The position numbers and the translations under genes were made by a program. Of a stretch of DNA of 64,000 bases, positions 1-64,000 are shown piece after piece. The stretch comes from Sycon ciliatum (Eukaryota; Porifera; Calcarea; Leucosolenida; Sycettidae): the NCBI RefSeq assembly GCF_964019385.1, contig NC_088654.1, positions 4,757,097 through 4,821,096 of the forward strand, given 5' to 3'. Each line of letters starts with the position of its first letter. The first letter of the stretch is position 1. The notes beneath the pieces were generated by a model. The model had not been told where the DNA came from. It worked only from the letters and a program-made list of their open reading frames with translations, and made no database searches.

Positions 1-323
1 TGTTGGTGCTTTTCTTACCTCAATTTCCCACTTTCGTTTTCTTCTTTCATTTCTTTTCCATCTCCATTGCCGGTTAGCGTCCACATCCATTGTATTGGAT
101 GCCGACATAGCACCGTGAAGAAATGAATGACTATAATACATTACTAGTAGGTACCCTTTAAGCCTCGCACTGAGTTCTGTAGCCGGAACATTCCTACGTT
201 ATAGACGGCAGTATTCTGTCTTTGCGATTGCATCACGTGATCTGATTGATTCTTATAAAATTTGGAGGCCTTCAATGTACGTTGTTTCATCTTTTGACAA
301 GAAAGGATTTTACGATACAGTAG
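1..323. other. No gene recognised
   Basis: No convincing coding region, repeat or RNA is seen here. The short open frames are not conserved-looking and have no recognisable motif. Confidence 0.6.
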
Positions 324-706
324 TAGGGAGGTTTTGTCCCACGTAACGGATACGAGAACGTGGGTGATACAGGTAAAGTTCATGCAATGGACCCACGTTC
401 GCAATGCTGTTTTTAGTCACACGGAGCAAACAAAGGCATGAAGCCAAAGGCCCAAACTTGGTCAAAGACGAAGCTTCGAAGCTCATCGAATATGTTGTTC
501 GTGCTACTGAAACTTCTTCAGCTGAGCACACTCACAGCTTGCACAATGCGCTCCATTATGATTTTCACCCACGTTCTGGCGGAACGTGGGTGAGCATCCA
601 TACACGGTACGTCGTGAATCAGAAAACGACTGTACGTGGGTCACTGAGTATCGAGTGGTACACACACATAAAGTACACATGGATTATGTGGGACTAAACC
701 TCCCTA
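324..706. mobile_element. MITE with GGGAGG terminal inverted repeats, TA target duplication
   Basis: The left end GGGAGGTTTTGTCCCAC (from 326) is matched by an inverted copy ending at 704 (GTGGGACTAAACCTCCC). Both ends are flanked by TA (324-325 and 705-706), which suggests a TA-targeting family such as Tc1/mariner or PIF-like. The interior has further short inverted motifs (CCCACGTTC and GAACGTGGG) and no transposase. An element at 29315-29735 starts with the same GGGAGGTT and also sits on TA. Superfamily assignment is inference. Confidence 0.7.
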
Positions 707-1138
707 TTGCCGTGTGTAATGAGACGACTGCGATTGTAAAACACAACCAAACTCAGTCAAGCAGGAAGAACACTGGAATCAATCATGAGCATGAGACTAG
801 GAAATCTAGCTGACGTCGCTGCCAGCGAGCTGTGGTTTTACTGTCAGTGCTGCTATTAGACCTCCGGCTGCTCCAGTGTATCCTATACACAGGTGGAAAC
901 CCGTATTGAGCGATCCTTTCGGTGAGAATGCGTACATATACTGCTACTAGTACCTACAACTACCAAAAGGTAAACTACGCCTTGAGTAATCCTGTCCAGC
1001 TCAGGCAGTATTGTTCTGGATTTGATGGACGACTGAAACATGTAAATTGTTTTCGTAAAGCAAGTTTGAAATGGATGAATGCTTATATTTTCCGTGATGA
1101 AGAGGACAAGCTGAATTGACATGCCATTACTTTATTCG
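707..1138. other. No gene recognised
   Basis: I see no convincing gene or repeat. The short open frames on both strands lack recognisable motifs. Confidence 0.5.
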
Positions 1139-1624
1139 ATACGTGACAATGGTTGATTATTATGGTGGTGAACACCCGACTGGCGATATGTAGGTAACTA
1201 CACGCCTGTCCACACACGCTCTTTAAGCCCGGCCAGAGGTATTCTCCTTCTCACCACAACCACCACCATCAGTTCGCGCTTGGCGCCTAGTCAATGCATG
1301 GTTAGGACGAAATGTAAGTCGCAATCGAGCTACATCGTATAGCGTTGCTGGGTCACCTTATATGTGCCACGTGTGACCTGATGTATCAGCCTGCTATGTC
1401 AGATACCGCTAACCAGGCGCCATGCGCAAACTGATGGTGGTGGTGGTGGAAGTGGTGGTGAGAAGGAGAGCTCTGTGCCAGAATAACTTTGCAGCCTGGA
1501 GAGCATGTGTGGGCAGGCGTGTATTTACCGCCATATTGCCAAGTTTGTGTTTACCACCATAATAATCAACCATAAGTACAGCTGCAGACTGCAGTGGTGT
1601 CATCAAATTCATTGACACGTGACA
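1139..1624. repeat. Fold-back (inverted repeat) element
   Basis: Two diverged arms face each other. The left arm contains TGGTTGATTATTATGGTGGT (about 1149) and then CTTCTCACCAC and ACCACCACCATCAG. The right arm (about 1420-1625) carries the same blocks in reverse order and orientation, ending near a shared CACGTGACAAT-type sequence. There is no ORF. It is probably a non-autonomous fold-back transposon; I see no clear target duplication. Confidence 0.6.
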
Positions 1625-1757
1625 ATGATAAGACTAAGGTGAAAAAGTGTAAAAGAAGAAAGAGGGCGAACAAATTAGAGCGAAAGAACAAGGAAACCAA
1701 CCGAAGTTTGAGAACTTATTACAGAATGTAACTCGGATGGTGAGCCAATTTAATTAT

Positions 1758-2071
1758 TGTGAAAAGAAGAAGGATAAAATGTTACGAGTTATGACTAACT
1801 GCCCACCAACGTTTCCAGATCCTATACAGTCAGCGTTGCGCTTTCCTTTCCTTCCCCTCTTGTACCTTTCCGAACCTGAGCTTTCCAAGTTGGAAGGTTG
1901 TTGGTTTGCGCCTTGGAGAAGTGTTGGAGCTAGGTGTCAGGTCGCCGAATGTCTCAGTTCTCCTTGTCAGTTTTGTGCCATTTTGTCGCATTCGCTGACT
2001 GTACAAGATCTGGTTACGTTGGTGGACAGTTCGTCATAACTCGTAACATTTTGTCCTTCTTCTTTTCACAA
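1758..2071. repeat. Palindromic MITE-like element
   Basis: Arms of about 64 bp (1758-1821 and 2007-2071) are near-perfect inverted copies. They include AAATGTTACGAGTTATGAC on the left and its complement on the right. The central part is a diverged copy of the centre of the element at 2212-2352, sharing blocks around GAGCTTTCCAAGTTGGA and GGAGCTAGGTGTCAGGTCG. Confidence 0.6.
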
Positions 2072-2211
2072 CTTATTACAGCATTAAAATATCAAATTAA
2101 GAAAAAGAAGAAAGAACGAACAAATTATGCGTTTTAGACCAACAATACGAGATAGAACAACGAGATAGAACAACGTCAGATAGTGCGACAACAAAGCACA
2201 ACACTGACAAA

Positions 2212-2352
2212 GATATTGAGACATTCAACGACCTACTTTCCTCGCCCTCTTTGGACCTTTGCTAACCCGAGCCTTCCAGGTTGGACGGTTGCTGCTTTTC
2301 GCCTCGTAGATATTTTGAAGCTAGGTGCCAGGTCGTTGAGCGTCTCAATATC
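2212..2352. repeat. Short palindromic MITE-like element
   Basis: It begins GATATTGAGACATTCAACG and ends with the inverted match CGTTGAGCGTCTCAATATC. The centre resembles that of the neighbouring palindrome at 1758-2071, so the two are probably relatives with different terminal sequences. It has no coding capacity. Confidence 0.55.
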
Positions 2353-2569
2353 ACTGTCATGTCATGGTCCTTTCTTCTTTCTTAAATAAAAGTATGAATG
2401 GCGAAGACATAACCGCGCCACCTTGCAAAGATAGAATGTAAGTGTGACAAATAATAGTAATAATAATAATAGTTACAGTTCGCATGTCACTCATGGAAGG
2501 ATCCATGGGCTTAACGCATCTGTCAACGAAATCCAGGCAGAAGAGCCGACAAAAGGCATCTCATTATTG

Positions 2570-4183
2570 TTAGAACGTATCGCAGTAAGAACAACTACGC
2601 AAGCGCAGCACATTTTCCACAAGCATCAGCCATTCTTTCTTGTCTAGAGCCAGTTCAAAACAGTCAGAAATATCAATATTGGCGTGCTTTAGATCACTTT
2701 TAATATTGTCAATCCATCTGAGATGGGGTCGGCCACGTGGGCGCTTGATGTCCCGGGTATTAATTGCCATCTCCAGTGCTTGGTAGGACGCTGAGTTACG
2801 TCCTTCGCGAACAACATGGCCCAGCCAGAGCAGCCGACGTCTGCGACAGGTAGTGCTGACTGGGCCTTGTCGCGTTGAGGCGTACACCTTGGCATTCGAC
2901 ATGTGGTGAGGGTACACCACACCAAGCAGGTACCGCAATTTTCTGCGGTGCCATGCGTCCAGCCGATTACTGAGTTGCTGTGTCAGGGCCCACAGTCCGC
3001 AGTTATACAACAGGATAGGCAAAATGAGGGCAGAGAACATACAAAGTCTGGAGCTCAGTTTATGACGCTTCCACGAAATGGAGCCGAACGCTCTATTCGC
3101 AGCACCTATTCTTGCCTGAATATCCTCTGCGGACCCCAACAAAGAGCCAAGCAGCTTGACAGATCGCCAAGAGGAGTCGGCTTTAGTTACTGTAATATAT
3201 TGTGTTTTCTGAATATTTAACATTAGGTTATCATCTTTGAATTTTTCACTTGATTTCTCCACAATCTCCTCGACTTCTCGCCTCTCCGTGTCATGGATTG
3301 TTGTGTCGTCTGCATATTGGGTGGTTGGTGCTGGTAAAGATAAGTGCGATAGTATAGGATCAAGGTGGCGCATGGCTCCCTCAGCATACACATTGTACAT
3401 GATGGGAGACAGCGGATCCCCCTGCACTACTCCGATATTTGTAGCAAACGCTTTGCCTAAATGAGAACTGAGTTTCACTCTCACCGTCGTGTCCGAGATC
3501 AGAGTGGCAACGACATCAGTGGCAGCTCCAGAGTCTGAAAATCGCGCCAACGCCTTCTCACGGACAATGGTATCAAATGCTCCGCTGAAGTCTAATAGTG
3601 CGGCAGAGTATTTCCAGTCACCGAGTAGTGCACGTTCGCACATGACACGCGTATAGAAAACTCCGTCAGCCGTGGAGCGTCCGGGTGTAAAGCCTGCCTG
3701 ACTTTCACGTACATATGAGGTGGTAGATTGTTGTGAACGCATGGTGATGATGCGGGTCAGCACCTTGCGAACAACTGATAGCAGCATGACCGGTCTGTAA
3801 CTTTTCGGTGCACCCATAGGTTTTCCTCGTTTGTATACTGGCACCAGAAGGCCACATCTAAGGTCAGGTGGGCAATAGTGGAGTTCCTTAATGGAGTTGA
3901 ATAGGGTAGTCAGCCATGGAGTAATGACAGTCGAAGCCGTACGTAGCAGTGTCGCACTGATCCCATCACATCCAACAGCGCCTCCGATTTTCTGGTGCAT
4001 GATGGCCTTCCTAATCTCTTCAGAGGTAAATGGTTCGTCTTTCGCCTTACTGTTAGGCTGTGCCGGGAAAAGCGTTGGCTGGTCGCTCCGGTAAAACACT
4101 GATGCGAAATACTTGCTGAATTCCTCCAAATTCCAATTTACATTTGTGACATTTTCACCACTATCATTTTGACAAATGTACAT
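2570..4183 (-). pseudogene. RTE-like non-LTR retrotransposon, reverse transcriptase part
   Basis: One open frame of 537 codons encodes an RT domain. The fingers part (GGAVGCDGIS, PVYKRGK) leads to LLDFSGAFDTI, then QGDPLSP, then the catalytic YADD near residue 289. After the RT come LGHVVREGR and a GRPHLRW motif, the C-terminal pattern of RTE-like single-ORF elements. Such enzymes copy the element's RNA at a nicked chromosomal target. No apurinic-type endonuclease is present upstream (above 4183), so the copy is 5' truncated and the ATG at 4183 is merely the first Met of the frame. The 3' end lies near 2450-2570. The RT core itself looks unbroken. Confidence 0.85.
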
Positions 4184-4294
4184 GAAAATTTTAAAAGTTC
4201 AGAAACAACTCATGAACAAGTGGAGTGGATTTATGAAAATAACCTAAGTGCAACAACATGTTCTTTTTGCTTACACAGACCAGGCTTACGCGAG

Positions 4295-5427
4295 TAGGCC
4301 TCGGCGGGTAATGCTAGCATTGTAACTGGGATTACGAGCATCGGTTTGAGAACTAGCAATGCTCCAGCATTGTACCCGGATTTGGAGCCAAAACAAGCAT
4401 TAGCGCCCAAAAAGTGTCATATTCTCATTTCATCATGAGTGTGCATTACTGAATAAAACAGGAGCTCTACAATGTAACGTACACACTGTACTCTGTACCA
4501 GCGGCTTTTGGCAGTTTTGCTTAAGTTAGCCTGCGACTTCGCAACATGCGTCTCTTGTTGCGAATCTTAGTGGCAGCTGCTAGGTATAGACGTACCACGT
4601 TGATGCCATCATGGGAAACGGAAAGAAACCTTGTCTTTCATATTCACAGAGTCATGCAGTGCTGGCTTGCTTGCACCATGAGTACATCAAATGGAAATGT
4701 GTTGGAAGTCTCTGATTCTTCGGAGGAAGAGAGTGAGGAAGATGAGTACGAGACAGAGGAGGATAATAAGGAAGACGATAACGAGGCAGAGGAGGAGGAT
4801 GAGCCCAGTGAGGCATGCGCACGACTGCCCAAAGCCGAAGGAGCAAGCATATCTAGGGTTAGTAAGATCCCTACTATTGTGACAGTGTGTTCACTGGGTG
4901 CCAGTATTATGCCCCATTGTGTTGCTAATGGATTGCTGCAATGAATCACCAAGTCTTGGTGTCTGGACTGATTACATAAAACTCATGCACTAGTTGCCCA
5001 CTGTGCTGATTGACTCATTCCACGAAGTGGTACGTTGACTTATATTGTACTTTTTCATACCACACAAATTATTAAATTTCCAAAATTGCATTCATTATGC
5101 ACCCTCAAAGTACTTTGAAGACTGTCGACGTAGGGTTCTGATTTACTGTTATTCACTGCTGGCTCATGATAGCAACTTCAGTTCCACATCATTTTGAAAT
5201 AGCATCACCATTATAATCTACTTTCAAAGTACTAGGTACTGCCAAGAGCAGTATTCCGTGCAGTGTGACTTACATTATGACACAATGCCATATGAGTGGT
5301 TCACATTGCCTTTTCAACTAGCATTACAAGTCCAAATTAGCATTCTAACGAGCATTATATGACCGAATAACTAGCAATGCTGAAAGCATTTAGAGCTGAA
5401 ATAACTAGCATTACCCGCCGAGGTCTA
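4295..5427. mobile_element. 1.13-kb DNA transposon with TIRs, TA target duplication
   Basis: The ends are GGCCTCGGCGGGTAATGCTAG (from 4297) and its inverted match ending at 5425, flanked by TA at 4295-4296 and 5426-5427. The subterminal regions contain many short copies of CTAGCATT or AGCAATGCT in both orientations, a typical arrangement of transposase-binding motifs. There is no transposase, so this is a non-autonomous derivative. The superfamily is not recognised. Confidence 0.7.
4546..4944 (+). CDS. Possible small acidic protein inside the TA-flanked element
   Basis: A 132-codon frame starts at 4546. Its middle part is strongly acidic (runs of Glu and Asp such as EEESEEDEYETEEDN), in a frame the surrounding sequence does not force by simple repeats. 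Nothing else is recognisable: no signal peptide, membrane segment or known domain. It lies wholly within the transposon at 4297-5425. It may be a remnant of an element-encoded protein or a chance frame in a GA-rich stretch. Confidence 0.25.
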   Translation: MRLLLRILVAAARYRRTTLMPSWETERNLVFHIHRVMQCWLACTMSTSNGNVLEVSDSSEEESEEDEYETEEDNKEDDNEAEEEDEPSEACARLPKAEGASISRVSKIPTIVTVCSLGASIMPHCVANGLLQ

Positions 5428-6690
5428 ACGACGGCAGTGGTTTTGGAGGGAACACTTGAAAGGACGTGACTTCTTCTGTCAAGTAAACTGTCCGCCATTG
5501 AAGTAGGATATGGCACTAAAGTCGGCGCGCTGTTCACTGCAATCAAGCTACACTACTTGCCGAGACGATCAGTTTTGCAACCTCAACCATAACGCACCTC
5601 TTACTATTCTGACTGCGCAGAGATATGCAAATAGCCAGTTACCGTATTATCTCTAATATAAGCACAGTCTCCAATAATAGCACGTCTCCAATAATAGAAC
5701 ACCTTGGGGCGGGATTCAAAAAATAAAGTGCTCAGTCTCCATTATAAGCACACTGTGCAAATTCTTTATCTGTACCGGCGAAAAAACCCTGAAATGTGTG
5801 TGTCTGACATAGGCCTTTCCCAAATCCAGCTGGACATTGAATGTTGCTTGACCGTCTTTGCTCAACACCTTTCTGCGAGCACTAAAGACCATCTCTTTGG
5901 ACTCTATGGGAGAGCGGCGCGTGTTTGTCGTTCCCCTGTTAAGCAGTTCTGAATCTAAAGTCGTCAGAACATCACTTCCTACATACATACCTTTTGTTCA
6001 CATTTCATTACTATAATAATTGGAAAGCTAGCCCTTTGTTTAGCCGGCTTTTTCCCTTCGTCTTGCAGTGCACGTTTCTCTCGTGGCACAGTGACTCATA
6101 ACATGCATGGGAATTAAATTATTGTATCAATCCTAGAGGGTTAATCCTATTGAGCCTTGATCCTAGAGGGTGGTAGCGTTCCTGCGGAAAACTCGGCCGG
6201 CCTCCAGCAGAGTCTCAAACGAACCGTGATCTTTTTTCAAATTATCCAAGATTTTTAAACAGTTAGGATATAATTCGTTCTCTTCGCGAGCCTCATTGCT
6301 TTGCAGTGCTCTACCAGCTATATACTAGTCTTAAAACATGCCAGGATTCTTCAGATTTTGCTGCTCAGCTTTCGCATATCCTAACGGTTCCAACAAATTG
6401 TCTGTTTCCTCACTTCTTCTGTTCAGCAATGTATTGTTTAAATGAAAACGTTTGAGTTTCCCGATGACTGTAACTTGTCACTATGTTCATGCTTTGCCAG
6501 CTCATTTTTTTATACGCCACATTTCTTGCAGTAAGTGGACTGCGACGAAATGCTCCACCTTTTTTCTCTCACTCCCTTTCTGATTATCCTCACTTTGGAT
6601 GGCGGTTTGAACTACCGTCAGCTCCTGCTTTTTGGCAGGAGTAGCTGTTCCCTAGGACAATTTGGAGCCACGCATACTGGCAGTGATTAG
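5428..6690. other. No gene recognised
   Basis: Only minor internal repeats are visible, such as CTCCAATAATAG motifs near 5670-5700 and CCTAGAGGGT near 6135-6170. No convincing ORF, RNA gene or TIR element was found. Confidence 0.5.
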
Positions 6691-8271
6691 ATGAGAGGTC
6701 ATAATGAAGCAGTTGAGTCAATATTCCAGAAGCGTCGTCGTACGCCGTCATGTAGAGTTGCGACTTTCAACGTCCGTTCACTAAAATCAAAAAACAAACT
6801 CTCGACGAAGATTTCGAGGCCTACAAGCTCGACAGCCTTGGCCCGGGATTACGGAGACCTGGATAGCCGACAATGGAGTTGATACCCTCGGCGATGGCCA
6901 CAAGCTGTATAGGTCCGGAGGTCAATCGTCGCGCGCTGGCGTTGCCATCCTCGTCAACAAGAAATTTTCAAATAATGTTCTCTCGTACCAGTTCCACTCT
7001 GACCGAGTTGTATCTGTACGAATGGTACTCAGCCCGCGACCTGACAGTCGAGCTGTCACGGTCGTGTGCTGCTATGCCCCAACTCTTCAATGATCCACCA
7101 TCAACCCTCAGGAAGCTGACAACTTCTACGAACTTCTCAACAATGTTGTATTGAAAACGAAGAACCGTGACGAATTAGGGATATTAGGTGATTTGAATGC
7201 TAAAGTTGGGAGTTCGAGGCCGGGATCTGTCAGCCCTGTTGGATGCTACTCTAAACACACTATATCAAACTCAAATGGATGCAGACTTGTAGAATTTTGC
7301 GAGGACAACCGGCTGGTGCTAACCAACTCACTATTCAAGCACAGGATGCAACATCGCTCAACATGGTTTTCTGATGGTTTAGTGCATGCGGATGGAAAGC
7401 CTGTGCGGAATATGATAGATTACGTGATAGTAAAACGTTCCATCATGGCCGCGGTTCTAGATGCAAGATCGTTTGGAGGTTTCACCACGCGTCTGATCAT
7501 CACCCTGTTATTGCAGTTCTTGGCATCGCACTTTCTAAAGTCCATCCGACCGTCAAACAACAAGACCCATGTTTCAATCGCTATAACCGTCCAACCGCTG
7601 AATCGTCGAAACTGTTCTGCGACCGTCTCAAGGAGAAGTTACCTTCTCTGCGTCCACTCTCCGCAAACATCGACAATGACTCCGTGGATAAGGCGTGGCG
7701 TGGATTCGTCTGGTCTACGCATGATACAGCGCAGGATGCATTCGGGAAAGTGCCCACTGGTTCTGCTCCGAAAGCAAGCACGAACCCTCGCGTTGCATCC
7801 TTATCCACTGAACAGAAGAATCTGCACTGCCGCATAAACGCTGAACCTGATCCAGAGCAACGTAACGCTTTAAAGATTGAAAGATCTGCAAAACTCCACG
7901 AGATTCGAAGGCTACTACAGAAGGAGGGCGAGCAATATTGGCAACATAAGGCTGTTGAAGTAGATGCTTCAAGCCCTGACCCACGGTCCTACTTCAACGC
8001 CATCAACAACTTACGCCAACTACGCTCTGGGAAGAAGGCTGCGCCTGTGCGTCTTGCTGACGCAAACGGCAGAATCATGGCAGACAACTCGTGGAATCTT
8101 AATGCCTTTAATGAATATTATGAATCGGTATTTTACACTGATGGCCAGCCACTTGACCTCAGGCAGCAATCGAATGAGGAAGATTCATTCACAATCGAAG
8201 AAGTACGGTCTGCAATTATCAAGCAGAAGTCTGGTGGTGCTGTCGGTCCTGATGGTATCAGCGTGGCCACC
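6691..8271 (+). pseudogene. Broken endonuclease-RT of an RTE-like retrotransposon
   Basis: Several frames together give an apurinic-type endonuclease: ATFNVRSLKSKNK near 6760, a GDLNAKVG motif near 7190, NMIDYVIVKR near 7410 and a DHHPVIAVL motif near 7495-7525. From 7684 one long frame gives the linker and the start of the RT fingers (EEVRSAIIKQKSGGAV, GPDGIS). It resembles the element at 2570-4183. At least three frameshifts or stops break the endonuclease. The RT stops abruptly at about 8271, where unrelated sequence continues in the same frame. Confidence 0.8.
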
Positions 8272-8823
8272 AAGCGTGGCCGGCCACCGAAGAAACCACC
8301 GGATGGTGTGTCTGCGGGACCAGTGACTCGCTCTAGGGCGAGGTTAGCAGAGTCTTTATCGTCTCCGTCGTTGTCGTCATCGTCGTCGTCAGCGTCTTCC
8401 TCATCTCCCTCCTCCTCTTCATCAACATCAACAGCCATTGGAACGTCAAAGGGAGCATCATCGCAGCAGGCAGTGCCAGTAACGGACGTGCCTTTGGTAC
8501 GGACATCTACATCGGCCTCGTCTGGATTGGCAGTAGCGGCAAGGAATGTCAGGTCGGTTTCATTGTCACGTAATTCCAAAGTATGTACTGGTTCTAGTAG
8601 CGTTGTTAGGGTGTATGAATCTTCTATCGCCAACCATCTTGTTCAGAATAGTGATTGTCGTTCTAGTTATGCTGATGATTGCTTTTCTGTTTGGTCTCGT
8701 TCACGTAGTCAAAGGTATTTGCGTGTATTGGAGTCTATTTACATTTTTACCACCAAGCCGATTTTGTATAGGCAGAAAAAGAATTTGTTTACGTTGAAAT
8801 TGTTTATGAATTTAGATCAGTAG
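8272..8823 (+). other. Low-complexity ORF fused in frame to an RT fragment
   Basis: After GPDGIS the frame continues with KRGRPPKKPPDG, an AT-hook-like basic motif, then a long Ser-rich stretch (8350-8440) and 120 further residues, ending at 8823. The combined frame 7684-8823 is 379 codons. The second half is not RT and I do not recognise it. The AT-hook suggests a DNA-binding or chromatin-associated N-terminal region of some other element or host gene. Whether the fusion is expressed is unknown; an insertion breakpoint at about 8271 is the simplest explanation. Confidence 0.45.
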
Positions 8824-9391
8824 TTCTCGTTTGTGGTTGCATGGTAACTTTCTAGTGGTGAATTTATCGCATCTGTTGTCACCTGATATCATTGAATGGT
8901 GTAATGTTTCTTTCAGCTCTCATTTTATCGCGCTAGTTAGGGTCTAAACTATTACTTGCATTGTGCGTATATATATTGAGTTAAGAGCTTTTGTTGATTT
9001 GCCAGTAATCCTCTGATGAGATGGCGACGAAAACGTTTAGGAACAAGCTTCTTTATTTACATGAAAACAAGTTTTGCTTATGGTGTTTGTACTGAGTGCG
9101 CAGCTTACTCTATTTATTGCGTTGATTATTATTATTAATAATACTTTGTTTCCTGTTCGACCCTCTTTGAAGTTGTACATTGTTTTGTCGAGGCAGTGAA
9201 CTAAATTAAATCTACAACGATGGTAAAACATTCTTATCAACCACCACACCACACCGCTGCGCTCTCTGGCCGACCTCAACGCGTTGCCACAGCACACCAT
9301 CAGCAAAACGACACTTCAGTTGGTACTCTGCTCCTTCAGACAGCAACTGTTTCGATCATGAGGATCTCTGTCAGCGAAGGTTGATAGTGTG
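8824..9391. other. Non-coding; one hammerhead-like motif
   Basis: I see no gene. A hammerhead-like string at 9009-9042 (TCCT, CTGATGA, GAA, AACGTT, AGGA in order) is described in the findings. Confidence 0.4.
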
Positions 9392-9855
9392 CAGTAGAGT
9401 CGCGCGCTGAAGAACGTGGAGCCCAAGAACGCCCCAGCTTCAGGGCCGGGTTTCACTGCGGCTCCGCGGCACTTGGCTGTATGCAGCGGAGCAGCGCGGT
9501 TCCACTGACACTCGCCATTCGCGGTATCGCGGTCATGGACCACACTTTTTGATGACGTTATACGAAAGCTTGCGGTGAACCACGGCCTCGCTGCTCCAGC
9601 TCGAGCCGCGGTCACTATGGTAATAATGACGTTTCAAGCCGCGAAACACGAGCAGCGAACCAGCGGAGCCGCAGTGGAACCCGGCCCTAAAGCTAAGAAC
9701 GTCGGTATTTTTTTCTTGCATCTTGTGGGATACAAATGATCCAGTACGGATTGTTTCTAAGAACGTGCTATTAGAATGCAGCCAAATTGCTGAAAAATAA
9801 GAACATCCCAGGCTAACCATTTAGAAACAACGTTCTTGGGCGCACTACTCTACTG
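9392..9855. mobile_element. TIR element containing a second, nested TIR element
   Basis: The outer ends are CAGTAGAGTCGCGCGC (9392) and the inverted match of CAGTAGAGTAGTGCGC ending at 9855. A further inner block GCCCAAGAACG is also inverted (9421 and about 9829). Inside, from 9442 to 9688, is another element with ends AGGGCCGGGTTTCACTGCGG and its inverted near-match. The CAG and CAGGG starts are hAT-like. I see no clear 8-bp target duplications. There is no ORF of note. Confidence 0.6.
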
Positions 9856-9935
9856 TAGAATGGCTAACAGATAGTGAACTTCACCCTTTTGTAGCAAAAA
9901 AGGGGGAACATAATGGCGCATCTTAGGCGCGAAGA

Positions 9936-10723
9936 TTAAGGCTAAGCAAAGGCGATACTGATAGACTACACTGAGGATACTAGTAATATAAAGGGTGTTA
10001 GTGAGAGTACAGTCATGTAGTGATAGCCAGGTGTGACTTTGATAGATGGCACAGCATAGCACGGCGAGTAGCAACGCGAGAGGCTCCTGGGGCATTCACT
10101 CCGTCCACTCACTCACCACACAGCACCTCACCATTGTCACGTAACAGCCGTTCTTCAACTGCCATGATAATGCCGTAGCTTAGCAATGAAGTGACGAAGT
10201 GACAAACACATGCTCACAAAGTATCATTCGAGAGGCCCATGCCATGGGGCATTCGCTCTTGACACTGCGCCATGGTTTGACATCCGCCTGTAGTTGAAAT
10301 TAGTGCGTCACAGCCATTCCGAATCTTCCTGAAATGTCGCTGCCGAATTTCAGTCGTTCTTCATCAGTCTCCTACTTGCCGTGCTATGCTGTGCCATCTA
10401 TCGAAGTCACACCTGGCTATCACTGCATGACTGTACTTTCACTAACACCCTTTTATTACTAGTAGTATCCTCAGTGTAGTCTAACAGTATCGTCAAGAGT
10501 CCATAACCCCCAGAGTGTGCAACGCGCTATAGGGTCTTGTCACGACTGGTTTTCAACATTATGTCATTTTCATGTAGCGAATGCCTCGGCCTGTAGTGTA
10601 CGCACACGTCGCGCAGCTACATGAAAATGACGTAATGTTGAAAACGAGTCGTGACAGACATTAATGTGGCGCTGCACACTCTTGGGGTTATGGACTCTTG
10701 GTATCGTCTTTGCTTAGCCTTAA
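9936..10723. mobile_element. Fold-back MITE with TTAA target duplication
   Basis: Arms of about 135 bp are inverted copies: GGCTAAGCAAAGGCGATAC from 9940, and its complement ending at 10719. The arms include GATAGCCAGGTGTGACTT and the complement of TAGCACGGC. TTAA lies at 9936-9939 and 10720-10723. The right arm is interrupted by the small element at 10494-10700. The right-hand TTAA also serves as the left target site of the Kolobok-type element starting at 10724. Confidence 0.65.
10487..10708. mobile_element. 207-bp MITE with 7-8 bp target duplication
   Basis: The ends are CAAGAGTCCATAACCCC and its inverted match GGTTATGGACTCTTG (10494-10700). The flanks are direct repeats GTATCGTC at 10487-10494 and 10701-10708, giving 7 bp or 8 bp depending on how the terminal C/G is assigned. 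Removing the element and one duplicate restores the arm of the surrounding fold-back element, so the insertion is clear. Internal inverted blocks (CATTTTCATGTAGC and its complement) form a second stem. Confidence 0.8.
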
Positions 10724-11027
10724 AGGGGAACTCCGGTCCAAAATCACCCCCATTTTTTATTGCGGAATCCATTAGAGTATGTCGTAAGTGGTAGAATGGC
10801 GAAGACCGGAAGCTTCTACGACAAGGATAACATACCTAAATTACCAATTGCAATTTTCCATATTTGGCACGAGGGGGCCCCCTCCCACCCTGTGACGTAA
10901 AACGTTCTCAGCCCGGTCCACGGCCACTCAGATGAAATTTTCAAATAATTGAAGCAAAAATGAAAAGTCCTTGGCCATTGTTGAAGTGGTTGTTGTTCTG
11001 TGCCATGCCCGATTTATTGTCACGACT

Positions 11028-11305
11028 CGCTGCTGCGTCTCTGGATGCGACAATGTCACGAAGAAAGAGGCGCCTGCGGGCTGTCGTAGCATGGCTTTCC
11101 TCTGGCTGACGCGAGCCTGACGACAGCTTGGCTATGGAGAGTATGTTGGAAGGATTTTTCTCCGACGAAAAATAATCGTGTCTGCACTGAGCATTTCACT
11201 GAGATGTGCTATGAAAGAGATTTCCAACAAGAGTTTGCACAAAGCATTGGTGGCTATAAGCAGAAGCAGCAGCGACGCTTGAAGCCAGGGTCTCTGCCAT
11301 CCTGA
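11028..11305 (+). pseudogene. THAP zinc-finger domain of the Kolobok-type transposase
   Basis: Translation from 11028 gives RCCVSGCDNVTKKEAPAGC, the C-x(2-4)-C start of a THAP finger. After a frame break, 11147-11305 gives WKDFSPTKNNRVCTEHF and then LKPGSLPS before a stop. The order Cys-Cys, Trp, Cys-x2-His-Phe, LKPGS(L/V)P is the THAP signature, a DNA-binding domain used by transposases to bind their ends. The stop or frameshift around 11100-11145 could be decay or an unrecognised intron. Confidence 0.8.
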
Positions 11306-11340
11306 AACTTGGCGGTACATGTCATACTAATAGTAAGTAG

Positions 11341-14300
11341 CTCCTCTACCTCTTATTATACGCATTCCCGCGGCAGCGTCAACCGAGCAGTTATGCTTGA
11401 TCCACACGTTCGCTTATGCTGGACATTGAAACAAAGCAGATGTAGACAGCTCCTAGAGAATGGGGCTCTACAAAACCAATGATCGAAGTTAGTCCTTCAG
11501 TAACATGGAGCGTCATAAAATTGGTCTCATTGGAAAAATGTCATCACTATTGTCTCCTCATGTAGCATCATGGTCAATGGGTGGCCAGATAATTATACGT
11601 ATGAGGTTGAGTTGCCAGATAATTATTAAAAGATTCAAATAGTAATATTATTATAGAATGGTTGTTATGAGTTTATAAGGGTGCCATGGCTGTTTCTACT
11701 CGTGACGAGGGTGTGCACAAACACTCTTCACCAGCGCGTTCCATGCTGGACGGTCCACAGCAATCCGCTCCAGACGGCGCAAGTCCTCAACACTCCGCAG
11801 GTGCCCATTGTTCGACTGGGAGAGATCGGTGTGGAGCTTTATTGGTAGTGTCACCCTCGGCCTCCCACGGTACCTCCCCTCGGGTGCCTGAAAGTATTGC
11901 TCCATGCTCAGTCGTGCTGGCGTGTCCTTACCCAGGCGAAGCACATGCCCGAATAGACTCCAGCGTGAATTTCGGATCAAGTCCGACACCGGCTCCACTC
12001 CACATCGGGCATACAACGCCAAATTACTAATCTTTTGTGGCCATGTGATGCCGAGAAGTGACCTGAGTTGCCTTCTATGGAAAGCGTCCAGGGAGCATTC
12101 GCTAGCAACCGTCAGGCCCCAGGTGCCTGAATTATAGAGAAGTATCAGCATGATAAAGGCGCAGTACAACCTCATACGCAGAGGCTCTCGGATCAGTCCT
12201 CGGCGCTTCCAAAGAGACCACATGGATCGGAAGGCAGCCTCAGCCAATTGCCTGCGACGTGTCACATCCTCAATGTCGCCCAGGAGTGAGCCCAGCTTTC
12301 GGGATGTCCTCCAGCGCTCGTCAATTCTGTCTACAGATCGACCCAGCTCTGTCCACTCAGTTTTGGTGTTGTTGACTCTCAGGGCCCACTGCCCAAGAGT
12401 GTGGTCTATGACCGGTTCGAGCTCTGTGAGCCATTGACGACTAAGGCTTATGAAATCAGTGTCATCTGCGTAGACAAGCTCAAATGGAATGTTGATGCTT
12501 TGATCCATTGGCGGTCTGTTTCGTGCCACCTGGGTGCTCCTCAGATCTCTCAGTGCTGCCTCTAAGTATAACAAACAACACCGGGGAGAGAGAATCACCC
12601 TGCAGGGTGCCAATTGTAGTTTCAAGGGACTCTGATACTGCCCTGCCGATGCGTACCTGCAGAGTTGTGTTGGTCAACAGCACTCTAACCAGCCGAACAT
12701 CATCCTCCGTCAGGAAAGACTCTAGAACTGTCAACAGTTTGTCACGATGTATACAGTCGAATGCTTTGGACATGTCGATTCCAAGAATGGTCATTTCCCG
12801 CCGATAATGCTGACATGTTGCTGCAAACCATCTGTGGCTCCAAACAAGGTCCGCTGTAGATCGGCCTGCTCTGAAACCACTCTGCGTCGGAGACAAGTAC
12901 TCACCGACTTTCGACGATATTCTTCCCCAATGTAATAATGGAGAGCGTTTTGCGTAATGATGTAAGGAGGACAATAGGGCGCAGATTTCCAGGTGGTCCA
13001 ACCGTCTTTCCTGGTTTCTGCAACGGTACCAGTGTGCCACATCCCAGGTCAAGGTGCTGGTGAGTTGTAAACATGCTGTTGAACAGACAGGCAATGTGAG
13101 GTGCTAGGTTTTCTCTTCCATATTTCAAGAGTTCGCCTGGGACTCCATCTGGGCCAGGGGACCTTCCATTATTCAGTTTTTTCAGTGCGTTGGAGACCTC
13201 AGCAGATGAGATTTGTCTTTGGAGGCTTCTTGGGCGACCGGTGAATGGCTCGACGCCTGCATCCACATTCCCACGAAACTGGTCATGGAAGTGGCTCCGG
13301 ACCGCAGATGCCGCCTCCTGGTCATGGGCTATGAAGCGACCCTTCTGGTCATGTACAATGGGCTTTCGGATTGGCTTTCTGGTCATCAGCTGGACTGCTT
13401 TGAACATCCGTGCTCCATTCTTCAACCTCTCGACTTCCGCTGCTCTCTCTTGCATAATTTTCTCTGCATTGTCTCGGCATTTTGTTCTTATAGCGTGAAG
13501 GATTCTGTTTCGTTTCGTCTTGAGTGATGCTTTGGTGTCAGGGTTGTTAGTGCTACCAATGCTGATCCGCAGTGATCTCTGTTCCAGGGACAGCAGCTCA
13601 ATTTCATGATCTGGTGCTTTGCGACGAGTTTTCTGCTGGACTGTGCCAAGATCTTTCCTGCAGGCCGGTATTGCCTTGGACCTGATCGGCAGCTAGCAGC
13701 TCACTGGCCAACTTCTCAGCATATTCCTCTTGGACTTGTCCTTCGGCTAGTTTGAATGTGTTGAACTTAGGCGCCTGCAGATCATCTTTCTTCCTCTGTC
13801 TAAATATTCCATATAGCCTCTGGAGGTCCAACCGCGCAACAACGAGCCTGTGGTCAGACGAGAGGGTGCATCCACCATAGCTACGACTGTCAAGGAGAAG
13901 CCGCCTCTGGGTAGATTTACACAGCACGTAATCTATTTGGTTATACACAGGAACAGTAGCTCCACTGGCTTCATCCCTGCGATGTCCTGTCCAAGTAGTC
14001 ACATGCCGTGCATTATGCTGAAAGGCAGTGTTACAGATGAACAAGTCACTAGCATGGCAAAAGTCTATCAGGCTTTGGCCACTCAGGTTCCTTTTCCTTC
14101 TACCATGCCTCCCACAACATGTTTCTCTTGCATCCGACTTTTTCCCAACCTTAGCATTGTAGTCTCCAGCGAAGAGGACGATAGCTGACGATTTTATTTG
14201 ATTATATGCACTATTCAAGTCGGAATAGAATTTGTTCAATTCATCAGCGTCGCGGGCAACTAACGAAGACGTTGGTGCGTACACATTGATAATGGCGAGA

Positions 14301-14731
14301 GTGGATGCCTTGGTGCCTCCATTGCCCGCCCGTGAAGGCAGGTTGATAGTCAGCACAGCCACTCGGTCCGACAAGCTCCAATATTTCTGAATTTGCGACG
14401 ATAACGAAGACGACACAACAAATGCAAGCCCATACAGTAAGATCGGGCACCGAAGAACACCTAGTAGCGACATTGAGGTGCCAGGGCGATAAGTCGATAG
14501 CCGTCCTTCTCAGTGTCAAGGCTGCCAGTCAGCTTTGTTTCCTGAAGACAACACAAGTCGATACGATAGCTTTTTAGGTCGCGTCGCAAGGCGTCCTGAC
14601 GGAAATTTGAGTTCAGCCCGCGGACGTTGAAGCTGCCTACGGCAAACGGCCTGCGCTTCGGCTTTCTTCCGCCCATTCCCAGTATCCTAGCCAGTCGTCA
14701 TGTCCAATAAATACAGAACTCCTCTACCTCT
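11341..14731 (-). mobile_element. RTE-like retrotransposon inserted in the Kolobok-type element
   Basis: The 13-bp repeat CTCCTCTACCTCT occurs at 11341-11353 and 14719-14731, marking a target-primed insertion of 11354-14718. The element reads on the minus strand, with its 3' end at the left. It has no separate ORF1. One broken reading covers endonuclease (14676 down to about 13700) and RT (13455 down to 11696). Confidence 0.8.
11696..14676 (-). pseudogene. Endonuclease-reverse transcriptase, RTE-like, frameshifted
   Basis: Near the start (14676) the frame gives VGSFNVRGLNS and LCCLQETKL, the N-terminus of an AP-type endonuclease. Further on come FAGDYNAKVGKK (about 14145), NQIDYVLCKS and LSSDHRLVVARL. 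The RT follows as SPGPDGVPGELLKY (about 13140), IDMSKAFDCIHR, LQGDSLSP and VYADDTDF (about 12470), ending with FGHVLRLG and a stop at 11696. At least four frameshifts split it, so it is inactive. The catalytic Asp pair is still visible. Confidence 0.85.
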
Positions 14732-15112
14732 GCTGCCAGCAAAAGCAGACCACCTTCGATTTACTTCCAGGAACGTGAGTACGATGAGGTAAGCGAACGG
14801 CATGATTTTGTGCCGTCCAGAACGTAACTCTAAACGACTAGAGTCCTACTAAGAGTCCTCTACTCAAAATCCCAGTCAGTGAAGTCGAGAATTGATGTAA
14901 TGTACATGGAACGTTATCATGTGTGTTATTTCGGTTCTCTTTATCTGTAAGTTTCCATTGCGTTACTTTCCGGTTGCAGCTACACTGCCACAAATACAAG
15001 GTACAGTATAGTGATTTGTAGCATTTGCCATTCCTTGGCCTTGTATTATTATAAGAAATATACGGTACTTTTCAAATTTCGCAACCTGACAGCATGTATT
15101 TGAGGAGAGAGC

Positions 15113-15480
15113 ATGGCTGACACGGGGTTCAGACCAGCACATAATCCTGGAGAGCATCGTCATGGGCAAGACGTTGCTCAACGATATGTAGCAGTTCACC
15201 AAGTAGTAAAGTTCTGCCATACAGGCAGTCTGGAAAATTTCCATGCTGTCGTACTGAAGTGGGTACCAAAACGTGTCCACTTTCTGTACAATGGCATGAG
15301 AGCACGGGTACAGTTGGCATGTCTGTCCCACAATGCCAATATAGGGAGAGCGCACACCAAAACCAAGGAGGGTGTGCTCAGGTACAGGCTGGAATACACC
15401 AAGAGCACAAAGCACAGGGTGGCCAAGAAGCTGCACGACAACGTCCTGCAACTTCTTGAAGGACCTGTTGAACGATGTGC
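15113..15480 (+). pseudogene. C-terminal part of a Kolobok-type transposase
   Basis: The frame gives KFCHTGSLENFHAVVLKW, then PKRVHFLYNGMRARVQLACL and a THAP-transposon-like tail (RYRLEYTKSTKHRVAKK). From memory, HTGSLE..H..L.K..PKR..F.Y.GM.AR.QLA..DHN is the conserved C-terminal block of a transposase family paired with THAP domains. Upstream codons in another frame (HNILESIVMGKTLLND) fit the same family, so a frameshift lies near 15180-15200. It sits in the same orientation as the THAP fragment at 11028. Confidence 0.65.
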
Positions 15481-15717
15481 ATACAACCATTCTCGACATT
15501 CGCAACGGCACCGGCACAACCCCATGCTCCCGAAAACAATACAGTCTTGTGCCATTGTATCTGTCAAGTTTACCAGATTGTTCATGCAGCTGCATTGGTG
15601 CAAAGCATGCGCCCACCCGAAAACACAAATATTGCCCGAGTCAAGAATAATTATAAATCGTGTCTGCCAACTGTTTTCTACATTCTGCATGCACATGTAG
15701 CAATGATTATGTGAACG

Positions 15718-16728
15718 TCAACCAGGCCAAGAAGTATTATCATCATCATCATCATGTCCAACTGCTTCCTCAAAGCCCCGGTGCGCATCTGCATTGACTT
15801 CTGGGTACAGCTGCTTTATCCTCGATACCACACAAGACGGTATCGCACGCCGCTGCTTGCGTCCAAAGTATCCATGCGTGAACCATGTGTATTGTCTATA
15901 TGCCACATGTCTCCAAATCCTGCACAAAACAGTTGGAGAGATGTAGATGCACATACCACGAGTGTCTTCATGATTGTGTAAAAGTAAATAGTTTCAGTGT
16001 AAACAGTTTCGGATTCGAATTAATTATTTCTATGGGCTACTAAAGACACTTTGGCCTTTTTTTCAAATTTACATCACTTTTACACACAGTTGAAACACTG
16101 ACAGTGCTAGGAATAATATGAATGAAAGACATCGTTGTACCAGTATAATTAATTATATTGGCATGGGTGCAATAGAACTTCATGATTGTGTGATGGAAGT
16201 TGGTGAATTTGAATACTGTACACAAAATCATTGCACAACACTTCCCATCTACTTTGTACTGGTACATGAAACATGGAAAGAAAGAAAATAATGAAACCGA
16301 TTCAGTGAATCCTCACCTGTTTGACCACGGTCCACACCTTGCCCGAAATTCTTCGAAGGAAAGCAATGCCACCTCGAGCACTGATTGTCGCAGGCAAACA
16401 ACAGCAAACTCTGAGTGCTGCGTGACGCACTGCAGCCCTTCCTGCTCGACGCGTTTACTGAAAGCTGCAGGAACCTCCCAGCAACAAGTCGACTCGACCT
16501 CGCTCCACATCAGGCTGCATTGTCCGCAACGGCATCAAGCAGTGCTTCTCACCCGAGCACTTACAACCAAAGCGTTCTCTTCACGTTCATCTGTTTTGTA
16601 GTCTCAGAAATAGACAGTTTCGCAGACGCTGATGCGCGCTTCGGCTCGAACCTAAAAGGCCTCGGTGTTGCTGAATCCGAAGTGGCGTCCACCTCCACAC
16701 CTCCCGTGGTCTCCTCTTCCTCCAACAT
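15718..16728 (-). pseudogene. Spliced antisense gene resembling the P2X7 ballast (C-terminal) domain
   Basis: Exon 1 (ending at 16317) encodes CRCGQC, then STCCWEV, then LQCVTQHSEFAVVCL. Exon 2 (from 15919) encodes IWRHVAYRQYTWFTHG, GRKQRRAIPSCVVSRIKQLY and a GFEEA end. The intron is 15920-16316 with donor CAG|GTGAGG and acceptor TTTTGTGCAG|G, and the frame is kept across it. This order (C-x-C-G-x-C, CC-x-E, AYRQ, IPSCVV, GF) is that of the zinc-binding cytoplasmic domain of P2X7 and its free-standing invertebrate relatives. An upstream frame from 16728 has RPFRFEPKR, also typical. A stop codon directly before CRCGQC and a frame change mean this copy is probably dead. It lies wholly inside the Kolobok-type element, opposite to the transposase. 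Confidence 0.7.
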
Positions 16729-17024
16729 GATGATCGAATGAATACTAGTACAAGGGTTATTGATTGAAGAAAATCAGTGAATACCTTTTTCAAAATTTCT
16801 GTAGATGTACCATTTGAATAAAAAAAATTGGAGCTCACTGAGAACGTTTTACGTCACAGGGTGGGCGGGGGCCACCTCGTGCCAAATATGGAAAATTGCA
16901 ATTGGTAATTTAGGTATGTTATCCTTGTCGTAGAAGCTTCCGGTTTTCGCCATTCTACCACTTACGACATACTCTAATGGATTCCACAATAAAAAATGGG
17001 GTGATTTTGGACCGGAGTTCCCCT

Positions 17025-18083
17025 TTAAAGGGGAAGTGCATCGAATTTTCAAGTAGGGCTCAGATGAAAGACAATTGACGGTTCCGATGGTATATCTCTC
17101 GCTTGCGTACGGCAAGGGAAACTTGCCATATCGCCGATTTCCTGATCCCGTTTCCATGGCGACTACAGGTGATGACGCACATTCTGCTTAGCTCCGTGAG
17201 AGAGAAGGTAGATCACTGAAGAATTGTGTCATTTTCAGTTGTCTTCTTGTATTCACGAAGTGAAAGAAGTACTGTGTTCAAGGCTGCTAGTGCCGTGAAC
17301 TGGTTATTAGTGGTCCTCTCCGTTGTGTACTGGGACGTGACACCGACAGGGGAAAGCTGGAGTGCGGAGACGTTAGCTGGCAAGAGAAAATCGTGACGAA
17401 CCAAGTGCTGAAATCTTGGTTGGGACAAATCAAACGTTCAGCATTTACCTCAACCAAGGACCATGCCGTTTGCTCTTTCCACTTCCTGAAGATGGATGCG
17501 CTGCCTGCTGGAGACTCTCCTATCTCTCGTAACATCTTCTGAAGCCAGGTGAGACGACGAGTAGCGGAGATTAGCGAACGAAATAATGTCGTATGTTTTG
17601 AAATTTTTGCTGAACATATCTAAGGAGAGATGGCATGTCTGAACTTAGTCCATGTGAACTCAATCAGCCCATGAACTAACCCATGAACAAATGCTTTCCT
17701 TGCAGACGTGCATGTGTCTATCCAATCTACACGTAGAGATCATTCCATGCCCTCAGTGAATGGCCTATTTATATGTTATTTGTCCATACACTTCATCTGC
17801 ATGTTGTCTCTATGGAGAAGGGTATTGTTCATTTCATATGAAGAAGTTCGGGCAATAGATGCTTTCCTCTGGTAAAATTCTGTTGACCTGATGTTCTTTC
17901 TAGCTTCATGGGCAGCTTAGGCGAGGTACCATCACCATCATGTTTACATGAGGGTCAAATACTGCACCGTTCTTTGTTGTGACATGACGTAAGTTATTGT
18001 AAGTGCTCGCAGACTCCATACGTTCCAGGAACACCCGGCATGATTTTCCTTGAACGTTGTGGGTGAACAAATTCCTGTCCAAC
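17025..18083 (+). mobile_element. Second TTAA element (Kolobok-type), left end
   Basis: Immediately after the TTAA at 17025-17028 a new end begins, AGGGGAAGTGCATCGAATT, resembling but not identical to the first element's AGGGGAACTCC. A THAP-like fragment follows at 17366-17542. No right end was found. The element is probably cut by the non-LTR insertion whose tail starts near 18084. The stretch 17543-18083 holds nothing recognisable. Confidence 0.55.
17366..17542 (+). pseudogene. THAP-like zinc-finger fragment
   Basis: The frame ending at the stop 17540-17542 gives KSWLGQIKRSAFTSTKDHA followed by VCSFHF. Trp, the ITR/IKR basic patch, the F-T-x-T/S-K segment and Cys-x2-His-Phe match the second half of a THAP finger. 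The N-terminal Cys pair is not clear and no LKPGAVP motif follows. It sits just inside the TTAA element end at 17029, which supports the assignment. Confidence 0.55.
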
Positions 18084-18252
18084 ATATTTATTTATTTATT
18101 TTATTTATTTATTTCACTCAACTCGTGGTTCATGCCCAATTGGCACGCAAAGTGCGAGAGAGGGGTTTTAGCCAACCACGGGAAGAAAAGAAAAGAAAGG
18201 AATATAGAAAAAGAGAAGAAAGAAGGATAGACAAGAATACAGCAATGAGATC

Positions 18253-21147
18253 CTATCGTACTACATTATGCGATCGGAGTGCATTTTTAAAGCTGGAAAG
18301 ACATTTTGATGTCTTAACATGCTGGGGAAGTTGCAGCCAAAGGCTGTAGGACAAAAACAGAGGAGAGTTGGTAAATGCGGCTGAATTAGCACGGGGAAGT
18401 GAGAGACTATTACGAGTGGACCGGGACAGAGAAAACCAATTGAATACGGAGAGATGAATGGGAATTTTACCTAGGCGAATTCTGAGGATCAAAACGCAAA
18501 GCTGCTGTTTGCGATTATCTTGCAGTGGCTGAGTATTGCTGATACAATAGAGCTCAAGACTAGGAAATAAACGCTGCTTGTTAAACAATATTTTAAGAAG
18601 AGATTTATGTTGGATTTCAAGTTTGTTCACAAGATGTTGACTTAGACTACACCAAGACTGACATGCATACTGGAAAATAGGTAATAGATACGAGCGATAA
18701 AACATAGAACGGCATGTATTTGGCAAATGAGAACGATGAGGATATAGGATGCCGAGAACACTACTAGTTTTCTTGCAAATATAGTCTACATGAGGAGCCC
18801 ATGTTAGACAGTCGTCAATAATTATACCAAGGTGCTTATGATCATGGACAATTTCTATGGTCGATGAGCTGCCAGGACATGATAAAAACACATTACAGAA
18901 CTGATCACTAGCACCGCTACAGAAGAACATCACTTTGGTCTTACTAGTGTTCGGTCTCAGCTTCCAAGTCGACATCCAAGAAATGGTGGAGTTTATCTTT
19001 TTCTGGAGGTCATTGACTAGCAATTGCTTGCAACTACTTGAAGCGGAAACTGTGGTGTCATCGGCGAACAGTGAAACATTAGGGACAGACATCGGTAGAT
19101 CATTGACGTAGACTAAAAAGAATAGTGGCCCCAGGATTGACCCCTGTGGAACACCAGAATTAATTGCCTGGGGAGACGAGAGGGTGTAGCTGACGCGTAC
19201 AGCCTGTAACCTGTCAGTTAGGTAGCTTTCAAAGAAACAAAGCAGGTTGCCACCAATGCCATAGGCACTCAACTTGGCAATCAGGCCTCTATGCCAAACA
19301 GTGTCAAAGGCTTTCGCCAGATCAAAGAAGCACATGCCAGTATGTTCTTTCAAATGTCGGAACTGCATGATGTTTTGGATTAGGTGGACTAGGTGCAGAG
19401 CTGTGGAGTCCCCTCGCCGGAAACCAGACTGCATGGTATGCAAGTACGGGGACAGGTGTCGATATAGCTGATCGTACACAATGCGCTCAAACAGCTTTGA
19501 AATACAGCACAGTAGGGAGATGGGTCTGTAGTTCGTTGCATCCGACCGGCAGCCTTTCCGCTTATAAATTGGGACCACTAATGCGTATTTCCATGCGGAG
19601 AGAAAGATTCAAGACGACAGAGAGATGTTAAAGAGCAGCGATAACGGATATGCTAGGCTGTCTTGGAGGTGTTTCAGGATTTCGTTTGGTATACCATCGT
19701 AACCAGGAGACTTCTTATTGGGGAGACTGCGTATGTATCTGGTTACAGTACGGGATGAAATCGTCAGCGATGTAAACGTTGACTCTACAGGTATTTGGTG
19801 GATAGGAGGAACTAACCATTCAGGTCTATCTTTAACGCAGAAGCTGGTAAACTGCTCATTCAGAGCATCCGCAATATCAAGAGGCGCAGTGGCGGAACTT
19901 TGGTCAGACCGTGTGATTGCTGTTGGACTAGAGCCCAATGACGATGCTGATTTACGAAGAGGTCTTATAAATGAGTGAAGTGATGGACGCTGGCTGTCGG
20001 TGAGAGAGTTAGTAATGGACTGGATGTATTCTTTATGGGCTACACGTGATAACGTTTTTGCTATATTCCGCTGACGTTTGTACTGCGTTGCATTGGACGG
20101 GGTAGGGTATTTTTTATAGATGCTGTAGAGGTCATGCTTTCTCTTAATGCCTGCCCTGAGCACTGGTGTCATCCATGGTGGATCCTGGCGTGAAGGGCGG
20201 CTTCGGTTTCTGGTGGTTGACTGGTGATCGCGGTGAGAAGAGCAGACTGAGAGAGACGATTCGAGGACAGACGAGAAGTTAGAAACGGCTGTATCAATAT
20301 CAAGGCCGCATAAAAGGTCACTCCAGTGAGTTGCGGCAATTTCAGCATTGACGCCTTCCCATTGCGATTGAGTGAGCAAGTGATGGCTGAAGCGAGGCGG
20401 TGCAGTGTCAGATGTGGACTCTCGAGACTGTGCTATGTCTTTAGCTATGGGGAGCCTGCCGAGGACGATTAAGTGATCGGAGGCACCCAGGGGGCTCAGG
20501 GATTCAATGGATGTGAACCTCTCGGGAATGTTTGTGGCGACCAGGTCCAGGCAGCCACGGGGCCCATTGGATGTAAGATGGGTGGGGAACGTAACAAGTT
20601 GAGACAGTGCTATGGAGCTAAAAAGGTTACACAAGGCAGAGCCTACAGCAGATGTTGAGTCGGAGGCACACCAGCTCTGGCAATGGGCATTGAAATCACC
20701 AGTTACAATGGTAGATGATGGAGCAGGTAGCTTAATGAGAGCAGTCCGCAGAGTGTCTACAAAATATTGTAGGTCAGCAGCGTGCTGGTTAGGGGGTCTA
20801 TACAAGCAGGCAAACGACAGTGGCTGGGATGAACCTATGGGAGTAGCTTCAACAGCAATTGCTTCAAAGTTCTGTTGGCGAAAAGAGTGAATATTTCTCA
20901 CTTTGCTGAAGGCGGTAGTGGGCACCAGGATGGCAACACCCCCATAGCCTCTGAAGGGGTCAGGGTTAGAGGGAGTTTGCGGTCGGTCACGGCGGAATAC
21001 TGCATAGTTCGGCAAGTGTAAGGTATGGTTGGTGGTGAGCCAAGTTTCGGTGATGCAGATTATGTCAGGCTTCTTGGCATTACAAAGGATGGAGAGTTCA
21101 CCGAGTTTGTTGTTTATTGAGCGTGCATTTATCACCGCAACAGACAC
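18253..21147 (-). pseudogene. ORF2 endonuclease-reverse transcriptase with a single stop codon
   Basis: The frame from 21147 to 18253 is continuous over 965 codons except for one TGA at 19611-19609, between NISLSS and the segment FLSAWKYALVVPIYKRK. Endonuclease motifs are INARSINNKLGE, ITETWL, VTGDFNAHC and GASDHLIVLG. RT motifs are FFDLAKAFDTV, GVPQGSILGPLFF and SLFADDTTV near residue 698. The C-terminal block (RSTRNSLSLPRAN) is typical of this group. The TGA could be a CGA-to-TGA transition. Apart from that stop the protein looks complete, so inactivation is recent or the stop is an error. Confidence 0.85.
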
Positions 21148-21308
21148 GTGGGAAGAAGATTGAGTAGAATGGTTAGAGGAGCTGGAGATAGGATAGAAGG
21201 GCTGTGCAAAAACATTTAGTGTAGAGTCCAGGCTCGAGGAAACGGTTGAAGTAGTTGGAGGGTGTGGGTTGAAGGGGAGAGCGTTGGGATTTAGGATTCA
21301 TGTACTGC

Positions 21309-22238
21309 TCATTTACCTACACTGTCAGAGGAGAAGCGCCATTCGCGAACACGTACGGAGGCAGGCCAGAAATCATCACGTTGGACCGTGGTGAAGTGCT
21401 CTTCAGGAATCACAACATGGGCATAGGCCAGTACAAAATAGCGTGTTTCAGCCACGGAGCATTTGATGATGTGAACATCTTTGTTTGCGCACCACTTAGC
21501 TATTGCCTCAGCATGGCAGCCGCTGTCTATGTTGCTGATGTGGAGCGCTTTGCACCATACACGGGAACCACCGCGTAGGAGACCCTGTGTTGACTTCTTT
21601 GTCTTGTGGAAGTATGATGTGACTGAACTGTGCGTGTACGGTGTGGGTGTTTGGTCAGCTGGACGTTGGAATGATGGCGGTGGAGTACTACGGTGTGGCA
21701 GGCTCATCAGTTGGGCGCTGTAGAGCGGACGAGTGTTTGTGAACCTCTGTTCAAACTGTACGGGTGCGTTGGGATTCAAATGCTGCTGCTGTGAACGTGG
21801 GGCTGGTGCTACGGTGGAATTCAAATGCTGTGAATCGGATGGGGAACTACTCGTACATGTAGGTTCATGGTGATCAAAAGGCATACCGGTAGGTTGGGTG
21901 GGCGGGATAATTGCGTGGGTTTGTGATTTTAAACTAACGTCTGCTAGCTGGCAACGGAGAGACTCAACTTCCGCTTTCAGGTCTACAATGGCGGACATCT
22001 GGCGAACTAGTTCCTGCACTGTCTTGGCCAACTCCTCAATGCCAGCACTTGCTTGACTATTACTACTAGTATGTACATGTGACTGACCTGCATTACCGAT
22101 CCCGTGTTGGCGTAGCAGGCGGACCATGGCAGCACGGTTCATATTGCTGGTGACCGAGATTTCATTTTTCTTGGCCAGGTCACGAAGTTCGTCAAAGTCG
22201 AGGATGGCAAGGTCGGCATTAGATAGATCCTCAGACAT
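21309..22238 (-). CDS. ORF1 protein of the non-LTR element (SAP-like, coiled coil, RRM-like)
   Basis: This 309-residue protein starts at 22238. Residues about 12-50 (FDELRDLAKKNEIS, AAMVRLLRQHGI) have the two-helix pattern of a SAP-type nucleic-acid-binding motif. Residues about 68-100 form a short coiled coil (IEELAKTVQELVRQM). A Ser/Pro/Gln-rich linker follows. The C-terminal 90 residues (ALHISNIDSG to FWPASVRVREWRF) resemble the RRM-like end of other ORF1 proteins in this window. Expected role is binding element RNA in the retrotransposition particle. Domain names are inference from pattern. Confidence 0.75.
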   Translation of the reverse strand: MSEDLSNADLAILDFDELRDLAKKNEISVTSNMNRAAMVRLLRQHGIGNAGQSHVHTSSNSQASAGIEELAKTVQELVRQMSAIVDLKAEVESLRCQLADVSLKSQTHAIIPPTQPTGMPFDHHEPTCTSSSPSDSQHLNSTVAPAPRSQQQHLNPNAPVQFEQRFTNTRPLYSAQLMSLPHRSTPPPSFQRPADQTPTPYTHSSVTSYFHKTKKSTQGLLRGGSRVWCKALHISNIDSGCHAEAIAKWCANKDVHIIKCSVAETRYFVLAYAHVVIPEEHFTTVQRDDFWPASVRVREWRFSSDSVGK

Positions 22239-22260
22239 ACTATGTCCACTACTTCAGAAT

Positions 22261-22574
22261 TACCATACGTGGAAACTAGTGGAAAACAACAGCTTAGTCA
22301 TGCCCTGAAAGTCCGAAAGTCCGATTAATGAGGAGCAACGGAATTTGCATCCATGCAGTTCGGAACCATTACATGTAATTTTTTTATACAGACATGCCAG
22401 CACACAAAATGCACCATACACACACTTGGCAGTTGCCCTGCCCTGTCGAGTCACTGCCACGTGGGCCCGGAGGGGCAGTGGAGAGAGAATGGGAGAACGC
22501 CACCCCATGGCGCCCGGGACACAAAAACAAGAGTTTGTCTACGCAGGGAGCAACACACATACATATATATACAC

Positions 22575-22602
<28 letters not shown>
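22261..22602. repeat. No gene; ends in a (CA)n tract
   Basis: There is nothing recognisable up to about 22570. From 22573 to 22602 there is a (CA)n microsatellite, which is the (TG)n tail side of the zinc-finger RTE fragment that follows on the minus strand. Confidence 0.6.
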
Positions 22603-22608
<6 letters not shown>

Positions 22609-22841
22609 GAGTTCGGGTCATCTGCAACGAGACTGACGTACGGCCGGGGAGAGCTTCAGCAGCGGTGTCTATTCCTGCCCTGGACCGAACGGAAGCAGCG
22701 GTCGCAGGACACACAGTATTCTCCACAACACGGCTCTACTGTCGTTGGGGGGCTGAGCCACACACTTGTGACGGGCAAGAACGCCACAGCTAAGAAAGCA
22801 ACGGCCACAGCGATCACACTGGCATGCTCCACGCTGCTCCT
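22603..22841 (-). pseudogene. 3' fragment of a zinc-finger RTE element
   Basis: On the minus strand the sequence encodes CDRCGRCFLSCGVLARHKC and, in another frame, CVSCDRCFRSVQGRNRHRC, two C2HC-type fingers like those ending the RTE copies at 45920-52520. Only this C-terminus and the 3' end are present. The fragment is bounded by (CA)n on both sides (22573-22602 and 22842-22970), that is (TG)n in its own sense. Confidence 0.65.
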
Positions 22842-22853
22842 GCACACACACAC

Positions 22854-22891
<38 letters not shown>

Positions 22892-22905
22892 CCACACAAG
22901 CACAC

Positions 22906-22970
<65 letters not shown>
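22842..22970. repeat. Compound (CA)n/(CT)n microsatellite
   Basis: Runs of CA, then CT, then a long CA tract with a few interruptions. Long translated frames across it are artefacts of the repeat. Confidence 0.95.
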
Positions 22971-22974
<4 letters not shown>

Positions 22975-23017
22975 AATACTGCAAGAAAGAAAGAGAGCAT
23001 GAGTGTCAGATTCGCAG

Positions 23018-23451
23018 CCAACGAGGTGCTGGTGTTGCCCTCCGCCAATAGCTATCCAGGTAGCCTCCAGGTGGCTATTGTGCAGATCAGAACGATAGGT
23101 AACTGGGAGTGATGTCTTGTAATAGAGGCATGTGCCCCCACCCTGGCGATCGGGCCGGTCACGGCGAACAACACTGTAGCCGGGAATACAAATTTCGCCA
23201 TCCGAGATTGTACTATCCAGCCAGGTCTCAGCAACGCCAACGACGTCCCATTTGTGCTGGTGGGCAAGGCTGTCCAGTGCATGCAGCTTGTAGCGCAGGC
23301 TGCAGATATTGAAAAACCCGATGTTGAGGCTTGTGACGAACAGTTTGAGGTTGTTGCAGTTGGTTGTTCTTTGGGAGCCCCGGGACCTTCGAGGCTGGAA
23401 GGGGGTAGCATTGGGGTTTAGCAGGGGTATATGGCTGGCAGCAGACATCAC
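23018..23451 (-). pseudogene. ORF2 start (endonuclease N-terminus), truncated
   Basis: The frame starts at 23451 and gives LNIGFFNICSLRYKLHALD and GVAETWLDS, the first two endonuclease blocks. It matches the intact ORF2 that starts at 61904 almost codon for codon, up to the junction at about 23018, where (TG)n and zinc-finger RTE sequence take over in the same frame. Confidence 0.85.
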
Positions 23452-24240
23452 TGTTTGCTGACTGGAGCCACGCGCTTTGCAGCTTGGTCTTCAGCGGGAG
23501 AACCACACTGGTGGGGTCGTGACTTCTGCCCAGGGGTCCGAGTTAACTCGGCGCCGGGTTTGGGAGAACTGTCGCTGCTGCTATTGCGGCGGCTGCTGCT
23601 GCTGCTCCTGCCACAGTCGTTTCCGCTGCTGTCGTCGCCACTGCCATCGTCCCTGCTGCTGTGGGCATTGTCGTTGCCGTCGCCACTGCCACGGTCGCTG
23701 CTGCTGCTGGTGCCGCCACTGCCACAGTCGTTTCCGCTGATGTCGTCGCCACTGCCATCGTTCCTGCTGCTGTGGGCATTGTCGTTGCCGTCGCCACTGC
23801 CACCGTCACTGCTGCTGCTGCCGCCACTGTCACAGTCGTTTCAGCTGCTGTCGTCGCCACTGCCACCGTCTGCTGCTGTGGGCATTGTCGTTGGCGTCGC
23901 CACTGCCACCATCACTGCTGCTGTGGGCCTTGTCGTTGCCGCTGCTCTTCTTGGGTGGATTGAATTTCCATGTCCTGCAGTAGAGAGGCCGAGGCCAGAA
24001 GTTGGCAGAGATCACAGTGGCCAGGCAAGCTGCATCGATGGTGACCCTGGCGGATACTTTGCCGCTAGCTGCCGTGTGCACATTGCGTGAGTGGACATCT
24101 ATGATGTTCCCTAAGGCTGCTACAGACCGGCGGTGCACAAACTCCGTGAGACCCTCCATTGTGCAGGTGCTACTAAGGTTGCCAACAAACACTACTGCTC
24201 TCCGGCGTCTTGGTGGGGCTGCAGCGACCAGCTGCCAGCT

Positions 24241-24595
24241 GTCGTTGTTGTTGTTGTTGTTTATTTATTTTACATCGCATGGCAAACGGGCAGTTCTGCC
24301 CAATATTATGAAAGGGATGACAACCAGTAAGAAGAGTCAGAAATGAAGAGAAAATAAATGAAAATAAAAATACGAAAACGGAAGTAGCAATGAGGGGAGG
24401 CAGGGTCAAGACGAGCAGAAAAAATGGATCTCAAATTTACAAGTCGGGTCATCGTAGCATGATTCTATCGAGTCTCATCAGCAGGTTACGAAAGCCATTA
24501 CATTTAACCGAAGTAGAATACGCGTAGCATGCGTTTGAATTCACGGACAGATACTATGGACTTCATGCAGTCGGGCAGGCCATGCGCCAGAAGCA
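24241..24595 (-). mobile_element. 5'-truncated non-LTR insertion (3' end only)
   Basis: The copy at 62690-62710 reads straight through where this piece begins after CTGTCGT and ends before TCGTCATTTATGG, so it is an insertion with a short TCGT-type duplication. It starts with a TGTTGTTG tail on the left, contains the conserved 3' UTR block AAACGGGCAGTTCTGCCCAA near 24283, and on the minus strand ends an RT reading (LPDCMKSIVSVREFKRML). It belongs to a CR1-like family. Confidence 0.75.
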
Positions 24596-24708
24596 CTCGT
24601 CATTTATGGCATCCACTTCCTCTCGCTCTGTGTTGCCAGTTTCAGGTTCAACACTGCCTGCAGCGGCCGGTAGGGTGTCCGGGTTAGGCCCAGCGTTGGC
24701 AGCAGTAG

Positions 24709-24887
24709 TATATAATAACACATGGTACGGAGGGCATTATGGCTGATTTATGCCCTGGTGCGTAGCCCGAGGTCGTGCACCGTAGCCCAAGGGCCGCAGG
24801 CCCGCGGGCTATGGTGCACGACCGAGGGCTACGCACTAGGGCATACCATCAGCCATAATGCACGACGTACCATGTGTTTATTATAGT
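24709..24887. repeat. Palindromic element
   Basis: TATAATAACACATGGTACG at the left is mirrored by CGTACCATGTG plus TTTATTATA at the right, with further inverted blocks (GGGCATTATGGCTGAT, GCACGACC, GGGCTACG) to the centre near 24795. It is almost a complete hairpin of about 175 nt. It was either inserted separately or is the left end of the larger insertion next to it. Confidence 0.6.
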
Positions 24888-26583
24888 TCATACATGCCAC
24901 GTGCCTAGTTGTAGACACATAAGGTAAACATGGTCAAGGGAGGAGGAAGGTTCCAATCAGCTGTCATATGAATGAAGGGTCGAACAAGATCAGAAGGAGC
25001 TTTCTCCGTGGAATGATAGAACGTTTTGTGTCAGATTTACTTGCAGTTCCAGGAATATGCCTTTGCATTTTGGTGTTAGTGTTGCCTATTGCCTAGTATT
25101 GGGCGGTACGGAAGTTAGCTGACATTGGACGCAAACATCCTTGACCAAGTGGCACTAGTACTAGTAATTAGACTACTAGTAGTTTTGAGAGTACATTGTA
25201 AGTGTTCTTATTCGGAACAATGCTACTTTTTCACATACATCTGAGATTTTGTTCGCATTGCTTTCAGTTTACTTGAGGTTCATGTACACTGGACATGTAC
25301 CTAGATACATTTGAAGTACATATAGATGTAACTGTATATTTTGTAGGAATTCGAGGTACAATCTGATCTATTCCAGATAGGTTTGTGATGCATGTTCACC
25401 TGTCGACTTGTTCGCCTCAATTGACTTGAATCTAGTAATGCATGGTAATGACATGCTGTGTCCTATTGTCGCGTTGTTATAAATTACTTCTCCTCTGTCG
25501 ACATTGCTAGTAAAATATAATTGTTTTGGACGGTGCACGTAAGTAGTTTCGTTTTGTGTGATGTGTGCGAGTGCAGGTGGTGTCCTTAGGGATGGTCCCA
25601 TGTGTTCTACGTGCGCTGGAGTACTGCCAATTATGTACCAGATCATTGCGGTAAAAGGCATGGCTTGTTGCATATTTGGCAGTGCACCAGCGTACGTAGT
25701 ACGCCTGGGGTCATTCCTAATGGGTGACCTCACTGCCCATATGCTGAAGCGAGTGGCTCACAATGTCTCCGTGGAGCCCCACCTGCAGCCGGTCACTGGG
25801 GAGCAGTTCCGGTATCGCACCGCTATCCAGACTGAGCAGGCCCGTCTCGACGTTGCGGCAAGTGGCATCTGGGGTGGCCGGTTTGAGCGCACCTTCATCG
25901 ATGTGAGGGTTTTCAATCCTCATGCGACCTCAAACCTCCATTGCTTCCTGCTACACCAAGCACGAGAAGGGGAAGCGGCGCTGCTATGAGCAACGTGTCC
26001 GCGACATAGAGCATTCGTCGTTTGTTCCGGCCATATTCTCTACCACTGGTGGTTTGGGCAAACACGCGGAGTCGCTCTACAAGCGGATAGCTTCTCTTCA
26101 AGCCGCGAAGACTGGAGAAGCATACAGCTGTGTTATGTCTTGGGTTCGATGCAAATTGAGTTTTGCCCTACTCCGGTCCAGCGTGATGTGTTTGCGCGGA
26201 TCCCGGAATCGTCGGCCGGTGCAGTTGGACTCACCTCCCACCTTGGCGGTTGCTGAGGCGGGCATTCGCATTTGATACCATTTGCCTCTGGTTTTGTCTG
26301 TATTTGCTTCGTCTGTGCTCTTTTCATCCTACTGCTAGTAGTTTTCAGTCCGCTATCGGGCGGCTGCACTCCAGCTCTGCTTTGCACTTCTCTTAACTTC
26401 TTTTTCCTTTGACTTGATCATTGGTATTATAATCATTTTTTTTAAACGCCGTATACTCACCGGAAAAAAATGGGCATGGGTACGCCGTACCCGGGCATTA
26501 TCGTCTGATAATGCCCTGGTACGGTGCTGCTCTGATTGGCCAAATGCTAGCAACGACCTGACAACAGGCACGTGACATGTATG
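24888..26583. mobile_element. TIR-flanked insertion carrying a nuclease-like ORF
   Basis: The sequence TTCATACATGCCACGTGCCT near 24889 is matched in inverted form by AGGCACGTGACATGTATGAA ending at about 26582. The insertion splits ORF1 of the CR1-like copy (compare the uninterrupted sequence at 62795-62815). Its only coding content is the ORF at 25558-26275. A hairpin GGGCATTAT..ATAATGCCC lies near 26493-26515. The region 24910-25557 has no recognisable gene. Confidence 0.55.
25558..26275 (+). pseudogene. Nuclease-like C-terminal module of a mobile-element protein, one frameshift
   Basis: The first frame gives HNVSVEPHLQPVTGEQ, then ARLDVAASGIWGGRFERTF and DVRVFNPHA. After one frameshift at about 25925 the second frame gives CYTKHEKGKRRCYEQR, IEHSSFVPAIFSTTGG and VRCKLSFALLRSSVMCLRGS, ending at 26273. 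I recognise this block from many invertebrate and fish element ORFs; the D..D-V-R arrangement suggests a PD-(D/E)XK-like nuclease related to the restriction-like endonucleases of non-LTR elements, but the family name is uncertain. The usual upstream Cys/His-rich and RT regions are absent here. Confidence 0.5.
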
Positions 26584-27134
26584 AAGCACCGATAACGGGC
26601 TTGACACTGACAGGCAGGAGTCCAGTATCCCCTGCATCAGACTCAGAATACTCCATTTCTGTGTCCCCAGAGGGCACTGTCTTGGTTGCGTGCCAGGGTG
26701 TGGCGGCGCTACGGGTACGGGGTTCAGTGTGGGTTCCCACGTGTTTTACCTGCTGGTTTGGCAGTTTTGCACTGTCACTTGCGCGTGGCTTTGACGGTCC
26801 AGGACTACTGGTACGGGTACTCTTACTCGTGGTACTACTACTACCTGCACTCTTGATCTCCTTGCCCAGCTCGCTTTTTGAAAATGGTTGCTTGACTGCC
26901 ATAATGGACTCCTTCAACGATTTTATTTCTTGCCTTAAATCCAAAGACCAGGCCGGCGAGCTCGTCTACTCTCCGCTGGAGGCGTACTTCGTTGTTTCTG
27001 GCCTCACTGACGAAAGCATTCAAAGTATCTACAAGGCTGACCACGTTGTGATGTATTCCGGGAATGCTACAAAGTAGCTTCACCTGCTCCGCGCTTGAGA
27101 GCTCACCCATGGCGCGAAGATTCTCGTTGTGCAC
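26584..27134 (-). pseudogene. ORF1 N-terminal part of the broken CR1-like copy
   Basis: From the Met at 27134 the frame reads as in the intact ORF1 at 63352 (LSSAEQVKLLCSIPGIHHN), with a frame break near 26945. It continues into a Ser/Thr-rich region and stops at the foreign insertion. The remaining ORF1 pieces lie at 24596-24708 and 23448-24240. Confidence 0.8.
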
Positions 27135-27276
27135 AACCTAGCTACCTAACTACACTACTGCAACTGCTGCAACGACTACTACTACTGCTACAACCTACCT
27201 ACTTACCTCCAGTCCGGCCTAATGCCGGCTGGGCTGTCCAAAAGGTTTCAAGAACTGGAGCTCAAAAACGCGTACC

Positions 27277-28195
27277 CACCACACAGGTGACACCCCACTC
27301 TCTCGTACATAACCCCCCAGAGTGGGGGTCTCGAGGCAGGGCACCATTGTTTTAGATCCAAGAGTACCCGCGACTCCCCGGGTTCCCCTCAGATGTGTAC
27401 GGTATTATGACGCAAATGTCGTCTCGGAAGGTTGAGAACGAACTGCCTCTTCTATCCTCGCCACGCCACACCTCAAAACGAACTAGTCAGTGGTTTTTCT
27501 CTAGAGCTAGAGAGAGAGCTTTTCATAGTTTACTTCAAGCGGCGACGGAAGAACTCATAATGGAGAACTAACACTGACAACGAATGACTGACGACTGTCA
27601 ACAAACGTCTGACTCTGACAACGAACGTCGGACAACTGACGACGACCGTCGGACAACTGACGACGACATGGCAAAAGGAAAACATGATATCAGAAATTGG
27701 TGCCCTCGTCAGCACAAAAGGTGGTGTACTCAGCACAAAAAGGTGCACGTGTCAACAACAAAGCAGCGCAGCAGCATGTACGGGTCAGCAACAAAGCAGC
27801 GCAGCAGCATGTACGGGTCAGCAACAAAGCAGCGCAGCAGCATGTACGGGTCAGCAGCACAGAGACACAAATACAGCAGCAGCTACGACGAAGAGACAAC
27901 ACGTGCAACCACATGTACACACAGAGACACAAATACAGCAGCAGCTACGACGAAGAGATAACACGTGCAGGCGCAGGTACAACACAAAGATACGATTCCG
28001 CTCGACCAAGACCCTATGCAGAGCTGGATCAGGCGTTGCACACTCTGGGGGGTTATGTCCTCTTGGTATAATACGGTATGGAATTTGATATGATGCACAT
28101 GTAGAGGCGCTACATGTAGGCCATCATTTAGGGCATTCCATTGGTGACACAATTATTATAATAAAATCCTTAGCTAAAAAAACAAAGGAAATTAT
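27277..28195. repeat. Non-coding, with short tandem repeats
   Basis: Three copies of a 33-bp unit (GTCAGCAACAAAGCAGCGCA plus 13 bases) lie at about 27748-27852. A unit of about 63 bp (from CAGAGACACAAATACAGC) is present twice at about 27856-27980. Motifs CATAACCCCCCAGAGTG (27310) and its inverted match near 28030-28055 resemble the ends of the MITE at 10494-10700, so this may be a relative. No gene is seen. Confidence 0.5.
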
Positions 28196-28418
28196 AGCAA
28201 TAAAAACTGCTTTATGGCAGTTTTCTAAAAAACGTTATTGTGTTCTAGTCCATGGACCCCGTCTAAAAAGTAAGAAATTAACGAAATGTGATAGCCGAAA
28301 ATTAAAATTTCACACAAAACCTCACAATAATCACAACACTTGAGGATCTTAGTTAAAAGAAATACTGCTTTCAGCACTTCTTTAGTCTGACCAAGAAGCC
28401 ATCTGGTAGGTAGGTACA

Positions 28419-29860
28419 TTTTTATTTGAATTCGCAGAACCAAACGGGCGGTTCGCCCAATTACATGGAAGCGAATGGAAACAGTAAAATATTGTAGTTA
28501 GCCTAAAATGATAGCAGGGTGTAGTACAAAGCAAAGAACGCTCTGTCAATGAATAACGTTAACGTTAGAATACAACAACGGGGAGGCGGTAAACAGCACA
28601 TGACTGGTACTGTGGAGTACCGCAAACGTTCAAAGATTCCTGTTGTGTTCAGCAGTGGGTGCTACTGCTAGCAAGACAGAAAGGGAGGCAGGCTTGTTTG
28701 AACTGGTGGTACTGGGTAATACCACGCACGTCGGATGGCAGGGTGTTCCATAAAATGGACCCGCGAGCGGTTGGACGGTCGTGGCCGGCTTTGGAGGCAG
28801 ATTTGGGCACTCGAAGGCCGAAGCTGCGTTGCGGGCGCGTTGTTGGAGTACTGGGATGCTCCAGAAGTAAAGGGCTTGCAGTGCATTGCTTGCCCGACCA
28901 TTCGAGCAACGCCAGATCATAATAAGGGTCTTTTGCTTGTGGAGCTCTTCGATGCTATACAGCTGCAGGCGAGCAAGCAGAGGTTGGGCGCTTGTGCGAG
29001 GTGGCAGGCCGAATATGGCGCGGGCCGCACGGTTTTGCTGGACCTGAAGGCGGGACCCCTGGTCTTGTCGAAGGCACCCAGAGAACGCCACGGACCTGTA
29101 GAGCAAATCTGGCATCACAATGGATTTCACGTACTGCTCTCTGGACTTTCTTGTAAGGCAACGGCGGGCTCTCCATATTGCTCCCACCTTCTGCGAGGCC
29201 TTCTTCACAGCATTGTTAACGTGTTCGTCAAATCGAACGTGCTCGTCTATCGTGATGCCCAGGTACTTCGCATGGGGAACTGCTGGTAGCGGGTTTCCAC
29301 GGCATTTGACAGTATTAGGGAGGTTCCGTAGTACGATTTTTCGTGCCAAAATCCGTAGAGGCGCTACGGATTTTGTATACGTCGTTTTCGAGCAGTGAAA
29401 TGCTCCGGAGTACGGAACTTATGTGTTTGCCGTCATTGCCTAGGTTACGATCGCAAACACGTCACATTCCCGCGCTATGCCTTTGTATTTTTAAAATTTG
29501 TACCGAAATCAAAACTTCCCGCGGAAAATCCATGTTTCTCGTACCAAATTTGTACGCGAAAAATCTTTCTGCACCCGATGACGCAAAATCTCCATACGAA
29601 ACATGGTTCGTGTGAAAGCCGGTCCACACGGATTCTCCGTGCCGAAAAATCGTATGGAGCACGCCCGGAAAAAATCCGTAGCGCCCACACGGATTTTGGC
29701 ACGGAAAATCGTACCCCGGAACCTCTCTATCTAATGTCCTGGCCGGAAATTCGCAGGATATGGCTTTTGCTAGTGTTCAGGATTAGATTCCGTTCCTGGA
29801 GGTGGTTATCGGTTGTAGACGTTGTTAAAACTCGCTTCTTGGTCTGACACTTCACGGGTG
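28419..29860 (-). pseudogene. CR1-like RT C-terminal fragment, split by a MITE
   Basis: The minus-strand reading gives AKYLGITIDEHVRFDEHV, GAIWRARRCLTRKSREQYV and RAARAIFGLPPRTSAQPLLA, closely similar to the end of the intact ORF2 at 59004-61904. Upstream codons (DNHLQERNLILNTSKSHI) lie at about 29740-29820, beyond the MITE at 29317-29733. The 3' UTR has CAAACGGGCGGTTCGCCCAA at about 28441 and a TTTTTATTTG tail at 28419. The copy is 5' truncated. Confidence 0.8.
29315..29735. mobile_element. MITE with GGGAGGTTCCG ends, TA duplication
   Basis: The left end GGGAGGTTCCGTAGTACGAT (29317) faces the inverted match ending CGGAACCTCTC near 29733, with TA on both sides. The interior has stacked short palindromes built from CGGATTTTGG-like and CGTACGAAA-like motifs. 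It interrupts the RT fragment at 28419-29860. The start GGGAGGTT is shared with the MITE at 324-706. Confidence 0.7.
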
Positions 29861-30344
29861 ACTTGTACGAGTACTGCGCCAACATGCATGAAATGAATAG
29901 GAAAGAGGACCACGAGGGGAAAACGTCTTCTCGCTTTTCATCCTGTGTGTGATTATTATGAGGTTTTGTGTGAAATTTTAATTTTCGGCTATCACCTTTC
30001 GTTAATTTCTTACTTTTTAGACGGGGTCCATGGACTAGAACACAATAACTTTTTTTAGAAAACTGCCAGAAAGCAGTTTTTATTGCTATAATGACGCATT
30101 GCGCTTGACCCGGGTTGAAATTTCGCCCCTAGGATTGAAATCAACCATGTACCAGGGTCAACAAAATCGTACAAACGTACGTCTGTGCGTATCTCGCGCC
30201 AGGTCTGAACGGCACTGCAGATGCAAATTTCGCGCGAACGGATTCACGTGACCATACAGGACTGTAGAAGTTTGGGTTTTTTTGGACAAGCCTTGAGCCT
30301 CTTGTACGGGCAAAATAACACATTTTGTGAAGAATCAACACAAT

Positions 30345-30824
30345 TACATTATCCATATAAAAATCGCTCTGTGAGCGGTTCTGAAACACCTTTACTGGTA
30401 CTGCCCCGTCGTAAAAGTAAGAAATTAGAACTGGCCCATTGTCCCCCCAAATGCGAACTGATCCACCTAAATCGCGAATGACGGGACCCGAACGCACCAG
30501 TAGCACGAGGTCGGGAGGGCGCAGGATCACGGCAATTATCATAGGGTAACACCAGTAGTAGCAGTAGAATTTATTATTATGATAGGGAAGCCTACCGCTA
30601 GTACAGTACATGGCCTATGGTCCGGACCAACGTCCCCATCTGCATCCACAGGTAGGAACCTCGTGCTACTGGTGCGTTCGGGTCCCGTCATTCGCGATTT
30701 AGGTGGATCAGTTCGCATTTGGGGGGACAATGGGCCAGTTCTAATTTCTTACTTTTACGACGGGGCAGTACCAGTAAAGGTTTTTCAGAACCGCTCACAG
30801 AGCGATTTTTATATGGATAATTTC
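30345..30824. repeat. Large near-perfect palindrome (MITE)
   Basis: Arms of about 165 bp (30345-30513 and 30655-30824) are almost exact inverted copies, from ATTATCCATATAAAAATCGC inward through GCGAATGACGGGACCCGAA to CTCGTGC. The centre (30514-30654) is unique. There is no ORF. The CCCCGTC..AAAAGTAAGAAATTA block is shared with the TIRs of the element at 28196-30088, so the two belong to one family. Confidence 0.8.
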
Positions 30825-32144
30825 AGCTCTTTTTCCGTTCCGCCTCCCCACCCCAACTACACAAACATGTGTATGCACACGGCACACACACGTGGCCACG
30901 CACACATACGCACATGCACACGACACAAACAGGAAATTCTTCATGTATAATGCCATGCAAAGCAGTGGCCACCGTACTTGAGGAAGTCAGTTGTGAAACA
31001 AAAATAATTCAACTACAGCGTGTATACAAGCTGACGGCCAAAGCACAACATAGCAAACATGACATTTGCCCAAGGATTGTAGTTTGCAGACCATGCCATG
31101 GAAGCAGCGAATACAGAATGTAATATCATACAAAGTGACAAGCAAGGACGTGGCCATCATACACCAGAAACTTGCAGAAAGTCACATATCCAACAGATAG
31201 AGAAGTGAACAGCAATCTGATACAGCCCACACAGGACAAAGCGGACCTGATACTCGTCCCAGGATTGCAAGTGGCAAACCCTTTTCAATGCATAACATGC
31301 AGGTGTACGTTAGACGCATGGACATCTGACCGTGTCGCCAGCATACAATGTCATCACATGTTTACCCCACAAGTTACACACATGCACAGTAGAAGCACAA
31401 TGAAAGCAATGGAAAAGTACGATGTGGTTGCTGAAGCATCTTCACACTTCAAATTCAGACTTCAATGTGGTCGTCACGGGATGATATACCTGCAAGATAC
31501 AAGTGATGAAGAAAGAAAGCAGAAGGTCGTGAGGTAGGCTATGAGACACCACAAACGGTTCACCTACATGTCTGTTCAGGGCTAGTGCACTCACACGCAG
31601 AATTGTCATAATCGAGCATTTCCCAAACTGAGAAGTGCAATGAAATCCACTTGCATGCACAGGAGCAATTTTGCAATATTATGATGCGCAATTCGACACG
31701 ATCTGCGATGCTGTGTGCGATGTGCCCTGCTGTCTTGATAGTGACAGTCACCGCCGTATGTTTTGTCAGCGTCGCCCGTGCACTCTACTGTCAAGTCCAA
31801 AGTGCTCACATACTTGGCAATGTTTTTGCAGTGATTAACTTTTATCCTAGTTATGTCACGGGTAACTTTAATGAAGTACCCGCAGGCCGTGTCGATCTGC
31901 ACATCGTCCACTCTCTCATGTACTTGGCCTGCTTTGTCTGTGTATCCATTTCATGTGCGATCCACAAAATCGACTAGACAGTGGGTGCAATACGCTCTCT
32001 ACCTGAAGACGTTCTTCTGGCGACATCTCGCCATGTACTTGGCCTGGCTTTGTCTGTGTATCCATTTCATGTTCGATCAACAAAATCTCAATGCACTACA
32101 GAGACTAGACAGTGGGTGCAATACGCTCTCTATCTGAAGACGTG
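30825..32144. other. No gene recognised
   Basis: A (CA)-rich stretch lies at 30865-30930. A 121-codon frame at 31172-31537 has two Cys pairs (CITCRC) but no motif I recognise. A block CGCTCTCTACCTGAAGACG occurs near 31992 and again, slightly altered, near 32122. Confidence 0.45.
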
Positions 32145-32512
32145 AACCATTAAATTTTTTGGAAAAGTTATACGTACACCTGAAACGTAATGAACTACAG
32201 GAATAGAGAGAGTGACTACAATACGCTCTCGACCTGATATAGTGATAACGTGAGTACAAGACACTCTCCACCTGATAACGTGTTAGAAGGTAACATGTCT
32301 ACAGTCCCACCGTACCCTTCCGACACGACTGTAGACCATTAAATTTTTTTGAGAAGTTATACGTACACCTTAAACGTAATGAAGTACAGGAATGGAGAGA
32401 GTGACTACAATACGCTCTCGACCTGATAACGTGAGTACAAGACACTCTCCACCTGATAACGTGTTAGTAGAAGGTAACAGGTCTACAGTCCCACCGTACC
32501 CTTCATCATTCC
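32145..32512 (+). repeat. Two tandem copies of a unit of about 190 bp
   Basis: The unit starts at ACCATTAAATTTTTTTG (32146 and about 32335) and runs through GAGAGAGTGACTACAATACG and AGGTAACAGGTCTACAGTCC to CCCACCGTACCCTTC. The copies differ by small indels. They are non-coding. Confidence 0.75.
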
Positions 32513-33792
32513 TCATTCACCATCGCGCGATACCCTGGCACACACTGGCAACATATCAATGGGGTGCCTTACCGTCGTCTAGAGGAGACGTCTTCGCAGC
32601 AATATTTTCCCTCCTGCGCATTCAGTCGCCGACGCGACAGCGTTCACGGGGCCGTTCCAGCTGCGGAAGACATTCGATTCATCGGGCCAATTCAGCAACA
32701 GGGCCGTGGACACACAGGGGGCAGAAGAGAGACATTGTTAGTGGAAAAGAAATATGCAGTGGCAAGTGGCGAGTGCCGCATGGATGTCAAGTTGTCATGC
32801 ACAATTCAGCTATTACTTACGGTCCAGCTAGTCCTGCCATTGCTCGCTCGTCCTAGTTCCTCCTCGTTCGTCTTCCTGCACGTCTGCACTTCTCCTTCCC
32901 CACCGTTGGCTTTGCGGTACGGGGGTGCCGGAAGGAATTCCCACCATGTATCCATGTACATGAAGTCCCACCATGACTCTCCATGTACATGTCCACGGCC
33001 ACGTCAGCAGTTTGTATAGTACCGGAAGGAGTTCCCACGATGTCTCCAAAGGCCTAGAGCGGACGTCTTTGCAGCAATTCTTTTCGCCCTGCGCATTCGG
33101 TTCGCCGACGATGTCTCCAAAGGCAAAGGCCTAGAGCCTAGTAGAGGGGACGTCTTTGCAGCAATTCTTTTCACCCTAGTACCCTGCACATTCACTCCGC
33201 CGACACGACAGCGTTTACGGGGCCGTTCCAGGTGCAAAAGGTCCACGTCAGCAGTTCTCAACTATTTCGCGTACGGGATAGTCGCCGCGACAGCGTTTAA
33301 GGGGTCGTTCCAGGTGCACAAGGTATCCACCAATGGCACTTTGCAGTATGGGGTACGGAAAAGGGACCTCCTCGTTCGACTTCGTCGACTTCTGCAGTTC
33401 TCCTTCCCGTCAGGGGTACCGAAAGGGGCCTCCTCGCAGTTGTCCTTGCCGTCAGGTCCACGTCATGCAATTCTCAACTATTTCGCGTACGGGATAGTCG
33501 TCTTTGTCGTACGCGACATCGGCGTTTACCGAGTGGCATTGGCACAAAGCAGACCGTTGACGGGGTCACGTGTCAAAAAAGTATCAACAACGTGTCGACT
33601 ACGTGTCGACCACGTGTATAGCGGTACACTCAGCGGTACACTAATTCTCGTGCCATTCTCGTGTCACAAAACTGGAACATCGAGTACCAGTATGGAAAGG
33701 CTTCAGACAGGAAGCCTTTCCAATAAAACGAGTCATCAGATACAGAGTCTGTCACTCAGTAAGATCACTGCTGAGATGTACAGGGACAATGT
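32513..33792. repeat. Imperfect tandem repeats, no gene
   Basis: Blocks GACGTCTTTGCAGCAATTCT, CGATGTCTCCAAAGGC and GACAGCGTTTACGGGGCCGT recur several times between 32580 and 33330 in a higher-order pattern. TTCTCAACTATTTCGCGTAC occurs at about 33256 and 33472. A small hairpin (GGAAAGGCTTC..GAAGCCTTTCC) lies at 33695-33723. No coding region is supported. Confidence 0.5.
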
Positions 33793-34007
33793 TCAGTTTA
33801 ATACGATGGACCAGAACGCATGACTGTCTCTGCGACATGATAGAGATGGGGCTCGTGGAGGCCAAACTATAGAGATCAGTAGAGGAGAATAGAGAGGGGT
33901 TACGAAAATAATTTTCAACATACGTATATGATGTATTTCTAGTGCCTGTCCAGCAGATTTACTAAGCAGGGAATGCCAAGCAGTGGCGCCGTACAGAAGG
34001 ATAGGAA
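33793..34007 (-). pseudogene. Short CR1-like RT fragment
   Basis: The minus strand encodes LPILLYGATAWHSLLSKSA and a following GQALEIHHIRMLKIIF, the thumb region of a non-LTR RT. Both ends are cut, one by the dispersed repeat at 34008. Confidence 0.65.
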
Positions 34008-34194
34008 GGTACGCTTTCCAACGGCCAAAGAGAGTTGGAAAGCTTGTGTCTTTGTGGGTAACCTGAACATTTGGGCTCATGCAAAATCGCACCGATTTTG
34101 GGATTTCCCCACAACTTTTTGCGTCCGCAAAAATGTTGTGCTGGACCGCATTCCTGTCACTTCGCAGTGGCTTTTCGTTGGTGCAGTTTGTATT
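34008..34194 (+). repeat. Dispersed repeat, copy 1
   Basis: About 185 bp, 95% or more alike to 37812-37998. It runs from GGTACGCTTTCCAACGG to TTTTCGTTGGTGCAGTTTGT. It has a terminal hairpin (CTTTCCAAC..GTTGGAAAG) but no clear A or B box of an RNA polymerase III promoter. Confidence 0.7.
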
Positions 34195-35869
34195 TTGGAG
34201 TTCTATGACATTTTGGGTCTAACATGATCATGGAAGAGTGCTCTTTCGACGAGAACAGGGCTTCAACTGTAGCTTTACAGCAGGAAAGAAAATCGATGCT
34301 GATGGTCAGAGGGAAGACGTGATTGAACGATTTCTTGGCTGTTTTATGTTGGCAAGTCAAATATTCACCCTGTAGGCAGGTTAGTTTTTCTTCAGCTTCG
34401 GCCGTTTTTACCTCTGCTGCTGAACAGCTAGATCCCTGGACGTCAACTGCCGGCCAAGCATGTCATTGTTACGTACGGCCGGCCTGCTGCGAGTGTTCAT
34501 CCTAATAATTGTGTGATCTACAGCGGGGCTGCCAAGTTTGTCCATTGATGCTGTCCAGCCAACTTTGTTGCTGCGTCTTATCAGCCAAATCCAGTGTCAT
34601 CTGCTGCGAATATGCCAAATTTGGCCATTGCTACTACTTCTAGTCCGTCACATACAGTATTATCTGCGGAGAATCTGCCAAATGATTCGTCCAGTGCAGC
34701 TGGTCAGCCAACCATTGTGGCATCTGCTGCAAGCCTGGTGAATGTTGCTGTTTGTCAGTCAACATGTAAAACCATCGACCATGTATAAGTAATCACTCGT
34801 ACATTGTTCACAATGCAGTATGTTGCTGGGCACCCATATTCGCCCCTCACAGCCAGTCAGCCACTAATTTTCCTGCTGGTGGTCATCCGTATATGCCAGC
34901 TTTGTCGGTCGGTCGGCACCCGTATGTCGCGTACTGCATTCAGTTGCGCATGTTGCCAGCTGCAACTAGCCAGCGAGTTATTTCACATCACGGTAATAAT
35001 GGACGTACCTCACAGTGCTGCCCCTGCATGGGCTCTTTGGCCGTGTGAATGAGTGGAGAGATTTTCACAAAAAAAATCCGGGGTTCCAGTAAGTAGCGGC
35101 AACACCCCGACCGCTCAGCAAGCAACTTCTGCACAAGCAGCAAGATGTTCGGGCGTAGTGTGAGAGCCGGCGTCAATCTAAGTCTGGAGGCCGTGGAGAA
35201 TGATCAAACCATGATGGCAGAGATGCTGCAATATTTGAGTGGCGCGGAAGTGGATGGATTTGATGTGGCCGCCTCCTATTCTCAATAGCGGTATTGCAGC
35301 AGAGGAGGCTAGCCGAGTTCTTGGCAGCCACCAAGAAAAAGCTGGAATCGCCCACAGCGGCAATCTGACAAGTGAGATGCTTTACAGCCACACCTGTGCC
35401 GAGGGCATATAAATCCCCTCAGATACCACCTGGGCTGAATTATCCATCAGGCAAGTGTACATGATGATAAACAATGTCTGTTTTGGGCTTAAGGTATTCA
35501 TTTTGCATTGAATGAGTGGTCAGGCCATGCAACGAGCTTCTTACAAGCGGATGAGTATAATGTAGGGGCCTGGTGGGTCATGCAATTTGTGTGCAAGGGA
35601 TGTATTTACTCATAATTCTCGGTGCTTTGCCGCTAAACCAGTGATGAAACATCACTATGATCCATGGACATGAAAAACATAATCCATTATAAGGTATATG
35701 GGTACCTACTAAAGCATGAATATGGAATAACGAGCATGAATGAGACAAGGGTACCTGCGGAAGCATGAATAAGGAGTAACGAGCATGAAGGAGACAAACA
35801 CCGAAAAGTGTGAAATAGTTGTGTAGCCGATTACCGTATATCTGGTATCCTATTCTTACTTTGCCCTTG
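34195..35869. other. No gene recognised; possible decayed ORF remnants
   Basis: A plus-strand frame at about 34530-34790 has Ser/Ala-rich repeats of an SAANMPN or SAENLPN type. Another from 35144 encodes FGRSVRAGVNLSLEAVEND and further residues before a stop at 35286. These could be remnants of one protein, perhaps gag-like, but I cannot support a function. Confidence 0.3.
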
Positions 35870-35937
35870 TCAGTGAAGTGTAAGAGAGCCCCAGTGCGGC
35901 TCAGAAGTGTGAAGGGTGCGAATGCCTTCGGGCAATG

Positions 35938-36034
<97 letters not shown>

Positions 36035-36834
36035 AATGCCACAGTGGCACAATTTCATGGGTGTGAATGTCTTCGGGCAATGAGAGAGAGAGAAAGAGCT
36101 AATGCCGCAGTGGCACAGTTTGGTGTGTTTGTGAATGCCTTCGGGCAATGAGAGAGAGAGAGAGAACTAATACCGCGGTGGCACAGTTTGGTGGGTGTGA
36201 ATGCCTTCGGGCAATGAGTGAGAGAGAGAGCTAATGCCGCGGTGGCACGGAAATATTGCCGAAGTGGCACAGTTTGGTGGGTGTGAATGCCTTCGGGCTA
36301 TGAGTGAGAGAGAACTAATGCCGCAGTGGCACGGTTTGGTGGGTGTGAATGCCTTCGGGCAATGAGTGAGAGAGAGAGAGAGCTAATGCCGCGGTGGCAC
36401 AGAGATATTGCCGAAGTGGCACAGTTTTGGTGGGTGTGAATGCTTTCGGGCTATGAGTGAGAGAGAGCTAATGCCGCGGTCGCACGGAGATATTGCCGAA
36501 GTGGCACAGTTTTGGTGGGTGTGAATGCTTTCGGGCAATGAGAGAGAGAGAGAACTAATGCCGCGGTGGCACCGAGATATTGCCGAAGTGGCACAGTTTG
36601 GTGGGTGTGAATGCCTTCGGGCAATGAGAGAGAGAGAACTAATGCCGCAGTGGCACGGTTTGGTGGGTGTGAATGCCTTCGGGCAATGAGTGAGAGAGAG
36701 AGAGAGCTAATGCCGTAGTGGCACCGAGATATTGCCGAAGTGGCACAGTTTGGTGGGTGTGAATGCCTTCGGGCAATGAGAGAGAGAACTAACGCCGCAG
36801 TGGCACAGTTTGGTGGGTGTGAATGCCTTTGGGC

Positions 36835-36892
<58 letters not shown>

Positions 36893-37160
36893 AATGCCAC
36901 AGTGGCACAGTTTGGTCTGTGTGAATGCCTTCGGGTAATGAGAGAGAGAGAGAGAGCTAATGCTGCAGTGGCACAGTTTGGTCTGTGTGAATGCCTTCGG
37001 GTAATGCGAGAGAGAAGGAGAGAGAGAGAGAGAGAGAGAAAGAGAGGAAGAGAGAGCTGATGCCGCAGTTTCATGGGTGTGAATGCCTTCGGGAAACGAG
37101 TGAGAGAAATATTGCCAAAGTAGCACAGTTTGATGGGTGTGAGTACCGTCGGGGAATTAG
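35870..37160 (+). repeat. Minisatellite array with embedded (GA)n tracts
   Basis: About fifteen units share GTGTGAATGCCTTCGGGCAA, then TGAG with (GA)n of variable length, then CTAATGCCGCGGTGGCAC, and in some units an extra GATATTGCCGAAGTGGCAC block. Unit length is roughly 60-105 bp. The longest (GA)n runs are at 35938-36031 and 36839-36890. Long minus-strand frames rich in Leu-Ser come only from the GA repeat. Confidence 0.9.
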
Positions 37161-37739
37161 TGAGAAATACAGTACAGTACCTCTTTGGCCTGCAGTTGTG
37201 TGTTGTGTTTGTGCTTCGCTTCTGTGACTTGTATGTTTCCACAGGTGGAGGCGTTGGGCACGGAGGTGACATATCTTGTCTTAATCTTGCGCTCAGTTGT
37301 GTGGCTATCGCAGTGGTCTGAAGAGCACGAAGATGCCTGGGTTCAGGGGGGCCATTTGGTACCTACCGAGTCAATGCCCTGACCGTACAGTATGGACTGT
37401 GGCCTATATACAGACGTTTTGGTATGATCACATCAGCAGCTGGGCCAGCCATTGTATGGCGAGACACATGCTTGGCATTTACCATGGCCTTTACATCTCT
37501 ATGACGTATACCAGGGCCGAGAGCTGTTTTCTATAGATGCTGCGCGAGTAGGATGTTAATGAGAGTGTTGTTCAGGAACATGGATAGTGCAATCTGCCTT
37601 ACTGGACGAATCCAAACCTCGTATTGGCAAATATTGGGAATCTATGCAAGCGCTATGCAGCCGAATCGGATGACACCATTTGACAGGTAACACAGAGTAT
37701 ATGGCAAGGCATGTACCCAGGGCTATCCTTTTCTGTCGC
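37161..37739. other. No gene recognised
   Basis: Nothing recognisable. The window between the minisatellite and the duplication at 37740 contains only short unrelated frames. Confidence 0.45.
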
Positions 37740-38561
37740 CATTGCCAAGCCACCGTGCTCACAGCAGAGACTTCTGTGTGTGTTATTGTTGTGAAGTGGA
37801 CCACAAAGACGGTACGCTTTCCAACGGCCAAAGACAGTTGGAAAGCTTGTGTCTTTGTGGGTAACCTGAACATTTGGGCTCATGCAAAAATCGCACCGAT
37901 TTTGGGATTTCCCCACAACTTTTGCGTTCCCAAAAATGTTGTGCTGGACCGCATTCCTGTCACTTCGCAGTGGCTTTTCGTTGGTGCAGTTTGTATCCCA
38001 CCCTCCCACCCCTGACTTCTGGGTGTGTATTTATCGATATATTATCGTATTGGTTTTTCTTATTGGCCATGTGGCTGTTGCAGTTACGACTGCTTTTCTT
38101 TTTTAGTTAAAAAAAAAACGTAGGGGTGGTGTGTGCGTCGTGGGCCATTGTATACAGCTTCAGATTGTATGGCTAGTGACAGGGGGGTTGAGTCTGCAGG
38201 GGAAGAATACAGTGATTGAACTGAAGCTGGATGATGACCGTGTGGTGAGTGTGTGGGGGGTTCGAGATGTCGTCCTGGGGCAGGGATGTCGGTCCTTTAG
38301 CTTGGACGGGTGTTGTTACATTCATTGTAACATTTTGTCGTTTTCTGTGTGTTTTGCTGTGCGACTATAGTAGCAGCAGTGTCTTGTGCTAATTTTTCTT
38401 ATGATATCAAGCCCTATGCATACAATTATTCAAAAAAGAAAAAGAAAAAAAATATCAGGAAGGAGATATAATAATATCAATAATAAAGCCATTGCCGAGC
38501 CACCGTGCTCACAGCAGAGACTTCTGTGTGTGTTCTTGTTGTGAAGTGGACCACAAAGACG
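37740..38561. mobile_element. Insertion flanked by a 72-bp direct duplication
   Basis: The segment CATTGCCAAGCCACCGTGCT to CACAAAGACG at 37740-37811 recurs at 38489-38561. Between them lie dispersed-repeat copy 2 (37812-37998) and about 490 bp of unique sequence with a poly-A-like AAAAAAAAAACG at 38108. No ORF is convincing. The long duplication could be a rearrangement product rather than a target duplication. Confidence 0.5.
37812..37998 (+). repeat. Dispersed repeat, copy 2
   Basis: The partner of 34008-34194, with only a few differences. It begins exactly at the end of the 72-bp duplicated segment. Confidence 0.7.
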
Positions 38562-39109
38562 AAGGTAGCATTTATAAAAGAAACGAATACATTCGGGGTA
38601 CAAGTGGGAGCATTGAGACATCAAGCAACCTACAGATTTGCTAACTTTGTTGCACACAAAATTTACGTGAGAATTCCAGGACAATTGCAAGTCAAATACA
38701 ACACCCAAATCCCTGTGCGTAACTACAATATTAATAGCCGAATCAAGTCCGGGAAGGGTAAATGTGGGAGCTAGGGTGGTCTAGTTGAGGGAGAAAGACT
38801 ATTTCTGTCTTCAAGATATTGGCTCTCAGACGCCATGACAACATCCATTTATGAACAACATTGATTCCATTTTGAAGCTTCGTACAAAGGTTTGGAATGT
38901 CAGCGTCAAACTGAATGAGGGCTATGTCATCAGCAAATAGTGACAAACCATCTATACTGTCAGGTAGATCGTTTATATACAACAAGAATAGTGGAGGCCC
39001 CAGTATAGATCCCTCGGGGACTCCCGACTTCACAGATAGTGGGTCTGAGAGTACCCCTTCGACTGACACTGCTTGTGTTCTATCTGTTAGGTAGTAAAAC
39101 ATGAAGTTT
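38562..39109 (-). pseudogene. CR1-like RT fragment
   Basis: From 39102 downwards the frame gives YLTDRTQAVSVEGVLSDP, SGVPEGSILGPPLFLLY and LSLFADDIALI, then LSWRLRANILKTE; a second frame adds DLQLSWNSHVNFVCNK and PECIRFFYKCYL. These are RT motifs from the palm to the thumb. One frameshift lies near 38740. It is cut at 38562 by the duplicated segment and at about 39110 by another 3' end. Confidence 0.8.
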
Positions 39110-39115
39110 GATTGT

Positions 39116-39664
39116 TTTGTTTGTTTCTTTTATTTGAATTCGTTCAAAGCACAGGAAATTCTGCCTTCTCACCAGAGGAAAAACCTCCGGTTCCTGCTAA
39201 GAACAAATATAATATTATGAGAGAAGGAAATATTAAAAAGAATCATAACATGATAATTCCAAAGCACAAAGTATGTATATAATTCAAATGGGTGTGTGTA
39301 TGTGTGAGCATGCAGTGAGGAACACACAGCGAAAACATGCAGTAATGTGTAGGTATGCCGAGCAAGGTGGTTACAAATTACAATTAATTCTGTTCAGAGC
39401 CAGTTTAAAGGCAAACGCCGCCCTGTGGAGGCGAATATCGCTGGGAAGGGCATTCCAAAGAGTGCTTCCCACAAATGTCAATGACTGACGACCGAAAGGT
39501 CCAGGAAGGAAAGGCACTTGCAGAAGCCGCTGTTCCTGTCCTCGAGTAATTCGGCGATCATCCCGGGATGCTTGGCCTGTATTAGCCATCAACTGAAAGT
39601 AGGTGCAGAGAAGAGGACTTGCAAGATCATGTAGGCAACGGAAAACAAAAAACAAAACCATCAT
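39116..39664 (-). pseudogene. 3' end of another CR1-like element
   Basis: The minus strand encodes FGRQSLTFVGSTLWNALPSD and a following IRLHRAAFAFKLALN before the stop at 39371, the last block of a non-LTR ORF2. Its A-rich tail (TTTGTTTCTTTTATTTGAA on the plus strand) is at 39116. It is heavily 5' truncated. Confidence 0.75.
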
Positions 39665-39739
39665 CAGGTCTTACACCACCTGACAGAAGAAGCCTGATGA
39701 AAAAGGCATGATCCTTCGAGGACCACCCTTCATTCAGCT

Positions 39740-40688
39740 GAATGGAACAGATTCTAGACATCTTTATAACAATTCTACACGCACTCTAGCCAGTTTCTGC
39801 CGAAAAAGATATCACTATCGGAGACCAAAGGTTTGCTTCCACACCCCACGCGTACATTGTGTATTCTTGGACTTCACCAAGGCGTTTGATAAAGTACACC
39901 ACGCTAGCCTGATCAGCCATCTGAGCTATTTGGTGGAACAGGAAGCAATTCCCTGGTTTGAGAGCTATCTATGAAACAGAAGTCTATTAGTACGCCTAGA
40001 GGATGCAGTATCTGAAAGCTATGAGTTGTCATGTGCAGTCCCTCAAGGGTCCCATCTAGCACCCCTTCTCTTCCTTATATATTATATCAACTCTCTCCCT
40101 AAAATTATAAAGCATACTTCCCCTATCTGTTTGCAGATGATGTCACCCTCCACAACGTTCACACACGTACTGATTCCCTGGCTGGTAACCTAGCCAACGT
40201 CCAAGCCGATTTAGCGAGCTGCCAACAGTGGGCAAGAACGTCCACGGCACGTTCTCTGCAGACAAGACAAGACTACTTCAGTAGTATAATGTCCAATTAC
40301 GACCTTCCTCCTGGACACTCTGTGCAGATGGACAATGTAGACTTAAACGTCAAGCAGCATTGTAAACATTTAGGAGTGCAGCTGAGCAGAAATCTTAAGG
40401 TCGAGAATTATTTCAATGCCATATCCAAGAAATTTCAGCAAAGAGTAAATCTATAATATGCTATATGGGTCGCTACCTACCTTGCCCATGCATTGCCTTG
40501 CTCTACAAATCACATTGATGTAATTGTTAGAAACGTATCACAGAAGGTGGGTGTCTTACGTCGCACCTTTCCGGCAACTGAGCAAACTTGGACGCCGCCA
40601 GTACATCCTGTCTGTCGTTCTTCCTGACATTCTATACTGCATCTGTTCATCCGTCATGCTGATTACTGCGAAGGATCACAATCGACTA
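39740..40688 (+). pseudogene. CR1-like RT fragment on the plus strand, ends in the gap
   Basis: Frames give VFLDFTKAFDKVHHASLI (about 39870), AVPQGSHLAPLLFLIYYI (about 40036), LFADDVTLHNVHT (about 40130) and HCKHLGVQLSRNLKVEN (about 40360). Several stops and frameshifts interrupt them. A last frame from 40524 runs into the run of Ns. Confidence 0.75.
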
Positions 40689-40888
40689 NNNNNNNNNNNN
40701 NNNNNNNNNNNNNNNNNNNNNNNNNNNNNNNNNNNNNNNNNNNNNNNNNNNNNNNNNNNNNNNNNNNNNNNNNNNNNNNNNNNNNNNNNNNNNNNNNNNN
40801 NNNNNNNNNNNNNNNNNNNNNNNNNNNNNNNNNNNNNNNNNNNNNNNNNNNNNNNNNNNNNNNNNNNNNNNNNNNNNNNNNNNNNNNN
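40689..40888. other. Assembly gap (200 N)
   Basis: Exactly 200 Ns. RT-related sequence reads on the plus strand to the left and on the minus strand to the right, so order and orientation across the gap are not certain. Confidence 1.
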
Positions 40889-41873
40889 AAAGAAGTGCAG
40901 CATCATCTGGGGACGCCCGATGGCGCCTCCACGCCTGTTGTTTTCTGTCAACACATGCTTGGCATTCAGGAGACCACCAGATTGGGTTGCTGGCTCGCTG
41001 CTTCAATACTTTGGATGGTATGAATCGTTTCATTGCCTCTGTGACTTTCCTGGTGAGTTTGTCACATGAGGTGTCAACGTCATCAGTAGCAAGGAAGGAC
41101 CAGTCTGAGTCGCGCAGGAAGGCGCGTAGGCGGGGCCAGTCGGCTTGCTGGTACCGCCATACTGTGCGCTTGGTCGGACGGTCTGGGGTTGGTGCCACAT
41201 CAAAATGTGCAACTATCACTGCATGATCGGATTTGCCAAGGGGTGGATGCAGAGGCGTGACGATTCTGCCTGGTAAATCTGACATTACGAGGTCCAAGGT
41301 GTTGCGACCACGGGTTGGCTCATGGACGAGCTGCTCAAGACCATACATGTGGCACATGTCCTCTGCATATTCGCCTGCACGTGTCGTTCGACTGCTGTGG
41401 AGCCAGTCTTGGTTGTGCACATTAAAGTCACCAGCTAGAATCACAGGCGAATTTCGGCGCGCTGTCGACTCGAGGCCCACAGATATGGCGTCAAAGATGG
41501 TGATGTCCGTGTCTGAGCACGTTCCAGGGCGGTAAGCTGCACATATGACCACAGACTGGCCGTTGCACAGCTTGACGCTTAGCCAGATGAGCTCCTGATC
41601 AAGCACGTCGATTGTTTCCAGCTCCCGCATAGCGAGGGAAGTCTTAACCCAGACTGCCACACCACCGCCATGGCGAGTCCTGTCACGCCGCAAGGGTGAG
41701 TAATAGCCAGGGACCGTCAGCTCTGCTTGAGTAGTACTTTCTGGGGTGAGCTTGGTTTCTGTGATGATGGCGATATCAGGTTGGACTTGGTCTAGGGTGT
41801 GCTGGAACTCACCAAGTTTGGATTGCAGTCCGAAGGCATTTGTGAGCAGGAGCGTTATGCTGGGGGGCATCAT
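40889..41873 (-). pseudogene. ORF2 endonuclease of a third CR1-like element, cut by the gap
   Basis: The frame starts at 41873 and overlaps the end of ORF1 by ATGA. It gives LLLTNAFGLQSKLGEF, IITETKLTPES, ILAGDFNVHNQDW and GKSDHAVIVAHFD, the blocks of an AP-type endonuclease, then the RT linker (NPIWWSPECQACVDRKQQ). It is open up to the gap, so the RT may be intact but unsequenced. Confidence 0.85.
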
Positions 41874-42697
41874 TTGGATTGCTGCTCAGTGCGTTCCTTA
41901 AATCGCCATGGCCTCGCGTACAGGGGCCTTGGCCAGAAATTCTCAGTTGTGACTAGGGTGAGGTCCTTAGCGTCCACAGTTAGGTGGGCAGACACTCTTC
42001 CTGCCTCCGTGGTGTGGAGGCTGCAAGTGTGCACCGTTGCCGTACCCCCTGCTGCAACTGCACGCTGCTGGGTGAAGCTTTTCAGTCCCTCCTCAGTGCA
42101 GCTTGAGCTTAAATTGCCTACATACAAAACTGCCCTCCTGGACCTGGGAGGCTCTCCTGACACCAGTTGCCAGCTGTCGTCGTCTAAGACCTCCAGGACT
42201 GGCTTGGAGCGATGTTTAGCTCTCCTGCTGTAGGGGCCCTCAATGCCAGTGATCTCAGAATTACTGTCTTCCTCACTGGACGCCTCAGGCTCAGGGTCAC
42301 TGCCAGTGTCACCCACGCTACGGGGATCACCCGTACTAGCAGTGCACGCGGCAGCCTGGCCTGTGCGGGTACTACGGGTACGATTTATTGACGATTTCGT
42401 AGATCTACGCTTCGTACGCTGGCTCTGCTGAGAAGCTTGAACATTTGGGAGAACACTTGCCTTGGCAATGGCGGCTTCCTTGACGGAGACAACTTCCTGA
42501 GTCAGGCCTGACACTTGCCGCGACAGGTCATTGATTCTTTTGTTGAGGCGATCCTCGCGATCGGCCGACTCGGACGCTAAGTTCGCCAGGGTCTTGATAA
42601 CCTCAATCACAGACGACTCAATACCCGGGAGGGAGCACAGCAGTTTCGTCTCGACCTCTGAGAGCCCCTTGAGGGCGGCCTTTGTAGCTGGGGGCAT
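41870..42697 (-). CDS. ORF1 of the third CR1-like element
   Basis: This 275-residue protein has an N-terminal helical region (LSEVETKLLCSLPGIE), a coiled coil at about 40-75 (DREDRLNKRINDLSRQV), a basic Ser/Thr/Arg linker, and a C-terminal RRM-like block (AVLYVGNLSSSCTEEGL to FWPRPLYARPWRF). It is the same layout as the ORF1 at 61901-63352, without the long Ser/Gly/Asp tail. It probably binds the element RNA. The frame is unbroken. Confidence 0.8.
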   Translation of the reverse strand: MPPATKAALKGLSEVETKLLCSLPGIESSVIEVIKTLANLASESADREDRLNKRINDLSRQVSGLTQEVVSVKEAAIAKASVLPNVQASQQSQRTKRRSTKSSINRTRSTRTGQAAACTASTGDPRSVGDTGSDPEPEASSEEDSNSEITGIEGPYSRRAKHRSKPVLEVLDDDSWQLVSGEPPRSRRAVLYVGNLSSSCTEEGLKSFTQQRAVAAGGTATVHTCSLHTTEAGRVSAHLTVDAKDLTLVTTENFWPRPLYARPWRFKERTEQQSK

Positions 42698-43108
42698 GGC
42701 CGCCAGAGGTGGGTCAGCCCTACTACGCGATACTAACTAACTAATACTGCTAGTGGTCCTCTTGGCCACGCCGACGGGCTGCCAGAGACTGAAAAACTGC
42801 GGAGCTCAAAAATTTGCTTCCACTTCAGTAAACTTCAAAAAAAGAAGATAAGATGTGAATGCACCAGGTTATAGGTATCGGGGTAGGATCATCGGGGAAA
42901 TGGAAAATAAAAGTTTGAAGATGTGCAACATCTGATGACGCGTTGGGGACGACACACATGATCTCGGTCTTGGCGGAGTTCGGCCGGAGCGTCCACCTTC
43001 GCATCCACTTGACCACACAGTCTATTCCTACCTGCAGGTCGCACGCGACGGGGAGCGACCGGTGACTAGCCAGCAGAGTGGTGTCGTCCGCATATAGCGA
43101 GGTGTTGG

Positions 43109-43445
43109 TGTAGTATCCCTGCCCGACCAATACAGCAGCAGTAAGGAACTAATACGGAGCTTTGCCTGATGTATACTAAAGTGTATCTCCGTATATAAGC
43201 GTACGGCGTCTGCTGCATAAAAGCAGCTGCGCATTTCTGTTTTAAGGAGATTAGATTAGATTAGATAGCAATGAAAGCTAACTCGAAGAAGAAGGAGTCA
43301 ACCTCTAGGTAATCACCGGAGAGAAAGTTATTTATTTTGCCGCTTCTTCTTTCACTAATAATTATATCTCAGGTGTGTACCTGAAAGTAGAATAAAAGTA
43401 ATTCTTGTTAATTGCACCGCGCCTACCACTCGGCTACCTGTTACA
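43109..43445 (+). repeat. 5' long terminal repeat
   Basis: 337 bp, TG..CA ends. It contains TCCGTATATAAGC (TATA-like, about 43192) and AATAAAAG near its end, a plausible promoter and polyadenylation signal. Confidence 0.9.
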
Positions 43446-43500
43446 TTGGTGGCAGCGGTGTAGTTTTAAATAAAACAACGTGATTCGACCCCAGACCCCC

Positions 43501-43542
43501 ATGGCTCAACCCGCTGCAGCTCCCTACGACGAATCAAGATGA
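43501..43542 (+). pseudogene. Short leader ORF, probable gag start
   Basis: An ATG just after the primer-binding region gives MAQPAAAPYDESR and a stop. The stop overlaps the ATG of the captured ORF at 43539. It may be the truncated start of the parental gag, with the capture junction at about 43537. Confidence 0.45.
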
Positions 43543-44080
43543 GAATCATGTTTCTTGCCTTCCTGGGCTTGGCCCTGCTTATTAGCTGCAGTCAGGGTGC
43601 TAGCGTGGATCACCCTTCTTTCCGCAGGCCACACACTGGAGATTCCGATGGCGATTCCAAGCGACCCGCTACCTACATGTATACTACCGGTGGTGATAGC
43701 GAAGCTGATGAGGACGACGACATGCAGGCTGCTGACCAAGACAAGGAGGGTATTCCCCAAGACCAGCAGCGTTTGATTTTCGCCGGCACGCCGGCCGAAC
43801 CCTGAGTGACTACAACGTTCAGCAGGAGTCCACTATTCACTTGGTACTTCGTCTCCGTGGTGGAATGCAGATTTTCGTCAACACTCTTCCTGGCTAGACC
43901 ATCACTCTTTACGTCGCGCCAAACGATGCTATCGACAATGTGAAGACCACGATTCAAGACGAGGAGGGAAGTTATTTGTCTGACGCCGAGCTAGCCGCTC
44001 TGAGTGACCGGCTCAACCAAGATGAAGATAAAACCTGGCTCGCCCTCCGCCATAGCTCCAGCCGCCGCGGTGGTTACTAA
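43539..44080 (+). pseudogene. Captured secreted-protein gene interrupted by one ubiquitin unit
   Basis: The ORF from 43539 begins with a clear signal peptide (FLAFLGLALLISCS core) and an acidic segment ([13 protein letters not shown]). At 43737 it enters [16 protein letters not shown] of ubiquitin. A 10-nt deletion then shifts the frame to a stop (43803). In the shifted frame ubiquitin continues through LVLRLRGG and MQIFV, with a TAG at the Lys11 codon, up to IQDEEG at 43968. After that comes LSDAELAALSDRLNQDED and a stop at 44078. Host-like parts before and after are in phase with each other once the ubiquitin unit is set aside. The host protein is not recognised. Confidence 0.8.
43737..43968 (+). 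pseudogene. Circularly permuted ubiquitin unit from a polyubiquitin transcript
   Basis: The segment runs from ubiquitin residue 32 to 76, then 1 to 35 of the next unit, so it spans a GG-Met junction and must come from a polyubiquitin array. It is bounded by CAAGACAAGGAGGG (43737-43750) and CAAGACGAGGAGGG (43955-43968), exactly 218 nt apart, that is one 228-nt unit less the 10-nt deletion. The deletion removes the region of Lys48. Stop at Lys11. Confidence 0.9.
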
Positions 44081-44562
44081 CGCTGATTCCAGGTATGGCA
44101 TTTTCTTTCCTGTCTTCCTTCAGTCTCCCTGTTCTCTTCAGTCTTCCTTTATGCGAGTGTGTGAATCCAGTTTAGTTTGGTAGGCGTCTGATCATGGTGA
44201 GCCACGGCTTACCCAGCTAACGTGGGACAATGTGTGTGACAACGCCCCTTATAGTTATAGTGTATTCAGTTCGGTTTTTGAACTCCGATGTTCCTGGCGG
44301 GTTGTGCCAGCGTTGTGCGGCAAGAGTGCTGTGGATTTTCAGGTCCTATTTGGAGGACAGTTCTTTCCCCTTTTGACCCCGTGAGATCGTGTGAACCTGG
44401 TGTGCTTCTACTTTATGATTTGTTATCAGTTCATTTCTTCTGTCTACTCTAAACGTTATCATTTCCGATATAATTTGCCATCTTCCGGTTGACGCTGTGT
44501 TCGTAACTCTTCACTAATTTTTTGAAAATCACGAGGGCGTGATAATCTGTAGGAAGGGAGTG
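44081..44562. other. 3' internal region of the LTR element
   Basis: Non-coding, pyrimidine-rich at first. The polypurine tract (AGGAAGGGAG, 44551-44560) adjoins the 3' LTR. Nothing else is recognised. Confidence 0.6.
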
Positions 44563-44898
44563 TGTAGTATCCCTGCCCGACCAATACAGAAGCAGTACGG
44601 AACTAATACGGAGCTTTGCCTGATGTATATTTAGTGTATCTCCGTATATAAGCGTACGGCGTCTGCTGCATAAAAGCAGCTGCGCATTTCTGTTTTAAGG
44701 AGATTAGATTAGATTAGATAGCAATGAAAGCTAACTCGAAGAAGAAGGAGTCAACCTCTAGGTAATCACCGGAGAGAAAGTTATTTATTTTGCCGCTTCT
44801 TCTTTCACTAATAATTATATCTCAGGTGTGTACCTGAAAGTAGAATAAAAGTAATTCTTGTTAATTGCACCGCGCCTACCACTCGGCTACCTGTCACA
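44563..44898 (+). repeat. 3' long terminal repeat
   Basis: 336 bp, a near-identical copy of the 5' LTR with a few substitutions and a short indel near 44628. Confidence 0.9.
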
Positions 44899-45160
44899 TT
44901 GGTAATTGCACCGATATCATTCACATACATTAGAAAAAGCAGGGGCCCCAGAATTGATCCCTGGCGGACACCAGAACACACGCGTTCAGGGTGGGACAAT
45001 TGACCCGAGTATATATTTTTGATATCATATTTTCAAGGATTCTCCTGAGGCGAATGGATGCCTATCAAAGGGAAAGCAAGTCAAGGTGGCTGTTATGAGA
45101 GAGGGAAGAAGGGACATGACAAGGTGAAATAATCACATTATTACTTTCTACACAAACCTA

Positions 45161-45320
45161 GTCACGTGACAAAGACGTGCAGCTACGTCTTTGTCACATG
45201 ACAAAGACGTGCAGCTGCGTCATTGTCACGTGACAAAGACGTGCAGCTACGTCATTGTCACGTGACGAAGACGTGCAGCTACGTCATTGCCACGCGACAA
45301 AGACGTGCAGCTACATCATG
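45161..45320 (+). repeat. Five tandem 32-bp units with CACGTG and ACGTCA motifs
   Basis: Units start at 45161, 45193, 45225, 45257 and 45289. The consensus begins GTCACGTGACAAAGACGTGC and ends AGCTACGTCATT. Each unit has an E-box-like palindrome (intact in most) and a CRE-like TACGTCA. No adjacent gene is recognised. Confidence 0.9.
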
Positions 45321-45575
45321 GTCAGGGCACGGACACATTATACCAAAATTCTGAGAGCTTACTTCAATTTGCTAGTAATACTTGGTGGGACGTTTCTGCA
45401 GTCATTGCATCTAAAGTGCAACTGGGCGTAAACACCACCAAACCCTGCCTGCAAATATTGAAAAGGAAGGACACAAATGAAACAAAGATAGTATTGTGGT
45501 TAAGAGTCATTGAAATTTTGTGAAAATAACGTCCATTGGACTGTATCGATTGGACACAAACCTTACTACGTTGCT
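45321..45575. other. No gene recognised
   Basis: Short unrelated frames only, up to the (TG)n tract. Confidence 0.5.
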
Positions 45576-45576
45576 T

Positions 45577-45632
<56 letters not shown>

Positions 45633-45758
45633 TGTGTGTGTGTATGTGTGTGTGTGTGTGCGTGCGTATATATGTGTGTGTGTATGTGTGTCTGTGTGTG
45701 TATGTTTGTGTGTGTGTGCATGCGTGTATATTTGTGTGTGTGTGTATGTATGTGTGTT
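45576..45758. repeat. (TG)n-rich microsatellite
   Basis: TG/TATG repeats with interruptions. It lies directly before an RTE 3' fragment. Confidence 0.95.
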
Positions 45759-45761
45759 TTC

Positions 45762-45912
45762 GGCTTCCACGAGATGTGAACCCGGCACGTGGCACGCCGA
45801 CATTGACTCTCTGACCCTGTCTCTGGCTCCCTGCCACAAGAGAGTGACGAGGCCCACTTGCGCAGTCAAGCTATAGTGGTGGTAGTATGTGTGTGTGTGT
45901 GTGTGTGTGTGT
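45762..45912 (+). pseudogene. RTE 3'-end fragment followed by (TG)n
   Basis: The end TCTGGCTCCCTGCCACAAG, CAAGCTATAGTGGTGGTAG then (TG)n at 45888-45912 parallels the 3' end of the next copy (CTCTGGCTCCTTCCGGAG, CAAGCTACAGTAGTAGTAG then (TG)n at 49400). It is therefore a short 3' fragment of the same family. Confidence 0.6.
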
Positions 45913-48900
45913 TATCGTCAGGTAGACCTCTGCAGACTGAGAATTTCACTCGTGGAGAAGGAGTCGCTGTCTTGTTGAGGCGGCGTGCCTGAGCGGCGTT
46001 TGAGCGCGGAGGCTCTCAGCAAAGTGCTGTCTCGTCCAGACTTATGACAGGTAAGTTGAAGTTTCCTCTGTGTGCTGGCACCCAGCGGCAGTGCTCTGCT
46101 GAGAGATCCTCTATGTAGGTACATCTGGTTGTTTGTTATGCACCCACGTCCTGGGCCAGTCGATCAGTGAAGGACGCCTTCTATGCAGATTTGCAGCAGG
46201 CTGTCATGGCTGTTCCTCTCTCAGATCATTTGATCGTCCTTGGGGACTTCAACGCACGTGTGGGTTCTGCTGTTGAGCCTCAGTCTAGTTCTGGTTTGTG
46301 GCGGGATGTCCATGGAGGCTTTGGCATTTGTGAGCGCAATGATGCTGTGATGGAGTTGTCGGGTTTCTCGTTACGCAATAATCTGACCATCTGCAACACC
46401 CATTTCCGGAAGAGGATGATACATCTGGCTACGGGGCGGCACCCGAAATCCCAACGTGGGCATTGTATTGACTATGTGCTTGTCCGTGTAAGTCAAAATT
46501 TAATGCAGTATGTTGTGGACACCCATGTGATTCGCGGTGCAGAGTGTAGTATTGACCACAATCTCTTGTGTATGACTTATTGCATGCCGGGGAGGATTGT
46601 GCCCGGCCGAAATCAGAATCAAAAGCGCAGGAAACGGCGGTTTGCGGTTCGGGAGCTGCTGACTGTGCCAGGTATGACTGACGAGAAGCGGGAGTTAGTC
46701 GAGTGCACCCGAGCGGAGTATGGCCACTGTCTGTCTGGTGGCTTGGAGAGCTTTGATGCTGGCGGACTCATCGAGGAGCAGTGGTCCTGTATTGAGACGG
46801 CTATAACGTCATCAGCTAAGGCTGCGATTGGGCATGAGTGGCGTAGCAGTCCTGACTAGTTTGTCCAAAGTGCGGCCACATTGGAGCCCATTCTCAATAT
46901 TCAGAATGGGTTATATCGTAAGTGCCACTCTGGTTCCCGGGCGGATTTGGTTGCCTACAGGGAGGCCCGTGGTGAGGCCCATGCGGCTGTTCGTTCCGCA
47001 AAGGAGAGCTGGCTCAGTAAACAAGCTGACATTGTAGAGGCTGAGCGGTTTAATACGAAGAGTGCCTGGGCTGCCAGTCGGGCGATTCAGCGATGCTTTG
47101 GGGGCATCACACCCATAAAGGTGTGATCCATCCGTGACATCGATGGCATTGTATGCACGTCGTTGCAAGCCATCTCGTCTAGGTGATAAGAGCACTTTTC
47201 AAACGTCCCTAATATCAGGAGCCTCTATGACTTGGACGTTTTCAGTACGCTGGAGGTCAGGCCCGTCGACGAGGAGCTCGCCATCCCTCCATCTCCTGAG
47301 GAAGTTGGTCGAGCAATACGTGCAATGGCTAATGGCAAGGCAGCTGGCGCATCAGGGATCCTGCCCGAACTTGTGAAGTATGGCTCCAGTGAGCTGCATG
47401 AATGTTTGCTGGCCTTGCTTTTGGCTGTCTGGTCCTCAGGTGGGGTTCCTCAGGAGTGGCGGAATACCCAGCTGGTGCCAATCCCAAAGCGTGGTGATCT
47501 ATCGCTCTGTGACAATTGGCGTGGGATTTCTCTTTTGGAGGTGGTGGGCAAGATGGCTGGTCGCTTGATACAGAACCGCCTTCAATCTAGAGCCGAGCAT
47601 CTCCTCCCGGAGTCTCAGTGCGGATTTCGACCTAACCGTGGCTGTGCTGATGCTGTGTTTACTGTCTGGCAACTGGTGGAAAGGCATACGAGCATCGTAC
47701 AAAAATATTTTGTATCTTCGTGGACTTCAGAAAGGCTTATGATTCCGTGCCTAGGGCTGCGCTGTATCGTGCTCTTTCTGTCCTTGGTATTCCTCCGACT
47801 CTCCTCAAGGTCATTGAGTCATTTCATGATGGCATGGTGGCGGAGGTGCGTGTGCCTGGAGGTGTCACGGATGAAATTCGTGTGGAGAACGGCCTGAGGC
47901 GGGGTGTGTAATGGCCTCAATCCTCTTTAACCTCTATCTGGCTCTGGTGGTTGAACGTTGGCGGTCTGTTCTCGCTGATCGTGATCCAGACATTGGCATC
48001 CAATTTCACTATCGCTTGGATGGCCAGTTATTCAACCCGGCACGACGAACCCGTACCTATCGGCAGACCGCTGTTGTTGATGTTGAGTATGCGGACGATG
48101 CAAACTTTGTAGTTGGTTCGCGGGAGCATGCTGTGTTGGCCTTGACGGCGTTCCAGGATGTTTCTGCAGAATTTGGCCTCACTGTGAGTATACCCAAGAC
48201 CAAATTTATGGTGGCTGGTGTTGGTGTTACTGCAGTCGACACTGCTGGCATTCCGCTTCATGGACAGGTGGTGGAAAGTGTTTCCTCCTTTTGTTTATCT
48301 GGGTTCTGTCATCACTCCGGATGCGCGTTCTGCAGGAGACGTGTCGAGGCGTTTGTCACTCGCCTCGCGTGCCTTTGGATCGCTCCAGGATGTGTTTGCT
48401 AATCGTGATCTTTCACTCCATGTGAAGCGCCGATTGTATAACGCCTGTGTGATGACAGTGTTACTGTACTCTTCGGAGTGCTGGTGCCCTTTGCAGGGTG
48501 ACCTCCGGCGCCTCGATAGCTTCCACCAACAATGCATACGTAGCATCTTGTGTGTTTCGCGAACACAACAGTGGAAGGAATGCATCACCAATGAGCAGCT
48601 CCGAGAGATGTGGGGTGATCCATCGCTGCTATCCTCCCGGCTTCGGAAGCGGAGGCTTGAATGGCTTGGCCATGTGGCCCGCATGCCGGATGTTCGTCTG
48701 CCCAAGCAGCTGTTGTTTGGCTTCCTACCGTCACCTCGGCCTGCGTGTGGTCCCCGTCGTCGCTGGATGGATGTGATTTCGGCTGATCTTCGGCACATCG
48801 GCATTGACCATCTGGCTTGGTATGGGATTGCTCAGGATTGGTCTGCCTGGCGGGTGTCTGCCGTTGAGTCGAGCCTCGGCGGTCCTTCCCATGACCAATC

Positions 48901-49324
48901 TCAACGGGTGGACTGTCTTATCTGCCACCGTTCGTTTCGTCGGCCAGGTGACAAAGCAAGACACAAGTGTAGCGCAGAGCGAAGTCTCCCCATCCAGGAT
49001 CAGCGTGGTGCGGTGCAGTGTGGTATATGCAGGAGGTGGTTTCACTCTCGTGGTGGCTTGCGTGTACATCATTGTTTGCCCCTGGAACCATCGGAAGCGT
49101 CCGCGCCGGCATCACCTATTCCGCTTAACGTCCCAGCTTCTCTCTTGAGTGTGACATGCAATCGGCAATTCAAGTCAGTGCCTGGTTTCACACGTCACAA
49201 GTGCGACCGTGGCCATCGAGCAACCGAGTCTGATAGAGCGTCATATGGTGTTCGCTGTTCTCGCTGCAGCCGTCAGTTCCGTCGACAGAGTGACCTGAGT
49301 CTTCATCTCCGTTTCTGCTCCTGA
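45913..49324 (+). pseudogene. Zinc-finger RTE retrotransposon, copy 1 (frameshifted)
   Basis: The order is: endonuclease (LVVCYAPTSWAS near 46130, VLGDFNARVGS near 46235, GHCIDYVLVRV, CSIDHNLLCM), RT (SGILPELVKYG near 47350, DFRKAYDSVP near 47720, EYADDANFVV near 48085), the RTE-like GHVARM motif near 48670, and a C-terminal extension with four C2HC fingers. The last frame, 48218-49324, is open for 368 codons. Breaks occur near 46859, 47125, 47740, 47910 and 48290, so the copy is inactive. The extreme N-terminus of the endonuclease is missing, which suggests a 5' truncation close to the preceding (TG)n tract. Confidence 0.85.
48900..49324 (+). other. C-terminal zinc-finger array of RTE copy 1
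   Basis: Four fingers follow the RT: CLICHRSFRRPGDKARHKC, CGICRRWFHSRGGLRVHHC, a third (CNRQFKSVPGFTRHKC, first Cys less clear) and CSRCSRQFRRQSDLSLHLRF ending with Cys. The pattern is C-x2-C-x12-H-x(1-3)-C. This many fingers at the end of an RTE-like protein suggests nucleic-acid binding, possibly target recognition. Confidence 0.8.
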
Positions 49325-49397
49325 CAATGACTCTGGCTCCTTCCGGAGTGGTGTGACCCTTGTGGCAACCAAGCTACAGTAGTAGTAGAAGTAGTAG

Positions 49398-49399
<2 letters not shown>

Positions 49400-49457
<58 letters not shown>
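49400..49457. repeat. (TG)n microsatellite between two RTE copies
   Basis: Pure TG repeats. It is preceded by the (AGT)n tail of copy 1 and followed without a gap by RT codons of copy 2. Confidence 0.95.
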
Positions 49458-49458
<1 letters not shown>

Positions 49459-50263
49459 GTCTCAGTGGGGCCTAACAGTCAGCACGGCCAAGACCAAAGC
49501 TATGGTGGTGAATGGTGTCGATCCGCCTGGGGTTCGTCTGGACTCTGGAGGGGACATTGAGGTGGTGGAAAATTTCACCTATCTTGGCAGCACCATCAGT
49601 GGCAGCGGTGCCCTTGATGATGAGGTTCGGGCAAGACTTGCCAAGGCATCTCGCGTGTTTGGTTCCCTGCAGAGACCTATCTTCCAGTGTGGATGTCTCT
49701 CCGTTGCTATCAAGAAACTAGTTTATCAAGCCGTTGTACTCACTACACTGTTCTATGGTGCGGAGACTTGGGCCGTGAAAGCCACCCACTTGCAGCAGTT
49801 CAACACCTTCCACCATGCTTGCTGCCGCGTCATCCTTGGTGTTTCCCGGTCCAAACAGTGGCAGGAGAGGATTTCCACCGAAGAGATTGCGCAGAGGATT
49901 GGGCTGCCTGCGAACATTGATGACCTGATTCGCTGCCACCGTCTTCGTTGGCTAGGCCATGTTGCGAGGATGGCTTCGGGCCGCTTGCCGAAACAGGTTC
50001 TCTTCGGGGAGCTCTCAGCAACCCGCCCTCGCCATGGTCCCAAGAAGAGGTACCGGGATGTCATCAGCGCTGACTTGAAGGAGGCAGAGATCTCGGATAG
50101 GGGCTGGTATGACGCAGCTCAGAACCGCGCAGATTGGAGGCAACTTACACAGCATCGTCGCGCTCCTGTGCAGAGGGTGGACACATTCCCCTGCCCCTGT
50201 GGTCGCGTTTTTGGTCGGTCGGGAGACCTCAAACGCCATGCAAGATATTGCTCAGCTCGCTAG
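49458..50263 (+). pseudogene. Zinc-finger RTE, copy 2 (5' truncated)
   Basis: One open frame starts immediately after the TG tract with LSQWGLTVSTAKTKAMVVNG, then FTYLGSTISGSGALDDEVRA, FYGAETWAVKATHLQQF, LRWLGHVARMASGRLPKQ and, at the end, CPCGRVFGRSGDLKRHARYC followed by a stop at 50261. It is the RT thumb and C-terminus with one finger. The frame from 49458 is intact, but palm and endonuclease are missing. Confidence 0.85.
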
Positions 50264-50312
50264 CTATCATCGCCTTACGGCGATGGGCGTCCAAGGTCCA
50301 AGGTCCAAGGTG
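50264..50312 (+). other. RTE 3' end with terminal hairpin
   Basis: ATCGCCTTACGGCGAT (50269-50284) forms a stem, followed by GGGCGTCCAAGGTCCAAGGT and a short GTGTGTTG tail. The same arrangement with different stem bases occurs at 51149 and 52551. Confidence 0.7.
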
Positions 50313-51130
50313 TGTGTTGTATATTTTTATTTATTGTATTCACGCAGTGAAAGAAGGGCTCAACACTCTAAACTCAACACTCACGGCAAGTTTAGTCTAG
50401 TCAAGGGGCCCTTGGACGAGTCAATACTCACTCAACGAGTATCAATGTTAGCAGCGTAGAGTTCTATTGGTGGACGGGGCATTGACTGTACATGTATTTC
50501 TGCACGCGATCTGCATACGAGCAGCGGTTTAAACCCGTAAAAATCAGCAGTCAGCGGGTTGCAAGGCGCAATTAAAAAAAATGCAATAAAACAAGATGGT
50601 AGGTTGTAGGACGGCACAGGAGTGGAAATAACTGTTCGGCAAATCTCTGCCACGAGGTCACGAGCAATACTTCACAATACGAAAAAGGGGAATTAAAACT
50701 GATACAGAAAGAGATCGATTGACACTTGAAGGTTCTGAAATGGTCCATAATATTATTGAAGAGGTGCACGCGTTGACGACTCGGATATGGTTGCAAAAGT
50801 ATGCTGCCACTGGTATTGGCATGTTCAAGTAATGGCGTGGAGATCACGGTGTACGCATGGACAACTAGCCGCCCAATCTCCACGACGGGTAGCTCTCAGC
50901 AGATCCAGTAGAGCATGGGAACCAGCACGCGGGGTTACAGTAGGTCAAGGTTGTGCCTTCACAAGAAAAAAAAAGAAAAAAATGGAAAAATGAAAAATAG
51001 GGATTCACTGGCCAGAAAAAGTCACTTCAAACAGCTGTGTGGTGGATACCAGGCTAAAAATAGTGGCGGTCAATTCATCAGCCTTGCAAGCTGTTGAATG
51101 GTGTAATCCCAGCACAAGTTGCTATGTCTA
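50313..51130. other. No gene recognised
   Basis: Short unrelated frames; an A-rich stretch lies at 50967-50998. Nothing supportable. Confidence 0.45.
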
Positions 51131-51186
51131 ACATGGCTGTTCGCTATCATCGCTCCCGCGATGGGCATGTCTGAGGTCTGAGGTGT
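51131..51186 (+). other. RTE 3' end fragment with hairpin
   Basis: GCTATCATCGCTCCCGCGAT (hairpin 51149-51162) then GGGCATGTCTGAGGTCTGAG and GTGTGTG. It is joined directly to an RTE 5' end. Confidence 0.65.
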
Positions 51187-51990
51187 GTGTTGTTCTCTGC
51201 TCTGGTGGAGGACGGTTGCACGTTTGGGCTCTTGTTTCTGGTGGCCTCCGTCCGTGCTTGTTCTCGCCGTTGTCGACGGCCTGTGGACACCACAGGCCGT
51301 CCAGGCCAACAGTGCCTGAGGTAGGGTCTTCATCGACCGGAGACCTTGTCGGATAGTTACGATGCCGACACTCTCCTCGTTGCCCCCACCTTGGAGTCCT
51401 TCGCGAGGCCATGCAAGCCCGCGAGTGGAACAAAATACCGCACGAAGACGACGACTTGGAACGACTCTGAGCATTGGCTCATGGAATGTTCGCTGTGTTG
51501 TGGAGAGTAATGGACCAGTTCAAACGGCAGCCGTGAGAAGAATCGTGTCCGACGATAAGAAAATCTTTCAAATAGTTGAACATCTTGACAATGTGTGTGT
51601 TCTCTGCTCTAGTGGAGGACGGTTGTACTTTTCCGGGCTCTTGTTTCTGGCCTCCGTCCGTGCTTGTTCTCGCCGTTGTGGACGGCCTGGGGTGTCCCCA
51701 GCCATCCAGGCCAACAGTGACTGAGGTAGGGTCTTCATCGACAGGAGACTTGGTCGGGTAGTTACGATGCCAACACTCTCCTGGTCGCCCCCACCTCGGA
51801 GTCCTTCGCGAGGCCTTGCAATCCCGCGAGTGGAGCAAACTACCCCACGATGACGACGACTTGGAACGACACTGAGAATTGGCTCATGTAATGATCGCCC
51901 TGTTGTGGAGAGTGATGGACTAGTTCAAGCGGCAGCCGTGAGAGGAATCGTTTCCGATGATAAGCCAGATCCATAGCTGTCAGAGATGGC
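51187..51990 (+). pseudogene. Two head-to-tail RTE 5' ends
   Basis: A 5' region of about 400 bp (from TTCTCTGCTCTGGTGGAGGA) occurs at 51187-51590 and again at 51598-51990. The first contains the start of an endonuclease frame (LSIGSWNVRCVVESNGP near 51470). Both end near a TCCGA(C/T)GATAAG block. They are 5' starts lacking the rest of the element, joined through a short TGTGTGTG at 51593. Confidence 0.7.
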
Positions 51991-52550
51991 TCTCTCTCAA
52001 GCATGGTCCCTGAGTCGCTGGCCTACTAGTAGTACCTGTATCTCGCTCTCAGCGGACTGCCGTCACTCGTCGTTCCATATTGTCGGCCCCGCAAGGAGAC
52101 ACGTGACCGTAATGGCAGTGTTTACCAGGACCAGGTGCATGTGTGTGTGAGCGCGCCCGTGCGTGTGTGTGTGTATGCGATCAGGAAGCACCACTTTCGG
52201 TGGCTTGGTCATGTTGCACGGATGAAGGAGACCCGGCTGACCAAGCAGATGCTGTTCCGTGAACTGCCCTGCAAACGCCTGCAACATGGTCCCTAGAAGC
52301 GCTGGCGGGATGTTGTGCCCTCGGACGTTACTGTCATCGGTTTACCTGAAGCTGACTGGTATGACGCAGCGCAAGAGAGATCCACCTGGTTTCAGTGTTG
52401 TCGACCGAGGGTCGAAAAGGAAGCCGCAGACATCCCGTGCCCCAACTTCCGCTGTGAAAGAGTGTTCCGTCGTCCTGGTGACCTCAAGCCGCATGCGCTA
52501 TACTGCAGATTTAGGGTTTAGAGCCTCAGCGCGAGGACACCATCGCTATC
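51991..52550 (+). pseudogene. Zinc-finger RTE, copy 3 (C-terminal fragment)
   Basis: After a (TG)n-like tract at 52138-52177 the sequence encodes FRWLGHVARMKETRLTKQM, then from 52315 DWYDAAQERSTWFQC and a finger reading CPNFRCERVFRRPGDLKPHA with the final Cys in ALYC, before a stop at about 52521. One frame change lies near 52300. Confidence 0.75.
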
Positions 52551-52670
52551 ATTGCCACGGCAATGGGCGTTCAAGGTTCAAGGTGCGTGTGTACGTGCGT
52601 GTGTGTGTGTGCGTGTGTGTGTGTGCGTGCGTGCGTGTGTGTGTATGTGTGTGTGTATGTGTGTGTGTGT
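52551..52670 (+). repeat. RTE 3' hairpin followed by (TG)n
   Basis: ATTGCCACGGCAAT (52551-52564), then GGGCGTTCAAGGTTCAAGGT and a TG/CG-rich microsatellite to about 52670. Confidence 0.8.
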
Positions 52671-53536
52671 GAACATGCCGGCACAATTACTACTGCATTA
52701 CTTAAAATTTTGTCTCCTCGCCGTCTTTTCGTATACACCAAATCATTTATTGTTTGATAACAAATACCACAGCCTGGAATTTCCTGCAGACCAGGCGCGT
52801 ATGATTTCTCCCACACTCATAATAGTGCGATCGAAAATGGTACTTGTATGTGGTGATACCGTGAACAACAAAAAATTCCATGGGTTCGCGTACAGGGCAG
52901 CAAGAACAAGGAGTCGTACAACTCCCTGGTCAAGAACCACCTTCTTTCCGCTTCCGTGGGACGCCACCTCCATGATCAGGCGTCAGATACGGCTCCTAAA
53001 CGGTGGGGGAGGATAGATCAGATCCACCAACCAGAGGCCAAAGGCCTCAATCCCATTTGCCACAAAAAACGTCAACAAAGGGAGAAGAAAATCAACGCCG
53101 ATAAAACCACCGGCTACTGTCACGAGACGAAGTGTACACATGTACATGTATGTGTGCAAAAGAAGTATATGAGAAGTAGTCACTGTTTCGGCATTGTAGC
53201 ACAGTACCATGACCCCACTGTTGTTGGATACTCAATGTTTCACGATCTAGGTGGAGCCACTAGCGCTATCTTTCTAAAGTGCTAATTTGTCAATGCTCTG
53301 ACTGCCAAGGTGCCAGTTTTTAAAAGGATATACTAGTTGCCTTGTTATCCACCATTGTGCTCGACTTGAAAAGTAATGTTACGAAAGGCCTAGACGAAAC
53401 TATTATGGCCTCTGCGCTTCATGTGCTGATTTACGTTCCTCAAACCAAGAATATGTTCACACCTAATACTGTAAACTGAACACCCACTTGAATGATTTTT
53501 GCCTGTGCGCATCAGTCTGCCCACGTGCATCCCTCT
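52671..53536. other. No gene recognised
   Basis: No coding or repeat structure that I can support. Confidence 0.45.
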
Positions 53537-53695
53537 CCGTGAGTCAGTGTCGCTCCTGGACGGTGAGACAGACGTCGAGGTCCCTCGGTCATTCGCAACG
53601 CTGTCCACTTCGTGAACACCAGATAGCAGCGTGAGTCAGTGTCGCTCCTGGACGGTGAGACAGACGTCGAGGACCCTCGGTCATTCGCAACGCTG
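53537..53695 (+). repeat. Two tandem copies of a unit of about 94 bp
   Basis: GTGAGTCAGTGTCGCTCCTG to TTCGCAACGCTGTC occurs at about 53538 and 53632 with one or two differences. It is part of the left border of the Penelope-like element. Confidence 0.75.
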
Positions 53696-53922
53696 TCACC
53701 TCCAAACCAACTAGTCGCAAGCCCGCGCTGGGCACAACAGTACGAAGTAGTGGTTGCGACTTCTGCGATGATTTGTAAGAAAGGGTTTGCTCCCCACACC
53801 GGAGCTCGCGCTATTCCGCCGACTTTACTTGACACTTGACTGACTAACGACTGCCATCTAGAGCACATGAGAAGTCCGTCGAACCTTCGACTCGGCAAAC
53901 CTGCAAGAAAGCACCACTCCCT

Positions 53923-53968
53923 GCTCAATACACAGTGTTTCGGGGAATTCACCCCTCATCAGTTGAGC
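53923..53968 (-). ncRNA. Hammerhead ribozyme, left arm
   Basis: On the minus strand: stem I GCTCAA, core CTGATGA, stem II GGGG-TGAATT-CCCC, core GAA, stem III ACA-CTG-TGT, cleavage base A, stem I TTGAGC. All conserved core bases are present. Identical to the right-arm copy. Confidence 0.85.
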
Positions 53969-54158
53969 TCGAGTAGGCTGAGGAAGAGTGTGCCCGAAGA
54001 GCACCACTTATATAGTGCTCTCCAGGCACAAACATCACCGGGTGTTTGTCGCGCTGGAAACGGAGCGTCTCTGTAAGTTTGTATCCTGGTGATGTTTGTG
54101 CCTGGAGAGCACTATATAAGTGGTGCTCTTCGCGCACAATCTTCCTCAGCCTACTCGA

Positions 54159-54204
54159 GCTCAACTGATGAGGGGTGAATTCCCCGAAACACTGTGTATT
54201 GAGC
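54159..54204 (+). ncRNA. Hammerhead ribozyme, right arm
   Basis: Stem I GCTCAA (54159-54164) pairs with TTGAGC (54199-54204). The core is CTGATGA (54165-54171) and GAA (54186-54188). Stem II is GGGG/CCCC with a 6-nt loop. Stem III is three pairs with a 3-nt loop, and cleavage is expected after A54198 (a GUA site). The minimal type I form with a very short stem III is the form known from Penelope-like elements. Confidence 0.88.
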
Positions 54205-54359
54205 AGGGAGTGGTGCTTTCTTGCAGGTTTGCCGAGTCGAAGGTTCGACGGACTTCTCGTGTGCTCTGGATGGCAGTCGTGAGTCAGTCAAGTGTCAAGT
54301 AAAGTCGGCGGAATAGCGCGAGCTCCGGTGTGGGGAGCAAACCCTTTCTTATAAGAAAA

Positions 54360-54989
54360 CTGTTTGAAAAAAGATGATTATACTACACACACTTCCCTCA
54401 CGGCTGCCGATTGCGTCAGATATTTAACCGCAACATCGTCAAAGTTAGCTATTCATGTATGCCGAATATGTCCGCAATAGTCAAATCCCACAACAACGAT
54501 GTTCAAAGGAAGAGACAAACACAGGACAAGAACGTCCCCGACAAACGATGCAACTGCCGAGACAAAAGCACCTGCCCTATGGACGGCGACTGCCAAGTAC
54601 GATGCATCGTGTACAAGGCAACAGTCCAGCACATCGGAAGAGAGCAGCGGCACGAGTACCTCGGCCTAACAGAACCACCCTTTAAACAGAGATACAACAA
54701 TCACATGAGCACGACGAGGCATGAGAGGATGGAAAAAAGCACAGAGCTGTCCAAGTGCATATGGAAGCTCAAGTGGAAGAACTCTCCGCACTCTGTCAAA
54801 TGGGCCGTCGTCACCAAGGCCCAGGCCTACTCGAACGCGACCAAGCGGTGTCCCCTATGCCTGGCTGAGAAACTGGAGATACTGGAAGCAGACAAAACGG
54901 TCAACATCAACAAAAGGTCGGAGTTGGTATCGAAATGCAGACACGAGAACAAGTATTACCTGTCCAGATTCTCACCATCAGTTACATGA
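54360..54989 (+). pseudogene. PLE protein C-terminus with GIY-YIG type endonuclease
   Basis: The frame from 54411 reads IFNRNIVKVSYSCMPNMSAI, then CNCRDKSTCPMDGDC (Cys cluster), CIVYKATV, EYLGLTEPPFKQRYNNHM and, near the end, CPLCLAEKLEILEADK and LVSKCRHENKYYL. This matches the RT-to-GIY-YIG linker and nuclease of PLEs with a CCHH-type motif; the V-Y-x-A and Y-L-G-L positions stand for the GIY and YIG strands, and the Arg, Glu and Asn of the active site can be placed. The enzyme would nick target DNA for priming. Codons just upstream (HFPHGCRL) fit the end of the RT, but a stop lies before them. Confidence 0.85.
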
Positions 54990-55831
54990 GTTGTTTTTCA
55001 ACATGGCGCAACCTGCACCAGGTTTGGCGCCATGGTGCTTTCTCTCTCCTTCTTCACTCCTGCTGTGGTCTTGCGCTACTGTCGATATCGCCTTCGATGT
55101 CTCGGTAATACTGCCCTGTTATCGCCTTTATTCTCACCTATATCCGTTAACTCTCACAAAACAACTCAATACCACTGTCCCAATGCCACGTCTTCACTTC
55201 GCACATATGCACTAACTTCCACACTAGCATCAAATATCTAGCCCTGCTCGTAGAGAATTCTGAATAATGGAATGCTGCTGTCTGATGATCGCTCCGATGC
55301 GTGAAACTTTACGTTACAGCTAACACAGCCTTTCGCCTCTGTTCTGTGTGATTACACTACATGTATTGAGCGGGGGACAACTTCAGCAGGTAACAATTCA
55401 ACAACTTTTTGAAGGACCCAATGCAGGTTTACCGCTTTCTTAACTTCATTTTTGGCCGCGTTACCAATGTGTAGTGAACGTTGTGTATCCTTGAGTGACC
55501 GTTGTTTATCCTTATTGACTTCTTTTTCCTTGGTGCAAGTCACACTCCATGTATGTTCTTCACGATCTTTACCTTTACTGGGTCTTCACATTGTCTATAG
55601 CCTCATCTTTTAACTTTTCTTTTTCCTTTTTGCCTCATCGGCGCTCTCTTTGAATTTGTGTGTCAACACTGTTGAGTTGTTCGATGTTAAATAAATACTA
55701 CTACTACTACTAACAATAATGTGTGAATCATCAGCATCAGCAAATAAAGCAAAACAAGGCAAAATCTGAACAGACGGGAGGAAGTGTGAATTTGTAATTG
55801 TACCTGCTACATGTACGGTTGCATGGTATTA
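54990..55831. other. PLE 3' region and non-coding sequence
   Basis: The PLE untranslated region extends to about 55700 and ends in (ACT)n. No gene is seen in the rest. Confidence 0.5.
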
Positions 55832-56080
55832 GATTTATTTTATTTTATTTTTATTCTTATTTTACTAGGGATTTCCCAACAGGCGTCATCGCCTTCTTAC
55901 TGGGAACCCTAAGAACGTCTTGATGGATGATCGAAATTCAGCAGGTGAATTAGAAAGGCGGTAAGCAGGTGGCAGTGCATTCCACCGGTCAGCGTCTACG
56001 TAAGAAATTGCACTGAAAACCATAGCGCGTGGTAGCAGGGGGTAAAACAAGCGCGGCAGACACCTGACCACGGGTAATGG
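55832..56080 (-). pseudogene. 3' end of a CR1-like element
   Basis: The minus strand encodes DADRWNALPPAYRLSNSPAE and a following FRSSIKTFLG, the last residues of a non-LTR ORF2. The tail (TTTATTTTATTTTATTTTTA on the plus strand) begins at about 55832. Confidence 0.7.
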
Positions 56081-56928
56081 CAGCAGTTTGAGCACCGTGA
56101 GCACGAAGAGTAATCCAATTCTAGAACCGTGGATGGTTGTAGTAAAGGTCACTGTTTCCGAACACGGCGGTCCCCCACCTTGTTTCATGCTGTCAACTAA
56201 CACCATGTACGGTGCATGTACCACGTTGCTGCTCAATGAAATCCTGTATACATGTAGTGGAGTCGTGCGAAGTGCAGACCCAGACTAGCGAACACTGGGC
56301 TGCGCACACGTGCATGCTTAGTGTACAATGTACACTTCCATAAAAATTCTCTTCTATAAAACTTCATGGTCAGCATTTACACATTACTTATTATGAATCC
56401 AAACACTCGTATATGATCTCTCCGTTGCCCACGTAACTTCAGGTTCACCAAGGTTTCCGGCCTGGACAATTGTACGCGTGAAAAAGTTGAAACAAAGTTT
56501 GAAAGGTTGGACTGAGAGAAGTAATGAACGTAAAATCTGTGGCTTTGAAAAAGGAAAAAAACTCAGGACCCTCAAATCCAAGTCATCCGTTGTTTGTCGA
56601 ACACTACAGTTGTTACAAGCGAAATACTGGTGAATCAAAAGGTTCCCCTTTCTTACGTATATGAAATGCACTGCAACATAAAAAGGCAAGTGGATGGTTG
56701 TCATCTGGCAATCGCTCTATTCAGTAGCTATCTCGTGACTGCGCGCCGATTGTCTCTTCCCAAGGTTGACTCGCTCGAAACGTTCGAAATGTGTAGTATC
56801 AATAAACTACTTTTTGTTTCGAAGTAATTTGAAAATAACTTAGGACTATCAATGGAGTGCAGTAAAATTGATGTCAAATGAACAGACCGGTTGTAAGTTG
56901 CCCCCCCCTCCCCTTTTGCTTTTACTTT
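56081..56928. other. No gene recognised
   Basis: This lies downstream of the host exon on the minus strand and so may be its intron 1. No second exon is evident. Confidence 0.4.
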
Positions 56929-56974
56929 TCACAGTACTAGAGTAATTGTTACGGATTCATGTGACGTACATACC

Positions 56975-57684
56975 TTGGTAAGGTCCATGCGAACAGGACA
57001 GATGTTCGCGCGTTCATCGCTGGACAGCATGCAGCTGTTGCCACGTTGGAGCCAGCTCTGGTAGAGGGTGCGGCTTGGGAATCTCACGTCTAGTGCGGAT
57101 GGACCGACCGCCGGTCCGCCTCTACTGTAGCTGCAGCTGGCGTTGACAGTAAAAGCCTCATTCTCTTCGACAGTGATATTTTCGCTAGCAGATAGCACTC
57201 GCTGGGCATACTGGATTACATTACAAACATTCAGCTCGCTTGCAGTGTCATTGTGAGACCTGAGCGCGAACACTGGAGGGCAGTAGACATCGTCTGGGGA
57301 CTGTCGCAAGCTGAAAGATCGCGATGCATCGACTACAAGAGACTCGATTGCTTTGTTGCTGTAGGTCGTCGTGAAGTTGACAATGACCAGCCGCTCGCCA
57401 TCGATACTCTGACGAATAAGGCCATTGACGTTATTTTGCCCGCACTTGAAGTAGATACAAAAACGGTTCGCCTCTGGAAGTACATAATATGCTACGTTAC
57501 CGTTGTCCGCAAGTCTCCAGTCGTCCTGATCCGTCGGGCACATCATGCTTGCTGCCTCGCACTTCGGAACGGCACGATCATCATCACATCTGCCTGTCCT
57601 CGCAGATACTGACAGGATTGCTATGATAAGCAGAAGTGGCCCGGCTGGATACTTGAGTAGCACAATCGAGATCCTCATTTTCAC
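56975..57684 (-). CDS. First exon of a secreted, Cys-rich host protein (unrecognised)
   Basis: The frame starts at 57684 with a signal peptide (hydrophobic core GPLLLIIAILSVS, probable cleavage after ARTGRC). The mature part of about 200 residues has about ten Cys (EAASMMCP, RFCIYFKCGQ, DVYCPPVF, LNVCNVIQYA, NASCSY, GNSCML, ANICPV) and candidate N-glycosylation sites (NFT, NDT, NIT, NAS). It ends at a good donor, CCAAG|GTATGTACG, near 56975; codons beyond are intronic. No domain is recognised. The lack of decay and the donor site argue for a real gene whose other exons are at lower coordinates, possibly beyond the retroelement at 55832. Confidence 0.65.
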
Positions 57685-58668
57685 TACCTCCTACTGGAGC
57701 TATAGTGCGGGGAGCAATGGCACACAAGAAAAAAGGGAGAGAGATAGACCGGATAGAGAGACCAGATAAGAGGAAGAAAGAAAGAGATGGAGAGACGACA
57801 GGGGCTGCGTATTCGACGAAGCTCTCTGGTAAAGCCACTGTCGAAATATAGCAGTTACACTCGTCTCCTGCCCTCCTTCACTTCCAGTGGAATATATAAA
57901 ACAAATTCGAACCGATCCAGCCAGGAACAAGCCCTACCAGATGGAGAAATTTGCCACCCAAGAACACGAAGGAGGATTCGTGGCGCTGCATGCAGGGAAG
58001 TTTGGTTCAAACTGTGGCGCAGCTTTGTCGAGAGAGCCATAGGCGGAGCGGTCTGGCAGATGCGCGACTGCCACTGCATAATGGCCGCGTGCGTCAATGC
58101 TGTCTGCACTGTCAGGCTTGTACTGCATCACACTTCCCTGCTTTGCACATGCCGCAGCGATAGGACTGTGATGCACCCCTGCCGCGGGATGTGCACCAAC
58201 ACTGCACAAACATCCCGCATTGCTTGCCAATGCCCGAGGAGGCAGGAAGTGGAACGTGGAAGTGATAATTGCAACCCCCTGAAACTAATGACTAATCCGA
58301 AAAGTCATTAGTTGAAAAATAGCACTGAATAAAACCGATTGTGCACTCATAACCGTGTCAAGCGATGGAAAAGAATGTGAAGTAAAATGATGGAAGAAGG
58401 AAGCAAGTTTGGTGTAGCCAAGTTTGGCCGTTAGTGTTCTATTTGAAGTGTATTATTATTATACGCACGTCCGCGTTTACGTCAACAGTAAGTCCACGTA
58501 TTCGCATGTGCCAGAAGACGGGCAGAGTGTGCGGAGAGTAAAATATAAAAAATGAATGAAGTGTATTGCTGTTTGTATTAGCACCCCGTCCTTTTTCATT
58601 TGTTAGTACACGCCCATCGTGTGCGCTCACGCCTTTAGCGGTTATAATCCACACTTGTATAATTTCAG
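57685..58668. other. Upstream region of the host exon; no other gene recognised
   Basis: Presumed promoter side of the gene at 56975-57684. No clear TATA box. Short unrelated frames only. Confidence 0.4.
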
Positions 58669-58776
58669 TGCTGTTGTTGTTGTTGTTGTTGATTTTTATT
58701 TTACTTCGCAAGGCCAAACGGGCAATCGGGTGCCCAATTCTATGGAAGCGAATTTCAAAAGGGAGAGAGCTACGGG

Positions 58777-58780
<4 letters not shown>

Positions 58781-58820
<40 letters not shown>

Positions 58821-58833
58821 GAGGGGGGGGGGG
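58781..58833. repeat. (GA)n and poly-G tract in the 3' UTR
   Basis: (GA)n at 58781-58816 followed by a run of about 12 G. It lies within the 3' UTR of the CR1-like element. Confidence 0.9.
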
Positions 58834-59003
58834 GAGGGAGGGAAATGATAGGCAATTTTGCAGCGTCAACAGAGCGATTTTGCAGTGTCAATAGAGCGAT
58901 TTTGAAGCGTCAACAGAGGGAACATAAAGAGTTCATAAGCGCACAAGCACGCAGAGAAGAGTAAATGACGTGGTGTGTGGACGGGAAAAGTCAGACAGAG
59001 CAT

Positions 59004-61904
59004 TCATTGCAAGGTGTAGGGGATGGAGGCAAGCTTAAATTGCTGGGCAGCCTTGATCTCCCTTACACTCCTTGGGAGAGCGTTCCAGGCCAAGGCTGCC
59101 TGAAAGGCCAGGCGAGATCTGCCGGCTTCTGACTGTGCCGAGGGGACAGTGAGGCCCCTGGAAACCTGGTGCCGGGTGGTGCTGCCAGCTGATGGTGAGA
59201 ATAGGTCCTGGAGGACACTGCTGGCTTTCCCATTGACACAGCGCCACACCAGGACAAGCCGCTTCTGGGCGTAGCACTCGCGAACTCTGTACAGGGACAT
59301 CCGTTCGAGCAGAGGCTGAGCCGAGGTGTGAGGCGGCAAACCGTATACCGCTCTCGCCGCTCGGTTCTGCAGGACCTGAAGGCGATCAAGCTGCGAAACC
59401 TTGAGGGAGGAAGAGAAGGCGTTAGACCCATATAGGAGGTCAGGCATGATGACTGACCTCACATACTGGATGCGACTACTGAGGCTCAGACATCTGCGGG
59501 ACCGCCACAATGCTCCAATCTTCTGCACAACGTTCTTCGCCATCGCGTCAACATGGGGGTCCCACTTCACAGCGGCGTCAAGGGTCACGCCGAGGTACCT
59601 TGCTGTTGGGCTCAGGGGAAGCTCTGTCTGGTTGCAGGGGACAGCGACATGCTGACCCGCATTGCGTTGTGGTACAATTGACAGGACCTGGCTCTTCTTG
59701 TCATTTAGAAGCAGATGTCGATGCTTGAGCCAGTCAGCGACGTTGGTGACGGCCCCTGATAGGCAGGCTGATGTGGCTAGCACTGATTTTTTGTGGCAGT
59801 GCACGGCAATGTCATCGGCAAATTGCAGAGATGGAGCAGGATGGGCTATGGCAGGGACATCACGGGTGTACATGCTAAACAGGATCGGTCCTAGGACCGA
59901 GCCCTGAGGTACACCAGATGAGCACGTAGCAGCAACACTGTAGGTGGGGCCAATGCGCACTTGCTGGGTTCGATCGCTTAAGTAGCTGCAGAACCAGCGA
60001 AGGGAGGCATTGTCCAGGCCGAGATCGAATAGGTCCCGTACCAGTTGGCTGTGATTGACCTTGTCAAAGGCTTTTGACATGTCGATTAGGCAGACGCCTG
60101 TGGTCAACTTGTCGTCCCGGGCCTTTAAGATGGCATCTGTTGCTACAACTAGGGCGTCCTCTGTGGAGTGCTCACGGCGGAAGGCAAACTGAGTCGGTGG
60201 TATGGCACATGATCGCTCCAGATGTGCAGCAAGTTGCTTCTGGACTATCTTCTCGAGTATTTTGGATACGATCGGCAGGAGCGACACAGGACGATAATTT
60301 GCAGCTACCGATGGATCGCCAGCTTTGAAGAGAGGGCTTATTACAGCATGTTTGAAAGCCAGAGGGACTTCACCATGCCTCAGCGATGAGCTGAAGAGCA
60401 CTGAAAGCGATGGAGCCAACAGGTCAGCGCAAGCACGTAGCAGACACCCAGGAATCCCATCACTGCCTGTGGCTTTGCAGGGATTTATCCGTTCCAGGAG
60501 GTGCTTGACCTCATCTGGGGTGGTTGACTGGAAGGTCAGCATTGAGCCTTGCGGCTGTGGACCAATGGGAATCTGGAGCTGCGCCGGACGGGACGGATCA
60601 TGTACAATGCTGTGGAAGGCATCCGAGACTTCTGTGATGTCGCACGTTGGCTGATGATGTTGACGAGAACGGCTAGTGACAGAGTTGATCACGGACCACA
60701 TCATCCGCAGGTTGGAGGAGTGATCACGACACTGCTGTTGGAAATGCTGATTGCGTTTTCGCCGGTAAGCATTTGAGGCTTCTGCACGGGCTCGCTTGTA
60801 CTCCTCATGTAGATGCACGTTAGTCTTATCTCGTAGCCACTTTCGGTGAAGTCTATTCTTGCGCATGTTCAGTTGGAATAGATCACGGTCGGACCATGGC
60901 GGGGGAGTCCTCCTGGTGGAGATTCTGACTTCACGCAGGGGAGCGTGATTTTCGAGAACCGACATAAACTTGGCATGCCAGCCATTCCACATCTCGTCTA
61001 CAGTTGCAGCAGGGGGAAAGGAGTGGAGGCTGCACGAGGCAATATCTTCACGAAATGTTGCAAGGTTAATGGCACGGATCTTGCGGGTGAGGCGCACTGA
61101 TTTCCGCTGCAGTGGGTGTTGCGAGGAGGGTAGAGACAGACTTGCATGCACAAGGAAGTGATCGCTGATCGTGCAGGGTACAACTTCACAATGACTTATA
61201 GTACCCACGGTGGAGAGCACTAAATCAAGCAGCGTTCCATCCGGACATCGGGGTGTGACTCGTGTGGCAGACTGGACGTAGTTGCGGAGCCCATACGATC
61301 CGATAAGGTCCCAGAAGCGCTGGTGAGGACGACTGGTCATGCATTGAGCCAGATTGATATTAAAGTCACCCACCAGTGTTATTGATGGCGTGATCGTGGC
61401 AGCATTGTGGAGGACTGTGTCCAGGTGGCCCCAGAAATCAGCAGTTGCATTTGGTGGGCGATAGAGGCAGCCAACGAGGTGCTGGTGTTGCCCTCCGCCA
61501 ATAGCTATCCAGGTAGCCTCCAGGTGGCTATTGTGCAGATCAGAACGATAGGTAACTGGGAGTGATGTCTTGTAATAGAGGCATGTGCTCCCACCCTGGC
61601 GATCGGGCCGGTCACAGCGAACAACACTGTAGCCGGGAATACAAATTTCGCCATCCGAGATTGTACTATCCAGCCAGGTCTCAGCAACGCCAACGACGTC
61701 CCAGTTGTGCTGGTGGGCAAGGCTGTCCAGTGCATGCAGCTTGTAGCGCAGGCTGCAGATATTCAAAAACCCGATGTTGAGGCTCGTGACGAACAGTTTG
61801 AGGTTGTTGCAGTTGGTTGTTCTTTGGGAGCCCCGGGACCTTCGAGGCTGGAAGGGAGTAGCATTGGGGTTTAGCAGGGGTATATGGCTGGCAGCAGACA
61901 TCAC
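59004..61904 (-). CDS. ORF2: AP endonuclease and reverse transcriptase, CR1-like
   Basis: 966 residues, unbroken. Endonuclease: LNIGFLNICSLRYKLHALD, VAETWLDS, TLVGDFNINLAQ near residue 180 and TISDHFLVHAS near 248. RT: ATGSDGIPGCLL, PLFKAGDP, LIDMSKAFDKVNHSQLV, GVPQGSVLGPILF near 668, catalytic LQFADDIAVH near 693, then ARYLGVTLDAAVKWDPHVD and a C-terminal ALAWNALPRSVREIKAAQQF. The protein nicks DNA and copies the element RNA in the nucleus. The start at 61904 overlaps the ORF1 stop, suggesting reinitiation. Length is usual for the group. Confidence 0.93.
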   Translation of the reverse strand: MMSAASHIPLLNPNATPFQPRRSRGSQRTTNCNNLKLFVTSLNIGFLNICSLRYKLHALDSLAHQHNWDVVGVAETWLDSTISDGEICIPGYSVVRCDRPDRQGGSTCLYYKTSLPVTYRSDLHNSHLEATWIAIGGGQHQHLVGCLYRPPNATADFWGHLDTVLHNAATITPSITLVGDFNINLAQCMTSRPHQRFWDLIGSYGLRNYVQSATRVTPRCPDGTLLDLVLSTVGTISHCEVVPCTISDHFLVHASLSLPSSQHPLQRKSVRLTRKIRAINLATFREDIASCSLHSFPPAATVDEMWNGWHAKFMSVLENHAPLREVRISTRRTPPPWSDRDLFQLNMRKNRLHRKWLRDKTNVHLHEEYKRARAEASNAYRRKRNQHFQQQCRDHSSNLRMMWSVINSVTSRSRQHHQPTCDITEVSDAFHSIVHDPSRPAQLQIPIGPQPQGSMLTFQSTTPDEVKHLLERINPCKATGSDGIPGCLLRACADLLAPSLSVLFSSSLRHGEVPLAFKHAVISPLFKAGDPSVAANYRPVSLLPIVSKILEKIVQKQLAAHLERSCAIPPTQFAFRREHSTEDALVVATDAILKARDDKLTTGVCLIDMSKAFDKVNHSQLVRDLFDLGLDNASLRWFCSYLSDRTQQVRIGPTYSVAATCSSGVPQGSVLGPILFSMYTRDVPAIAHPAPSLQFADDIAVHCHKKSVLATSACLSGAVTNVADWLKHRHLLLNDKKSQVLSIVPQRNAGQHVAVPCNQTELPLSPTARYLGVTLDAAVKWDPHVDAMAKNVVQKIGALWRSRRCLSLSSRIQYVRSVIMPDLLYGSNAFSSSLKVSQLDRLQVLQNRAARAVYGLPPHTSAQPLLERMSLYRVRECYAQKRLVLVWRCVNGKASSVLQDLFSPSAGSTTRHQVSRGLTVPSAQSEAGRSRLAFQAALAWNALPRSVREIKAAQQFKLASIPYTLQ

Positions 61905-63352
61905 TGTTTGCTGACTGGAGCCACGCGCTTTGCAGCTTGGTCTTCAGCGGGAGAACCACGCTGGTGGGGTCGTGACTTCTGCCCAGGGGTCCGAGTTAAC
62001 TCGGCGCCGGGTTTGGGAGAACTGTCGCTGCTGCTATTGCGGCGGCTGCTGCTGCCGCTCCTGCCACAGTCGTTTCCGCTGCTGTCGTCGCCACTGCCAT
62101 CGTCCCTGCTGCTGTGGGCATTGTCGTTGCCGTCGCCACTGCCACCGTCACTGCTGCTGCTGCCGCCACTGCCACAGTCGTTTCCGCTGCTGTCGTCGCC
62201 ACTGCCATCATCCCTGCTGCTGTGGGCATTGTCGTTGCCGTCGCCACTGCCACCGTCACTGCTGCTGCTGCCGCCACTGCCACAGTCGTTTCCGCTGCTG
62301 TCGTCGCCACTGCCACCGTCACTGCTGCTGTGGGCATTGTCGTTGGCGTCGCCACTGCCACCATCACTGCTGCTGTGGGCCTTGTCGTTGCCGCTGCTCT
62401 TCTTGGGTGGATTGAATTTCCATGTCCTGCAGTAGAGAGGCCGAGGCCAGAAGTTGGCAGAGGTCACAGTGGCCAGGCAAGCTGCATCGATGGTGACCCT
62501 GGCGGATACTTTGCCGCTAGCTGCCGTGTGTACATTGCATGAGTGGACATCTATGATTTTCCCTGTGGCTGCTACAGACCGGCGGTGCACAAACTCCGTG
62601 AGACCCTCCATTGTGCAGGTGCTGCTAAGGTTGCCAACAAACACTACTGCTCTCCGGCGTCTTGGTGGGGCTGCAGCGACCAGCTGCCAGCTGTCGTCAT
62701 TTATGGCATCCACTTCCTCTTGCTCTGTGTTGCCAGTTTCAGGTTCAACACTACCTGCAGCGGCCGGTAGGGTGTCTTGGTTAGGCCCAGCGTTGGCAGC
62801 AGTAGCACCGAAAACGGGCTTGACACTGACAGGCAGGAGTCCAGTATCCCCTGCATCAGACTCAGAATACTCCATTTCTGTGTCCCCAGAGGGTACTGTC
62901 TTGGTTGCGTGCCAGGGTGTGGTGGCGCTACGGGTACGGGGTTCAGTGTGGGTTCCCACGTGTTTTACCTGCTGGTTTGGCAGTTTTGCACTGTCACTTG
63001 CGCGTGGCTTTGACGGTCCAGGACTACTGGTACGGGTACTCTTACTCGTAGTACTACTACTACCTGCACTCTTGATCTCCTTGCCCAGCTCGCTTTTTGA
63101 AAATGGTTGCTTGACTGCCATAATGGACTCCTTCAACGATTTCATTTCTTGCCTTAAATCCAAGACCAGGCCGGCGAGCTCGTCTACTCTCCGCTGGAGG
63201 CGTACTTCGTTGTTTCTGGCTTCACTGACGAAAGCATTCAAAGTATCTACAAGGCTGACCACGTTGTGATGTATTCCGGGAATGCTACAAAGTAGCTTCA
63301 CCTGCTCCGCGCTTGAGAGCTCACCCATGGCGCAAAGATTCTCGTTGTGCAC
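61901..63352 (-). CDS. ORF1 protein of the CR1-like element
   Basis: 483 residues. An N-terminal helical segment (SSAEQVKLLCSIPGIHHN) is followed by a coiled coil at about 45-75 (NEVRLQRRVDELAGLVLDL), a Ser/Thr/Pro-rich region, an RRM-like block at about 235-320 (AVVFVGNLSSTCTMEGLTEF to FWPRPLYCRTWKF), and a C-terminal run of Ser/Gly/Asp/Asn repeats (DGGSGD and DSSGNDCGSGG units, plus-strand 62010-62390). Expected to coat element RNA. The repetitive tail is absent from the ORF1 at 41870-42697 and differs in unit number in the copy at 23560-23900. Confidence 0.88.
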   Translation of the reverse strand: MHNENLCAMGELSSAEQVKLLCSIPGIHHNVVSLVDTLNAFVSEARNNEVRLQRRVDELAGLVLDLRQEMKSLKESIMAVKQPFSKSELGKEIKSAGSSSTTSKSTRTSSPGPSKPRASDSAKLPNQQVKHVGTHTEPRTRSATTPWHATKTVPSGDTEMEYSESDAGDTGLLPVSVKPVFGATAANAGPNQDTLPAAAGSVEPETGNTEQEEVDAINDDSWQLVAAAPPRRRRAVVFVGNLSSTCTMEGLTEFVHRRSVAATGKIIDVHSCNVHTAASGKVSARVTIDAACLATVTSANFWPRPLYCRTWKFNPPKKSSGNDKAHSSSDGGSGDANDNAHSSSDGGSGDDSSGNDCGSGGSSSSDGGSGDGNDNAHSSRDDGSGDDSSGNDCGSGGSSSSDGGSGDGNDNAHSSRDDGSGDDSSGNDCGRSGSSSRRNSSSDSSPKPGAELTRTPGQKSRPHQRGSPAEDQAAKRVAPVSKQ

Positions 63353-63453
63353 AACCTAGCTACCTAACTACACTACTGCAACTGCTGCCACTACTACTAC
63401 TACTGCTACAACCTACCAAAAGGTTTCAAGAACTGGAGCTCAAAAACGCGTAC

Positions 63454-63581
63454 CTTCTTGACAATCATCCCCTTATTGCTGTTAGAGGTGTTATTAAAAT
63501 AAAATATAAACGAGAGAGCTTGGAAGCTCAGGGCCCTACGCTATGCTTTTTTGCCATGATGACCTAGACAAAAAAGCATAG
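63454..63581. other. Flank with a short hairpin
   Basis: CTATGCTTTTTTG near 63542 and its inverted match CAAAAAAGCATAG near 63568 form a hairpin with a loop of about 14 nt. No gene. Confidence 0.5.
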
Positions 63582-64000
63582 GGATTTATTTATTTATTTA
63601 TTTATTCAACATCTCCTGGCCCGTCCGAAGACTGCCAATAAACATGAGAGGTCAGGTGATAGCCAACCACGGCAAGCTAAAAGGGAGAAAAAGAAAGATG
63701 CTGTCAGAGAGGGAAAGGAGATAGGGAGAGAAAAAGAAAGGGAGGCACATTAGTAATACATGGGATCACTTCGGATGAGACAGTGTGGAAAGCTGGACTT
63801 TGAATTTCCTGATATCCTGGCATGTCTTAATGCTAGTAGGCAGGTTAGACCAAAGGGAGTATGCTGAGAAGAAAGGGGATTTCAAAAACAGAGAGGAACT
63901 AGCTCGGGGCAGTGATAAGGCATTGCGTGTTGGTCTAGTGGTAACAAACCAGTTGTACTGGCAATATGTTTCGGGACTTGGGCTAGGAAGATTTTTTGCA
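63582..64000 (-). pseudogene. 3' end of an L2/CR1-type element, continues beyond the window
   Basis: The plus strand begins with (TTTA)n, then TAGCCAACCACGGCAAG near 63659, matching the 3' end of the element at 18084 (AGCCAACCACGGGAAG). On the minus strand it encodes RPTRNALSLPRASSSLF and FFSAYSLWSNLPTSIKT, like RSTRNSLSLPRAN in that element. ORF2 continues off the right edge. Confidence 0.8.

Follow-up and report, generated by a model that had tools for sequence, protein, structure and literature searches.

How did a short LTR element of the calcareous sponge Sycon ciliatum come to carry one captured host gene inside another? The question is raised by positions 43105-44902 of the window, by which we mean the whole 64,000-nt stretch of DNA analyzed here. 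Including its TTGG duplications the element spans exactly this interval, with 1,790 nt between the target-site duplications (TSDs), and the coordinates, TTGG flanks and matching LTRs given in an earlier note, made from the sequence alone, are confirmed to the base. Aligned over 336 positions, the two LTRs show five mismatches and a single gap column. Paired LTRs ending in TG..CA, a TSD, a primer-binding site and a polypurine tract are all present, as in LTR retrotransposons, and this anatomy supports the reading as an LTR element that had been proposed. The primer site and the purine tract are both found in the sequence as described, and the primer is presumably tRNA-Leu. The features are listed in Table 1.

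Table 1. Positions of the parts of the LTR element in the window, and of the two host polyubiquitin genes.
Feature	Position	Strand	Remarks
TSD TTGG, left copy	43105..43108	+	Equals the 4 nt after the 3' LTR
5' LTR	43109..43445	+	TGTAG...TTACA, 337 nt
Primer-binding site	43447..43460	+	TGGTGGCAGCGGTG, just after the 5' LTR; presumed complement of the tRNA-Leu 3' end
13-codon ORF	43501..43542	+	MAQPAAAPYDESR; runs into the first codons of the captured gene; many copies have a similar leader
Captured secreted-protein gene, N part	43539..43736	+	Signal-peptide-like stretch and acidic stretch
Left junction motif	43737..43750	+	CAAGACAAGGAGGG, 14 nt
Permuted polyubiquitin unit	43737..43954	+	Ubiquitin 31/32-76 then 1-30; 218 nt
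TAG replacing ubiquitin codon K11	43895..43897	+	Common to the aligned copies
Right junction motif	43955..43968	+	CAAGACGAGGAGGG
Captured secreted-protein gene, C part	43969..44077	+	..LSDAELAALSDRLNQDEDK..
Non-coding 3' region common to copies	44081..44551	+	blastn over 44079-44545: mostly 95-99% between copies
Polypurine-rich tract	44552..44562	+	GGAAGGGAGTG, just before the 3' LTR
3' LTR	44563..44898	+	336 nt
TSD TTGG, right copy	44899..44902	+	Equals the 4 nt before the 5' LTR
Host polyubiquitin gene, five repeats	C1:3161275-3162414		
Host polyubiquitin gene, six repeats	C4:35376249-35377616		

The gag and pol genes of an autonomous LTR retrotransposon are absent. Among ORFs of at least 50 aa, the longest that lies wholly inside 43109-44898 encodes 94 aa, in agreement with the earlier remark that there is no pol, and the three cargo frames gave ubiquitin as their sole Pfam match, below its cut-off. 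The 13-codon ORF is possibly the remnant start of gag, which is a guess, and the non-coding region behind the captured gene is probably a captured 3' UTR followed by the 3' end of the element itself.

The insertion interrupts an opposite-strand ORF that reads ...FLMYVNDIGAI on one side of the element and ...TSLYADDTTLL... on the other, motifs that we take to be those of the reverse transcriptase of a non-LTR element. Elsewhere in the window two non-LTR-like element copies (23014-27199 and 61467-63417) lie about 36-38 kb apart and are 95-99% identical over the listed repeat blocks, and one of the two has a 966-aa ORF at 59004-61904. A 32-nt tandem repeat with CACGTG (45161-45352) adjoins the LTR element. 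Neither Rfam, at its gathering score, nor ARAGORN gave a hit in the window.

The interior of the element is read most easily from ORF 43539-43805, which opens with the signal-peptide-like stretch and continues from 43737 as ubiquitin residues 31/32-76; after residue 76 the sequence runs on as GG-MQIF.. to codon 35 and then returns to the frame that ends ..SSRRGGY. The ubiquitin order 32-76 then 1-35, with a head-to-tail GG-M junction, is visible across three frames, and the claim that exactly one ubiquitin repeat in this order lies inside a signal-peptide ORF holds, full units being one 228-nt repeat. The two junction motifs start 218 nt apart in the window copy, which has a 10-nt deletion at about 43792/43793, and the motif-to-motif distance is exactly 228 nt, 10 nt longer, in 8 of the 19 copies measured (L006, L008, L019, L024, L025, L027, L028 and L030), so the interpretation of this spacing as 228 nt less a 10-nt deletion was right. 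In another group of copies the ubiquitin unit is short by about 32 nt. Each of the two ubiquitin pieces of the window copy falls below the Pfam cut-off when taken alone; an intact copy, P0011, scores well above it. Codon 33 is AAG, as in ubiquitin, at the left junction and GAG at the right junction, as would be expected if host sequence resumes there, a later mutation being possible too.

The ubiquitin genes of the host genome include a Ub-L40 gene in addition to the two polyubiquitin genes of Table 1. The 12 host ubiquitin repeats (L037-L048) encode one protein sequence, which differs from common animal ubiquitin by E24D and A28T. Nineteen of the 20 aligned copies were cut at the junction motifs (L015, in which the left motif is mutated, was left out), and for all 19 the C1 gene is the closest donor, at 84-90% and with repeats 2 and 3 (L042 and L041) the best, compared with 73-78% for the C4 gene. 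The exact 14-nt CAAGACAAGGAGGG is found in three of the 12 host repeats, namely C1 repeats 2, 3 and 4, and the remaining nine lack it. Both observations support the proposal that the ubiquitin unit derives from polyubiquitin, and on their strength we identify the five-repeat C1 gene as its donor, with repeats 2 and 3 the likely source.

The gene on either side of the unit has relatives of its own. Protein searches listed 42 of 45 and then 48 of 50 candidates for the N part, and 4 of 5 for the tail. With one exception the matches listed are unnamed entries of source 'ena'; most of the listed relatives run on into ubiquitin sequence, and some are frameshifted or cut short. The exception is P0053, which bears the NCBI name 'transcription initiation factor TFIID subunit 7-like, partial [Sycon ciliatum]' and has a signal-peptide stretch and the N part, followed by ..EQDEDKDEEDDEEEGDLSDAELDALSDKLNQEED.. 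without ubiquitin. BLASTP aligns it to the cargo with 25 of 44 aa identical in the N part and with 20 of 34 and 22 of 34 in the tail after the insert. An uninterrupted relative free of ubiquitin, for which a search had been suggested, is thereby at hand, matching both flanks. In P0053 the break point lies between QD and EEG, and the motif was therefore probably present in the target. P0053 contains no Pfam family at cut-off, and it is acidic, with 23% Asp after the first 24 residues and a computed pI of 4.1. Short Asp-rich secreted proteins are described in a report on Sycon sclerocytes (PMC5390275), and the likeness of P0053 to these is only a lead. The derivation of the interior from the host is supported by P0053 and by the C1 polyubiquitin gene, and segments related to two cellular genes are joined within one LTR element, as in elements of the Bs1 type.

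Other copies of the element were collected by an LTR query of the same genome, in which the best 40 of 1440 first-look candidates gave 42 places (loci L002-L031); twelve places had no locus, of which ten were added as L058-L067 and two lie inside L028, and L057 was added for its ubiquitin match. After repeats of the same place were dropped 37 loci remained, the sample consisting of loci with LTRs most like those of the window. This search for further LTR copies, which the earlier note had recommended, shows cargo in 34 of the 37 loci examined, and in 32 the ubiquitin part is matched by blastn. Both halves of the cargo are present in 30 loci, and every one of the 30 has the ubiquitin unit (29 of 29 when L057, picked for ubiquitin, is left out). 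The two cargo loci without a ubiquitin match are L032, with 26 nt of cargo followed by LINE-like sequence, and L058; the latter was considered as a ubiquitin-free copy and dropped because it ends some 13 nt inside the ubiquitin part. Of the 23 loci with two LTRs, 18 are bounded by an exact 4-nt TSD (10 of 15 in a first set and 8 of 8 in a further set), and in three of the five that lack one the second LTR is followed by a primer site. Eight LTR pairs are free of mismatches (L018, L019, L021, L030 with four gap columns, L061, L063, L065 and L067), which argues for recent movement of the family. In a protein query with ubiquitin, the best 150 of 1102 candidates scored comprise 12 host units, about 135 rows of the element pattern, counted by eye and matching from about ubiquitin residue 20 at 70-77%, and three other rows.

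A search for an autonomous partner with the same LTR ends, as had been proposed, found none among the fetched loci. The LTR loci with odd interiors, L032-L036, do not qualify: in L033 a nested LINE-like insertion divides an otherwise normal copy, L034 and L035 each consist of an LTR with a tRNA-like tail, in L036 the ubiquitin part gives way after 53 nt to a tandem repeat, and L032 is a 5' fragment. The 1815-aa open frame at L057 consists of N only. ORFs for protease, reverse transcriptase and integrase, Ty3/gypsy-like by their motifs, lie near the family copy at L057:210-3719, on the opposite strand. Scans of viral contigs with the cargo and with the LTR start found no relative, and a scan of genome contigs found only a bacterial-MAG ubiquitin. 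A ubiquitin-like coding sequence at L001:2222-2380, on a contig binned as a Lachnospiraceae MAG, is either bacterial ubiquitin or contamination.

Several individual loci have structures of their own. At L032:2001-2500 a 5' LTR, leader and 26 nt of cargo have the same LINE-like coding stretch on both sides, an incomplete insertion accompanied by a long duplication. Seven of 29 family rows differ in another way (L008, L025 with the LTR at 1503, L027, L028, L029 with the LTR at 855, L034 and L035): the LTR is followed by TTGGTGGCAGCGGTGGGATTCGAACCCACGCC..., presumably a tRNA-Leu complement that extends beyond the normal 18-nt primer site, roughly as far as the anticodon arm. These long complements support the identity of the primer site, and they look like the result of reverse transcriptase reading far into the primer tRNA. 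Sometimes they form arrays, as in L028, of the form LTR-tRNA-partial LTR-tRNA-partial LTR. A 1.5-kb inverted repeat with arms 98.9% alike occupies L034:1-6126 and presumably encodes a RING-finger-like protein; its inner edge coincides exactly with a family LTR. As protein only, the cargo is also seen behind at least two upstream leaders other than that of the window (P0008, P0050, P0051, P0034 and P0003), and it may have been exchanged between LTR subfamilies.

We conclude that this is very probably a non-autonomous LTR family whose cargo is a Sycon gene for an acidic secreted protein and a C1 ubiquitin repeat, built by template switching. Switching at microhomology is the mechanism that we infer as the best fit to the sequences. 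The reverse transcriptase of an unseen autonomous element would act in a virus-like particle, where element RNA, secreted-protein mRNA and polyubiquitin mRNA would be copied by template switching in one round or more, with entry at CAAGACAAGGAGGG in one ubiquitin repeat and exit at the same motif one repeat away. The tandem ubiquitin repeats would bring the enzyme back to its point of departure, and the product would therefore be exactly one permuted repeat with the flanking frame kept; two switches at a single target position would be expected to leave just this, one exact repeat that begins and ends in the same ubiquitin phase. The chimera would then have moved in trans and multiplied, its ubiquitin part decaying without constraint and gaining the stop at codon 11. 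For LTR elements, an earlier report describes template switching at sites of microsimilarity (PMC5408686).

The order of these events is less firmly indicated. The earlier note took them to be two successive transductions with the secreted gene first, an order for which the family gives no ubiquitin-free element as support. A genome-wide search with an exact-anchor pattern allowing a gap of 30-60 nt found no case of the N part joined to the tail without ubiquitin; the same anchors are exact in 22 distinct fetched elements, always 221-285 nt apart, and the pattern therefore misses some copies. No full element free of cargo or of ubiquitin was found, ubiquitin-free copies numbering 0 of 30 among those sampled with both halves. 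A single round with several switches, or insertion before capture, therefore fits equally well. If the transductions were successive, the element with the secreted gene would have multiplied first, and one copy would have gained ubiquitin and displaced the rest, which is a version of our preferred explanation and not exclusive of it. The ubiquitin-free host relative P0053, the known mechanism and the position of the ubiquitin target site inside the captured gene speak for this sequence of events; no surviving ubiquitin-free element of its first stage was found, in a search that misses some copies, and we regard it as possible and rather doubtful.

We think it unlikely that the ubiquitin unit instead entered the host secreted gene or a retrocopy of it, by DNA recombination or gene conversion, and that the chimera was captured afterwards. 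One capture step would then be enough, and the failure to find ubiquitin-free copies, both genome-wide with the exact-anchor pattern and in the sample, fits well. However, the P0053 of Sycon ciliatum is without ubiquitin, and no host gene carrying the unit, which the earlier note had named as evidence against its own reading, was met among the best 150 of 1102 candidates, three rows being set aside.

TAG stands at ubiquitin codon 11 in all 20 aligned copies and in 25 of the 34 cargo loci, the stretch being unmatched in the other nine. The stop is not universal, Y or E being found there in three of the four database ORFs that continue into the tail, all four of which start at ubiquitin Met1 or further in; read-through of the whole chimera was found in none of the 48 of 50 relatives listed. 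Pooled pairwise dN/dS over the 20 copies, with codons in the frame of the window copy and pairs that are not independent, is 0.72 in the N part; the translated ubiquitin parts have values of 0.50 and 0.41, and the stretches behind the stop 0.36 and 0.55, giving no sign of selection on the ORF beyond the untranslated controls. Sixteen differences of the unit from its donor are fixed in 19 copies, 12 of them amino-acid-changing and 4 silent, near the unconstrained expectation. Selective loss of ubiquitin lysines, 6 of the 7 lysine positions being altered in one or both of their two copies, was considered and rejected, as the fixed changes fit the neutral 12:4. Folding of the whole chimera as a permuted ubiquitin was dropped on account of the codon-11 stop, and the complete fold ending in GG of a functional ubiquitin fusion is missing, the order being permuted and interrupted by the TAG.

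It is very improbable, then, that the signal peptide, the acidic part and ubiquitin 32-76 plus 10 residues form a secreted product under selection. Fourteen database ORFs do cross ubiquitin 32-76 in frame and share an end point, and 9 of the 34 sampled loci can be read from ATG to that common end, but the translated parts show no excess of constraint over the stretches behind the stop, many copies, including that of the window, are frameshifted, and the stop removes ubiquitin residues 11-31, so that the product should not adopt a ubiquitin fold. An artefact of assembly or sequencing, which the earlier note had considered for the ubiquitin segment, is for practical purposes ruled out by the many copies, 18 of them TSD-flanked at different places in the genome, and relatives are present in public protein clusters.

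The family can be compared with several known systems. The double capture had been called unusual, and unusual it is, although there is a precedent in maize Bs1, an LTR element described as carrying parts of three transduced host genes (PMC13317346, PMC5408686). Like Bs1, the Sycon element joins pieces of more than one cellular gene into a chimera; unlike Bs1 as portrayed in those accounts, it has an animal host, one captured gene lies inside the other at a readable microhomology, and the insert is one permuted polyubiquitin repeat for which the donor gene, and within it the likely repeats, can be named. The LTR-mediated retroposition that Tan and co-workers studied in animals, as summarized in PMC5408686, involves the same proposed mechanism of packaged cellular mRNA and a switch at short similarity, but its products are described there as retrocopies, whereas here the chimera is a multi-copy mobile family. 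TRIMs such as biv-TRIM and Helenus/Ajax are likewise short and have LTRs, primer-binding sites and polypurine tracts without mobility proteins (PMC6934838, PMC10886601), and 4-bp TSDs are reported for animal Helenus (PMC6934838, PMC10886601). TRIMs are given as shorter than 1 kb, with Helenus reaching up to 1,263 bp (PMC10886601); the present element shares their lack of mobility proteins but exceeds the 1-kb limit at 1,790 nt and has a captured gene aboard. Cytopathogenic pestiviruses are also mobile RNA genomes that take up host ubiquitin coding sequence by RNA recombination, the ubiquitin insert serving, according to one account, as a processing signal (PMC8310069); in the sponge element, in contrast, ubiquitin is permuted, stopped at codon 11 and without a sign of selection. 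No ubiquitin-carrying LTR element was found among the titles and abstract openings of the literature searched, most subscription journals lying outside that search. Gene transduction by LTR elements is known from Bs1-type cases, and a single permuted polyubiquitin repeat inside a second captured gene is a variant of it.

A broader idea, which we offer as speculation that may well fail, is that a tandem-repeat mRNA acts as a 'return ticket' for template switching, polyubiquitin being a general and favored donor of permuted single units in retroelements and retroviruses, with the three RNAs joined here in a single round. If that were true, any repeat sharing a short motif with the template would let the enzyme return to the same base, inserting one repeat in frame. 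Tandem-repeat mRNAs, polyubiquitin for example, are candidates for a systematic search. Annotators should be aware that ORFs of this family bear precomputed ubiquitin-domain labels in the protein collection. The element preserves a well-resolved scar of gene capture in an animal LTR element, in which one can see the donor gene, the likely repeats, the break point and a relative without the interruption, and with it the building of chimeric genes by reverse-transcriptase template switching at microhomology becomes testable in a sponge.
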